From a virus: a stretch of 42,709 bases of DNA. How positions within the stretch are numbered: position 1 is the first letter of the stretch; each line of letters opens with the position of its first letter. The DNA is taken from IMG/VR virus record IMGVR_UViG_3300021433_000009, positions 1-42,709 of that record; one strand, 5' to 3'. Of the stretch, positions 1 to 42,709 are shown in pieces. The notes below the pieces were generated by a model. That model searched no databases and was not told where the DNA came from. It worked only from the letters and a program-made list of their open reading frames with translations. A program made the translations under genes and the position numbers.

Positions 1-2
1 CC

Positions 3-629
3 ACCGCTGCCCAAGCTGCTGCGATGCCGGGGTATCAATTCCAGTTGCAGCAGGGAGAGAATGCCCTTCAGAATAGCGCGGCAGCCCGTGGTGGACTACT
101 AAGCACTGGTACCGCGAAATCGTTGGATCAGTATTCTCAGGGCCTCGCGTCAACCGACTATGGCAATCTCTTCAACCAAGCCCTCAGCGGTTACCAGACC
201 AATTTCAACACCTTCAACACTCAGCAGAACGAGGCATACAACCGTCTTGCGGGCGTGTCGCAACTTGGTGCCTCCTCGGCTGCTGGACTCAACAATGTTC
301 AACAGGCGGGAACAAATGCCCTCGCCAACTCCATCCAAGGCACCGCTCAGCAACAGGGTCAATATTATGTCGGTGCGGGTAACGCTCAGGCTGCTGGGAC
401 CGTTGGCTCAACCAATGCCCTTGTGGGCGGGTTGACTGGCCTAGGTCAGGCGGGGGCGGGGATATCTAATATCCTCGGTGCTCAGAATGCCAGCAGTGGT
501 CAGACATCAGGCACCTTTAATGTAGGTAACCCTTATGCAGGTAACGGTGGGGCCACTAACTTTATAGGCAGTATGGGAACTAATCCAGGTTACACAAATC
601 CCGGTAACGACCTTGTAGGAGCATTCTAA
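3..629 (+). CDS. DNA-transfer/ejection-type virion protein, 3' part
   Basis: The reading frame is open from base 3, so the gene starts before the window; the ATG at 24 is internal. The piece is rich in Gln, Asn, Ala and Gly. Near its start is the block QLQQGENALQNSAAARGGLL, followed by SLDQYSQGLAS and DYGNLFNQALSGYQ, a conserved signature of podovirus proteins usually called DNA transfer protein or p32-like. These are minor virion proteins thought to help move DNA into the cell. The gene at 42503-42709 at the right edge looks like the N-terminus of the same protein. It ends in TAATG with the next gene. The family assignment is from recalled motif similarity only. Confidence 0.7.
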   Translation, partial: TAAQAAAMPGYQFQLQQGENALQNSAAARGGLLSTGTAKSLDQYSQGLASTDYGNLFNQALSGYQTNFNTFNTQQNEAYNRLAGVSQLGASSAAGLNNVQQAGTNALANSIQGTAQQQGQYYVGAGNAQAAGTVGSTNALVGGLTGLGQAGAGISNILGAQNASSGQTSGTFNVGNPYAGNGGATNFIGSMGTNPGYTNPGNDLVGAF

Positions 630-2476
630 TGGGCGGCGTAGCAGCTAACATTCCTTTGATGGGCCAAGCGCCACAAATTCCAGACCCGCTACAAGAATAT
701 CAACGCTCGATGCAAATCAAGTCGTTGATTGGTCAACAGGCCCTTCAAGCACAGCAGCAACAAATTGGTCAGCAACAAATCGAGCAACAGAAACTCGCCA
801 CTCAACAAGCTCAGCAGGACGCGGCTGACCGGGATGCGTTCAATAAATCTTTCAAAGACGCAAATGGCGATTGGGACCAAACCATCAAAAATGCCCCCAC
901 TAATGGCATGAGTGGTCAAGGTGTCCTGAAGTATCAACTCGCCCGCACCCAACAGGTCGCGCAGATGGCGACGATGCAGAAGGAATTGCTTGCCAACGAG
1001 GCCGCGAAGTCGGACCAATATGCGAAGGACGCCTATCAAGTATCACAGATTCAAGACCCCGACCAACGCGCTGCAACCTGGACAACCCTCCGCAATGGTC
1101 ACCTTGCCGCTGGCACCGCGAAGCCAAATGAAATTCCTTCCCAAGTCCCTGATGATGACACCCTCCAAGGCATCATTTCCTCCCACAAAGCCACCGCCGA
1201 CATGGCGAAGGATGCCATTGATTTAAAGGAAAAGAACGCGAAGTTACCTGGTGAACAGGCCGAAGCAGCAGCGAAACAATACTCCACCGCCGCGCAGACG
1301 ATGAATGGTGCTCAGGATCAACTTAGCTGGACAGCACGACGTAACATGGCTGTCTCAAATGATCCTTCAATGGCCTCATTAATTCCTGAATCCTACTCCC
1401 CCCAAGCCGCTGAACAGGTTCGTCAACTTGGCATAGCCCCCAAGGACATTGCCAACATGGCCCCGGACAAGTTGGAGTTTCAGGATTTTCTAAAACATCC
1501 TCAGCCTGGGTATCCTGGTACACCAATCGGATACGCTAAGTGGAAGTCTGACCAAACGGCTCAGGCTCAGGTTCGTGCGGTGCAAATGCTTACAAATACT
1601 AGTGGAGGAGGTGGTGCGGCTAAGGTCCCCGTCGCTCCTGCCCCTGGTGGAGGCGCAACACCTGCCACACCCGCCGCTGCTGCCAACGCCCCAGGTGGTT
1701 GGGTTTCTACTGATGGGCGCACTTTGAATAGCGTTAATCCCGTGCTTAGGGACCAACTTCAGCAAATCCTTGAATACAAGCGCCCCGACCCTCCTCCAGG
1801 TGCTCGTGGCCCTATCCCTCAAGCCCTTTCGACACTAATACCCCAATTTGACCCCACCCATGACGCCACAACATTCCCTCAACGGAATAAGACTTTGAAT
1901 GAATTTCAACAGGATGCTTCGAGTGGCCAGCTCGGTTCCATCGTCACTGCTTTGGGGCATGTGAATGAATTGAGCAAGGCAGCCGACTTGCTTAGCCACG
2001 AGAACTTGCCTTTGCTGCATAGCCTGCAAGCCCAGTTTGGCCTCGCAACGGGTGACGATGCTGCTTCAACCTACAAACTCATTGTTGGCAAAGTCGCTCC
2101 TGAGTTGGCTTCCGCATACCTCAAAGGTGGCGGTGGCGTAGGTGAACGCGGGGCGGATGCGGATGATTTCAATATCAACAAGGGTTATCAACAGATTAAG
2201 TCCAACCTTGCTGAGGCTGCGAATCTTCTCAATTCTAAACTCGATTCCAAACGTCAAGCATGGGACAACGGATTCAAGCCCACTCGCCCACAAGACCAGT
2301 TTGACACCCGCTTCCTAACTCCCGCTGCCAAGGAGACGTTGCAAACTTTGTCGGCACAAGCACCGACGAATAGGGCAAGCCAAGGTAGTCATGTAATCGA
2401 GGTTGGTGGTAAGCAGTACCGCTATAAAGGCAGCGGCCCCACGAATGACATGAACAGTTACACGCCCGTCCAATGA
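629..2476 (+). CDS. Gln-rich internal virion protein candidate, 615 aa
   Basis: The start overlaps the previous stop (TAATG). The N-terminal 80 residues are a Gln-rich, probably coiled-coil stretch (repeats of QQ, QQQQIGQQQIEQQ). A low-complexity Gly/Ala/Pro linker lies near residues 325-355 (SGGGGAAKV, PAPGGGATPATPAAAANAPGG). The C-terminal half looks globular and helical. The position between a DNA-transfer protein and another large unknown, downstream of the tail hub, is where podoviruses encode internal or ejection proteins. No catalytic motif is seen. The function is inferred from position and composition. Confidence 0.65.
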   Translation: MGGVAANIPLMGQAPQIPDPLQEYQRSMQIKSLIGQQALQAQQQQIGQQQIEQQKLATQQAQQDAADRDAFNKSFKDANGDWDQTIKNAPTNGMSGQGVLKYQLARTQQVAQMATMQKELLANEAAKSDQYAKDAYQVSQIQDPDQRAATWTTLRNGHLAAGTAKPNEIPSQVPDDDTLQGIISSHKATADMAKDAIDLKEKNAKLPGEQAEAAAKQYSTAAQTMNGAQDQLSWTARRNMAVSNDPSMASLIPESYSPQAAEQVRQLGIAPKDIANMAPDKLEFQDFLKHPQPGYPGTPIGYAKWKSDQTAQAQVRAVQMLTNTSGGGGAAKVPVAPAPGGGATPATPAAAANAPGGWVSTDGRTLNSVNPVLRDQLQQILEYKRPDPPPGARGPIPQALSTLIPQFDPTHDATTFPQRNKTLNEFQQDASSGQLGSIVTALGHVNELSKAADLLSHENLPLLHSLQAQFGLATGDDAASTYKLIVGKVAPELASAYLKGGGGVGERGADADDFNINKGYQQIKSNLAEAANLLNSKLDSKRQAWDNGFKPTRPQDQFDTRFLTPAAKETLQTLSAQAPTNRASQGSHVIEVGGKQYRYKGSGPTNDMNSYTPVQ

Positions 2477-3891
2477 GTCTACCTCCCGGTGCAACCCTTG
2501 TAAGTGGACAGCTTCCTGACACACAAGCATTACCGCCTGGTGCGACATTAGTGAGTGGAAGTTTACCACCGCCTTCATTATATGACCGTGCGGCATCGGC
2601 TGTTAAAGACTTCGCCAGCCGAGTGGCTCACCCTGTCGCCCCTACAATGGAACAAATGCAGCAGGCTAACATTGGGGCAGGGAAGTTTGGTGCTGAAACC
2701 ATGGTGGGGCAAGAAGTTATTGGACCTGTGGCGAAGGCTGTAGAGTCTACTGTTATTCCAGCGGCGAAAGCTATACCTTTTGTTGGCCGAGCAGTGGATG
2801 CCATCAATCAAGCCCCCACGCTTTTTGGCAAAGCATTGGGTGGTGCAACCGTTGGGGGTGGAACGGGTGCGGTTGAGGGATTTATAAGAGGTAAAAGTCC
2901 TGCTGAAATTGCTTCAGAGGCGGGCAAGGGTGCGTTATATGGTGGTGCGTTGGGTCTTGCGCTTCCCTTAATGAGTAAACTCGCCCAAACTGGTGGATCC
3001 GGAACCTTTGCTGCTCGCCCTCGCCCATTTGCGGACTATGAAGCCCCACCTGAAGCAGCGGGTGTTCCTCAGGGCAATCCCACACCCTTCACCCCTGCAA
3101 CCCCTGCTGAAACTGCTGTTGCACCAAAGGTTGAGGGGCCGATACCCCCGCCCAAGAAACTTACCCTCGGTCCTGGTGAAGACACGGGTATAGGTCTGGG
3201 TAACGATCACATTATCACCAATGCTCAGGGTGACCGGGTGGGTAGTATTCAGGTTGAACAAAAGCCTAACGGCGTCGCCCACGTGCATTGGATGGGAGGG
3301 GATTTCTCGGATTATGGCCGTCAGCCTGTTGTGGCAGCGATTAAAGAAGCCTACCCGGAAGCGGAGACAATTACCTACGACCGCCGAAGGCTTGCGAAGG
3401 GTGCCACCGCCGCAACCACCCAACCTCGCCAAATGAATGTCGCCCAAGCCCCCTCGGTTGATGACGTGGTGAATCAGGCGACTGGGAATAAGCCTACCCC
3501 TTCACCATCACCTAATGTTCCACTCAAGGATCAACTGACAAGCTCTCCAAAACCAGAGCCTCCAGCCTCCAGTTCTGGAGAACAGGACCCCTTGAAGGTC
3601 AAGTATCCCGACCCCGCCCAGCGTCAGATGGTGAGGGCAAATGGGGAGCGGATTGTGCAGGCAGTGGGGGATGATGCGGACACTATGAAGGCTGTGCATG
3701 ACCTAACGCGGGTGGACTTGCGACAAGCCCTAGTCAACTCAGGTGAGGATATGGGTCAGCGCACCGTCAGTAACAGTAAGTTCGCTGGCGAGGGCAGCAT
3801 CACCCGCGAGGACGCCTTCAACCGCCTTCTCGGAAAAGGCCTCAAGCCTCAGGACATCGTGCGTTTGGCGAAGCAGACGGTGGCGCAGTGA
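2473..3891 (+). CDS. Virion protein candidate with repeated LPPGATLVSG and Gly-rich membrane-like segments, 472 aa
   Basis: Starts in an ATGA overlap with the previous gene. Residues 3-12 and 21-30 are two copies of LPPGATLVSG, a short tandem repeat at the extreme N-terminus. Residues about 115-170 are Gly/Ala-rich and hydrophobic (GGATVGGGTGAVEGFIRG, GALYGGALGLALPLM), like glycine-zipper segments of proteins that insert in membranes. A Pro/Thr/Ala-rich linker follows, then a basic/acidic C-terminal domain. The third gene of the ejection group; probably an internal virion protein. I do not recognise a family. The last 50 bases are overlapped by an antisense small gene. Confidence 0.6.
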   Translation: MSLPPGATLVSGQLPDTQALPPGATLVSGSLPPPSLYDRAASAVKDFASRVAHPVAPTMEQMQQANIGAGKFGAETMVGQEVIGPVAKAVESTVIPAAKAIPFVGRAVDAINQAPTLFGKALGGATVGGGTGAVEGFIRGKSPAEIASEAGKGALYGGALGLALPLMSKLAQTGGSGTFAARPRPFADYEAPPEAAGVPQGNPTPFTPATPAETAVAPKVEGPIPPPKKLTLGPGEDTGIGLGNDHIITNAQGDRVGSIQVEQKPNGVAHVHWMGGDFSDYGRQPVVAAIKEAYPEAETITYDRRRLAKGATAATTQPRQMNVAQAPSVDDVVNQATGNKPTPSPSPNVPLKDQLTSSPKPEPPASSSGEQDPLKVKYPDPAQRQMVRANGERIVQAVGDDADTMKAVHDLTRVDLRQALVNSGEDMGQRTVSNSKFAGEGSITREDAFNRLLGKGLKPQDIVRLAKQTVAQ

Positions 3892-3961
3892 GAGCTTTAA
3901 CTCGACGCTCAATGTACCAATCCACAAAGCATATGAGAATGAGTGCCCCCCACCAGGTCAT
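3842..3961 (-). CDS. Small membrane protein, 39 aa
   Basis: The product begins MTWWGALILICFVDWYIERR and ends in a Pro/Ala-rich tail. One hydrophobic segment (residues 3-16) is followed by basic residues, so a single-pass protein with N-out/C-in topology is likely. The start is in an ATGA overlap with the stop of the 57-aa gene, with GGGGGAACGGGC before the ATG. It runs 50 bases into the end of the convergent plus-strand gene. Last gene of the four-gene antisense cassette. Function unknown. Confidence 0.5.
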   Translation of the reverse strand: MTWWGALILICFVDWYIERRVKALTAPPSASPNARCPEA

Positions 3962-4131
3962 GCCCGTTCCCCCGCAAGGTACCGTGTCTGCCAAGAATCA
4001 ACATACCGCGCGAGGTCATCAACTGGGACTCGCTCCCAGTCGCGTACGAACTCCTGCCACAGCGCAGCGCGTGCCTCACTCGTTTCACGAATACGGTCGG
4101 CAATCCTCACTGGCCTATCCAAGAATTTCAT
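3958..4131 (-). CDS. Small soluble protein, 57 aa
   Basis: Starts MKFLDRPVRIADRI and is charged and helical (RETSEARAALWQEF, VDDLARYVDSWQ). The ATG at 4131 is chosen because AAGGAG lies 7 bases upstream; the in-frame ATG at 4137 would be only one base from it. It overlaps the upstream 36-aa gene by 17 bases and the downstream 39-aa gene by ATGA. No family recognised. The amino-acid pattern is clearly protein-like compared with the opposite strand. Confidence 0.6.
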   Translation of the reverse strand: MKFLDRPVRIADRIRETSEARAALWQEFVRDWERVPVDDLARYVDSWQTRYLAGERA

Positions 4132-4225
4132 CGTCATTCTCCTTAACTCGTGGTGCGTTGACCACAAATATCATCCACCCCAGAAAGCACAACACCGTTG
4201 ATATCCAAATGACCAAACTAGCCAT
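4115..4225 (-). CDS. Small membrane protein, 36 aa
   Basis: MASLVIWISTVLCFLGWMIF forms one transmembrane helix, followed by a short polar tail ending NDDEILG. A near-perfect Shine-Dalgarno (GGAGGAAACA before ATG) sets the start. It overlaps the preceding 44-aa gene by 8 bases in another frame. Too short for a family call; holin-like, spanin-like or superinfection-exclusion roles are all possible. Confidence 0.6.
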   Translation of the reverse strand: MASLVIWISTVLCFLGWMIFVVNAPRVKENDDEILG

Positions 4226-4352
4226 TGTTTCCTCCAGGACGCACGCAGGCGTCCCAAACCTTGTCATCCATCGCTTGGGTGCGGTTCTTGTGCCATCCCC
4301 AGTATACCGCTTGCCCTGCAACCACCACCGCGTAAAGGAGTGTAATTAGCAT
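4218..4352 (-). CDS. Small membrane protein, 44 aa, leaderless candidate
   Basis: MLITLLYAVVVAGQAVYWGW is a membrane segment; the rest is soluble and ends CVRPGGNNG. Its ATG and the plus-strand ATG of the 4351 gene share the bases CATG, so the two genes diverge from a 2-base overlap. There is no good Shine-Dalgarno. Instead a -10 box (GAAAAT) ends 6 bases before the ATG, which would give an mRNA beginning at or near the start codon. First gene of the antisense cassette. Confidence 0.5.
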   Translation of the reverse strand: MLITLLYAVVVAGQAVYWGWHKNRTQAMDDKVWDACVRPGGNNG

Positions 4353-5592
4353 GAAGACATTTTCCAATACCCTTCGCTTTCTGGCAATGGTACTTTTAGC
4401 CTACCTCACCCTTGGTGTCCAAACGGTTAAGGCCCAGGTCCAGCTTCCCCCCTTGGTGAAAGGCCAATGGTTTGACCCTAACGGTCGTCCCCTCGCCAAT
4501 GGCTGCATCTTCACCTACATTAGTGGCACCAACACCCCCCAAGCTACCTTTACCGACTTCACGGGTACCACTCCCAACCCTAACCCAATCATCCTTGACG
4601 GCTCAGGCCGTCCCCCACTTGGCACCGATATCTGGCTAGGCGCAGGCTCATACCGTCTAAAACTCGTTTCCCAAGGTGGTACAAACTGCTCCACTGGCGT
4701 ACAAATCTTTGTCGAAGACGGCATCACCACCGCCTTTGGAACCATTCTCGCTTCCAACAACACCTGGACCGGCACCAACACCTTCAACGGCCCCACGATC
4801 TTTAATGGCGCTGTGACCATGAACGTCGGTTTCACCAGCAACGGCCCTTCCAACCTCACAGCGGGCGGGTCCTTGGTTGGCACCTTCTCAGGCTCCCCCA
4901 ACTTCAGTGGCACTCCAACCTTTGCCAATGGCATCATCGTAGACAACACTGCTACCTTTAACGGTCAAATCGTTAGTACCGTCACCACCGGAACAGCCCC
5001 GATTACCGTTGCTTCCACTACGGTTGTTCCTAACCTTAACGTTAGTCTCCTAGTCGGCTGTGTATGGGCCTCACCCTGTCCCATAGGCATCACCACTCCC
5101 AATATTGGCGTATTCACTGCCCTGACCGCAACCTCTGTATTCAGCTTGAACGGTGGCACTAATCAAACCGCCACCCAAGGCACCGACACCAGCCTCCTCA
5201 CCTCAGGCACCATCAGCGGAGGGGCGGGCACTGGATTGTGCTTGGATGCCAACCACGGCGCGACAACCGTAGGGTGTGCCACCTCAGGATTTACCAAAAT
5301 CGAGGGTATGAGCTTTTGTCCAGTCGGCTGTACCGTCACCGGCACCCCATGCACCACCGGGGGCACTGGCAACGCCACCTGTGTCAACGCCATCACATGG
5401 CCTACACCTTTCGCGGACTCCAACTATGCCTTGGTCTGCACAGGCTTAGGTGTGGCAGCAGGCTTCCCCTTCATCCCCTACACCTCATCCAAATCTTCCA
5501 CCGGAGTAGTGGTCACCACATCCAACGGTGAAAACGCAGCAGCAACCGCGTCGGCCCTTAGCGAAATCGACTGCACAGGTGTGCATCCTTAA
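4351..5592 (+). CDS. Tail-fibre-like protein with Sec signal peptide, 413 aa
   Basis: Residues 1-28 are a classic Sec signal: basic MKTF start, hydrophobic core FLAMVLLAYLTLGV and a cleavage site TVKA before QVQ. Directly after comes a phage tail-fibre/tailspike N-terminal module: GQWFDPNGRPLANG, YISGTNTPQATFTD, NPIILDGSGRP and GSYRLKLV. In other phages this module attaches a fibre to the virion. Repetitive Asn/Thr/Gly/Ser-rich sequence follows, with a C-terminal Cys-containing domain (CPVGCTVTGTPCTTGGTGNA). AAAGGAG lies 10 bases before the ATG. A signal peptide on a virion fibre is odd. It may be exported from the infected cell rather than, or as well as, built into particles. It shares the VSTxxTGTAPxxVASTT module with the next gene. 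Confidence 0.7.
   Translation: MKTFSNTLRFLAMVLLAYLTLGVQTVKAQVQLPPLVKGQWFDPNGRPLANGCIFTYISGTNTPQATFTDFTGTTPNPNPIILDGSGRPPLGTDIWLGAGSYRLKLVSQGGTNCSTGVQIFVEDGITTAFGTILASNNTWTGTNTFNGPTIFNGAVTMNVGFTSNGPSNLTAGGSLVGTFSGSPNFSGTPTFANGIIVDNTATFNGQIVSTVTTGTAPITVASTTVVPNLNVSLLVGCVWASPCPIGITTPNIGVFTALTATSVFSLNGGTNQTATQGTDTSLLTSGTISGGAGTGLCLDANHGATTVGCATSGFTKIEGMSFCPVGCTVTGTPCTTGGTGNATCVNAITWPTPFADSNYALVCTGLGVAAGFPFIPYTSSKSSTGVVVTTSNGENAAATASALSEIDCTGVHP
4359..4387 (-). promoter_or_regulatory. Leftward promoter of the antisense cassette (TTGCCA-N17-GAAAAT)
   Basis: On the minus strand TTGCCA (4387-4382) is followed by exactly 17 bases and GAAAAT (4364-4359). The -10 region reads GGTATTGGAAAAT, close to GGATATCGGAAAAT at the promoters at 22023 and 25409. 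The promoter lies inside the signal-peptide codons of the divergent 4351 gene. Confidence 0.6.
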
Positions 5593-5601
5593 AGGAAACT
5601 T

Positions 5602-7950
5602 ATGAAAATCACTATCAAGGCCCTGTTAATTATCTTGGCCATGTTCATCACCCCCCTCGCGTGGGGGCAGGATAATGTCTATTACCCCCAGGTTTACAAT
5701 AATGGTGGACAAATCACAGCTTCAGTCGCCTCCACTGGCGCTTGCCCCCCAGGTTCATGTATCGGCATCACCATCCCCACCACTGTGACTACCATCACTG
5801 TTGGTGTTCTTGGAACCTTTAGCGCCACCCTCCAGCCCGAGGAGTCCCAAAACGGCGGCTACACCTGGACCTCTGCCGGGACAGCCATCACCACTCCCGG
5901 TACCACCGTCTACACCGTCACCGCATTTACTAACTTCAGGGTTCGCGCCTCCGCATATGTGTCGGGTGTGGCCAATGTCAACATTCAAGCTGGCCCTACG
6001 GGTGGCAACGGTAGCGCGACCGCTGGTGTTACCAGCCTCAACGGCCTAGTTGGAGCCGTTACCCTTGCTGCTGGATCGGGTGTTACCATCACCCCCTCCG
6101 GCAATACCCTAACCATTGCCTCAACGGGTGGAGGAGGTAGCACCCCCGCTGGACCTTTAAACGCCATTCAATTCAATAACCCCATTGGTACCTTTGACGG
6201 AGTAGCAGCCTTTACTTTTGCCCCCAGCACCGACTCTTTCACCAAAACCGGCCTCGTTACCAGCTTCGACTCCATCACCGCAGGCCCCACAAATGCCAAT
6301 GGCTTACAAATTGACGGCTCAGCGGGCGGGTCCGTGGTTCTTTTTGCCAGTGAATCAACCTCAACACTTCTTCTCGAATCCGACAGCGGTATCATAATGG
6401 AATCAACCACAGGAGGGTTGGTTTTAGGTAATTCTGTGGGAGGTGCATCGTTCCCGATACAAATTTTTGCCCTAACCTCTGGATCAACCACCTTAACAGT
6501 CCCCGCCACAGATACCGAAGAGTTGGATATTGGCAAAGTTGGTGGAGGCAATGCGAAGTTAGGACTTTTAGGCACCACCAGCGGTACTTTCCAAATTTCC
6601 ACCAATGCCACAGCTTCTCAACTAAACTTTGGGTCTAATGCCAATGTCACTAGCGCAGGTGCTCTCACCGTCACCAGTTGCACGGGATGCGGTTCAAGCT
6701 CAGGAACGGTTACAAGTGTTAGTTTCACAGGTGGACTTATTTCCGTCGCCACACCCACAACCACCCCAGCTCTCACCGTCGCAGGCACTTCAGGAGGCAT
6801 CCCCTATTTCTCAGGTGCGGCAACATGGGCCAGTTCAGCAGCAGGTACGGTCAATACGTTGATGAAGTGGGGCGGCGCGGGCAATCCACCGATAGCCTCT
6901 AGCGTGACGGACAACGGAACGACGGTGAGCACGGGGGAGCAAATCGTCTCAACTCTCGCCACTGGCACAGCACCATTCTCCGTCGCCAGCACTACCAACG
7001 TCGCCAACCTCAACGCCTCTAGCCTCAATGGCGCAACTTTCGCTGCACCAGGAGCTATCGGGGGCACGACGCCGGGGAGTGGGGCATTCACTACTCTTAC
7101 GAGTAGCAGCACCGACACATTCAGCGGCGCGGGCGCGGCCTCCACAGCTTCAGTGTTGTTGAATGGAACCTTATTCAGTGGTGGAAGTGGGACGACTACT
7201 TTCCCTTATCTATTACTCCAGCCTTCAGGAACTAGCGCGGTCACGACATGGGCGACGGCTGGGACCATGCTCGGTATCAATGCGCCGACCAGCATCGGAA
7301 ACTTGGTTAACTTTGCCGTAAACGGTTCATCCATCTTTAACATCGGCCCCACCGGCTCGATAAACATGTCGGGTGTCCTGACTTCCAACTCCAACGTCAT
7401 CGCAGGGGTCGCTAGCTTCTTTCAACTCAACGGGCGGGCAAAGCTCAGTTCCCCGGCTGACAGCATTTTCTTGATGCAAAATAACGCGGCCAGCGCATTT
7501 AACCGCCTCGACTTCGGCGGTACAACGTCCAGCTTTCCAGCACTGCAAGTGAGCGGCGCGAATCTACAAGTAGAGTTAGCAGACGGTTCAGGGTTGACAG
7601 GGCTTAGCGCCTCGAATCTCACATCCAATACCTACTCCACAGGAACCAATTGCTCCAGTTCCGCATCTCCAGCCGTTTGCGCCGCCGCCGCAGGGGGCAG
7701 CGTTGTCATCGCAGCGGGTGCCACATCCGTTGTAGTAGACACAACCGCCGTAACCGCTAATAGTCAAATTCTCGTCACCGAAGATTCATCCCTTGGGACC
7801 AAATTAACCGTTACTTGCAATACCCAATCTGATCTAGTCGTTGGTTCCCCCACAATAACCGCACGAACTGGGGGGACAAGTTTTACGATCAGCCTACCCG
7901 TGGCTCCAACCACGAACCCGGTATGCCTATCGTATCTGGTGCTTAATTGA
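5602..7950 (+). CDS. Large repetitive tail-fibre-like protein with Sec signal peptide, 782 aa
   Basis: MKITIKALLIILAMFITPLA with predicted cleavage before QDNVYY is a Sec signal. The body is Thr/Ser/Gly/Asn-rich, predicted beta. It includes the fibre motif VTSLNGLVGAVTLAAGSGVT, several GGTTPGSGAFTTLT-like segments and a C-terminal domain ending FTISLPVAPTTNPVCLSYLV. That ending looks like a natural C-terminus, so the TGA at 7948 is probably a true stop. Nine bases separate it from the previous fibre gene. A role in receptor or surface binding is likely from family context; whether it is in the virion or secreted is unknown. Confidence 0.7.
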   Translation: MKITIKALLIILAMFITPLAWGQDNVYYPQVYNNGGQITASVASTGACPPGSCIGITIPTTVTTITVGVLGTFSATLQPEESQNGGYTWTSAGTAITTPGTTVYTVTAFTNFRVRASAYVSGVANVNIQAGPTGGNGSATAGVTSLNGLVGAVTLAAGSGVTITPSGNTLTIASTGGGGSTPAGPLNAIQFNNPIGTFDGVAAFTFAPSTDSFTKTGLVTSFDSITAGPTNANGLQIDGSAGGSVVLFASESTSTLLLESDSGIIMESTTGGLVLGNSVGGASFPIQIFALTSGSTTLTVPATDTEELDIGKVGGGNAKLGLLGTTSGTFQISTNATASQLNFGSNANVTSAGALTVTSCTGCGSSSGTVTSVSFTGGLISVATPTTTPALTVAGTSGGIPYFSGAATWASSAAGTVNTLMKWGGAGNPPIASSVTDNGTTVSTGEQIVSTLATGTAPFSVASTTNVANLNASSLNGATFAAPGAIGGTTPGSGAFTTLTSSSTDTFSGAGAASTASVLLNGTLFSGGSGTTTFPYLLLQPSGTSAVTTWATAGTMLGINAPTSIGNLVNFAVNGSSIFNIGPTGSINMSGVLTSNSNVIAGVASFFQLNGRAKLSSPADSIFLMQNNAASAFNRLDFGGTTSSFPALQVSGANLQVELADGSGLTGLSASNLTSNTYSTGTNCSSSASPAVCAAAAGGSVVIAAGATSVVVDTTAVTANSQILVTEDSSLGTKLTVTCNTQSDLVVGSPTITARTGGTSFTISLPVAPTTNPVCLSYLVLN

Positions 7951-8539
7951 AGACTCCAACGGCGATGTCCTCGTTGCCGATGGTGATTCGATCACAGAAG
8001 GATTTCAAAATGGCGGGCCAGTGTCGCCTTACACCGCACATCTTACCCTTACAGGGCGTTGGGATATTATCAACGTAGCGATTCCAGGAGCCACAGTAGT
8101 ATCCATGCTGCAAACTGCACCAACAAATGTGGATTCATCATTTTTTCCTGGTGTGACCAATATTGTAGTAGCTTGGGGTGGGACTAATGACATCGCAAAC
8201 AACAACGCCACCCCCTCAACGACCTATGCAAATCTCACATCTTACATAGCCGCACGGCATGCAAAAGGTTGGAAGGTAATTGTCCCCACAATGATTTCCC
8301 GTGAAGGATTCGACACGCAAAAGAATACCTACAACGCACTCATTCTAGCGAACTCTGCGGGCGCAGATGCAATTGTGAATTTCACTGGAACACAGTTAGG
8401 TTGTGACGGTTGTTGGTCTAATTCATCCTTCCAATCTGATGGTGTCCACCCAACCCAAGCAGCAATTAACACTATAGAAGCCCCAGTAATCGGGGCAGTA
8501 ATAAACGCGCTCCCCGCCGTGGTAGCAGGAATTCAATAA
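7946..8539 (+). CDS. SGNH/GDSL hydrolase with non-canonical start
   Basis: The SGNH blocks are present in order: GDSITEG (nucleophile Ser, codons from 7982), then GGTNDI (block III Asn), then DGVHP (Asp-His dyad). Members are esterases or deacetylases that remove acetyl groups from surface sugars, often beside or fused to fibres. The first ATG/GTG/TTG in frame is GTG 8021, which lies after the catalytic Ser. The frame is open back to 7859 with no usual start codon. Best explanation: an ATT start at 7946, overlapping the TGA of the upstream gene (ATTGA) and read by termination-reinitiation. Alternatives are a programmed or accidental frameshift fusing it to the 782-aa fibre, or a G6-run indel at 7870. 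The hydrolase call is secure; the start is not. Confidence 0.75.
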   Translation: MEDSNGDVLVADGDSITEGFQNGGPVSPYTAHLTLTGRWDIINVAIPGATVVSMLQTAPTNVDSSFFPGVTNIVVAWGGTNDIANNNATPSTTYANLTSYIAARHAKGWKVIVPTMISREGFDTQKNTYNALILANSAGADAIVNFTGTQLGCDGCWSNSSFQSDGVHPTQAAINTIEAPVIGAVINALPAVVAGIQ

Positions 8540-8549
8540 GGGACCCCTA

Positions 8550-8888
8550 ATGTCTGAAGATAATTCTTACGAAATCCTAATCCGCCTAGACCAACGAGTA
8601 GAAGACTTACATACATCACTTATTGGTCCCAATGGCCGTATCCCGAAAGTTGAGGAAACGGTTGAGGAACACTCCGCACAAATTCATCAATGGACAGGTT
8701 CCTTGAAACTAGGAACATGGGTAGTAGGAGCTATTCTAACCCTATTTGGCGGGGTCCTCGTCTCCCACATATTCCATGAATCTAACCAGCATAATGTGAT
8801 CTACGCGCCAACACCTGCTCAGGGTACAGCGGATTCGCACCACCGTTCCAATACAATAACCCTCGAACCAAGTCACCCCCAGCCATAG
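8550..8888 (+). CDS. Small membrane protein, XhlA-like holin candidate, 112 aa
   Basis: The N-terminal 50 residues are charged and coiled-coil-like (ILIRLDQRVEDLHTSLIG, KVEETVEEHSAQIHQW). One transmembrane segment follows, about residues 53-73 (LGTWVVGAILTLFGGVLVSH), then a polar tail. This layout resembles haemolysin XhlA-type accessory lysis proteins and small holins. AGGGA lies 8 bases before the ATG. The last 107 bases overlap the convergent endolysin gene. The role in lysis is inferred from topology and the neighbouring endolysin. Confidence 0.6.
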   Translation: MSEDNSYEILIRLDQRVEDLHTSLIGPNGRIPKVEETVEEHSAQIHQWTGSLKLGTWVVGAILTLFGGVLVSHIFHESNQHNVIYAPTPAQGTADSHHRSNTITLEPSHPQP

Positions 8889-9225
8889 CCAACTTCTTCT
8901 TCAACACCTGACACCCCACCGTTAAGCCCTGCTCGGGGTCGCACAAGGATGATAGGAATGGCCTATCATACCCCTGTTCTCTCGCCACTTGCCCCATCGT
9001 TTGCATCAAACCCCACGAGAAGGACCTCGCATAGGCTTCGCTTGTGCTGATTTTGTTATTGGTGTACAAAGGGGCCACATACTTAGACATAAACGCAGGC
9101 TCGTAGCGCATGGCCCACGGGTTCCACATCGACTCCTGCTCGCACACGGCGCACACTAGCACAGGATCAAGACCCGCCCCGGTTGCTATCTTACTCGCTA
9201 AGGTTACTAGTTCGCTTTGCATCAT
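8782..9225 (-). CDS. Lytic transglycosylase-type endolysin (SLT-like), 147 aa
   Basis: A goose-lysozyme/SLT fold enzyme that cuts peptidoglycan glycan strands. Visible motifs: catalytic Glu in the ES pair (Glu31-Ser32 in VCEQESMWNP), SWGLMQTMG, and LLYWNGG followed by YPEQVLARR. There is no signal peptide, so it would need a holin or similar for release. The start overlaps the preceding 47-aa gene by ATGA. It is the last gene of the long minus block, and its 3' end lies antisense to the putative holin gene. Confidence 0.85.
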   Translation of the reverse strand: MMQSELVTLASKIATGAGLDPVLVCAVCEQESMWNPWAMRYEPAFMSKYVAPLYTNNKISTSEAYARSFSWGLMQTMGQVAREQGYDRPFLSSLCDPEQGLTVGCQVLKKKLAMAGGDLVRGLLYWNGGANPLYPEQVLARRSHYAG

Positions 9226-9365
9226 TCCCCCACCTTCACCTCACTGATGTTAAGGACCTCGATGTCCACCTCTCCACTGTATTCAAGTAGTGAGGTAATG
9301 TCATCTGTATCATACTCATCATTGTCGTCACTTACTACAATCTGAATATTCCATTGTCTAGGCAT
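9222..9365 (-). CDS. Small acidic protein, 47 aa
   Basis: Reads MPRQWNIQIVVSDDNDEYDT and continues acidic to EVKVGE. It ends in ATGA with the endolysin. GAGGAGG precedes tandem in-frame ATGs at 9368 and 9365; the second is better spaced. Function unknown. The composition (about 13 Asp/Glu in 47 residues) and tight coupling support a real gene. Confidence 0.6.
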   Translation of the reverse strand: MPRQWNIQIVVSDDNDEYDTDDITSLLEYSGEVDIEVLNISEVKVGE

Positions 9366-9374
9366 CATCCCTCC

Positions 9375-9770
9375 TCACCAGATGGATTCAAAGGCCCCAA
9401 TATCCGCCAACCTATGCATACACTTCTGAAACACCGGCCCATGGTCCTCTAACTCCTCATTCCAATGCGCGACATGGCAGGTTTCATGTAAAAGATTGAA
9501 ATGTGCCGTATCGGGGGCCACGTTGTATTTTGGAAGCAACCTGATGATAAAATTCCCATCATGATCCTTGAAGGTGCAGGCCATCACGTTGGCAATTGGG
9601 CAAGGACCGTACGCCACATCCGCTACAGGGAGGGCACCATCATAATATAACTTGTTATATAACTGGTAGCAATCCGGCAACCCCTTGCATATCGGCTTCT
9701 GAATCGAGAGGGCCGCGCATGAAATACAAGCTGTTGCCAACACCAATACCAATGCCTTCATGTGGTTCAT
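9375..9770 (-). CDS. Exported SprT-like zinc metallopeptidase, 131 aa
   Basis: The mature part begins with the SprT-type pattern LYNKLYYDGALPVADVAYG and carries HETCHVAHW (zinc ligands His95 and His99, catalytic Glu96) followed by EDHGPVFQKCM, whose His is the likely third ligand. Residues 4-20 (MKALVLVLATACISCAA) form a signal peptide. SprT-like domains are normally cytoplasmic, so export is unusual. The start at 9770 is set by GAGGAG 7 bases upstream, 4 bases after the previous stop. Being two genes before the endolysin, it may act on envelope protein or surface layers; this is inference. Confidence 0.7.
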   Translation of the reverse strand: MNHMKALVLVLATACISCAALSIQKPICKGLPDCYQLYNKLYYDGALPVADVAYGPCPIANVMACTFKDHDGNFIIRLLPKYNVAPDTAHFNLLHETCHVAHWNEELEDHGPVFQKCMHRLADIGAFESIW

Positions 9771-9774
9771 AACC

Positions 9775-9963
9775 CTACTCCTCGCCAAGTGGGAATACCA
9801 CCTGCCCGCCACTTCGCAAACGCTTTGGCTTAAGCGGACCTTCCTCATAATCCTTATCCGTCTTCCCATGCCCCCCGGTCGCCACACAATCAATACACCG
9901 CTCGCAGGAGGCGCAGATATCTTCCTGATAGACCTCCCTACGGCAATGACTGCAACGGATCAT
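9775..9963 (-). CDS. Zinc-ribbon small protein, 62 aa
   Basis: Cys4-Cys7 and Cys17-Cys20-Cys23-Cys26 form CxxC pairs typical of a zinc ribbon, followed by a basic tail. It overlaps the DUF3310 gene by 26 bases; GAGG lies 6 bases before the ATG. Function unknown; nucleic-acid binding is a reasonable guess. Confidence 0.65.
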   Translation of the reverse strand: MIRCSHCRREVYQEDICASCERCIDCVATGGHGKTDKDYEEGPLKPKRLRSGGQVVFPLGEE

Positions 9964-10243
9964 CCTTGGCCTCCCTCGCTATCTCCCGCTCCAAATACCA
10001 TTGAGCCTTCTTCAAATCTTCTAACCGCTTTCCCTTGTGGTCGCACCTGCTAATATACTTGATAACTTGTCCAAGATGGTAGCCAAGATTCCAGTCCTCG
10101 ATAACGTCGATGGTTTCGATGGCACCGTGAGTATAATGTTTGGGGTGATTCACTGCATCACCCCGTCTAGCCAATATTAATGTACAGTCATAGCACAAAC
10201 ATTGTTGAGTGTGCCCATTTGTTCTTAGTGGTTGATTGCTCAT
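9938..10243 (-). CDS. DUF3310 family protein, 101 aa
   Basis: Contains the family signature DAVNHPKHYTHGAIETIDVI, then GYHLGQVIKYISRCDHKG and LEDLKKAQWYLEREI. DUF3310 proteins are widespread in phages and are annotated as unknown or nucleotide-kinase associated. The N-terminal 28 residues carry an extra Cys-rich stretch (QQCLCYDC). ATGA overlap with the upstream phosphoesterase gene. Confidence 0.85.
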   Translation of the reverse strand: MSNQPLRTNGHTQQCLCYDCTLILARRGDAVNHPKHYTHGAIETIDVIEDWNLGYHLGQVIKYISRCDHKGKRLEDLKKAQWYLEREIAREAKDDPLQSLP

Positions 10244-11115
10244 CTTACGTTAATCGCCCACTTTCCATCAGGCGTGAGGTCAATTCGCGCCATGATGATA
10301 TCATTCGGACTCATGCCTGCCACCTCGCCATAGCCACCGAAGTAGTCCAAGAAGCTCGATGACATTGCGCCTGCTACCTTCTTGTCCACCACCTTATTCG
10401 TCGCCGCATCATGGTCCCTTCGGGTGCTCCACATCATCATGCCCTGATGCAGATGGCCTACCAGCGTGACCTCTGCGCCCGCACTAAGTTCCTTCATCGC
10501 CTGATAGATCATATTCAGCTTGGCCCCCGGAGTCCTCGCCGCCCCCCGACCATGCCACAGAAAAATTGTGAATTTCTTGTGCTTGCCATACTGAATGTTA
10601 ACGAACTGCTGCCCCGCACTATAGGGCACCCGCAATAGGGTCGCAATCAGCACTCCTAGGTCCCCAAACGTCTTCACCCCCCGACGCTCGTGATTGCCAC
10701 CCACATAACCTAATATCCTCGCTCGCAAGGGGGCGAATAGTTCACAGAATCGGTATACCTGCGACTGTGAGTCGAAAAGGTTCTCAAACGGCGAACCAAC
10801 ACTCAACACATTCGCTGCGTCAATCAGGTCGCCCCCAAGGACCACGAACCGCGTAGGCGACGAGAGCACCCAATCCCTATACTTCACCACCTCCTTGACA
10901 TTACAACACACATGCCCGAATTGGAGGTCGGTGAGGTGTAGAATCTCAATACCTTTGGGGAACCTTTTAGGATCAAACCGCCAAGTCACATACTTCGCCT
11001 GCGCATCATAGTGCATCCCCGTCTGAGGCTGAACTTCATACTCAGGAAGGGATGCTTGAAGTTCATTCAACAATTTGAGTGTCGTGGGTGGTAGCTTGAC
11101 CTTTTCGATATTCAT
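10240..11115 (-). CDS. Calcineurin-like metallophosphoesterase, 291 aa
   Basis: The metal-binding blocks appear in order: LHLTDLQFGHV (Asp, His/Gln), VVLGGDLID (GD), YVGGNHERR (GNHE), FLWHGRG (His) and VGHLHQ (GHxH). The enzyme hydrolyses phosphoesters; phage members may act on DNA or RNA ends or on cyclic nucleotides. The D-x-H of block I is D-L-Q here, a change at a usual metal ligand. Start 11115 is chosen for the ATGA overlap with the previous gene. Its place between DNA metabolism and lysis genes does not identify a substrate. Confidence 0.85.
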   Translation of the reverse strand: MNIEKVKLPPTTLKLLNELQASLPEYEVQPQTGMHYDAQAKYVTWRFDPKRFPKGIEILHLTDLQFGHVCCNVKEVVKYRDWVLSSPTRFVVLGGDLIDAANVLSVGSPFENLFDSQSQVYRFCELFAPLRARILGYVGGNHERRGVKTFGDLGVLIATLLRVPYSAGQQFVNIQYGKHKKFTIFLWHGRGAARTPGAKLNMIYQAMKELSAGAEVTLVGHLHQGMMMWSTRRDHDAATNKVVDKKVAGAMSSSFLDYFGGYGEVAGMSPNDIIMARIDLTPDGKWAINVR

Positions 11116-11321
11116 TGAGCACCTGCCTTCATCCATTTATCGTATTCCCCTTTGCATATTTCGCACAAAACAGTGTCATAAACAAGGCCAGAAAACCAAC
11201 TTTTGTGTATGCGCCTAATGAGGTCAAAAGAACTTTCATCTGGACCAAATTGTCTTATGACATCCTTTGACCCGCAACGGTCACAAATATATTCATAATT
11301 GCTGGTTACTTTTAGGCTCAT
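11112..11321 (-). CDS. Zinc-ribbon small protein, 69 aa
   Basis: CxxC pairs at YICDRCGSKD and VLCEICKGE flank a helical middle, so a zinc ribbon is likely. The ATG at 11321 has AAGGAG 8 bases upstream; a longer reading to 11426 is not needed. Overlaps both neighbours by ATGA. Function unknown. Confidence 0.65.
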   Translation of the reverse strand: MSLKVTSNYEYICDRCGSKDVIRQFGPDESSFDLIRRIHKSWFSGLVYDTVLCEICKGEYDKWMKAGAQ

Positions 11322-11704
11322 ATCCGATTCTCCTTGATACGTCGAGTGCGTCTCCAACTCATAAGGCGAAAACGTTGCTGCTCCCGCCACGCTGCACCAT
11401 ACTTTATTCTTCGTACTTTTTGCCAAGCTAAGTTCTTTTTTCTACCTTGCTCTGTTTGTCTGTAACGTGAAGCACTTCGACAAGCCCGCGTTTTGCCCTT
11501 CTCAGAGTGCTCATATTTACTTACAGCCTTAGCGTATCTTTTTCGTATACACTTTGAGCAATAGTGCCAATTAACTTTACACCTTGAGGGCTGACAAGCC
11601 CTCACCTCACACTTCCTGCATAAGCAGGGTTTCAATTGTGCTATACTATCAAAGCCGGGATGCGAAGATGCAAGGTGGCTATTGGGTCGCTGAGTCGCCT
11701 TCAT
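11318..11704 (-). CDS. Basic Cys-rich zinc-finger protein, 128 aa
   Basis: Has Cys clusters CLCRKCEVRACQPSRC and HYCSKCIRKR in the first half. The second half is strongly basic with the repeat-like pattern YEHSEKGKTR then YRQTEQGRKK, seen in several phage zinc-finger/HNH-associated proteins. Probably binds nucleic acid. No complete HNH triad is visible. It begins one base after the stop of the 75-aa gene. Confidence 0.55.
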   Translation of the reverse strand: MKATQRPNSHLASSHPGFDSIAQLKPCLCRKCEVRACQPSRCKVNWHYCSKCIRKRYAKAVSKYEHSEKGKTRACRSASRYRQTEQGRKKNLAWQKVRRIKYGAAWREQQRFRLMSWRRTRRIKENRI

Positions 11705-11705
11705 C

Positions 11706-11933
11706 TTAACACCACCACAAACAACCAGAATTTGACAACTCAAGTATCTTACCAAGGTCGCGTTTCCACACCCACCCAAGGCGAATAAAACTAAATGGTA
11801 GGTGTAGCTCTATGTTGAAGGGATAAAAACAAACGTTAATTCCCAAACTTATATTTGACAGGCTCACCCAGTGAAAATTTATAGTTGGCGCGATTACGCA
11901 ACCTGCGTTTAAATAATGTTCCTTTCTTGTCAT
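11706..11933 (-). CDS. Small hydrophobic/aromatic protein, 75 aa
   Basis: The start overlaps the polymerase stop (ATGA) and its stop is one base before the next ATG, so coupling supports a real gene. The middle alternates hydrophobic and polar residues (ISLGINVCFYPFNIELHLPF), suggesting beta strands. No family recognised. Confidence 0.5.
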   Translation of the reverse strand: MTRKEHYLNAGCVIAPTINFHWVSLSNISLGINVCFYPFNIELHLPFSFIRLGWVWKRDLGKILELSNSGCLWWC

Positions 11934-14359
11934 TCCACCACCTTCATATCCCTAAGATTCGGCCCCACCTTCACTTCCGCCCCAATCGCCAGCCCTCCAA
12001 GCAAAGAGTGCGCCATCTCCATCACGCCTTTGAGTTGGCGGGCCGCAACCAAACCGGCACTAACCGGCACCTCGCATATGATGGAATCGTGGACAAGCCA
12101 GCGTAAGGACCCTGATAATTCCGGTAAAGTGCGCTCGATTTCAAGCACAAATTCGGATTGTATAGCACTCGCTGTGGACTGGGGCAAAAAGGCAACCGCT
12201 CGTTTAGCATCGTCCCCCAAAACCCACTGACCATTACTATACTGAAACACAGAATAGAAATAGTGACGATACTTCCAAGGATTCTCAAGATACCTCTCTT
12301 TATGCGCCTGCTCAAGGACTTGTTGATGCCACCTCTTCACATCCTGACCCGCTGGAGTACCAAAATAGAAATCCTGAATCTTTTTCGCATCCTTCACTGA
12401 GGCAAAAAGACCCGGATACTCCTCCACAATGCGCTGTGCTGTGCCCATATAATTGCTGAGATGAACAATTCTTTTGATCTGGTCATACAAGGGCTCCGAC
12501 TTCGACACTGGGCGTTGAGCGTATTCCTGAGCTAGCCATTTGTGGACCCCTCGTTTAGCAAGTTCAATATATCTAGGGCTGTTCGCAAAGAACCCGACGA
12601 GAACCGCTTCAATTGCGGAGGAGTCACTTTCAACAAGGGCATACCCTGGCGAGGCCACGACCATTCGTCTAAATTCCGAAGCAAGATCATTGCGCTTGGG
12701 GACAGTTTGCACGTTGGGGTTACGGGCCGATTTGCGCCACGTGCTGGGGTGAAATGAGAACGTTGTGTGTACTTTACCATCTGATGAACACTCCCACATA
12801 TAAGCATCAATCAACTTCGCCCGCTCACGGTATTCAAGGATTGTATCAAAGATTTTGTTCTTGCGTGCGAGAGATTTTAGGTGTTTTGCTTCAGTACTTT
12901 CACGATCTTCTCCTTTAGCCTTGGGGATAGGTAGTCCAAGGTGTGTAATAAGTCGTTTAACTTGCTGAGAGCTTCCTGGGTTGAAGTCGAGTATGGCTTC
13001 CCAGCCTTCGTCCACACGCGCAAGTTTTGCATACTTTTCGGGATTTTTTGGCCCTTTTTTCCACCGTTTACGGTCACACACATCGTCAGGGACTTTGGCT
13101 TGCAGCTCCGCGAGTTTGGCATCTCGCTCCTTTTCCAACCTAGTCTTAAACTGTGCCTGATGCTCAAGGTCAAGCATCACACCTTTGGAGGACATTCGCT
13201 CCAAAACTGGAAACATCTCCACACAATGCCTCTCAAACGCTTTCCACCTTCCTTCTGTGACAAGCTGTGACATGATGCCTAGATAGGTGTCCATCGTGAT
13301 AGCCGAGTCAAGGGCCGAGTACCGTGCAGGCTCCTGGCTGGCCATCTGCTTCCAAGGCTCCACGCACACAAACAGGGGGGCCACAAACCCTAGGGCCTTC
13401 GGAAGATCACTCTGGAGCCAATGCCACGCAAACATCGCATCCACCACCCGCGCACTGATATTGCAACCGTTAGCACGTAGGCGAGGAAGGTCATAGTTTT
13501 GGTTCCAGAAAACAAGCTCCCTTGCCTGCGACAAAACAGTTCGTACCAAATCAACATATGGAGGCTGCCAAGGAAGACTAATAGCAGTCCCAGCCCGATT
13601 GCTAAAGCTAATGCGTACGATTGTATAACTTGCATCATCCCTTTCATCCTCCTCAACATCATCGCTCATTGGCGTTTCAATGTCACACACCAGGGGTTTA
13701 TCTAAGTTTTTATATAAATACCTTCGCGCCTCGTCCAGTGGGGGGTCCAACAGAAGGTCATACTGCTTCGGTCGCTCGGCCTTTAGTGCCACATCCAACG
13801 CTCGTTTGACCGCATAGCACCACAACCCACTCAGCTTGGCGTTACCCTTCATAATATAGCTTGGATGGAATGTTGGAATGGCAGGTATCCCATAAGGCGT
13901 GCTCATGTAATAGGCGTGGTGGCGTTCGATGCCTGAGCAGCCTGTGATGCGCCTTAGGGCCACATTGCCCATCGGCACTATAGCTTTTGGTCTAAGTCGT
14001 TCAATAAGACTATCGAGGTATGGCCTGCAATGCTCAAGCGCAAGTGCCCCTTCTGGAACTCGTCCATCTGCAAATCCAGGGAAAGGTGCTTTACACCAGA
14101 GCGTGTTAGAAAGGACGAAGCTATTTCGGTTTGCGCCAATACGCTTAATATTTCTCTCAACAAACCATCCGTCTGGACCGGAGAAAGGGGTACCGACACG
14201 TTGATTGTTAGAGGTTCTGATGTTTTTAGAGTCATAATGTGTTCCTGCATCTCCTATTAAAAGCACACGGTTGGTGCCAAGCCCATCCGCAGGAATAAAA
14301 ATCTCCCCCTTCTCCTCTAGCGCACATCCTCGGCAAAGGGAACCTTGGACGGTCATCAC
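11930..14359 (-). CDS. Uracil-DNA glycosylase-like / family A DNA polymerase fusion, 809 aa
   Basis: Three modules. Residues 1-190 resemble family 4 uracil-DNA glycosylase: four Cys (9, 12, 89, 111) placed to hold an Fe-S cluster, GDAGTHYD near 36-43, VGTPFSGPDG, and HPS at 165-167. Residues about 215-370 are a DnaQ-like 3'-5' exonuclease with DIET (Asp226, Glu228), FWNQNYD and YSALD. The rest is a PolA palm: motif A DSSAIEA (Asp579), motif B with Lys629 and NYMG, motif C VHDS (Asp758). Motif C has Ser where HDE is usual. No 5' nuclease domain. This is the phage replicase; the glycosylase part may read or remove uracil or modified bases at the fork (inference). ATGA overlap with the radical SAM gene. 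Confidence 0.9.
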   Translation of the reverse strand: MMTVQGSLCRGCALEEKGEIFIPADGLGTNRVLLIGDAGTHYDSKNIRTSNNQRVGTPFSGPDGWFVERNIKRIGANRNSFVLSNTLWCKAPFPGFADGRVPEGALALEHCRPYLDSLIERLRPKAIVPMGNVALRRITGCSGIERHHAYYMSTPYGIPAIPTFHPSYIMKGNAKLSGLWCYAVKRALDVALKAERPKQYDLLLDPPLDEARRYLYKNLDKPLVCDIETPMSDDVEEDERDDASYTIVRISFSNRAGTAISLPWQPPYVDLVRTVLSQARELVFWNQNYDLPRLRANGCNISARVVDAMFAWHWLQSDLPKALGFVAPLFVCVEPWKQMASQEPARYSALDSAITMDTYLGIMSQLVTEGRWKAFERHCVEMFPVLERMSSKGVMLDLEHQAQFKTRLEKERDAKLAELQAKVPDDVCDRKRWKKGPKNPEKYAKLARVDEGWEAILDFNPGSSQQVKRLITHLGLPIPKAKGEDRESTEAKHLKSLARKNKIFDTILEYRERAKLIDAYMWECSSDGKVHTTFSFHPSTWRKSARNPNVQTVPKRNDLASEFRRMVVASPGYALVESDSSAIEAVLVGFFANSPRYIELAKRGVHKWLAQEYAQRPVSKSEPLYDQIKRIVHLSNYMGTAQRIVEEYPGLFASVKDAKKIQDFYFGTPAGQDVKRWHQQVLEQAHKERYLENPWKYRHYFYSVFQYSNGQWVLGDDAKRAVAFLPQSTASAIQSEFVLEIERTLPELSGSLRWLVHDSIICEVPVSAGLVAARQLKGVMEMAHSLLGGLAIGAEVKVGPNLRDMKVVE

Positions 14360-15369
14360 GTAACCTTTCGATAATGTGGATCATACTTTTCCCAAGGAAC
14401 AACAGTGTAATACCTGCCCAACACCCATCTCTGAAAGTCACATAGTCTGCGATTGGTTCGATCAAACACCATTGGGTAAGGCATACACCCCAAAGCCTTT
14501 AATTCATTATAGCGATATAAAATTTCGGGTTCCTGTTCCTCCACGGGCCTAGTATCGGCTGCCTTTTTTCGATGATCGTATCCAATCAGCATATAAACCA
14601 TCAAATGCCTTGCCGGAATCCCACCACTTGTTATCGTCTTGATGCCAGTCTTAAACACCTTCTCATCTCCTAGATTATCCCACGCTGTATAAAGTCTGCG
14701 TTTCTTGAACTGGTCATCATAATATTTCACTTTAGAGAGAACTTGTGCTTGTTCTTCGTTGATTAAACGAATGTTTATTCCTTGATTAAAACAGACCTTG
14801 AATTTACCTGTTACAGCTTCATCTAAACGCTCTCGCCACTGAGATTGCCCAAAGAAGTCATTGTCTAGCAAACATATGCATTTAGGAAATCCTTCTCCCC
14901 TCCAAAGGTCGTGAAATGTGCTTACTCCGCGTGCTTCACCTTCCCTAGTTTTCATACGACAGAATGAGCAGTCAAGCCTACATCCTCGTTGAGAATATCC
15001 CAAAGAAAATAAATACAACGGATAATCTGAATAATCAGGCTTAATCAAATCCGGCTCACAATCTGTAATGACTTCTCGCAAGTTACTTCCAATGTTTCGA
15101 CCAATTTGAGTCAGGTCGCTCCAAACAGGTTTATATCCATCACCGCCAACAATTGCATTAGGGTGAAGTAAAGCAAACTCCGCACGGCGCTTTTCCGATG
15201 ATTTTGCAAAAATTGACGATGAGTAAACTTTATCAAATGCGAGTCCCTTCAAATCTCGTAATAATGCCGTTAAAAATACCTGGTCCCCCCTTTCACGATG
15301 CCATCGTGCAAGTTTCATAAGAGCCAAATTTGGAAACTTACCATCCACCTGGAAGCACAAAATTTTCAC
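14356..15369 (-). CDS. Radical SAM enzyme, 337 aa
   Basis: CxxxCxxC (Cys130, 134, 137 in SQRGCRLDCSFCRMK) is the radical SAM Fe-S motif. The N-terminal 110 residues have a cobalamin-domain-like Rossmann start (MKILCFQVDGKFPNLALMKL). Downstream, LLDNDFFGQ, FNQGINIRL and AWDNLGDE match a radical SAM group I recall from phages and plasmids, of unknown substrate. GTG 15369 is chosen: it overlaps the previous stop (GTGA) and begins just before the first strand; a TTG at 15396 is the alternative. Coupling to the deoxyribosyltransferase-like gene and the glycosylase-polymerase suggests nucleotide or base modification, which is inference. Confidence 0.85.
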   Translation of the reverse strand: MKILCFQVDGKFPNLALMKLARWHRERGDQVFLTALLRDLKGLAFDKVYSSSIFAKSSEKRRAEFALLHPNAIVGGDGYKPVWSDLTQIGRNIGSNLREVITDCEPDLIKPDYSDYPLYLFSLGYSQRGCRLDCSFCRMKTREGEARGVSTFHDLWRGEGFPKCICLLDNDFFGQSQWRERLDEAVTGKFKVCFNQGINIRLINEEQAQVLSKVKYYDDQFKKRRLYTAWDNLGDEKVFKTGIKTITSGGIPARHLMVYMLIGYDHRKKAADTRPVEEQEPEILYRYNELKALGCMPYPMVFDRTNRRLCDFQRWVLGRYYTVVPWEKYDPHYRKVT

Positions 15370-15710
15370 GATACTGACCGTTTTTGTAATGCACAAATCA
15401 CTTTAAGATAGCTTTTACCATCTATGTCAGGCTGCACAACTTTAATAAGACGAACTGGACGCTCTAATGCAAACGCCATGCCAAGATCAAAGTGGCTACC
15501 TTTCGAATTTTTATCCCATACAATACAAACTTCATCCGCCATACGCATCGCTTTTAAATGTGCGTTACAAATATCAAGACCAATCGGATCGTTCTGGTTC
15601 ACATCACGTGGAGGAAAGTGAACATTATGCCCCGCAGCCTCAAGGGTGCCCACAATTTCCGAAGCATCAAATGTTGCGTCTCGCACAAGGCAAATTAAAT
15701 ATATATTCAT
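15366..15710 (-). CDS. Nucleoside 2-deoxyribosyltransferase-like protein, 114 aa
   Basis: IYLICLVRDAT, then HFPPRDVNQND and SHFDLGMAFAL follow the pattern of the nucleoside 2-deoxyribosyltransferase/TIR-like fold, in which the last motif carries the catalytic acidic residue (Glu in classic enzymes, Asp here). Such proteins exchange or cleave nucleosides or nucleotides. AAGGA precedes the ATG at 15710. First protein gene after the tRNA and terminator-like hairpin, coupled to the radical SAM gene. Confidence 0.7.
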   Translation of the reverse strand: MNIYLICLVRDATFDASEIVGTLEAAGHNVHFPPRDVNQNDPIGLDICNAHLKAMRMADEVCIVWDKNSKGSHFDLGMAFALERPVRLIKVVQPDIDGKSYLKVICALQKRSVS

Positions 15711-15753
15711 ACTAATCCTTCGGTAATCATAAAGCATTTTCACAAGAAAAGGC

Positions 15754-15785
15754 GGAAGCCCCATTTCTTAACGCGGGGGGCTTCC
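15754..15785 (-). terminator. Terminator-like hairpin 3' of tRNA-Asn
   Basis: GGAAGCCCC (15754-15762) pairs with GGGGCTTCC (15777-15785), a perfect 9-bp stem with a 14-base loop. On the minus strand it is followed by GCCTTTTCTT, a short U-rich tail. It lies between the tRNA and the deoxyribosyltransferase-like gene. The 15786-15882 stretch up to the tRNA holds no convincing gene. It may end the tRNA transcript or set its 3' trailer, with some readthrough needed for the genes below. Confidence 0.5.
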
Positions 15786-15882
15786 AATGGACCGCGTCAG
15801 GGTTTTTGTCATCACGGTTCCCTACAAACCGCTGTTCGCCCGTCCGACCCACCGCAAAGTAGAGAACGGGAGAAGCTTGTTG

Positions 15883-15958
15883 TGGCTGGGGAGGAAGGAC
15901 TCGAACCTTCACCCTTCGCATTAACAGTGCGACGCGCTACCTGTTGCGCCACTCCCCA
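15883..15958 (-). tRNA. tRNA-Asn (anticodon GTT) with encoded CCA
   Basis: Folds as a full cloverleaf on the minus strand: acceptor TGGGGAG/CTCCCCA, D stem GCGC/GCGC, anticodon stem TCGCA/TGCGA with loop CTGTTAA (anticodon GTT), T stem GAAGG/CCTTC with TTCGAGT loop, discriminator G and encoded CCA. No mismatches in any stem. The phage fibre and head proteins are Asn-rich, so it may support late translation. Confidence 0.95.
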
Positions 15959-15967
15959 ACCGAATTG

Positions 15968-16156
15968 TTAAGCATCAACTTGTGGAAACATACCAATGTT
16001 TCGGGTAATCATGTCTTCCATGCTTTTCTGGTAACCCGCATGGCATTTCCAACAGTTAATAGCTGGAGGTGTAGTTTCAGAGGGATAGAAACGGCCTGTA
16101 TCTTCTGCTCCACACTTTGTGCAGATGAATTTAACTTCCTTTAGTGTCTTCGCCAT
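15968..16156 (-). CDS. Zinc-ribbon small protein, 62 aa
   Basis: CxxC pairs in FICTKCGAED and NCWKCHAGY indicate a zinc ribbon. The ATG overlaps the stop of the upstream gene (TAATG). A longer upstream reading is an alternative frame of that gene. Ends ten bases before the tRNA. Function unknown. Confidence 0.65.
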   Translation of the reverse strand: MAKTLKEVKFICTKCGAEDTGRFYPSETTPPAINCWKCHAGYQKSMEDMITRNIGMFPQVDA

Positions 16157-16809
16157 TACGCCGTCACCATCGACGGCTTGGCAATCCGAAACCGCACAAT
16201 CTCCAGATTCGGATACTTCTCCTGCCCTGACGCAGGGTCCGCCACAGTCGCGCAATACGCACCCTGAGCATCACGAGGCCAAGGCTGAGTCGTATACTTC
16301 CCCGCTGCCTTCGCGGGAATGGTCTTATTCGTTTTGGTCGAAAAGATGGTCAAGGAGTCCTTAAACGCCGCCGACCACCCGAAGTCCGCGCTGCCAGCCG
16401 CTCGCCCATCAGCCGCCTGAAGAGTTCGCACGATGGCCGCATTGACATCCCCCGTCTCCGCGAGGTTCTGCTCATACGCTTCCTTCAGTTCAAGGGAGCG
16501 AATGAGGTTGCCAATCGAGGAGTTGTCCATCTTGTCGGTCTTGAAGGTGTTTGCGCGTTGAAACATGACCTTGCGGTCGGTGCCGTCCACATTCACGGTC
16601 ACATTAAAGTTACACTGCAACCACTTCCGATTCTGAATCGTGACCACCTCAAACTGCCGGTCTTGGTCCTCAGGCAGATAAAACACAAACGTCTGCGTCG
16701 AGGGTTTGAATGCCGGTGCGAAGGCCCCAGGCTCGGGAGCATTGAAATTAATGTCTTGGGGCACCTCCTCCGGTTGAAGCTGTGAAAGAACATCGTCAAG
16801 CGTAGTCAA
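16156..16809 (-). CDS. Conserved-looking protein of the recombination/replication block, 217 aa
   Basis: The N-terminal acidic helix (TTLDDVLSQLQPEEVPQ) is followed by a beta-rich region (FVFYLPEDQDRQFEVVTIQN, WLQCNFNVTVNVDG) that could be an OB-like or ssDNA-binding fold; this is a guess. The C-terminus carries basic residues. It sits directly downstream of the RecA-like ATPase and nuclease, where phages often encode an SSB-like partner. Overlaps its neighbours by TAATG and ATGA. Confidence 0.6.
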   Translation of the reverse strand: MTTLDDVLSQLQPEEVPQDINFNAPEPGAFAPAFKPSTQTFVFYLPEDQDRQFEVVTIQNRKWLQCNFNVTVNVDGTDRKVMFQRANTFKTDKMDNSSIGNLIRSLELKEAYEQNLAETGDVNAAIVRTLQAADGRAAGSADFGWSAAFKDSLTIFSTKTNKTIPAKAAGKYTTQPWPRDAQGAYCATVADPASGQEKYPNLEIVRFRIAKPSMVTA

Positions 16810-17090
16810 TTTGATTCTCCTTGTATGAGTTTGTCTAGTTGTTTCACTTCCTGGGAAACCTTTGCATACTGAAGGCCGGATTCAAAACCGATTTGAAAAT
16901 TGGTGGCAATTGCTGCCGTGGGGTTCATCAGAATCAACTCATACTGTAGCGCGAGGTATTCAATGAACACCTTGTTGTTCTGACTGATTGCGCCTGACTC
17001 GATGTCAATCGTCACCTTGCAATCCTCGTCAGGACCATCCTTGCGGACCTGTTGGAGAACTGAGTTGAAAATGTCAATGTTGAGTTTCAT
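16806..17090 (-). CDS. Hypothetical protein, 94 aa
   Basis: Helical, acidic protein starting MKLNIDIFNSVLQQVRKDG, with no recognised motif. ATGA overlaps on both sides place it firmly between the ATPase and the 217-aa gene, so it probably works with them. Confidence 0.65.
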   Translation of the reverse strand: MKLNIDIFNSVLQQVRKDGPDEDCKVTIDIESGAISQNNKVFIEYLALQYELILMNPTAAIATNFQIGFESGLQYAKVSQEVKQLDKLIQGESN

Positions 17091-18049
17091 GCCTTCACCC
17101 CCTGCATAATCGGACTCCCCATTCCCCTCGCCTCCTCTTGCAACTTATCGACCAACTCATAAAATGCCTTCAGGTCAGGAGCCATTACGGTCGGCACCTT
17201 GTCCCACAACCGCTTATCGACTCGCGTCTTGGCCATATACGGCACCTTCGACGGGTCATCAGGGTCAATATGTGGCTTGGTGAACATGAACGGGCTGGCC
17301 TTTACGATCTGAATCTTCCTCCCCGCAACCACCTCCTCCGCTGGGGTCGCAATCAAGTCAAGGTGCAGGATATTTCCAAACCACGGCCCGCAGACTCCCG
17401 TAAGCGCCTGACCGATAAAGTCAGGCCCGTATACGGGGCGCTTTCCTTCGTCGGTACCTTTAGTTTCCAGTGCCGACCACTCCGCAGGCACCGGGAGCAT
17501 GGCACTGTTTCGGATAAACTCTTTGATACGAGCCTGCACGCCTCCATAATCTGATCGTCCTGTGAACCGTCGTAGGTAATCACCGCTACGTATGAAACTA
17601 TCCTTTGGCATTTCGGGCACTCTGACTCCTGTTGCCACGATACTGTCTGATGCTTGGACATACTTCACCGCCCCTTCATGAAAAGTCATCATAATCTGGC
17701 ACCAACTGGTGGCACCATCAAACAGATATGCCGAGCACTTGTCCGCCAACTTGTCCTCATACACTAGTTTGGACTTCGGGTCATCCGGGTCCAGGGGCCA
17801 CCACCCCCTCGACAACTTGTCCATATCCTCAATCAAGTTCTCCCGATGGTTGGCGCTCAGGATGAACGGTACCACCTTCTTATCCGCCACCAGGGTCGAA
17901 ATGGCATCATATCCACCCGTATCGCTAAACACGCCCCGCACAGGCTTGCCGGTCTTGGCGGTGTAGTACTCGGCGGCATCACCCAACCGGCTGGTCTTGG
18001 TGGAGCTTGTATCCCCGTAGATTAGGTTAACTTTTAGTGTCAAGCTCAT
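17087..18049 (-). CDS. RecA-like P-loop ATPase (Sak4-type candidate), 320 aa
   Basis: Begins LKVNLIYGDTSSTKTSRLGD, a P-loop in which the usual GK[TS] is TKT: the Gly before the catalytic Lys is Thr. The second block LFDGATSWCQIM lies about where Walker B is expected. Size and layout fit phage Sak4/RecA-like ATPases used in single-strand annealing and recombination, next to a nuclease. The atypical P-loop lowers certainty. ATGA overlap with the small membrane gene upstream and the 94-aa gene downstream. Confidence 0.65.
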   Translation of the reverse strand: MSLTLKVNLIYGDTSSTKTSRLGDAAEYYTAKTGKPVRGVFSDTGGYDAISTLVADKKVVPFILSANHRENLIEDMDKLSRGWWPLDPDDPKSKLVYEDKLADKCSAYLFDGATSWCQIMMTFHEGAVKYVQASDSIVATGVRVPEMPKDSFIRSGDYLRRFTGRSDYGGVQARIKEFIRNSAMLPVPAEWSALETKGTDEGKRPVYGPDFIGQALTGVCGPWFGNILHLDLIATPAEEVVAGRKIQIVKASPFMFTKPHIDPDDPSKVPYMAKTRVDKRLWDKVPTVMAPDLKAFYELVDKLQEEARGMGSPIMQGVKA

Positions 18050-18183
18050 TTTTGCCCCAGCATCAGGATTATCACACCTGAAAGAGTCGCATCCGCAACT
18101 TTACCGTGCCAGATTTCCCATATGAAAATACAACCCATTGCTATTGCGAGTAATGATTTGATGATTGACCAAGCTATGCTCAT
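18046..18183 (-). CDS. Small membrane protein, 45 aa
   Basis: Begins MSIAWSIIKSLLAIAMGCIF, one membrane segment, then a short charged stretch and a second hydrophobic stretch SGVIILMLG. It overlaps the nuclease gene (ATGA) and the ATPase gene (ATGA), filling what would otherwise look like a gap. Function unknown. Confidence 0.6.
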   Translation of the reverse strand: MSIAWSIIKSLLAIAMGCIFIWEIWHGKVADATLSGVIILMLGQK

Positions 18184-19391
18184 TCAACCCCCTCCTGTGG
18201 ATGATTCGGAACCCTGATCTGATACAAAGTGTCATCATCTGGTGACGCATTCTCGTGACACAACCCAAAGTAAGAGCACTTTGAGGGCCAAAGGCAATTC
18301 CCACTGGAGGTGGACATTGGGAAAGTCTCATCAAGGAACACTTGCCTGACAGACTCAGGCTGATTTTCTCCCCCCATACACTGACGATTGTGCCGAATAA
18401 CCCGCTCTTGATGAATAACCGTGGCTTTCCAAGACTCAATCTGCTGCTCACTCCTCAAAATGGGCGGCAACTCCACCACCTGCTCCTCCAACAGCGCGGG
18501 GTCTGTCTCCGAAAGGTGACGCACCCATTCCTTGACGCCTCCCGTATAGTGCAACCAAATTTCCCTTTTTACCCATCCCTTTCCCAACCTATGCCCACCC
18601 TCATCGTCAGACCACTCATACCTTGCCGACCATTCCCCTCGTGGATGCACCTTCCCCGACTCGTTGTGCCAGGCCCAAATCAGAGGGCTGTTGTGGTACC
18701 AGTTGCCTGAACCAAGGGGATACTGGAGTTGTTCGCCCTTCAACAGTCCTAGGATGATGACACCTGACAATTTCGTAGGGGGTAGGCCATGACACTTCAC
18801 ACCATAATGCTCATCCTGTGAATTGATGCGATGCTCAACCGCCACCACCTCACTCAAGGTCTGGGCATCGAGCGGCCATTGACTTACCCACCTCTCGTCA
18901 GCCTTCTTCGTAGTCTTGAGGTTCACGATGAACAGTGCGCCATCCGACCGCCGACGCACCAACAAATCGGGGCGCGACATCCACACCACCCCCGGCCCTA
19001 ACTCCACACTTTCTTCGCGTTCGATGTCTAGGACTTCGTATTGCTTGGTAAAGGAGTCGTACTTTGTGGCGTGCCATGCCCTCCCTATTCCTTCAATGAG
19101 CGCCCTCTGCTCAGCCACCAAATAATTAAAGCGCTCATCCATTGCAGGATTCTCAGGCAGCCCAAAAGCAATAAGACCCACATGCACAGCTTCATCAATA
19201 CAAACTCCATGCAGCACCTCTTCAACAACCGTATGCACCCCCGTCCCCGTCAACAGCGGAAACTCGGACTTTCCTTTGCGAATAGGCTCAATCCCCCGAC
19301 CACGATACTCATACTGCCACCACCTCTTGCGAAGACACTTCTCCGCACAGGACCTTCGGCTGTTATCCACGAAAATGAGTGAAGAAGTCAT
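18180..19391 (-). CDS. PD-(D/E)XK (Cas4/RecB-like) nuclease, 403 aa
   Basis: The core block MSRPDLLVRRRSDGALFIVN followed by LKTTKK matches the PD-(D/E)XK_1 fold (D, then x-K). The acidic residue before the catalytic Lys is Asn (VNLK), so activity may be altered. The N-terminus carries Cys15 and Cys19 and the C-terminus Cys366, 372 and 378 (CLWPSKCSYFGLC), a layout like the Fe-S cluster of AddB/Cas4 nucleases. Likely a DNA end-processing exonuclease paired with the RecA-like ATPase. The start at 19391 has only a weak Shine-Dalgarno. Confidence 0.8.
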   Translation of the reverse strand: MTSSLIFVDNSRRSCAEKCLRKRWWQYEYRGRGIEPIRKGKSEFPLLTGTGVHTVVEEVLHGVCIDEAVHVGLIAFGLPENPAMDERFNYLVAEQRALIEGIGRAWHATKYDSFTKQYEVLDIEREESVELGPGVVWMSRPDLLVRRRSDGALFIVNLKTTKKADERWVSQWPLDAQTLSEVVAVEHRINSQDEHYGVKCHGLPPTKLSGVIILGLLKGEQLQYPLGSGNWYHNSPLIWAWHNESGKVHPRGEWSARYEWSDDEGGHRLGKGWVKREIWLHYTGGVKEWVRHLSETDPALLEEQVVELPPILRSEQQIESWKATVIHQERVIRHNRQCMGGENQPESVRQVFLDETFPMSTSSGNCLWPSKCSYFGLCHENASPDDDTLYQIRVPNHPQEGVE

Positions 19392-19415
19392 AAGTCTTAA
19401 TATAAACCTCGTATC

Positions 19416-19661
19416 TCAAATCCCTGTGACAGTAGGCGTGATAGAATACACTGCGCCTGTGATAGATGAGGCGGTCAGAGGCGGCCTCCCTGCCTTTCCC
19501 CTTCTCCACGGCTTTGAGTCTGTCAATGCCCTCTTTCTCAACCTGTCCCTCCTCAGATGACTTGGACACAGCCTTGAACCTCCCGTCGGGGCCGCGCATT
19601 GAATACAAAGCCCCGCCCTTTTTCGCGCCTTTACGCATCTTTTCCTCGCCTTGGATGTCAC
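19416..19661 (-). CDS. Basic zinc-finger protein, 81 aa
   Basis: RAGLCIQCAAPTGGSRLCPS with a basic helix RRDRLRKRAL is a CxxC-C zinc-finger pattern common in phage DNA-binding proteins. GTG 19661 is preferred because AAGGTGG lies 5 bases upstream; a GTG at 19670 is possible. Another frame over the same bases (19363-19683) is less convincing. Confidence 0.5.
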   Translation of the reverse strand: MTSKARKRCVKARKRAGLCIQCAAPTGGSRLCPSHLRRDRLRKRALTDSKPWRRGKAGRPPLTASSITGAVYSITPTVTGI

Positions 19662-19671
19662 TATGCCCACC

Positions 19672-19700
19672 TTTGTACTTCACCCTTCGATTGATGTCAA
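19672..19700 (-). promoter_or_regulatory. Possible leftward promoter (TTGACA-N17-TACAAA)
   Basis: Minus strand TTGACA (19700-19695), 17-bp spacer, TACAAA (19677-19672). It lies at the end of the mosaic gene, before the zinc-finger and nuclease genes. Just upstream is an AT-rich GATAATTTTCCGAAA segment (19705-19719) related to the motif at the other leftward promoters. Confidence 0.35.
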
Positions 19701-19703
19701 GAA

Positions 19704-20831
19704 CTATTTCGGAAAATTATCACCCTTCGCAGAAGCCTTCCTAAACACCCTGCACTCATCACAATCTATACTATGTTGCCCGTGGTGTGCCCCCTGCGTT
19801 TGCGAGCGTTCGATGGCCGCCAGCCCGTCACGGCAATCTATCAAAAGCTGCCTAACGCCGTTGTGGTCCATGCTCTCAGGGTTCCATAGCCCGCCCAATG
19901 CCAAGTAGTAAGTGATTCGCTCCTGCAGCGCCCCACCCATCGCTCGATCACCCGGCCCCGACCATCCACTTTCAATCAATGTGTCAATCACCTTATCGGC
20001 GCAGGGGTCACATCCGCAGACAGGCCAGTTACAGTCCTGTGGAGAATTGGCTCCCATATTCACGCCACGGACTTTGCACACGAAAGACTTGCGTTCACGC
20101 GACACGATAGACTTGTCGTCACCCGGCCCCGGCTCGCGGCGGGCTGCCAGCAACTTGTGAACGCCTTCTGCTCCTTGTCGAATGCTATCGCGCTCAGCTT
20201 CAGACATCTTCGACCACGCCCCCGGCCATAACCGAGCATCTGCAATAGCTTGGGCAATCTCATCCACGCTCAGCGGCGGCCCCACCAGCGGGGTTTCCTC
20301 CGTCGCAGCTGGCGCACGCCCCCACAAAGCTGCCTGACGCATTCCCTCTACAATCGTCATACGAAACTTCTCCCTATCAGGGCATCCCAGAATCAACGGA
20401 ACAAGCTCGTATTCCAACTTGCGGGCTAAGCCAATCAAACTCATGCCGTCCTCACTGCTCGGGGCTGGCGCGGCGCTCGCGTTGCTCAACCGCATCGGAT
20501 TGCATTTCGAGCACCCTACGATGGATACATATTCGCCATCACCGGCTTGGTGCTTGCATAGCGGGCAGATCAATACAAAAGTGTATGAACCTGACTGCTC
20601 ACCCATTACTGGCGGGGGATAGGGGCTGTCGGCCAGCGCGGCCTCCCGCCGATTGCTCTCAGCATCCAAGAGCTTCAAGACTGTCTCGTAGGCAAGTTCT
20701 ATCCCGTGGTATTCGGCATATAACGTCTTGCTGCGTATGTACTTCTGCGCCTTAGCTCTCGCACGGTCGTGTAAGTCTGCGATCGTCTCGCGCAACCTCT
20801 CCGTGCCGCCGCTCATCTCAGGTTTGGTCAT
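19704..20831 (-). CDS. Mosaic Cys-containing protein, 375 aa
   Basis: Start ATG 20831. The sequence reads like several short phage proteins joined. There is a helical N-terminus (RLRETIADLHDRARAKAQKY), a zinc-ribbon part (ICPLCKHQAG then GCSKCN), a segment VDEIAQAIADARLWPG, a Cys-rich part (CNWPVCGCDPCADK), then ERITYYLALGGLWNPESMD and a final CDECRVF. By eye it looks more G+C-rich than neighbouring genes. Function unknown; recombination of early-region modules is suggested. Confidence 0.6.
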   Translation of the reverse strand: MTKPEMSGGTERLRETIADLHDRARAKAQKYIRSKTLYAEYHGIELAYETVLKLLDAESNRREAALADSPYPPPVMGEQSGSYTFVLICPLCKHQAGDGEYVSIVGCSKCNPMRLSNASAAPAPSSEDGMSLIGLARKLEYELVPLILGCPDREKFRMTIVEGMRQAALWGRAPAATEETPLVGPPLSVDEIAQAIADARLWPGAWSKMSEAERDSIRQGAEGVHKLLAARREPGPGDDKSIVSRERKSFVCKVRGVNMGANSPQDCNWPVCGCDPCADKVIDTLIESGWSGPGDRAMGGALQERITYYLALGGLWNPESMDHNGVRQLLIDCRDGLAAIERSQTQGAHHGQHSIDCDECRVFRKASAKGDNFPK

Positions 20832-21033
20832 GGCTGCCCGCCTCAAATCCGTTACGAATTGCCGCTTGTCGCGTCATCACCCAAATATCATGCTTCTCTC
20901 GAATACCGTCTGACTCCGTCGTCTCTCGCGCCAGATATGTCTCCCGGCCCCAATAGCGCAGCTTGAACTCTCGTGGCAACCCTTTGGAAATTTGCGTCTC
21001 GTGACCTTCCCGAACAATCAGCCAAGTCTTCAT
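20818..21033 (-). CDS. Hypothetical protein, 71 aa
   Basis: Starts MKTWLIVREGHETQIS; basic, soluble. ATG 21033 is chosen because it overlaps the stop of the small membrane gene (ATGA) and has GGAG 9 bases upstream. A longer form from 21069 would overlap that gene by about 40 bases. It overlaps the next gene by 14 bases. No family recognised. Confidence 0.55.
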   Translation of the reverse strand: MKTWLIVREGHETQISKGLPREFKLRYWGRETYLARETTESDGIREKHDIWVMTRQAAIRNGFEAGSHDQT

Positions 21034-21137
21034 AGCCAGTCGCTCCAATTCATCGGCGGTCTGTCCCATTTATTGATAGCATATATTGACCCGCAAATTA
21101 ACATGGTACCGAATAGGACGGCCAATATTTCGCTCAC
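21030..21137 (-). CDS. Small membrane protein, 35 aa
   Basis: MSEILAVLFGTMLICGSIYA forms one membrane helix, followed by a Trp/Pro-rich tail (KWDRPPMNWSDWL). GTG start with GGAGGGAGGG directly upstream; ends in ATGA with the next gene. Function unknown. Confidence 0.55.
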   Translation of the reverse strand: MSEILAVLFGTMLICGSIYAINKWDRPPMNWSDWL

Positions 21138-21162
21138 CCCTCCCTCCTCTGCCCTGGTGTGC

Positions 21163-21384
21163 TCATCGGCCTGCCTCGCGCCTGATTCGCTCAATCTTTT
21201 TCATCAACTTCCGGCAATAATTGCGAACATAAGGAACGTTGCCAGCATCTCGCAGCGGCCCCTTCTCAAGATCATGGGCACGAACATTCAGGGCCATCCA
21301 CAGGTAATTCATCTCTTGGTCGGTAAACTCCGCAACGAATCGAACTTTCGGCCCGCGCCCCTGCCCCGCTTTGTCAGCCTTCAC
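21163..21384 (-). CDS. Hypothetical basic protein, 73 aa
   Basis: GTG start in a GTGA overlap with the coiled-coil gene upstream. Helical and charged (FTDQEMNYLWMALNVRAHDL, YCRKLMKKIERIRREAGR). No family recognised. Confidence 0.6.
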   Translation of the reverse strand: MKADKAGQGRGPKVRFVAEFTDQEMNYLWMALNVRAHDLEKGPLRDAGNVPYVRNYCRKLMKKIERIRREAGR

Positions 21385-21542
21385 GACCTCACCAACCTAT
21401 CCTGCACTTCCTTCTCCATCTCAAACAACTTATGCCACAAAGGTGCGAGAGACTTTTCCAACCCATCCACCACCTGCCTCATGGCCTTCAACTGTTGGTG
21501 GACTTGTTCAAGTTCGAGGCGTTCGTCGGGGGTTATCATCAT
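21381..21542 (-). CDS. Small coiled-coil protein, 53 aa
   Basis: Begins MMITPDERLELEQVHQQLKA and continues with a heptad-like pattern, so a coiled coil is likely. The start overlaps the previous stop (ATGA) and its end overlaps the next GTG (GTGA). Function unknown. Confidence 0.55.
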   Translation of the reverse strand: MMITPDERLELEQVHQQLKAMRQVVDGLEKSLAPLWHKLFEMEKEVQDRLVRS

Positions 21543-21829
21543 GTGGCCTTTCTTTCTTCATCTTCTGCATGCCATTTTGCAACATAATCGCCAGTAGTCA
21601 TGGTCTTGGGGACTGAAGCAATAAACCCAGCCAAACAACCATCTTCCCAAGGAGTAAAGTCACCAATCTTTCCTACGCAGTATCCTTCAGCAGTCATAAA
21701 CACATTCAAATCTCTGAAGGAGTACTTGGCTATACCAAAAGAATTTCCTGCATAATGAAACCCATTAAGCAAAAGCCATCCTATTGCCTGCTTCTCATAT
21801 TTGACCGGTGTTCGACTCATCTCGTTCAT
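21539..21829 (-). CDS. Hypothetical protein, 96 aa
   Basis: Start ATG 21829 overlaps the upstream stop (ATGA) and has GGAGGGAAGG upstream. Mixed alpha/beta composition with KQAIGWLLLNGFHYAGNSFG and FMTAEGYCVGKIGDF. No family recognised. Confidence 0.6.
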   Translation of the reverse strand: MNEMSRTPVKYEKQAIGWLLLNGFHYAGNSFGIAKYSFRDLNVFMTAEGYCVGKIGDFTPWEDGCLAGFIASVPKTMTTGDYVAKWHAEDEERKAT

Positions 21830-21996
21830 GCCTTCCCTCCATGCCTCGGACACCGGCCCCCGACATACTTTGGATTTGGCACATACTCTTGAGTCTCATG
21901 GTTCAGGTCCATCACGCGCCACAGGCACTTAGGGGCGGAACAGAACCGCTCGGGGTGCTCTGCCTTCCGTTGACCTTCCTTGGCTTGGATACTCAT
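21826..21996 (-). CDS. Small Cys-containing protein, 56 aa
   Basis: ERFCSAPKCLWRV and GGRCPRHGGK give Cys/His residues that could bind zinc. ATG 21996 has GGGAG 7 bases upstream. First gene after the promoter at 22023-22051. Confidence 0.55.
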   Translation of the reverse strand: MSIQAKEGQRKAEHPERFCSAPKCLWRVMDLNHETQEYVPNPKYVGGRCPRHGGKA

Positions 21997-22022
21997 TTTA
22001 GTCTCCCTCACTTGATGCCCCT

Positions 22023-22051
22023 ATTTTCCGATATCCTGTTGAGGATGTCAA
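22023..22051 (-). promoter_or_regulatory. Leftward promoter P2 (TTGACA-N17-GAAAAT)
   Basis: Minus strand TTGACA (22051-22046), 17-bp spacer, GAAAAT (22028-22023). The last 15 bases, AGGATATCGGAAAAT, are identical to those of the promoter at 25409-25437, which points to a shared regulator site or an extended -10 element. Confidence 0.65.
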
Positions 22052-22064
22052 GAACAAAAAAGTA

Positions 22065-22292
22065 CTATTTTCCATTTTCCACTTCCCGCATCAGGTATTC
22101 AGGCTTCCACCCGCACTGGGATGGTTTAATGTGCGTTATTGGGTCTATTTCAGTGCCAGAAAGCCAGTGAACATATGCCCCCCAGCATCCACCCTTATGA
22201 TAATACTTCGGCTCTTCAATCCATGCCTTGCGCCAAGACCTATCGTCATAGGCTTCAACTATCTGGCCTGCCTTGAATTTAGAATCATTCAC
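22065..22292 (-). CDS. Hypothetical SH3/Tudor-like small protein, 75 aa
   Basis: FKAGQIVEAYDDRSWRKAWI then YVHWLSGTEIDPI looks like a small beta-barrel fold. GTG start at 22292 with AGGAGG 9 bases upstream. First gene of the long leftward block, directly under promoter P1, so an early protein. Function unknown. Confidence 0.6.
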   Translation of the reverse strand: MNDSKFKAGQIVEAYDDRSWRKAWIEEPKYYHKGGCWGAYVHWLSGTEIDPITHIKPSQCGWKPEYLMREVENGK

Positions 22293-22318
22293 GGTGTTGA
22301 ACCTCCTTAACTATCCCC

Positions 22319-22347
22319 ATTATCGGATAATTATCGGAAAATGTCAA
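22319..22347 (-). promoter_or_regulatory. Main leftward promoter P1 (TTGACA-N17-GATAAT) with ATTATCGGA repeats
   Basis: Minus strand TTGACA (22347-22342), 17-bp spacer, GATAAT (22324-22319): close to sigma70 consensus. On the plus strand ATTATCGGA occurs twice in direct repeat (22319-22327 and 22330-22338), covering the -10 box and spacer. A repressor or activator could bind there. Confidence 0.75.
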
Positions 22348-22364
22348 GCACAAAATCAACCTAC

Positions 22365-22386
22365 TTGGTACAGGTTTAGTACAGGT
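22365..22386. repeat. Tandem 11-bp repeats between divergent promoters
   Basis: TTGGTACAGGT (22365-22375) is followed directly by TTAGTACAGGT (22376-22386), 10 of 11 bases equal. The spacing is about one helical turn, and they lie between P1 and the rightward promoter at 22404. A likely binding site for a phage regulator or replication protein. Confidence 0.6.
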
Positions 22387-22403
22387 CCCCGCGACCTTTC
22401 GCC

Positions 22404-22432
22404 TTGACATCAAGCAAGTGGTGTGCCATAGT
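22404..22432 (+). promoter_or_regulatory. Rightward promoter of the helicase gene (TTGACA-N17-CATAGT)
   Basis: Perfect -35 (22404-22409), 17-bp spacer and CATAGT (22427-22432), upstream of the helicase gene. The predicted leader is about 70 bases and contains a strong hairpin. Confidence 0.6.
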
Positions 22433-22450
22433 GCCAAGGTTGTGCTTGTA

Positions 22451-22486
22451 GGGGGACTGTCTTGGATACGGCCTTGCCGGTCCCCC
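22451..22486 (+). promoter_or_regulatory. Hairpin in helicase mRNA leader
   Basis: GGGGGAC (22451-22457) pairs with GTCCCCC (22480-22486). Inside, CGGC-CTT-GCCG forms a second small hairpin. No U-run follows, so it is not a standard terminator; it could be a translation or replication control structure upstream of the GGAG ribosome site. Confidence 0.4.
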
Positions 22487-22508
22487 ACTCCACCGTCATT
22501 GGAGCTAA

Positions 22509-23372
22509 ATGTTTGAACCCTTAATTGGTGCCCAAGAGATATTTGAAACTTCCTACCCCGAGATGCAATTTCTTCTCGGCCCCAACCTACTGCCCAAATC
22601 TGGGCGGATGCTCCTCACGGCTGAAAATGGCACCGGCAAGTCAGCCATTGCCCTTTACACCTCCGTCTGTACCATCCTCGGCCTTCCCTGGTTTGGGTTC
22701 ACTAACTCCCATAAGGCAGAGGACTTCGGTAAACCTTCATTCCCAATCATGGGAGGTAACAAGGTCTTATACGTGGATTACGAAGTCCCCCAAGCCATCC
22801 GTCGGTCCCTCCGTCTCCAGCCCTTAGTGAACAAGTTTGGCACCGCCTTTCTCCAAAACCTCTCCTTCGCCCGTATGCCTACCCACTTTCGACTTGAAGC
22901 TGGCCCCGCCTTTGACCGCCTTCTGAAGATCGTGGAAGAGTTTAAGCCCGACGTTATCGTTATCGACCCTCTATCCTCATCCCACAGCGAGGAAGAGAAT
23001 AGCTCCCGAATGCGTGTCCCCCTCAATCACATCGACCGCCTGATTGATGCCTCGGGTGCCGCTGCCATTGTCATCCACCACGCCACCACTAAAAAGAGCC
23101 GCAACCAATCTGGGGAGGTCATCACCCGAGGAGCAAAGGAGCAATCCCGTGGTCACTCCTCCATCACCGACTGGGCCGACTTCAACATGCTCGTCACAGA
23201 CAAAACAGCAGGCCAAAATCGAGTGAAAACCCTTGAGTTAACGTTTGCTAAGACTCGATATAGCCATAAACGACAGAAAAGATACATCTTAGCTGACATA
23301 GGGGGTATGACCTTTGAACCTGCCCCAGTTTCCCCAACTTCAAAACTGCTAAATGAACTTGGGGAAGAATAA
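22509..23372 (+). CDS. RepA/DnaB-like AAA_25 helicase ATPase, 287 aa
   Basis: Walker A AENGTGKS (38-45) and Walker B VIVIDPLSS (Asp153) in a RecA-like fold; VLYVDYEVP and AIVIHHATT fit RepA-type hexameric helicases (AAA_25). It unwinds DNA at the replication fork with the family A polymerase encoded on the other strand. GGAG lies 6 bases before the ATG. It is the first gene rightward from the divergent control region. No primase or zinc-binding N-terminal domain is seen; I did not find a separate primase in the window. Confidence 0.8.
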   Translation: MFEPLIGAQEIFETSYPEMQFLLGPNLLPKSGRMLLTAENGTGKSAIALYTSVCTILGLPWFGFTNSHKAEDFGKPSFPIMGGNKVLYVDYEVPQAIRRSLRLQPLVNKFGTAFLQNLSFARMPTHFRLEAGPAFDRLLKIVEEFKPDVIVIDPLSSSHSEEENSSRMRVPLNHIDRLIDASGAAAIVIHHATTKKSRNQSGEVITRGAKEQSRGHSSITDWADFNMLVTDKTAGQNRVKTLELTFAKTRYSHKRQKRYILADIGGMTFEPAPVSPTSKLLNELGEE

Positions 23373-23405
23373 GTGCTTTATGAATCATAAACTTAACCTT
23401 TCCCC
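23361..23405 (+). repeat. Imperfect inverted repeat at end of helicase gene
   Basis: The inner stem TTTATG-AAT-CATAAA is perfect (23377-23391). The flanks GGGGAAG and CTTTCCCC extend it imperfectly around the stop codon. No U-run follows. Further on lie a near-palindrome TCTAGTATATATATAGA and the repeat GTTGGGGA twice (up to 23457). The 23373-23470 gap holds no gene. Confidence 0.35.
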
Positions 23406-23470
23406 ACAGACCCCCTCTAGTATATATATAGAAGTGAAGTTGGGGAGTTGGGGAACGGAGGAAAACGCCG

Positions 23471-23656
23471 ATGATGTCCAATTTTGACACGTTCTATAAC
23501 ATCACCTTCTACCTGCCTTCCGGTGGGCAGCGAAGGACTGTAGTCAAGTCTTGGACCTTGGATGAGCGTACCAACCTGCTCCACTGGTGGGACAAGGACG
23601 GTAAGATGTTCATTACAAACCTACCGTTTGAGATTGAGGAGTTAGAGAGAATCTAG
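23471..23656 (+). CDS. Hypothetical protein, 61 aa
   Basis: Starts MMSNFDTFYNITFYLPSGGQ; GGAGG lies upstream of tandem ATGs (23471 and 23474). Acidic, beta-like. Its TAG shares the CTAG palindrome with the convergent gene's TAG, so the two ends overlap by 4 bases. Function unknown. Confidence 0.6.
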   Translation: MMSNFDTFYNITFYLPSGGQRRTVVKSWTLDERTNLLHWWDKDGKMFITNLPFEIEELERI

Positions 23657-23862
23657 TTCGGCTTAACCCACATCTCCCGGCACTGAGCCAACTTGTCTCG
23701 AAGATAATCCTCAATCTGGCACCCCGCCTTGAGCAGGAGTGGCAGGGCCTCATACCCCGCAAAGTAAAAGTTTCCGTCGTCGGGGTTGATGTAAAGCTCC
23801 AGGACCTTCACCCCTATCCGCATTTTGGCCAGTTCCTTGGGGTCTATGGTGACTTTGCTCAC
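23653..23862 (-). CDS. Hypothetical protein, 69 aa
   Basis: GTG start at 23862 overlaps the previous stop (GTGA) with GGGGAGGGG upstream. Contains VKVLELYINPDDGNFYFAGY and a helical end. No family recognised. Last gene of the second leftward block. Confidence 0.55.
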   Translation of the reverse strand: MSKVTIDPKELAKMRIGVKVLELYINPDDGNFYFAGYEALPLLLKAGCQIEDYLRDKLAQCREMWVKPN

Positions 23863-24254
23863 TTCCCCTCCCCTTTGGCTTTGGCGATAGCGGCCTGAGC
23901 ATCCATCCATACCTTGCTATTTCGACTAAACGCTACACCATCAAAATTAGGAAACCACTGCCCTTCAGGCTCGATATTGACTAAGTTTATGATTGTTTGG
24001 AGCGCTTCCAACAACTCCGGTGCGGCGGCGATAAGTCTTGCATTATCATCTTGTTCTCGAATGGCAGCAGATACCGAAGCCCGTTCACGATATGGAAATC
24101 CAACAGCTTGCTCGCAATCAATTCGTGACTTTTGATCCGATGAATGGCAATATGCATCTTGGTGCAGAATTTCCTTGTCATCAGTCACTACTTTGACACC
24201 AAAGGGCCACTTTTGCTTAAGTTCCAACTTCCAAGGTCCCTTTGTATAACTCAC
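23859..24254 (-). CDS. Phage protein with NARLIAAAPELLEAL motif, 131 aa
   Basis: Begins MSYTKGPWKLELKQ and contains EQDDNARLIAAAPELLEALQ, a motif shared by many phage early proteins of unknown function (the TPGPW...NARLIAAAPELLEAL group). ATGA overlap with the upstream gene. Family membership is fairly sure; the function is unknown in the family. Confidence 0.75.
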   Translation of the reverse strand: MSYTKGPWKLELKQKWPFGVKVVTDDKEILHQDAYCHSSDQKSRIDCEQAVGFPYRERASVSAAIREQDDNARLIAAAPELLEALQTIINLVNIEPEGQWFPNFDGVAFSRNSKVWMDAQAAIAKAKGEGK

Positions 24255-24481
24255 AAATGCCTCCTCAACTCCTTCGGCAACCCTTTAAGTCTGAATACGT
24301 TAACTACCACCTGCGCGGCCTTCTGGGGGCCAAGGTCCTGAATGGCCCTCCCTAACTCCATCCTCAACATCCTCTCGGTGATGTCCTTGACGGTCTGTGA
24401 TATCGCGTATGACCCCTGCTGAGGCCCTTGCGGGTCAATATGAGCCGACTTAGCCATTTCCACCACCTTAGGTCCAGTCAT
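24251..24481 (-). CDS. Hypothetical protein, 76 aa
   Basis: Helical, with ISQTVKDITERMLRMELGRA and a basic C-terminus. ATGA overlaps on both sides. No family recognised. Confidence 0.6.
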   Translation of the reverse strand: MTGPKVVEMAKSAHIDPQGPQQGSYAISQTVKDITERMLRMELGRAIQDLGPQKAAQVVVNVFRLKGLPKELRRHL

Positions 24482-24684
24482 CCCACCACCACCTTTCTAA
24501 GTCTAACCCTTCCATGCACTTTCACATCAAGAAGCAACGCCAATGACCGTACCGGCCCACAACCATGCTCCTCATGATGCAACGGTTTGTGTTGCGGGTC
24601 CTCCCAAACCTCCCACTCATGCAATGCCCTCGCAGGATGCCGGTGCACCCTCGGAAACACCTTCCGTAAAGCCTTAATAATCAC
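24478..24684 (-). CDS. Hypothetical basic His-rich protein, 68 aa
   Basis: GTG start at 24684 in a GTGA overlap with the small membrane gene. Contains VFPRVHRHPARALHEWEVWE and HHEEHGC; several His and one Cys could bind metal. A longer reading to 24789 would run over the membrane gene and looks like a shadow at its N-terminus. Confidence 0.5.
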   Translation of the reverse strand: MIIKALRKVFPRVHRHPARALHEWEVWEDPQHKPLHHEEHGCGPVRSLALLLDVKVHGRVRLRKVVVG

Positions 24685-24809
24685 AACCCCACCGCCCCCG
24701 TAATCAGCCTCGCAATCACATGGGCGATGATATAGGCCATCCCTATCGTTCCCGCCGCAATCAGGACCATCACCACAAAGGGACCCCAATTAATCGGCTC
24801 CCTGGACAT
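24681..24809 (-). CDS. Small membrane protein, 42 aa
   Basis: After MSREPINWG comes a long hydrophobic segment (PFVVMVLIAAGTIGMAYIIA), then HVIARLITGAVGL. GGAGG lies well placed before ATG 24809 (an in-frame ATG at 24812 is closer). Overlaps the upstream gene by 20 bases and ends in GTGA. Function unknown. Confidence 0.6.
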   Translation of the reverse strand: MSREPINWGPFVVMVLIAAGTIGMAYIIAHVIARLITGAVGL

Positions 24810-25005
24810 CATCCACCTCCAAAAGTTTCTTAACTCGCCTCCATGACCCCCGCTCCATCCTATTGACCGTATCAGCTACAAATTGGCACGCAGGGCACTG
24901 ACAAGGATCACCATTAGGTTGGCAATGATCGGAAAGCTCATCAGCTTCGTCAGGAGGCACATTCGCCTCTTGGTCCGCAATCCATTGATAAAGCTCATCC
25001 TGCAT
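24790..25005 (-). CDS. Small acidic Cys-containing protein, 71 aa
   Basis: Begins MQDELYQWIADQEANVPPDE; Cys residues in HCQPNGDPCQCPACQF suggest a zinc site. GGAGG lies 6 bases before the ATG. Function unknown. Confidence 0.6.
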   Translation of the reverse strand: MQDELYQWIADQEANVPPDEADELSDHCQPNGDPCQCPACQFVADTVNRMERGSWRRVKKLLEVDDVQGAD

Positions 25006-25210
25006 TGTAAGCCTCCAATCTTCCTAGAAACCACCGCACTTTGCGAATCTCATCAGCACTCAAACAACCATCCTCTTGACTCTCAAACAGGTCAATCTCA
25101 AGCTGTGCCGCATATCGTAAGTCATTGGTGGTTTGAGGGTTATCCAACGCCCCCACCAAACACGAAGGCATTAGCAACTTTGCCTGCGCCAAGCTCATTT
25201 GCTTAGGCAT
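24995..25210 (-). CDS. Hypothetical protein, 71 aa
   Basis: Start ATG 25210 with GGGAGGGAGGG just upstream; overlaps the next gene by 11 bases. Helical and acidic (YAAQLEIDLFESQEDGCLSA). No family recognised. Confidence 0.55.
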   Translation of the reverse strand: MPKQMSLAQAKLLMPSCLVGALDNPQTTNDLRYAAQLEIDLFESQEDGCLSADEIRKVRWFLGRLEAYNAG

Positions 25211-25388
25211 CCCTCCCTCCCTTTCCTGCAATCCTCATTCTCTCAATATACCGCGCTTCGGCAGCCTTTAACGCTCGAATAACCGCATGTATTTGATTCG
25301 AGGCAGCCTGAAGACCATAACTCGATTCAAAGAATCGCGCGGCCAGTTCGTCAATCGCTTTTGTATCATCCCCACTGAATTGGTACAT
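25203..25388 (-). CDS. Hypothetical protein, 61 aa
   Basis: First gene of the second leftward block, with GGAGG 6 bases before the ATG. All-helical pattern (DELAARFFESSYGLQAASNQ). No family recognised. Confidence 0.6.
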   Translation of the reverse strand: MYQFSGDDTKAIDELAARFFESSYGLQAASNQIHAVIRALKAAEARYIERMRIAGKGGRDA

Positions 25389-25408
25389 GGTGTACCTCCA
25401 TGTGAGGG

Positions 25409-25437
25409 ATTTTCCGATATCCTCCTAATCTTGGCAA
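25409..25437 (-). promoter_or_regulatory. Leftward promoter P3 (TTGCCA-N17-GAAAAT)
   Basis: Minus strand TTGCCA (25437-25432), 17-bp spacer, GAAAAT (25414-25409). It shares AGGATATCGGAAAAT exactly with P2 at 22023. Divergent from the rightward promoter at 25476. Confidence 0.65.
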
Positions 25438-25475
25438 TGGTACTAGTGGTCATTTGTTTGGCCCTCAAATTGCCC

Positions 25476-25504
25476 TTGACAACCATCGTGCCTCTGTGTA
25501 TCAT
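25476..25504 (+). promoter_or_regulatory. Rightward promoter (TTGACA-N17-TATCAT)
   Basis: TTGACA (25476-25481), 17-bp spacer, TATCAT (25499-25504): near-consensus. The next ATG (25514) begins 10 bases after the -10 box, with no Shine-Dalgarno, so the mRNA would be almost leaderless. Confidence 0.7.
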
Positions 25505-25513
25505 CTGAACGCT

Positions 25514-25825
25514 ATGGGATTGATAGATTTTCCATCGCCAGTTTCTTGGTATGAATCAGCCAAAAATGCTGGCCTCGAACGCCAAGCAGCAAACTCCTTC
25601 GTCAGCGCAATGTATAGCTCCTGGATTTCCTTCGTCTGGCGCAGCGGCAGCAGCAAGTGGGCACAATACATTGGCGAAGGTAAGGCCATGCAGGACGCGG
25701 CGACAGCGATGTACCTGACCTTACAGAAATTAGAAACAAAAGGATTCCTGACCCTCACGGTTCCGCAAGATATGCTTCAAGCCAATAACTTGGCCAACTT
25801 TGAAACTACGGAGATGACAAAATGA
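25514..25825 (+). CDS. Hypothetical protein, 103 aa, leaderless candidate
   Basis: ATG 25514 is chosen over the upstream start at 25454, which lies before the promoter. The sequence starts MGLIDFPSPVSWYESAKNAG and is helical, with WISFVWRSGSSKWAQYIGEG. No Shine-Dalgarno. Ends in ATGA with the next gene. First gene of the long rightward block. Confidence 0.6.
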   Translation: MGLIDFPSPVSWYESAKNAGLERQAANSFVSAMYSSWISFVWRSGSSKWAQYIGEGKAMQDAATAMYLTLQKLETKGFLTLTVPQDMLQANNLANFETTEMTK

Positions 25826-26139
25826 GCGTTGTATCAATCGAATCCGGCATCATCGCAGCAGCAAAGAAAATCAAGGCAGGTTTCGAGGCGGCTGGTGAGG
25901 ACGCCCTCAAGCTCGCGGGATTTCTTCAAACGAATCAAGCCGAGATTATGGGCCTTGCTACTCTCGCAGGTTCAAAAACTTCCAACGTCGTGACCACCGG
26001 CCAAACAGTGCTTGGCGCAGTTATCACCGCCGTGAAGGGTGCGGGCGATGCGGCCTCAGCGAATGGTTTGAGTGTGTCGCTTGACGCCACCGTGATTGCT
26101 GCTGTTAAGGCGGTCATCAAGGACCTGGAGGCCCTATGA
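25822..26139 (+). CDS. Ala-rich helical protein, 105 aa
   Basis: Ala/Gly/Val-rich and amphipathic (VLGAVITAVKGAGDAASANG, DATVIAAVKAVIKDLEAL). It could associate with membranes or with the next, membrane-spanning protein, as holin partners do; this is inference. ATGA overlaps on both sides. Confidence 0.6.
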   Translation: MSVVSIESGIIAAAKKIKAGFEAAGEDALKLAGFLQTNQAEIMGLATLAGSKTSNVVTTGQTVLGAVITAVKGAGDAASANGLSVSLDATVIAAVKAVIKDLEAL

Positions 26140-26411
26140 CCACCGTAGGACCTGATGGAAAGATTTCAACCGCACCACCAGCCCTCACCCCAGCCCAACA
26201 AATCGCCCCACCTGCTCCAGTGGCGGCTAAAGCGAGTGTTGCTATCAGCAAAGTAACCCACGCGGTGGCAGGTATCTTTGCGGCTCTCGCAGCCTTTGCC
26301 CTCACCCCCGCAGGCGAGGCCATCATCAAACAATACCCCCACCTTGCGGTTATCGCCGTGTTGCTACCCACTCTCGCAGGTCTCTACAAATCCCCTGGGG
26401 CGGATGCCTAG
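26136..26411 (+). CDS. Two-helix membrane protein, holin candidate, 91 aa
   Basis: A Pro/Ala-rich N-terminus is followed by two hydrophobic segments, about residues 41-60 (THAVAGIFAALAAFALTPAG) and 70-84 (LAVIAVLLPTLAGLY), with a short polar end. Size and topology fit class II holins. The endolysin is encoded far away on the minus strand, so the pairing is tentative. Confidence 0.5.
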   Translation: MTTVGPDGKISTAPPALTPAQQIAPPAPVAAKASVAISKVTHAVAGIFAALAAFALTPAGEAIIKQYPHLAVIAVLLPTLAGLYKSPGADA

Positions 26412-26543
26412 ATGGCAAGGAAGATTAAAATCGGTGTGTATCTAGATGCCAAGACTCGCCGTCTATGTAAGAAAGCTGGTGAAGAACTGGCTATTTTATT
26501 TCAGCGTCGCATCAAGAAACTTGCCAAAGCGAGAACGAAATGA
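26412..26543 (+). CDS. Small basic protein, 43 aa
   Basis: MARKIKIGVYLDAKTRRLCK and a Lys/Arg-rich helix. It starts right after the previous stop (TAG then ATG) and ends in ATGA. Likely nucleic-acid binding by charge; function unknown. Confidence 0.6.
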   Translation: MARKIKIGVYLDAKTRRLCKKAGEELAILFQRRIKKLAKARTK

Positions 26544-26641
26544 CCTTTGACGCCTCAGGTGGGTTTGACGACACATTAGACCACTTCCTCGAATGGCTTT
26601 TTGGCATCTGGACAATCGCGCATTCGGGTGACGAAGACTAA
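26540..26641 (+). CDS. Small acidic protein, 33 aa
   Basis: MTFDASGGFDDTLDHFLEWL and an amphipathic end. ATGA at the start, TAATG at the end. Coupling is the main support. Confidence 0.45.
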   Translation: MTFDASGGFDDTLDHFLEWLFGIWTIAHSGDED

Positions 26642-26748
26642 TGGACCCCCTCGCCGCCTTCGGCCTTGGCATCCTTGTTGGCGGGGGGATGGTTCTCTCG
26701 ATACTAATCGTATTGCGCGTCATCGGTATCCTGGAGGTAGGTGAATGA
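26641..26748 (+). CDS. Small membrane protein, 35 aa
   Basis: MDPLAAFGLGILVGGGMVLS and ILIVLRVIGILEVGE form one long glycine-containing membrane helix. TAATG start and ATGA end. Function unknown. Confidence 0.55.
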   Translation: MDPLAAFGLGILVGGGMVLSILIVLRVIGILEVGE

Positions 26749-26951
26749 CCACAAACTTCATCAACAGCGGTATTCGCTACTCCCTCATCACCATTCCCAA
26801 GGGCATCGAAAAGGGTGACCCAATCATCCTCTCCGACCCCACCCTCGTCAACCCCCGGATGCGCCGAGTGATCTACGGCCTTGCGGAACGACATGAACCT
26901 AAAGGTTTCGTTCCCCCAACCAAAAACAACCTAAAGGTTCACCCTAAATAA
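26745..26951 (+). CDS. Hypothetical protein, 68 aa
   Basis: MTTNFINSGIRYSLITIPKG followed by a basic Pro-rich end. ATGA overlap with the previous gene. No family recognised. Last gene before the promoter at 26957. Confidence 0.6.
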   Translation: MTTNFINSGIRYSLITIPKGIEKGDPIILSDPTLVNPRMRRVIYGLAERHEPKGFVPPTKNNLKVHPK

Positions 26952-26956
26952 ATCCC

Positions 26957-26985
26957 TTGACAAGTTTCTGGGGGTATGGCATAAC
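26957..26985 (+). promoter_or_regulatory. Rightward promoter before the packaging genes (TTGACA-N17-CATAAC)
   Basis: TTGACA (26957-26962), 17-bp spacer with GGTATGG at its end, CATAAC (26980-26985). An ATG at 26992 follows after 6 bases, again without a Shine-Dalgarno. Candidate promoter for the terminase and head genes. Confidence 0.6.
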
Positions 26986-26991
26986 AATTGC

Positions 26992-27081
26992 ATGGGCCGC
27001 CTCTCCATGACCTGTCCAAACCGAGAACCCTCCTACCCCTCACACAGCATGTGCATAGCGGCCCAAATGACTTATGAGTGA
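26992..27081 (+). CDS. Leaderless 29-aa ORF candidate
   Basis: Reads MGRLSMTCPNREPSYPSHSM and ends in an 8-base overlap with the next gene. The ATG falls 7 bases after the -10 box, where transcription should begin. Protein quality is uncertain; it may serve to bring ribosomes to the next gene. Confidence 0.35.
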   Translation: MGRLSMTCPNREPSYPSHSMCIAAQMTYE

Positions 27082-27244
27082 AACTAACTCAAACCCCACC
27101 CCACGCCAAGGGTTAGAGGCGTCTGACAACAATACAACTGTGTACCGTTGGTGGTTATATGATACCAATGGCAACTGGATTGGTATCGAAGATTCCTGCA
27201 TCATGACCTACGAAGAGTTCAACCGCCTGTATCCGCGTGTCTAA
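27074..27244 (+). CDS. Hypothetical protein, 56 aa
   Basis: A polar Asn-rich start is followed by VYRWWLYDTNGNWIGIEDSC, beta-like. Overlaps the next gene by 8 bases (GTG start). No family recognised. Confidence 0.6.
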   Translation: MSETNSNPTPRQGLEASDNNTTVYRWWLYDTNGNWIGIEDSCIMTYEEFNRLYPRV

Positions 27245-27440
27245 GAAAATAGAAGTCCTAATCCCAGGTCACAGCAGCTATTACGTAAACGTTGAGGAAG
27301 CCAAGCGTCTTACTGCCTCCAACCAAGCCATTTGGCAAGGTGCGCGGCGATTGGTTAGGTCAGCCGATGTGTCAAAACGCGGCCTCTGGGAAAAGCGCCA
27401 ATCAGGTCCAGCAGGACCAATGGTACTCCAACTCACATGA
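27237..27440 (+). CDS. Hypothetical protein, 67 aa
   Basis: GTG start inside the previous gene. VLIPGHSSYYVNVEEAKRLT then a basic helix (QGARRLVRSADVSKRG). Ends in ATGA. No family recognised. Confidence 0.6.
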   Translation: MSKKIEVLIPGHSSYYVNVEEAKRLTASNQAIWQGARRLVRSADVSKRGLWEKRQSGPAGPMVLQLT

Positions 27441-27562
27441 GCGCCTTCGACCTAATCAGCGTAGTGCTTCGCCTGGTAGAGGTAGGCAGCCTATTTGTCA
27501 CCAGCCTATCCGTACTAGCCATCGCCTACATGCTTTACAAGGACGGTAAGGAGGGCCGCTAA
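27437..27562 (+). CDS. Small membrane protein, 41 aa
   Basis: MSAFDLISVVLRLVEVGSLF then VTSLSVLAIAYMLYKDG: one membrane helix with a charged C-terminus. Its end encodes the AAGGAGG ribosome site of the terminase gene. Function unknown. Confidence 0.6.
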   Translation: MSAFDLISVVLRLVEVGSLFVTSLSVLAIAYMLYKDGKEGR

Positions 27563-27563
27563 C

Positions 27564-28001
27564 TTGGACCCGCTGAGCCGTGACCGTTCCAACTCTATCA
27601 GTGACAAATCACTGGCAAATCTTCGACCTTGGAAGCCTGGAGAATCTGGTAATCGCGCAGGCCGACCACGTAAAATGGTCGTTACAGAGATATTTGAGGA
27701 AATCTTGCAAAACCCTGACATGCGCGAGGCCGTGAAGGGGCAGATAGTTAGTACTATAACCTCTCGTGGCATGGCTGGCGTATTGCTACTGCGCGAGATG
27801 GCTGAGCGCACAGAAGGTAAGGTCACGCAAGGCATCGAGCTTAGCGGCACCATCAGCACCATGACCGACGAGCAAGTTGATGAGCGACTGACGAAGTTGC
27901 TAGACCTTGACCTCAAACAACACGAGAATAGTGTAATCGACGTACAACCCACGCAAGATTCAACGCATGAACCTGAACGAGATACGCTCCCAACTAAGTG
28001 A
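27564..28001 (+). CDS. Small terminase-like protein (DUF5681-type N-terminus), 145 aa
   Basis: NLRPWKPGESGNRAGRPRK is the DUF5681 signature found in phage small terminase-like proteins that recognise DNA for packaging. The rest is helical and acidic. TTG start, supported by AAGGAGG 9 bases upstream. It overlaps the large terminase by 35 bases, the usual small/large pairing. Confidence 0.75.
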   Translation: MDPLSRDRSNSISDKSLANLRPWKPGESGNRAGRPRKMVVTEIFEEILQNPDMREAVKGQIVSTITSRGMAGVLLLREMAERTEGKVTQGIELSGTISTMTDEQVDERLTKLLDLDLKQHENSVIDVQPTQDSTHEPERDTLPTK

Positions 28002-29451
28002 CCCCGCTCGACTCATGCGTCTCTCGCGTGAGCAGAAGGAAGAGTTGATTGCGCTGGTGGAGCGTAAGCAGCAGATTGCTTCGCGCACAAAGATCAGGAC
28101 ATACTACCCCGAAGTCGGCCCCCTCGCCCGTGACAAATACACCAAACACATGGAATTCTTTGAGGCTGGTCAAAAGCATCGCGAAAGGTTGATGCTCGCA
28201 GCCAACCGCGTGGGCAAAACCGAAGGAGTTGGTGGATATGAAATGGCTTTACACCTTACTGGACAATATCCCTCATGGTGGAAAGGTCGTAGGTTTAATC
28301 ATGCTATTAAGGCATGGGCGGCTGGAGACACAGGTAAGACGGTACGAGAAATTCTCCAAAGCAAGCTTCTGGGACCAGTGGGGTCGTGGGGAACAGGCCT
28401 TATTCCTGGAGACTCGATTAGCCGAATTGTACGCGGAACAGGAGGAGTTGCGGATACAGTCGAGATTGTATACGTAAGGCATGTGAGTGGTCAGGATTCG
28501 ATGCTTATCTTCAAATCCTACGACCAGCGCCGCGAAGCGTTCCAAGGAACTGAGCAAGACGTAATCTGGCTTGACGAAGAGCCATCCCTCGAAATCTACG
28601 TCGAATGCCTGATGCGTACGATGACCAACAATGGGATGCTGATGCTAACCTTCACCCCGTTGTATGGCATGAGCGAGGTGGTGCTCCAGTTCTTGCCGGA
28701 CGGTCAACTTCCAAAGGATACTAACGACATTGCCGGACGGTACATTGTGATGGCGACGTGGGACGACGCCCCGCACCTATCGAAGGAGGCAAAGGATGAA
28801 CTGTGGCGATCACTACCCCCTTTCCAGCGTGACGCCAGAAGTAAGGGAATCCCTCAGCTTGGCGCTGGAGCAATATATCCAGTTCCGGAGTCTGATCTCC
28901 TTGTTGCACCCTTCGCTATCCCGCTACATTGGCCCCGTGGATATGGAATGGACATTGGGTGGAACAACACTGCGGCTGTGTGGGGAGCGTTAGATCGTGA
29001 ACATGACATCCTGTATCTCGACTCGGAGTATAAACGTGGACAAGCTGAGCCAAGTATTCACACTGCTGCAATCAAAGCGCGTGGCGATTGGGTGCCGGGA
29101 TTTATCGACCCAGCGAGTCGTGGGCGTTCGCAAAAAGACGGCAGTCAACTCCTAAATGACTATAAGCAGTTGGGATTGCAACTCCAACTCGCAGACAATG
29201 GCGTGGAGTCGGGATTGTATGCGGTGTGGAACAGGATGAGCACTGGCAGGTTGAAAGTATTCAGGTCAATGCAGCAATGGCTAGCAGAGTTTAGGTTGTA
29301 TCGCCGTGACGAGAAGGGCCGAGTTGTCAAGGACAACGACCACCTTATGGACTGCACCCGTTACCTGGAGTCACGACTTGCGCGAATGGTGGTCAAGCCC
29401 CCAACCCGTCAGGGTGTGCAATACGAAAAACCGGTGAGTGCGTGGTCATAA
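27967..29451 (+). CDS. terL: Terminase large subunit, 494 aa
   Basis: The packaging motor ATPase and nuclease. Walker A AANRVGKT (78-85, Lys84), Walker B DVIWLDEEP (Asp202, catalytic Glu203), coupling motif LTFTPLYG, and a C-terminal RNase-H-like nuclease with YGMDIGWNN and later Asp residues (FIDPASRGRSQ, DNDHLMDC). Length is normal. Overlaps the small subunit and the next gene (GTG inside its last codons). Confidence 0.92.
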   Translation: MNLNEIRSQLSDPARLMRLSREQKEELIALVERKQQIASRTKIRTYYPEVGPLARDKYTKHMEFFEAGQKHRERLMLAANRVGKTEGVGGYEMALHLTGQYPSWWKGRRFNHAIKAWAAGDTGKTVREILQSKLLGPVGSWGTGLIPGDSISRIVRGTGGVADTVEIVYVRHVSGQDSMLIFKSYDQRREAFQGTEQDVIWLDEEPSLEIYVECLMRTMTNNGMLMLTFTPLYGMSEVVLQFLPDGQLPKDTNDIAGRYIVMATWDDAPHLSKEAKDELWRSLPPFQRDARSKGIPQLGAGAIYPVPESDLLVAPFAIPLHWPRGYGMDIGWNNTAAVWGALDREHDILYLDSEYKRGQAEPSIHTAAIKARGDWVPGFIDPASRGRSQKDGSQLLNDYKQLGLQLQLADNGVESGLYAVWNRMSTGRLKVFRSMQQWLAEFRLYRRDEKGRVVKDNDHLMDCTRYLESRLARMVVKPPTRQGVQYEKPVSAWS

Positions 29452-29702
29452 AAGAAAAACGATATTTGACATTCTCCATTTATTTGAATGGCTATAGTTT
29501 TACACTTCAGTTTCAAGCGTTTGACCCAGTCAGGATGATGCAATATGTTTATGGCTTTGAAATCCGTAAGAACAACCAACCTTGGCGTTGGGCCAAGATT
29601 TATAAGGGCGATTATGGCTTGATGTATACCGAAGGCAGGCGAGGTAAGGAAGTCGTTGGCTGGAGATTGCGCGGACCTTTTGAGTTCATCGCCATAACAT
29701 GA
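29442..29702 (+). CDS. Hypothetical protein, 86 aa
   Basis: GTG start overlapping the terminase end. Aromatic, beta-rich (YLTFSIYLNGYSFTLQFQAF, QPWRWAKIYKGDYGLMYTEG). ATGA with the next gene. No family recognised. Confidence 0.55.
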   Translation: MVIKEKRYLTFSIYLNGYSFTLQFQAFDPVRMMQYVYGFEIRKNNQPWRWAKIYKGDYGLMYTEGRRGKEVVGWRLRGPFEFIAIT

Positions 29703-29830
29703 ACATCGAACGCTGGCAGCAAAAGAACCCGCCGATGGTGCAGGACAGCGACAGCACCAAGTTGCTACGCGCTACTGTCTACAAGTTCGACAAAAATGGC
29801 AAGGTCATGAAGGTGGTGAAGCGTGGTTAA
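29699..29830 (+). CDS. Small basic protein, 43 aa
   Basis: MNIERWQQKNPPMVQDSDST then a basic stretch (KFDKNGKVMKVVKRG). ATGA start; overlaps the next GTG by 8 bases. Function unknown. Confidence 0.5.
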   Translation: MNIERWQQKNPPMVQDSDSTKLLRATVYKFDKNGKVMKVVKRG

Positions 29831-30062
29831 GGGGTTGGTGCTGGCGCTCACCTTGTTGGGCCTATCAAGCATCGCAAAGGCCGATGTCCCCAACGGTGCG
29901 GCTTGCACGGTTAATGACTATTACATATGGGTCTACCTTGAAACAGGTGAAGGAATCTTTCCTGACTGCTCGTCGCCAGAATTCACCGGCCAAGCGAATG
30001 ACTATTGGCTTGCCGAATACTACTACCCAAACGATGAGTACGGCCAGCCGGTGGAGTATTAG
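29823..30062 (+). CDS. Small exported protein, 79 aa
   Basis: GTG start. MVKGLVLALTLLGLSSIAKA is a Sec signal peptide with cleavage before DVPNG. The mature part (about 59 residues) is acidic and Tyr-rich, with two Cys (AACTVND, PDCSSPEF) that could pair in the periplasm. No family recognised. An exported protein between packaging and head genes is unusual. Confidence 0.6.
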   Translation: MVKGLVLALTLLGLSSIAKADVPNGAACTVNDYYIWVYLETGEGIFPDCSSPEFTGQANDYWLAEYYYPNDEYGQPVEY

Positions 30063-30188
30063 GTGGAGCGTACAGGTTCGCGTCCTCCACAGTTCTCGGT
30101 TAAGCGAATGGTGGCGAAAGGTCGAACACATTCGGTTGCTGCCAAGCCTGACCGTGTGCCGAGTGAAGCGCGAAGGGGAAGGTTGTAA
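30063..30188 (+). CDS. Small basic protein, 41 aa
   Basis: GTG directly after the previous TAG. Reads MERTGSRPPQFSVKRMVAKG and ends in SEARRGRL; strongly basic. Its end supplies the AAGG ribosome site of the next gene. Confidence 0.4.
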   Translation: MERTGSRPPQFSVKRMVAKGRTHSVAAKPDRVPSEARRGRL

Positions 30189-30503
30189 GTGCCTAAGTGG
30201 CAGACGAGGTATGAAAAGCATAACCATGTGGGTGATTCTTTCACCGACATCAACGGCGGTCATCCAACAAGAGGTGCACAGATGAGCGATGTACAGACTG
30301 GCGGGGTGTTGACGGCGGCGAAGCGTAAGAAGATTCCTACATCGAAGTTTGGTCTCCCAGGTTCACGGAAGTACCCGATGCCAGACCGAAGTCACGCAGC
30401 CAACGCGAAAGCCCGCGCAACACAGATGGTCAAGGCTGGCAAGCTGTCTTCGGCATCGAAAGCCAAGATTGACGCGAAGGCTAATAGAATCCTTCATGGC
30501 TGA
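30189..30503 (+). CDS. Phage protein with FGLPGSRKYPMPDRSHAANA motif, 104 aa
   Basis: KKIPTSKFGLPGSRKYPMPD then HAANAKARATQMVKAGKLS matches a small conserved phage/bacterial family of unknown function (Ser/Lys/Ala-rich, often near portal genes). GTG start at 30189 after AAGGGGAAGG; an internal ATG at 30282 is an alternative. Confidence 0.7.
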   Translation: MPKWQTRYEKHNHVGDSFTDINGGHPTRGAQMSDVQTGGVLTAAKRKKIPTSKFGLPGSRKYPMPDRSHAANAKARATQMVKAGKLSSASKAKIDAKANRILHG

Positions 30504-30900
30504 AAAGAACTTTCAGACCCAAGGTTATCAAGCCCAAACCACAAGTGATCTGAAACTTGATAAGGCAGTGGTGTTGTACATGGACGCTGCTGCGATTGCC
30601 AAACCCAAGGGCGCACACTGTGATGATTGCATTATGTACATTGGAACCGAGGAAGCACCTGGTAGGTGTGGTGCTGTGGCAGGAGTAATTCAACCCCTTG
30701 GAGTGTGTGGATTGTATGTGTTTGGTGAGCCAAATAACTTTAAGGAATCCGGTCACTTGTCGAAGAAGGTCGCAGGTTATATTGATGATGGTCCCACCCA
30801 CTGCGGGACCTGTAAATACTTCAATGGCAAGGATGCATGTCGTAAGGTCGAAGGGGTGATTGAGTTTGGCGGGTGCTGTAATTACTGGACGCCCCGCTAA
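30496..30900 (+). CDS. Tandem HiPIP-like Cys-rich protein, 134 aa
   Basis: Two similar units, each C-x2-C...C...C: first HCDDCIMYIG, GRCGAVAGVIQPLGVC; second HCGTCKYFNGKDACRKVEGV then GGCCNYW. The pattern resembles high-potential iron-sulfur proteins (HiPIP), which hold one 4Fe-4S cluster with four Cys. There is no signal peptide. A structural or redox role is possible; zinc binding is the alternative. ATG 30496 overlaps the previous gene's end; it ends in TAATG. Confidence 0.6.
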   Translation: MAEKNFQTQGYQAQTTSDLKLDKAVVLYMDAAAIAKPKGAHCDDCIMYIGTEEAPGRCGAVAGVIQPLGVCGLYVFGEPNNFKESGHLSKKVAGYIDDGPTHCGTCKYFNGKDACRKVEGVIEFGGCCNYWTPR

Positions 30901-31502
30901 TGGCTCCCCAACCCGTTCTCTACATTATTCGTCATGGTGAAACTGACCTCAACGCGGGTAATAAGTTTAGGGGCTTCATGGATGTTGAGCTTGATTCTAA
31001 TGGCCGACGCCAAGCGGAAGAGGCTAGAAAGTTTCTACAGGGTGTTCACTTTGCTCAAGCATATTCGAGCGATCTTCGCCGTGCGGCTGAAACTTTGGAT
31101 ATTGTATTGAAGGGCGACAAAGGGTTGATGCCTGAACGACTATGCGCTCTGAGGCCCTGGAACATTGGGGCGATGGCTGGACAGCAGAAGTCGGCGGCGA
31201 ATAAGCAGAAGTTGAGTGAATATGCGGATAACCCGGATGAGCCGGTGCCTGGGGGCGAGTCGTTGGCGTGGTTTAGGTCACGATATAAGAACGTGTTGGG
31301 AGACATCTTGGCCAAGCAAGGCCCCACGTTGATTGTCCAACATGCATCGAATGACCATGAGGTTGGAAACATCCTTCACCATGACATCGACGCACTTGAC
31401 GTTGAACCTGGTGGGATTATTGGAATCTTCAAGGGTCCAAACGGTTTTGCAGGGAAAATTCTAAAAGGTCAGCACACTCAAGCTGCTGATTATAATTCGT
31501 AA
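30900..31502 (+). CDS. Histidine phosphatase (phosphoglycerate-mutase-like), 200 aa
   Basis: IIRHGETDLN (RHG, catalytic His12), SSDLRRAAETL, PGGESLAWFRSRY and LIVQHASNDH follow the order of the histidine phosphatase superfamily, so the phosphohistidine mechanism looks intact. The substrate is unknown; this family dephosphorylates small molecules, nucleotides or proteins. It lies between terminase and portal, coupled by TAATG. Its rightward, late-type expression suggests action on host metabolites or regulators late in infection (inference). Confidence 0.85.
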   Translation: MAPQPVLYIIRHGETDLNAGNKFRGFMDVELDSNGRRQAEEARKFLQGVHFAQAYSSDLRRAAETLDIVLKGDKGLMPERLCALRPWNIGAMAGQQKSAANKQKLSEYADNPDEPVPGGESLAWFRSRYKNVLGDILAKQGPTLIVQHASNDHEVGNILHHDIDALDVEPGGIIGIFKGPNGFAGKILKGQHTQAADYNS

Positions 31503-31513
31503 GGAGAATGGGT

Positions 31514-31840
31514 ATGGCAAAATCAGTCAGTCCAGCGACACAGGGGTATAGTGCAGGAAAAGTAGGGGGTATGACTTCCAATCCTGCTCCTGGAAAGCCT
31601 GTGTTCAAGCAGATGACCCTTTCGCGCCAGGGGAATGATATCAAGGCCACACATCACTTCGTGGACCCGATGCATGATAATGAGCATTACATCTTTGGCG
31701 AAGGCGAACAGAAGGGCTTGATGAACCACATTGGCAAGCACCTGGGATTCACCAAGATGACTGGTAAGAAGAACGCCCCTGAATCACCTGAGGACCAGAA
31801 TGCTTCAGCAGTAAATAACGCGGCAGAGGGAGAGAAGTAA
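31514..31840 (+). CDS. Hypothetical protein, 108 aa
   Basis: ATG 31514 is preferred: AAGGAG is 7 bases upstream, while the ATG at 31508 is too close. Polar, with a basic Gly/Lys-rich N-terminus and KATHHFVDPMHDNEHYIFGE. Ends in TAATG. No family recognised. Confidence 0.6.
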   Translation: MAKSVSPATQGYSAGKVGGMTSNPAPGKPVFKQMTLSRQGNDIKATHHFVDPMHDNEHYIFGEGEQKGLMNHIGKHLGFTKMTGKKNAPESPEDQNASAVNNAAEGEK

Positions 31841-32211
31841 TGTCAAAGTGGCAGATTGCAGGACTCATTGCGTTGTTGGCGCTTGTGGTGGTTGCAGCGT
31901 TTGGACAGGACAAGCCAAAGGTGGAGTTAAAGCCTGAGGTTAAGCTGACATTGGTAAGTGACCAGAACGACATGTATAAGCTGGCCCTCCAGATGAAGCA
32001 ACTGGAGACTCAGTACCAGCAAGGTCAGGCCGCGATGGCTAAACTTCAGGCCAAGTTGGCTGAGGATACGAAGTCTGCGCTTGCCAAGTCGGGGATTGAT
32101 ACGGCGAAGTATGAAATCAATGTCGAGACGTTTGATGTAACGCCTAAAGTAGTTGTAAAGGACGCCCCTCATGCCTTGGACACGCCAGCAAGTCAAGTAT
32201 CTTCTCAGTAG
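31840..32211 (+). CDS. Membrane-anchored or exported coiled-coil protein, 123 aa
   Basis: MSKWQIAGLIALLALVVVAA is a signal peptide or anchor, with a possible cleavage before QDKPK. Residues 50-80 (MYKLALQMKQLETQYQQGQA) are a coiled coil. This Rz-like layout (N-terminal anchor, periplasmic coiled coil) would suit an inner-membrane spanin, but no lipoprotein partner is seen nearby. The last 41 bases overlap the next gene. Confidence 0.55.
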   Translation: MSKWQIAGLIALLALVVVAAFGQDKPKVELKPEVKLTLVSDQNDMYKLALQMKQLETQYQQGQAAMAKLQAKLAEDTKSALAKSGIDTAKYEINVETFDVTPKVVVKDAPHALDTPASQVSSQ

Positions 32212-32398
32212 CGGTTCGCCCCTTACGGGCATACAGAAGACCAAGATGAAGAACGAGCTTCACGCAGACCCTTCGATGGGGCATAAGAAGAAGGGTAGCA
32301 ATGCCTTGGCGAAGCACTTCGAGACTGAATCCCACATCATGGGCAAGAAGGCTCCGGGGCGTAAGTCGAGTATGTGGCGGGCGGGGCAACATGACTAG
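32171..32398 (+). CDS. Small basic phage protein, 75 aa
   Basis: MPWTRQQVKYLLSSGSPLTG then KMKNELHADPSMGHKKKG matches a short conserved phage protein type (QVxYLLSxGSPLT...GHKKKG) often found before portal genes. Function unknown. It overlaps both neighbours in different frames. Confidence 0.65.
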   Translation: MPWTRQQVKYLLSSGSPLTGIQKTKMKNELHADPSMGHKKKGSNALAKHFETESHIMGKKAPGRKSSMWRAGQHD

Positions 32399-32594
32399 AC
32401 AACAGCAGTTTGAGGAAGCTATGGCCAAAAGTTCACAACAGCGGGTTTCGCCTGACCTGTTGAACGCCATCGGTGGAAATCTTGAATCCATAGCGAAGGC
32501 TATGAGAGAAAACCGCACCATTGCGGCCTATGAGTTGGTCCGCCAACTTCAGGAGTTTGTTGCGTATGAACGAGCAAAGCATTCAGCACAGTAG
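32391..32594 (+). CDS. Hypothetical helical protein, 67 aa
   Basis: Starts MTRQQQFEEAMAKSSQQ; all-helical. 8-base overlap with the previous gene. No family recognised. Confidence 0.55.
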   Translation: MTRQQQFEEAMAKSSQQRVSPDLLNAIGGNLESIAKAMRENRTIAAYELVRQLQEFVAYERAKHSAQ

Positions 32595-32763
32595 CGAAGT
32601 GGTGCAGGAAACCGAGACGATGCTCACGAAGGTTCAGGACCTTCTCCGCGATGCTTATGCAAGTGGGTGGAAGGCTGGTTACCACAAAGGCTTTGAGTTT
32701 GGGTGCGCCACCATGATTAGCCGGGGGCTGGATATTCAGGAAAAGCGGAGTGACGCGGCGTGA
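32566..32763 (+). CDS. Hypothetical helical protein, 65 aa
   Basis: ATG 32566 with AGGAG about 10 bases upstream. MNEQSIQHSSEVVQETETML, then GWKAGYHKGFEFGCATM. Overlaps the previous gene by 29 bases and the portal GTG by GTGA. Confidence 0.55.
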   Translation: MNEQSIQHSSEVVQETETMLTKVQDLLRDAYASGWKAGYHKGFEFGCATMISRGLDIQEKRSDAA

Positions 32764-34931
32764 GCGATAGCCACGGCCTCACCTTCGGCGCAGCTAAGTC
32801 CACCACAAACTTCAGGGGCACACCTGAGGATGAGGAAATCCTTATCGAAGTGCGGGACCGCTTTGCCTACTGTGAAGATCAGTGGCAATACATTCGTCAG
32901 GAAGCGCAGACGGATATGGAATACGTCTCGGGCAACGGGTGGCCTGAGAAGGAAAAGAAGAAGCGTCAGGATGCCTCGCGGCCATGCCTATCGTTTGACG
33001 AACTTGGCCAATACATCAACCAGTTGATTAACGATGTGCGGCAGAATAAGCGGGCCATTCGGGTGGTGCCTAGGGGGAATGGGGCGAATGACAAGACCGC
33101 CGAGTTGCGTGGCAACCTGATTCGGGAGATTGAATACAAGTCGAATGCGCAGACGGCGTATGCTACAGCGTTTGAGTCCCTGTGCCAACGGTCGTATGGC
33201 TATTGGAAGATAGTCACCTGCTATTGCTCAGAGAAGGGGTTTGACCAGGAAATCCGCATCAAGCGAATACCTAACCCGGATGCAGTCTATTTCGATCCAG
33301 ATTGTAAAGAAATAGATTGTTCAGATGCTAAGTATTGTTACTTGCTTGATCAAGTTCCGAGGAAGGAATTCAAGAAGCGTTGGCCGGATGCGGATACCCA
33401 CGACTTCAACGATGAGCAACAGTCCCTTGCGCCCCAGTGGATTAAGGAAAACAGCATCCAGGTGGCTGAGTATTGGAGGGTTGAGACTCGCAAACGCAAG
33501 TTGCTGATGGTTGACACTTCGAATGGTCCCGCTGCGATGTTCGATGATGAACTTCCAGCCGGGGAGCATGACATTCAGGGCGAGCGCGAAGTGGAAGAGC
33601 GCACCATCATGCAATACATCACCAACGGGATTGAGATTCTTGAGAGGCATAAGTGGGCTGGGAAGTACATTCCGATTGTTCCGCTGTTTGGGAAGGAATT
33701 GTACCTCAACGAATCGACTGGCCCCAAGCGGATGTTTCAATCCCTTATCCGCCTAGCACGGGACCCCCAGCAACTCTATAACTACTACCGGACTTGCGAG
33801 GCTGAGCTGATTGGCATGACCCCCAAGGCCCCCTTTGTCGGTTACACGGGTCAGTTTGAGTCACATAAAGATGAATGGCAAGCGGTTAACACCACCCCAA
33901 GGGCTTATTTGCAAGCCGACCCTGTAACGGATGCAACAGGGACGAATGTTCTCCCTCTCCCAACCCGCCCACAGTATGAGCCTCCAATTCAAGCCCTCGA
34001 AATTGGTGCCGAAGCCACAAGGCAGGCCATCAGGTCCGCGATGGGCTTGAGCGGTCTGCCCACCAATGTGCAACGGCTCAACGATAAGTCTGGAGTGGCG
34101 TTGAAGGAGATTAACCAAAGTGAAGACAAAGGTTCCTTTCATTTTATTGACGCCTACGATATGGGTATTGAATATTCTGGTCGAATTATCAATGACCTTA
34201 TTCCGCATATCTATGACGGAGCGCGTGAAATTGGGGTACGTAAGGCAGACGATACTCACCAGACGGTAAAGATTAACCAGAAATTCATGGATGAGAATGG
34301 CCAAGAAGTAACCTTCAACATGGACGAAGGAGAACACGAAGTCACGATAAGCACGGGACCATCGTTCCAGAGCGAGCGTGACCAGGCGGACAACTTTGTG
34401 GACCTATTGTTGCCGAATCTGGCAGAGTTGCCAATCGACCCAGGTATCAAGCAACAAATCTTCGCGTTGAGCGTCCGACTTAAGAACCTTGGTCCGGTTG
34501 GCGACCAAATCTTTCAAATTCTGAATCCTGACAATGGCGGGGCGCAGCAGACACAGCAGTTGCAGGCATCGCTTCAACAGACGCAACAGCAGCTTCAGTT
34601 GATGGTCGGGGAGAATCAGAAATTGTATCAGGAGAAGCTTGGGAAAATTGTTGAAAATCAATTCAAGATGAAAATGAACGAGCAAGATAATCTGACTCGG
34701 TTGACCATTGCGGAAGTTACCACCAAAGCGCAGGTTCCTATTGAGCGAATGAACGCATATAAGGATTTAATGGCCCAACTATTCCAGCAAGCCCATGACG
34801 TGGCGATGTCACAACTGGAGCATGGTCAAAATAAGGAATTAGCCGCCCAGCAGTCCCAAGCGGCTATGCAACAGCAGCAACAAGCCCAAGCGACGGAAGG
34901 TAACGCCGCTGGGCAAGGAGAAGGACAATGA
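32760..34931 (+). CDS. P22-type portal protein, 723 aa
   Basis: Forms the dodecameric ring through which DNA enters and leaves the head. Length and blocks match P22 gp1-like portals: CEDQWQYIRQEAQTDMEYVS, RPCLSFDELGQYINQLINDV, a middle with PIVPLFGKEL and PKRMFQSLIRLARDPQQLYN, RSAMGLSGLPTNVQRLNDKS. The C-terminal 120 residues are Gln-rich and helical (QQTQQLQASLQQTQQQLQ), probably the barrel. GTG start in GTGA overlap. Confidence 0.9.
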   Translation: MSDSHGLTFGAAKSTTNFRGTPEDEEILIEVRDRFAYCEDQWQYIRQEAQTDMEYVSGNGWPEKEKKKRQDASRPCLSFDELGQYINQLINDVRQNKRAIRVVPRGNGANDKTAELRGNLIREIEYKSNAQTAYATAFESLCQRSYGYWKIVTCYCSEKGFDQEIRIKRIPNPDAVYFDPDCKEIDCSDAKYCYLLDQVPRKEFKKRWPDADTHDFNDEQQSLAPQWIKENSIQVAEYWRVETRKRKLLMVDTSNGPAAMFDDELPAGEHDIQGEREVEERTIMQYITNGIEILERHKWAGKYIPIVPLFGKELYLNESTGPKRMFQSLIRLARDPQQLYNYYRTCEAELIGMTPKAPFVGYTGQFESHKDEWQAVNTTPRAYLQADPVTDATGTNVLPLPTRPQYEPPIQALEIGAEATRQAIRSAMGLSGLPTNVQRLNDKSGVALKEINQSEDKGSFHFIDAYDMGIEYSGRIINDLIPHIYDGAREIGVRKADDTHQTVKINQKFMDENGQEVTFNMDEGEHEVTISTGPSFQSERDQADNFVDLLLPNLAELPIDPGIKQQIFALSVRLKNLGPVGDQIFQILNPDNGGAQQTQQLQASLQQTQQQLQLMVGENQKLYQEKLGKIVENQFKMKMNEQDNLTRLTIAEVTTKAQVPIERMNAYKDLMAQLFQQAHDVAMSQLEHGQNKELAAQQSQAAMQQQQQAQATEGNAAGQGEGQ

Positions 34932-35944
34932 ACGACACTAACGAAGTAGTCGCGTTAGAAAACATGACCTCACAGGAGCGCGATAGCTGGCGAATGACTG
35001 GCGTTGAGCCGACTCGTGAGGAGGTGGTTAAAGAAGATGGTAAGGATACTAACCAAGAGTTAGTAAAAGAGATTAAGTCTAAACCCGCTGACGAGGAGGC
35101 CGAAGTTGTTACGGCTGATCGTGAGGAAGAAGTGGAATCGGGGACCACAACCAAGACAGAGGAGACTGGGAAGGCCAAAAAGCCTACCCAAATGAGCTAC
35201 AAGGACCTTCGGACGCGAATCGCGGAGTTGGAGGCCAAGATTGCTTCGGGCACTACGAAGCCAGTTGCGGCTGACAATGAAGCGAAGGCAAAGGATGAGA
35301 AAAAGGACGATCACCCACGTCCCAAATCAACCGACAAAAAGGCCGATGGCTCACCAAAGTATCAGACTTGGGAAGAGTATGAGGATGACCTCCTGGAGTG
35401 GCGTGCCGAGAAGGATCGCGCGGCATTCAAGGAGCACTCAGCCAAAGAACAACTCACCACTGAGAAGCAGAAACTTGAGCAGGAATCGCAGCAGGCACTA
35501 AGGAGCAGGGCGGACGAAGCACGTAAGAAGTACCCGGACTTCGACGCCAAGGCTCTTGACCCGACGCTGAAAATCCCTCAAGGCTCAGTGTTGGCGACAT
35601 GGATCATGGACCCCTCAAACGAGCATGGAATGGACATTGCCTACCACTTCGGGACTCACCGCGAAGAGTTGGACAAGTTCAACGCCATGTCACCGTTTCA
35701 GCAGGCCCGTGAACTAACGCGCCTCGAAGACAAACTATCCCAAGCGACCGCGACATCCGAAAAATCAGATGTCAAGGTCATTACTCCTCAACCCACCAAG
35801 GTAACCAAAGCCCCTCCCCCGGCGAAAGAAGTCGGCGGTCGGGGTGCTTCGTCAGGTGACGAGGAAACCTCGGTGGTCAACAGCGGAGACTTCCGCGCCT
35901 ACAAACGGGTCGTTGATAAGAAAGAAATCAACGCCAGAAAATGA
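34928..35944 (+). CDS. Head scaffolding protein candidate, 338 aa
   Basis: Highly charged and low in aromatic residues. The N-terminal half is acidic (EEAEVVTADREEEVES), with a coiled coil at about 95-110 (KDLRTRIAELEAKIASG) and about 165-205 (EHSAKEQLTTEKQKLEQES); the C-terminus is basic (YKRVVDKKEINARK). Lying between portal and coat, this is typical of P22 gp8-like scaffolds that guide coat assembly and then leave. ATGA overlap with the portal. Confidence 0.8.
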   Translation: MNDTNEVVALENMTSQERDSWRMTGVEPTREEVVKEDGKDTNQELVKEIKSKPADEEAEVVTADREEEVESGTTTKTEETGKAKKPTQMSYKDLRTRIAELEAKIASGTTKPVAADNEAKAKDEKKDDHPRPKSTDKKADGSPKYQTWEEYEDDLLEWRAEKDRAAFKEHSAKEQLTTEKQKLEQESQQALRSRADEARKKYPDFDAKALDPTLKIPQGSVLATWIMDPSNEHGMDIAYHFGTHREELDKFNAMSPFQQARELTRLEDKLSQATATSEKSDVKVITPQPTKVTKAPPPAKEVGGRGASSGDEETSVVNSGDFRAYKRVVDKKEINARK

Positions 35945-35958
35945 GAAACAGGTAGCCT

Positions 35959-37197
35959 ATGGCTAACCAATTTGTCTTTACAAATTGGGTCTCTATGGAG
36001 GCCCTTCGCCTCCTTATCAACAAACTTGAAGTGGCTCAGTTTTTCAACACTGAATACAACAAGGAATTTGATAAGGAGTTCCCGGTTGGCGCAACAGTGC
36101 AGGTCAAGTTGCCCCAACGGTTCCTGATTCGCAACGGCCTCGGGTATACCCCACAGCCGATTAACCGCTTGGCGGTCACCGTTAATTGCAACCTGATTAA
36201 AGGCGTTGACTTCGAGTGGGATTCGATTGAAAAGGCCCTCGAAATGGAACGGTCGAAGGAAGAAATCTCTAAGCAATACATCGAGCCAGCGGTTGCTCAG
36301 ATTGCTCAGCAGATTGACTCCGACGCCGCACTGTTTGCATACCAGAATGCCAACAACATTGTTGGTATTCTTGGTGTGGACCCCAACACCACCACAACGT
36401 TCATGCAAGCCCGTCAGCGATTGATCGAACTTGCGTGTCCTCCGAGTGGTGAAAAGGGTGTTTTGGTGCCCCCGGCGGTTAACACTGCCCTCGTGCCAGC
36501 CCTCCAGACGTTGTTCAACCCCTCCAGCGACATCTCGCGGCAATACAAGCAAGGGTCGATTGGAAAGTTGAACGGCTTCGACTGGTATGAGTCCATGTCG
36601 CTTCACCGTCACACAGCGGGAACGGTTGCTGGTGCCTTCACGGTTGCGGTTAACGTCGTGTCCGGCTCCAACACCATTACCGTCAACCTGACGGCGGGTG
36701 ACACCCTGAACGTCGGTGATGTGATTAGCATCGCTGCCGTCAACCAGGTCAACCCGATGACCCGCGAAGTGCTCACGACCGTGCTGAAGCAGTTCGTTAT
36801 CCTTCAGCCCTTGGTAGCAGTTGGCGGTGGTGTTGACGTAATCAGCGTGAGTCCGACGATCTATGGTCCTGGGTCGCAATACCAGAACGTAGACGTCCTC
36901 CCACTTGCTGGTGCGGTTATCACCCTATTCCCCGGCACGGCTGCGCCTAACGGCAAGTCCAGTGCTCAGGGCCTCGTGCTCCACCCGGACGCCTTCGCAA
37001 TGGTCGGCGTCAAGTTGGAAATCCCCAAGGCAGTGGAAATTGCCAGCCAAACCCGCGACCCGGAGACGGGAATCGCAATCCGCTTCATTCGCGCCTTCGA
37101 TCCAGTTCAGTCGCGCATGATTAACCGTTGGGACGTGTTGTACGGCTTCGGTGGTCTGTACCCAGACAACTGCGCCGTTCGCGTTCTGTGCGCCTAA
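35959..37197 (+). CDS. Major capsid protein, P22 gp5-type, 412 aa
   Basis: Starts MANQFVFTNWVSMEALRLLI; VGATVQVKLPQRFLIRNGLG and the C-terminal IAIRFIRAFDPVQSRMINRW with DVLYGFGGLYPDN are P22 coat-family blocks (HK97-type fold). An inserted domain rich in Val/Thr (FTVAVNVVSGSNTITVNLTA) corresponds to the I-domain region. Length is close to the 430-residue P22 coat. CAGGTAGCC precedes the ATG. Confidence 0.9.
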   Translation: MANQFVFTNWVSMEALRLLINKLEVAQFFNTEYNKEFDKEFPVGATVQVKLPQRFLIRNGLGYTPQPINRLAVTVNCNLIKGVDFEWDSIEKALEMERSKEEISKQYIEPAVAQIAQQIDSDAALFAYQNANNIVGILGVDPNTTTTFMQARQRLIELACPPSGEKGVLVPPAVNTALVPALQTLFNPSSDISRQYKQGSIGKLNGFDWYESMSLHRHTAGTVAGAFTVAVNVVSGSNTITVNLTAGDTLNVGDVISIAAVNQVNPMTREVLTTVLKQFVILQPLVAVGGGVDVISVSPTIYGPGSQYQNVDVLPLAGAVITLFPGTAAPNGKSSAQGLVLHPDAFAMVGVKLEIPKAVEIASQTRDPETGIAIRFIRAFDPVQSRMINRWDVLYGFGGLYPDNCAVRVLCA

Positions 37198-37208
37198 GGA
37201 AAATGACC

Positions 37209-38027
37209 ATGAACATCAAGAACACCAAAGCGGTTCTCTTTCTCGTGTTGGCTCTCCTGCTGCCTTCCTTTGCGTCGGCTCAGGTCGGGACCAACCTCAC
37301 ATCAACCACCCTCAGCGCGACGATTGGAGCAGGTGTGCAGTCCTTCCAATTGGCCAGCGTGACGGGTATCAGTGGCTTTGGTCCGGGAATCAACTCCCCG
37401 ACCGGAGGCACGACTGCGAACGGAAACATCACCGACCTGTACATTGACCGGGAATTGTTTCAAGTAATCTCGGTTAACGTCACAGCTAAAACAGTGGTAG
37501 TCCTTCGCGGTCAGGGCGGGTCACAGGCGGCAGCGCACGCATCGGGCGCTAACGTCATCATCGGCACCCCCTCTGCGTTCATTGATTATGATCCGGAAGG
37601 ATACTGTGCAACGATTACCGGCCCTGCCGTGAATCAGTTGTTCAACACTCCCCCGGTTTATAATCCTTGGATCAATCAGCGAACGAGTAATCAGTGGATT
37701 TGCTCCACAGTCACGAACACTTGGGTTCCAGGTCTTGGAAATCCGGGTGTGTCAGGTACGCCTGTGGGACTTACCACTTTGGTTGCTTCGGCTGCAACCC
37801 TTGTACCCAGTGGCCAGCGTTTCCATGTCAGCGGAACGACGGCTATCGTTAACATATCGGCACCGTATGGAAATACTGGTCAGGTGACCCTTATTTTTGA
37901 CGGCGTTGATACGTGGACGGCGGCGGGGAATATCTCCATCGCAGGTACGAATACCACTGCGGGTACGTCTGTTACCTTCACTTGGGACTCTAGCACGTCG
38001 AAGTGGGTTCCGAATAGGGTGGCCTAA
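37209..38027 (+). CDS. Exported head-region protein (decoration-like), 272 aa
   Basis: ATG 37209 has AAGGA 8 bases upstream; an ATG at 37203 is too close. MNIKNTKAVLFLVLALLLPS with FASA cleavage before QVGTN is a clear Sec signal. The mature part is beta-rich, with ITDLYIDRELFQVISVNV, VVLRGQGGSQAAAHASGANV and a C-terminal GQVTLIFDGVDTWTAAGNIS, resembling decoration or fibre domains. A signal peptide directly behind the coat gene is unexpected for a virion part. Confidence 0.65.
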   Translation: MNIKNTKAVLFLVLALLLPSFASAQVGTNLTSTTLSATIGAGVQSFQLASVTGISGFGPGINSPTGGTTANGNITDLYIDRELFQVISVNVTAKTVVVLRGQGGSQAAAHASGANVIIGTPSAFIDYDPEGYCATITGPAVNQLFNTPPVYNPWINQRTSNQWICSTVTNTWVPGLGNPGVSGTPVGLTTLVASAATLVPSGQRFHVSGTTAIVNISAPYGNTGQVTLIFDGVDTWTAAGNISIAGTNTTAGTSVTFTWDSSTSKWVPNRVA

Positions 38028-38029
38028 CC

Positions 38030-38059
38030 ATGAAAGATAGCTGGTGGTGGGGTCGTTAA
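38030..38059 (+). CDS. Trp-rich 9-aa leader-peptide candidate
   Basis: ATG 38030 encodes MKDSWWWGR and stops at 38059. AGGGTGG lies 7 bases upstream. Three consecutive Trp codons, 22 bases before an intrinsic terminator, resemble a trp-type attenuation leader, but no alternative antiterminator pairing is evident. Confidence 0.3.
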   Translation: MKDSWWWGR

Positions 38060-38080
38060 AGTAGTTGTATAACGCTTCAA

Positions 38081-38116
38081 GGAAAGGGCTGAGCGAATCA
38101 GCCCTTCCAAATTTTC
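38081..38116 (+). terminator. Intrinsic terminator after coat and decoration genes
   Basis: AGGGCTGA (38085-38092) pairs with TCAGCCCT (38098-38105), extended by GGA/TCC across a one-base bulge, with loop GCGAA, then AAATTTTC. It would reduce transcription into the 38132 gene relative to the coat gene. Confidence 0.7.
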
Positions 38117-38131
38117 TAAGGAGAACGCTGT

Positions 38132-38602
38132 ATGACACAGATTGCGAATTATCGAGCACCTAGCGCAGGTCAGGGTCCTCGTGGTATTCAGGGACATAAC
38201 CAGGGTGGCGCGTATTCGCGGGATAGTCAGGAAGATTTGGTGCAGAGCGATGCGTTTCATGGTGGACCGGAAGTTTTATCGGGCACCACAGATGCGATTG
38301 CTTTTCCTTATGTCCCGACTTTTCCCCAAAGCTCCACGAATTTCATCATCGCCACAGCGGGTGTGGATGCTATCACCCTCGCCGCACCGCGTAATCCGAA
38401 TGACGACAATCAGAGTGTGGCTATTTATTCGGACACTGCGAATGCTCACACGGTCACGATGCCCTCAGCGTTATTTGCTACAGGTGCAGGGTTGCACTCT
38501 CTCGCCACCTTCGCGGCTCAGCGTGGCGCGGGTATGCTTCTTCGCGCTTATAACGGCACTTGGCAGGTTATCGCTTCTTCTGGCGTTACCTTCTCAGCTT
38601 AA
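38132..38602 (+). CDS. Head decoration-like protein, 156 aa
   Basis: AAGGAG lies upstream of ATG 38132. A polar N-terminus (YRAPSAGQGPRGIQGHNQGG) is followed by a beta-rich domain (NFIIATAGVDAITLAAPRNP, LLRAYNGTWQVIASSGVTFS) like small head fibre or decoration proteins. No signal peptide. Function inferred from position after the coat. Confidence 0.6.
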   Translation: MTQIANYRAPSAGQGPRGIQGHNQGGAYSRDSQEDLVQSDAFHGGPEVLSGTTDAIAFPYVPTFPQSSTNFIIATAGVDAITLAAPRNPNDDNQSVAIYSDTANAHTVTMPSALFATGAGLHSLATFAAQRGAGMLLRAYNGTWQVIASSGVTFSA

Positions 38603-38606
38603 CCAA

Positions 38607-38644
38607 AAGGGATAAGGTTTCTAATAAGGGACCTTATCTCCCTT
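38607..38644 (+). terminator. Hairpin before the gp4-type gene
   Basis: AAGGGATAAGGT (38607-38618) pairs with ACCTTATCTCCCTT (38631-38644), a 12-bp stem with a 2-base bulge. No U-run follows, so it may be an RNA processing or stability element rather than a terminator. Confidence 0.4.
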
Positions 38645-38666
38645 AAGGTCCAGTTTAAGGGATATT

Positions 38667-39707
38667 ATGCCCCCATCGACAGCCCTCCAAATTATTACCA
38701 ATGCATTTTATGAATGTGGTGCCTTCGCTCAAGGCGAAGTCCTCCCGGCTGGGGATTCAGCTTTTGGGTTAAGTAAGCTCAACCGTTTACTTGACTCGTG
38801 GGATGCGGATGGCCTCACTATATTCGCCCGCACCTTCCTTGGCGGGTTCGCGGGGTTCACCGACCCAACCACCCCGCAATTCATCCTCTTCCCCTCGGTC
38901 CAGCCTCTCAGCATCGGCCAAGCGGCGGTAATTACCAGCGCATCCGCTAATGGCACCATAGCCACTTATATTGCCAAAAACTCCTTCGCGGATGGAGACT
39001 TGGTTGATATCTCCAACGCAACGCCCTCCACGTTGAACGCAGTCGCGCAACAAGTGCAATTCGCCACACCGACGCAGTTCTCACTCCTGAATACCAACAC
39101 AGTAGCACCCACTCCCCAACCTGGACAGAATCCCCCAGTTGTTGGTGCATTCGCAGTCTACACAGGCCACCCCCAACCCACTTTCCCAACCTTCACTCAA
39201 AGGCCGGTGAAGTTGGAGAGTGCGAATATTGTCCTTAACAACCTGAATCCCTTTGTGAAGGTCCCCCTCCACGTCAGGGATGCTGACTGGTGGGCTGCAA
39301 ACAGCGTGCCGACCATTACCAGCAGCATTCCCACCGATATTTATTATGAACCTTCGTTTCCCAACGGTCGCATCTTCCTATGGCCCATGCAAATCCAGAA
39401 CTACGGCCTTGAGTTGGTGGTGTGGACAAACCTGGCGGGGATTCCATCACTCTCGTATCCTTTTTACCTGCCACAGGGGTATGAGGACGCCATCACCTAC
39501 TCGCTGGCAGAATCCTTCATCCCCTCCTACCAGGTCCCTTCATCAATCGCCCTGAATGTCCGGGGAATGGCTGCGAAGGCACGGGCGCAGTTGCATAAAC
39601 TGAACAGCAAGTCCCCAACGATGGCCACGAGGGATGTAGGTATTCCCGACCAATCAACTAATCGGCCTTATTTCAATTGGTTAAATGGTATCACTACTAC
39701 TCGATAA
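38667..39707 (+). CDS. P22 gp4-type head-tail adaptor (tail accessory factor), 346 aa
   Basis: The N-terminus TALQIITNAFYECGAFAQGE then GLSKLNRLLDSWDADGLTIF and the C-terminus GYEDAITYSLAESFIPSYQV, RGMAAKARAQLHKLNSKSP match P22 gp4-like adaptors that close the portal after packaging. It is longer than the roughly 170-residue P22 gp4 because a beta-rich Pro/Thr segment (about residues 70-175) is inserted. Confidence 0.8.
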   Translation: MPPSTALQIITNAFYECGAFAQGEVLPAGDSAFGLSKLNRLLDSWDADGLTIFARTFLGGFAGFTDPTTPQFILFPSVQPLSIGQAAVITSASANGTIATYIAKNSFADGDLVDISNATPSTLNAVAQQVQFATPTQFSLLNTNTVAPTPQPGQNPPVVGAFAVYTGHPQPTFPTFTQRPVKLESANIVLNNLNPFVKVPLHVRDADWWAANSVPTITSSIPTDIYYEPSFPNGRIFLWPMQIQNYGLELVVWTNLAGIPSLSYPFYLPQGYEDAITYSLAESFIPSYQVPSSIALNVRGMAAKARAQLHKLNSKSPTMATRDVGIPDQSTNRPYFNWLNGITTTR

Positions 39708-41864
39708 ATGCCACGATTCGGATTAGTTGGACCTTCATATACCTCGCAATCCCTCAACGCCGATGCCCAACTCTGCATGAATTGGTACGTGGAGCAAATT
39801 GAGTCAGGTGCGGGAAATGCGCCTGTGGCGATGTATCCAACCCCTGGCACCGTTACCTTTGTAAACCTCGCACGCACCATCAGCCCCACGGTTGATGGGA
39901 TTGGAAGTTTCGTTGCTAGTGTTGCAGCGAAAGGGACAGTTACAGGGACAGGACATATTAGCACCGGTTCCCTCACCCCTTCCACTCCTCCAGAGTTTGC
40001 AGTCTTTGGTGAGGCGAATGATGGAGGGGTGCCCTTCACCGTTGACGCGGGGTGGACAACCTTCGGGGGGCAGAGTTATCAACAGGAGGCGAATGCGGCG
40101 ATTGCGGGGGGTGGAACACTTAGCAGCGTGGGGTCATCGGACTGGGTAGCGGCGTTGATGTTGTTTAATCAGGTGGGCGCAACAGCCCCCACGGTTATTC
40201 AGCAACGTACTATCAATTCAGGCGCATGGGCAGCAAGCACACAGTCACAGCCCTTCCTTGCTCCTGTGACGGCTGGGAACACCATAATGGTGATCCTGGA
40301 GGCGAATGAGACAGCGGCGGCGGGTCCAGGTCTAACAGTCACAGACTCGGCGGGGAATGTTTATACCCTGATTGCGAGTGAGATATTTGGCTCTAACTCT
40401 ACCCCAGCGTATCAGGTTTATCTGTCCCAACATGTCCTTGGAGGCACGATTACCATCAATGGCACCACTACCGCCACAGTCATCGGGGCAAGCCTGAGGG
40501 CGTATGAGATTCAGGGTGGGTCAGTAGGTAGCACAAACAATGGCCCCACCCGTGGATGCATCACCATCACAGGGCGTACATTTTTTGTGGTTGGGCCGGA
40601 TTTTGATGAGGTGCTGTCGAATGGTACATTTATCAACTGGGGCACAGTGGCGAATGATTCCCTCCCGGTGACGATGGCTGCAACGCCTCAACAACTCCTT
40701 CTTGCATCTGCTGGCACGGCGTATGTGTTTGACTTGATGGCTAATACCCTGACACCCATTGCGGGCGCGACCTTTAGCGGCCCTGTGTCTCAGGCAGCGG
40801 TTTGTGATGATTTCTTCATCCTCACCATCAAGAACAGCAAGACTTTCTATGTCTCGGCCCCCCTCGATGCAACCGATTGGGTAACGAATGGCTCGGCAAT
40901 CGTGTCAGTATTTCCAGACAATATCGTGTCCATGATCGTTGACCACAGACAGGTATGGTTCTTTAGTGACACCAAGTCGGTGGTGTATTACGACTCGGGG
41001 AACATCTTCCCCTTCGATGTGATTCCCGGATCATTTATGGAAGCCGGTAACGCGGCAGAGTTTTCTACCCAACTATTCCCTAATGGGGTCGTGTGGCTGG
41101 GGGCAGATGAGCGTGGGTCAGGCGTTGTATGGCTAGGTCCTCCGGGTGGTGGGACGCCTCAGCGAATAAGCAATCATGCCCTTGAGTTTGCCATTCAGGG
41201 TTACACCAGGGTTGACGACGCCGTAGCCATCACCTATCAGGACCAAGGACACCTTTTCTATCAAATCTACTTCCCCACCCCCTCCGTCACCTGGACCTAC
41301 GATGTCAATACCCAAATGTGGCACCAGCGAGGGTTTTACCTTGAATCCATTGGCAATTTTCAAGCGGTTCATTACTGGAATCACACCTTTAACTTTGGTA
41401 GACACCTTGTGGGGGATTGGCAATCGGGTAGGGTGTATCAACTTCATATCCCCGTCTACACCGCTGGCGTGTGGACCTTCGCAACCGATGACGGGAATCC
41501 AATCGTTCGTGTTCGTCGCGCTCCCCATGTCAGCAGCGAGCAAAAACGCCAGTTCCATGCTGAACTTCAGGTTTATATGGAAACAGGTGTAGGCCCTCAG
41601 CCCCCGTTACTTGATGCCTCGGGTAATCCTCGTGGTCCCTTGATGGACATGCGATTCTCTGACGACGGCGCACATACATGGTCGAATTACCAGACCCGCG
41701 ATTGTGGCCAAACAGGGAACTTCAGGACTCGTGTGAGGTGGTTGAGGTTGGGGAGGTCAAGGGACAGGGTGTATGAGATTCGTGTTAGTGATCCGATTGG
41801 TTATCGTATCGTTGATGCGTATCTTCGCTTCGCTCCAGGCGAGGATTTGGAAGGGAGTCGCTAA
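39708..41864 (+). CDS. P22 gp10-type tail hub with inserted beta module, 718 aa
   Basis: Begins MPRFGLVGPSYTSQSLNADA and CMNWYVEQIESGAGNAPVAM, the start of P22 gp10-like DNA-stabilisation/tail hub proteins. The hub resumes at about residue 285 (GCITITGRTFFVVGPDFDEV) and continues with WLGADERGSGVVWLG and DMRFSDDGAHTWSNYQ. Between about 60 and 285 lies an extra module with GSLTPSTPPEFAVFGE and TVTDSAGNVYTLIASEIFG, a beta-sandwich type I associate with surface proteins. ATG follows the previous TAA directly. Confidence 0.85.
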   Translation: MPRFGLVGPSYTSQSLNADAQLCMNWYVEQIESGAGNAPVAMYPTPGTVTFVNLARTISPTVDGIGSFVASVAAKGTVTGTGHISTGSLTPSTPPEFAVFGEANDGGVPFTVDAGWTTFGGQSYQQEANAAIAGGGTLSSVGSSDWVAALMLFNQVGATAPTVIQQRTINSGAWAASTQSQPFLAPVTAGNTIMVILEANETAAAGPGLTVTDSAGNVYTLIASEIFGSNSTPAYQVYLSQHVLGGTITINGTTTATVIGASLRAYEIQGGSVGSTNNGPTRGCITITGRTFFVVGPDFDEVLSNGTFINWGTVANDSLPVTMAATPQQLLLASAGTAYVFDLMANTLTPIAGATFSGPVSQAAVCDDFFILTIKNSKTFYVSAPLDATDWVTNGSAIVSVFPDNIVSMIVDHRQVWFFSDTKSVVYYDSGNIFPFDVIPGSFMEAGNAAEFSTQLFPNGVVWLGADERGSGVVWLGPPGGGTPQRISNHALEFAIQGYTRVDDAVAITYQDQGHLFYQIYFPTPSVTWTYDVNTQMWHQRGFYLESIGNFQAVHYWNHTFNFGRHLVGDWQSGRVYQLHIPVYTAGVWTFATDDGNPIVRVRRAPHVSSEQKRQFHAELQVYMETGVGPQPPLLDASGNPRGPLMDMRFSDDGAHTWSNYQTRDCGQTGNFRTRVRWLRLGRSRDRVYEIRVSDPIGYRIVDAYLRFAPGEDLEGSR

Positions 41865-41865
41865 G

Positions 41866-42141
41866 TTGCCTTCAACCATCCAACGAAACACAAACCTTTC
41901 CCCTGTCCCGGTGCAGGTCAAACTATTTCAAGACCAAAGCCAACAATCCCTTTCCTTCACATGGCTTACTTGGTTTCGAGACGCTGCTGCTGCAATAAAT
42001 GCCTCACCCCAAATACTTGGTGCAGCACCCCCGGTATCGGCATCCCCCGGTGACCTTGGTGACCTCTTCATTACCCCCGGATTTCTCTATGTCTGCGTCG
42101 CTCAGAATCATTGGCAACGTGTGGCGTTGGTGGATTTCTAA
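41866..42141 (+). CDS. Hypothetical tail-region protein, 91 aa
   Basis: TTG 41866 is chosen: AAGGGAG lies 8 bases upstream and the previous stop ends one base before. Reads MPSTIQRNTNLSPVPVQVKL and ends in GDLFITPGFLYVCVAQNHWQ, beta-like. No family recognised. Confidence 0.5.
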   Translation: MPSTIQRNTNLSPVPVQVKLFQDQSQQSLSFTWLTWFRDAAAAINASPQILGAAPPVSASPGDLGDLFITPGFLYVCVAQNHWQRVALVDF

Positions 42142-42501
42142 ATGAACAATCTAACTGTTAGACGGTTAAAGCCTGTGGAGTATGAGAAGTTACTGAGTGT
42201 GGATGATGGCTACACACCTGACCCTAATCGAAGTGTGGCGGTTGTGGCTGAAAATGGTCACCACATCATGGGTCGAATATTCTTGATGGCCCCCGCGCAT
42301 GTTGAAGGCGTATTTGTCGAACCCGCATGGCGTGACAAAGGTGTGATGCGCCAACTGGTGGATGCAATTGAAATTGAGGCCCGTGCGGAGGGGATTCACA
42401 AAGTTTTGGCATATGCAAAGGACAGCGATATGGCTGGACGAATCGAAGCGATGGGTTATAAGAAATTGCCCTGGACAGTTTGGGCCAAGGAGTTGAAGTA
42501 A
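42142..42501 (+). CDS. GNAT acetyltransferase, 119 aa
   Basis: VEGVFVEPAWRDKGVMRQLV is the acetyl-CoA binding motif A of GNAT enzymes, and KVLAYAKDSDMAGRIEAMGY the C-terminal part. Phages often carry such a gene among tail genes; the substrate is unknown. It starts directly after the previous stop (TAA then ATG). Shorter than usual (about 140-150), missing part of the N-terminal strand-helix region. Confidence 0.8.
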   Translation: MNNLTVRRLKPVEYEKLLSVDDGYTPDPNRSVAVVAENGHHIMGRIFLMAPAHVEGVFVEPAWRDKGVMRQLVDAIEIEARAEGIHKVLAYAKDSDMAGRIEAMGYKKLPWTVWAKELK

Positions 42502-42502
42502 C

Positions 42503-42709
42503 ATGCCTACAGCACTTATAGGTCCGGCAATTGGTGGGGTAAGTTCTCTTATTGGTGGGATACTTAACTCTAATGCCGCAAGTAATGCGGCTCAACAGGA
42601 ACAGGCAGCAGCGGCAAAGGCAGCGGGGACGGTTGGTGCGGCGGGCCAGCAGGCGCAGAATGCCCTGAGTGGGCAACTTGCACAAGAGGGCGCGAATGTT
42701 TCCCCCTAT
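42503..42709 (+). CDS. DNA-transfer/ejection-type virion protein, 5' part
   Basis: ATG 42503 begins two bases after the GNAT stop. MPTALIGPAIGGVSSLIGGI is a glycine-rich hydrophobic start, followed by an Ala/Gln-rich helix ending GANVSPY at the window edge. Such starts belong to the same family as the fragment at 3-629. The gene is cut by the window end. Confidence 0.7.
   Translation, partial: MPTALIGPAIGGVSSLIGGILNSNAASNAAQQEQAAAAKAAGTVGAAGQQAQNALSGQLAQEGANVSPY

Follow-up and report, generated by a model that had tools for sequence, protein, structure and literature searches.

Predicted Sec export of spikes and further outer virion proteins in a group of soil phages

Introduction

In the textbook view, tailed phages are assembled wholly in the cytoplasm. 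Two adjacent fibre-like genes, A and B, of a viral DNA from IMG/VR (record IMGVR_UViG_3300021433_000009; "the window" is the whole stretch of 42,709 nt that was analysed) begin with sequences that resemble Sec signal peptides, which raises the question of where their products go and whether they can still become part of a virion. Sequences from dozens of phages now point to one group in which export of the outermost proteins comes first. Literature searches that mainly covered open-access papers returned no report of Sec-exported tail fibres.

The leaders of genes A and B

Both reading frames are preceded by ribosome binding sites (Table 1), and the leaders, MKTFSNTLRFLAMVLLAYLTLGVQTVKA for gene A (cut before QVQL) and MKITIKALLIILAMFITPLAWG for gene B (cut before QDNV), end in VKA and AWG, respectively, followed by Gln at +1, just as the initial annotation had described them. 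The scoring of the signals that it proposed was done with a home-made scorer (n-, h- and c-region plus AXA site), which recovers OmpA, MalE, PhoA, LamB, DsbA, PelB and Bla; A and B both pass, and thus show the three regions, the AXA site and the ribosome site at the leader expected of substrates of Sec and signal peptidase I. Shuffling of the first 48 residues matched the observed score in 17 of 5,000 cases for A, 8 of 5,000 for B and 0 of 5,000 for a further gene, D (see below). When a ribosome site was required in addition, 25 of the 210 proteins of at least 200 aa passed in eleven phages of the exported type, as against 1/201 in ten related control phages. The sole control protein to pass has a real-looking leader of the lipoprotein type.

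As to a start downstream of the gene A signal, which the initial annotation had allowed for, the TTG and GTG codons in LPPLV were considered; they lack a ribosome site and were dropped. That the real starts lie downstream throughout, the leaders being chance hydrophobic sequence, is barely conceivable given the ribosome sites at the leaders, the dozens of independent leaders joined at the same domain edge, and the rarity of scoring genes in the control phages.

Table 1. Spike, fibre and other virion genes of the window, with their elements
Feature	Position	Strand	Remarks
Gene A	4351..5592	+	Exported tail-spike/fibre (predicted), 413 aa, 12 cysteines; syntenic with PBR31 tail spike orf034
Gene A ribosome binding site AAAGGAG	4334..4340	+	From sequence; 10 nt 5′ of gene A ATG
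Gene A Sec signal peptide (predicted)	4351..4434	+	Cleavage between TVKA and QVQL
Gene A P22-type tailspike head-binding domain	4435..4728	+	Mature residues 1-98; HMM, AF2/Foldseek, phage homologues
Gene A Cys24 of mature domain (NGCIFTY)	4504..4506	+	Tied to signal-peptide class
Gene A Cys85 of mature domain (TNCSTG)	4687..4689	+	Cys24 partner by co-occurrence
Gene B	5602..7950	+	Exported fibre-like protein (predicted), 782 aa, 8 cysteines
Gene B ribosome binding site AAAGGA	5591..5596	+	From sequence; 5 nt 5′ of gene B ATG
Gene B Sec signal peptide (predicted)	5602..5667	+	Cleavage between LAWG and QDNV
Gene D	37203..38027	+	Virion/tail-protein-like, exported (predicted), directly 3′ of major capsid gene; PHROG tail protein matches
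Gene D Sec signal peptide (predicted)	37203..37280	+	Cleavage between SASA and QVGT; second ATG at 37209 possible
P22-like major capsid protein	35959..37197	+	No signal; phrog_283, E 1e-60
Head closure/tail tube protein	39708..41864	+	No signal; phrog_578, E 8e-86
DNA-ejection protein	24..629	+	No signal; phrog_598, E 3e-14

A spike domain behind a signal peptide

The attachment module that had been read directly behind the gene A signal is borne out by profile, fold and phage-homologue matches. The domain matches PDB 7eeq in an HMM search (E 3e-17), and its AlphaFold2 model (pLDDT 86) retrieves the tailspikes of Pan3, Pam1, P22 and Sf6 with Foldseek (E 4e-6 to 1e-3); it shares the fold of their head-binding domains (PDB 1lkt, 8tvr, 7sg7, 7eeq, 9vyg), with sequence homology detectable to 7eeq and 9vyg, and this is the fold of spikes seen bound to tails. 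As modelled, the mature N-terminus of the gene A product is a P22-type tailspike head-binding domain. A Pfam search returned no match for gene A or for this domain. The C-terminal Cys domain of the gene A product recurs in L012, L038 and L004 only.

Gene A lies between the ejection proteins and the lysis genes of a P22-like podovirus. The capsid gene is about 30% identical to the P22-like one of Xanthomonas phage PBR31 and its relatives (Rhodoferax P26218, Thalassomonas BA3, Pseudomonas PAE2, Vibrio 1.211), whose spike domain is homologous, and the late genes have the same order as in PBR31 (portal, scaffold, major capsid protein, tail tubes, acetyltransferase, internal proteins, spike, lysis). 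In PBR31, P26218, PAE2 and 1.211, however, the spike gene has no leader and opens (MAxx...) with the domain. A P22-type tailspike would be expected to be made in the cytoplasm with the domain at its N-terminus and no leader, while in gene A a signal peptide is fused to it; gene A is therefore classed as a variant of this type, which adds to the cytoplasmic, leaderless form a predicted cleavable Sec signal and a pair of cysteines.

Among 92 open reading frames with the domain, 84 start at the domain itself and eight, on six contigs, consist of signal peptide plus domain; in this exported class the signal is fused such that cleavage would restore the N-terminus of the cytoplasmic relatives, the conserved residues of which are kept. 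Direct fusion of this kind was found in dozens of homologues. A cysteine at the first site occurs in 34/34 domains with a signal peptide and in 0/77 without, and one at the second site in 33 of the 34; in L038, the exception, CTGC supplies a second Cys in its place. When the Cys24 motif was searched for with no signal required, 43 stretches came up, and a signal is present in all 41 that are not cut by a contig end. As a necessary mark of the exported class Cys24 was rejected: L137, L249 and L250 have a signal without it.

It is unlikely that the exported fibres are no virion parts but secreted proteins, or proteins on the surface of the infected cell, that block receptors, exclude superinfecting phages, degrade biofilm or matrix, or act as decoys. 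Export as such is well supported and most known phage export proteins are of that type; moreover, in Bacteroidetes, where Gln follows the signal peptidase I site (the Q-rule), genes of Porphyromonas gingivalis phages follow the rule of their host (PMC5837995, PMC10653852, PMC10367356), and the proteins concerned, of unknown function, have been suggested to alter the envelope of the host (PMC10367356). Those of the window, on the other hand, are spikes that carry a domain for virion attachment, and it is Acidobacteriota that are linked to these phages as hosts. A head-binding domain would serve nothing on a surface protein, yet its conserved residues are kept; in 25 records the signal-bearing type is the only one present, beside a P22-like capsid gene, so that the phage would be left without a spike of that type. 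An exclusion or decoy protein would be expected to lack an attachment domain, whereas here that domain is conserved and the only genomic copy. Gene D, with its tail-protein matches, shows the same pattern.

Gene D and the cysteine signature

Gene D, absent from the initial annotation, is a third putative virion gene with a signal, ending in ASA before Gln. Its homologues comprise 23 forms with a signal peptide and four, in related phages, without; the cleavage site of the former aligns with Met1 of the latter, and mature cysteines are even in number in 23/23 as opposed to 1, 1, 1 and 2 in the four. The hits of a fold search include many phage tail and capsid proteins, the model being weak (pLDDT 63). 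The phenomenon noticed in genes A and B is thus confirmed, and is far wider than two genes. Core virion proteins are predicted to have no signals.

Even cysteine counts were found in 37 of 39 non-redundant signal-peptide proteins of at least 200 aa (p~1e-9), in contrast to 55/144 proteins without a signal from these genomes and 68/148 proteins of the control phages (Fisher 5e-11), p-values that are optimistic as homologous proteins are not independent. Together with the signal-linked Cys pair, this parity would be an indirect signature of disulfides and of folding in an oxidising compartment. Gln is at +1 in 31 of the 39. An uncleaved leader that tethers nascent fibres to the inner membrane, the protein staying cytoplasmic, is very improbable: hydrophobic leaders would bind membrane, but the AXA sites with +1 Gln point to cleavage, and both cysteine features indicate an oxidising compartment.

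Proposed export and assembly pathway

We think it likely that outer virion proteins of these phages are exported by Sec, cleaved, oxidised in the periplasm and fitted to tails as the cell lyses. Good support for export comes from the signal-domain fusion, the linked Cys pair, cysteine parity and +1 Gln, from which we infer that the proteins are actually exported and cleaved; domain conservation and synteny suggest that A, B and D are in virions. Spike A, fibre B and D, expected at the virion exterior, would be made as Sec pre-proteins and cut by signal peptidase I before Gln, which would probably cyclise to pyroglutamate; cleavage would recreate the exact N-terminus of the domains of cytoplasmic relatives, and folding in the periplasm would pair all cysteines. 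Head, portal, tail hub and ejection proteins, without signals, would assemble in the cytoplasm as usual. Breach of the inner membrane at lysis would bring both pools together, and the head-binding domain would dock the spike, by then complete and hardened by disulfides, onto the tail. Towards the broader statement, that tailed phages of a widespread soil group finish their virions beyond the cytoplasm, secreting spikes and further outer proteins, which are oxidised and pyroglutamate-capped in the periplasm and dock on spike-less particles built in the cytoplasm only at lysis, we lean slightly.

Between the two options named in the initial annotation, unusual assembly fits better than the decoy, adhesion or superinfection-block group, because the attachment domain is conserved, is the only copy, lies at the tailspike locus and would have its N-terminus restored by cleavage. 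Both could be combined if, ahead of lysis, the exported spikes cover or clear what surrounds the infected cell and later load onto virions, being maybe shared between co-released phages. The signals imply an exported pool outside the cytoplasm, several related phages have two to four large exported fibres, and one exported fibre of phage Tunturi_2 has a pectate-lyase-like stretch; such a dual role, which would take the spikes across the outer membrane before lysis, we regard as quite unlikely.

Filamentous phages have no tail and are assembled at the membrane during extrusion without lysis, unlike the lytic tailed phage of the window, the capsid and core of which are predicted to be cytoplasmic. 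A likeness to A, B and D as predicted is g3p of M13, a virion protein made as a Sec pre-protein and cleaved (PMC8310372). If true, assembly after export would add a second compartment of assembly, which is not known to have been described before in tailed phages, would explain a route to disulfide-bonded spikes and would imply a final assembly step at lysis; spikes could already be active ahead of lysis, or several phages could share them. Signal peptide plus even cysteines would be an easy annotation test by which to recognise the receptor-binding proteins of phages from soil, many of them now "hypothetical".

Distribution and origin

The trait was found in soil phages, including a prophage of the acidobacterium Acidicapsa and the cultured Tunturi_2. 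Tunturi_1 and Tunturi_2 (PP887698, PP885685; PMC11924767) are cultured podoviruses of Acidobacteriota (Tunturiibacter) with 63-kb genomes, and share repeats with gene B, one being 62% identical; the start of the major head protein of Tunturi_2 is unlike that of the window. Like the window, Tunturi_2 has predicted Sec signals and even cysteine counts in four large late proteins (gp12, gp13, gp14 and gp17, with 20, 10, 20 and 34 cysteines), the predicted mature N-termini being QTTGAPLNLNVP for gp13, QTAAYPNG for gp12 and QTCTQTF for gp17; signal peptides are not mentioned in the paper on the isolates (PMC11924767). Tunturi_2 on Tunturiibacter psychrotolerans X5P2 is a cultured phage-host pair fit for testing the model.

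Tunturi_3 and Tunturi_4, also on Tunturiibacter, were scored and gave no signals. Since Tunturi_2 and Tunturi_3 share a host strain, host biology does not require the trait, and host demand as its sole cause was rejected. A strict limit to Acidobacteriota fails as well: the domain G247, in a genome placed in the Acidobacteriota group, has no signal, and the domain L258, in the Pseudomonadota group, has one. The trait spans several capsid lineages, a single one being rejected (AU test, p 0.0002), while a single origin is not rejected by the tree of the domain (p 0.42, few columns); the exported spike has therefore probably passed from one capsid lineage to another. A further predicted export signal that the initial annotation lacks belongs to a small Rz-like protein at 31840. 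In predicted signals of Acidobacteriota, Gln is at +1 in about a third (24/70).

A tail spike with a signal peptide

In the window, which is the entire virus record (42.7 kb), the major capsid protein is P22-like (phrog_283, E 1e-60), and portal, terminase, head-closure and DNA-ejection proteins are encoded as well; the adjacent genes A and B are placed between the ejection genes, which precede them, and the lysis genes, which follow. The initial annotation had assigned Sec signal peptides (leaders) to both, with a tail-fibre attachment module directly behind that of A. Both leaders are present, each with a ribosome site, and their scores are similar to those of known E. coli signals; shuffled N-termini seldom reach such scores, and essentially none do in control phages. 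The observation is real, not due to chance, and extends further than first noted: a third leader is found on gene D, immediately 3′ of the capsid gene, and a fourth, as expected for a spanin, on an Rz-like gene.

The attachment module, too, was recognized correctly. Residues 29–126 of A match spike N-termini from 31 phage records and the tailspike head-binding domain of PDB 7eeq (E 3e-17), and an AlphaFold2 model of the domain (pLDDT 86) retrieves the spike domains of Pan3, Pam1, P22 and Sf6 with Foldseek. The capsid protein is ~30% identical to those of many phages sharing this domain, and in PBR31, whose late gene order matches that of the window, the annotated tail spike occupies the position of A. 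By domain and gene position A is a tail spike; we regard A-type exported spikes as a novel form of P22-type tailspike, with the same head-binding domain but a leader fused at its edge.

An esterase stretch in frame +1 relative to B overlaps the stop codon of B, and no ATG, GTG or TTG lies ahead of its GDSIT block; a frameshift extension of B, a rare ATT start or an indel are candidate explanations.

Features of the window and of a related prophage
Feature	Position	Strand	Remarks
Gene A	4351-5592	+	Tail spike
Gene B	5602-7950	+	Fibre-like
GDSL esterase domain	7949-8539	+	Pfam PF13472, E 1e-14
SLT-type lysozyme	8782-9225	-	No leader; convergent with late genes
Rz-like spanin	31840-32211	+	phrog_739, E 2e-4; leader ends AAFG, then QD (also Gln at +1)
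Gene D	37203-38027	+	Follows capsid gene
P22-like prophage of exported group (L135 / L205)	Acidicapsa dinghuensis scaffold, about 645-668 kb		Named Acidobacteriota isolate

Leaders and cysteines

Cultured-phage homologues of A start MAVQIAPLPVMRFYDNNNNPL..., without leader. Among 92 ORFs with the domain (viral contigs and phages), 84 start at the domain itself and eight, from six contigs including the window, have a leader fused at its edge; every exported ORF of this set contains the cysteine of GGC(I/V)FTY, Cys24 of the mature domain in A. When IMG/VR was queried with this motif alone, 43 stretches were found (including identical phages, so that independent cases number roughly 30), of which 40 have a leader by our program and L095 on inspection, while the remaining two are incomplete at the end of their contig. 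Signal-less domains lack this first cysteine (0/77); the second, in GG(T/V)NC, occurs in all exported domains but one (33/34), which carries CTGC instead. As they are found together in both search directions, leader and disulfide cysteines are coupled, and hydrophobic sequence arisen by chance does not account for this. The coupling is not strict the other way round: some copies from Acidobacteriota (L137, L249, L250) have a leader but no Cys24. Each of 25 records, one with three tandem copies, contains the exported domain type only, and therefore no second, cytoplasmic spike of that type.

Leader plus head-binding domain occurs three times in tandem in L012 (3908-6131), twice in a form truncated to 153 aa, followed by a full spike gene. 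In L258 (genome G824, Pseudomonadota group) a divergent protein of head-binding type has both a leader and a cysteine in PGCKLYV, possibly an independent case outside Acidobacteriota.

D, whose N-terminal domain is conserved while its C-terminal part varies, matches PHROG tail proteins and obeys the same rule as the spike domain. Of 27 distinct homologues, 23 have a leader (called by the program in 13, read from the sequence upstream in 10), its cleavage site aligning with Met1 of the four leaderless forms, all from a second capsid lineage in which the spikes are of the exported type but D is not. Mature cysteines number 2, 4, 6 or 8 in the leader forms and 1, 1, 1 and 2 in the leaderless ones.

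Genome-wide, leaders of exported-class phages are confined to D, spikes, further large proteins of fibre-like type (the longest 1428 aa) and a small number of short proteins; the genes for portal, capsid, tail tube and ejection proteins have none. These phages have 55 non-redundant proteins with a leader, of which 39 contain cysteine and reach a mature length of at least 200 aa: 37 of the 39 have an even cysteine number, compared to 55/144 signal-less proteins of the same genomes and 68/148 in controls (p 1e-9, an order of magnitude only, since homology makes the proteins partly dependent and cleavage sites were placed by a rule favouring Gln). Fully paired cysteines would be expected of proteins that are oxidised outside the cytoplasm.

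Gln occupies +1 in 31 of the 39, resembling the Bacteroidetes Q-rule (PMC5837995, PMC10653852); proteins that follow this rule, their function unknown, are reported to be encoded by P. gingivalis phages (PMC10367356). Among predicted signals +1 Gln occurs in 24/70 in two Acidobacteriota genomes (L209-L218 and L229-L238) and 4/28 in two Burkholderiales (small samples), which suggests a partial Q-rule outside Bacteroidetes, in Acidobacteriota.

A putative assembly route

Most likely, outer virion proteins would be exported via Sec, cleaved directly before Gln, folded oxidatively in the periplasm, and docked via the head-binding domain once the inner membrane opens at lysis. Export and disulfides are well supported by the sequence patterns; domain conservation and synteny point to virion incorporation, and docking at lysis is our proposal. 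P22 spikes can be added in vitro to spike-less particles, which makes late docking plausible. That exported spikes serve at the cell surface or as decoys alone is unlikely, since the conserved virion-docking domain would then have no use. Assembly by export and late docking would be new for tailed phages; no report of such a route was found in the literature searched.

Distribution and hosts

The exported class sits in three places of the capsid tree, where a single clade is rejected (AU p 0.0002); in the domain tree, which has little resolution, a single origin is not. The nearest cellular match, in Acidicapsa dinghuensis (Acidobacteriota), is a prophage that has the leader and both cysteines and whose capsid gene is 46% identical, and the repeat of gene B is matched in the cultured Tunturiibacter phages Tunturi_1 and Tunturi_2; the link to Acidobacteriota hosts comes from these relatives, not directly from the window. 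No leaders were found in Tunturi_3 and Tunturi_4. In Tunturi_2 they are carried by gp12, gp13, gp14 and gp17 (20, 10, 20 and 34 cysteines, respectively), gp14 with a pectate-lyase-like match, and by the small gp16, with one cysteine.
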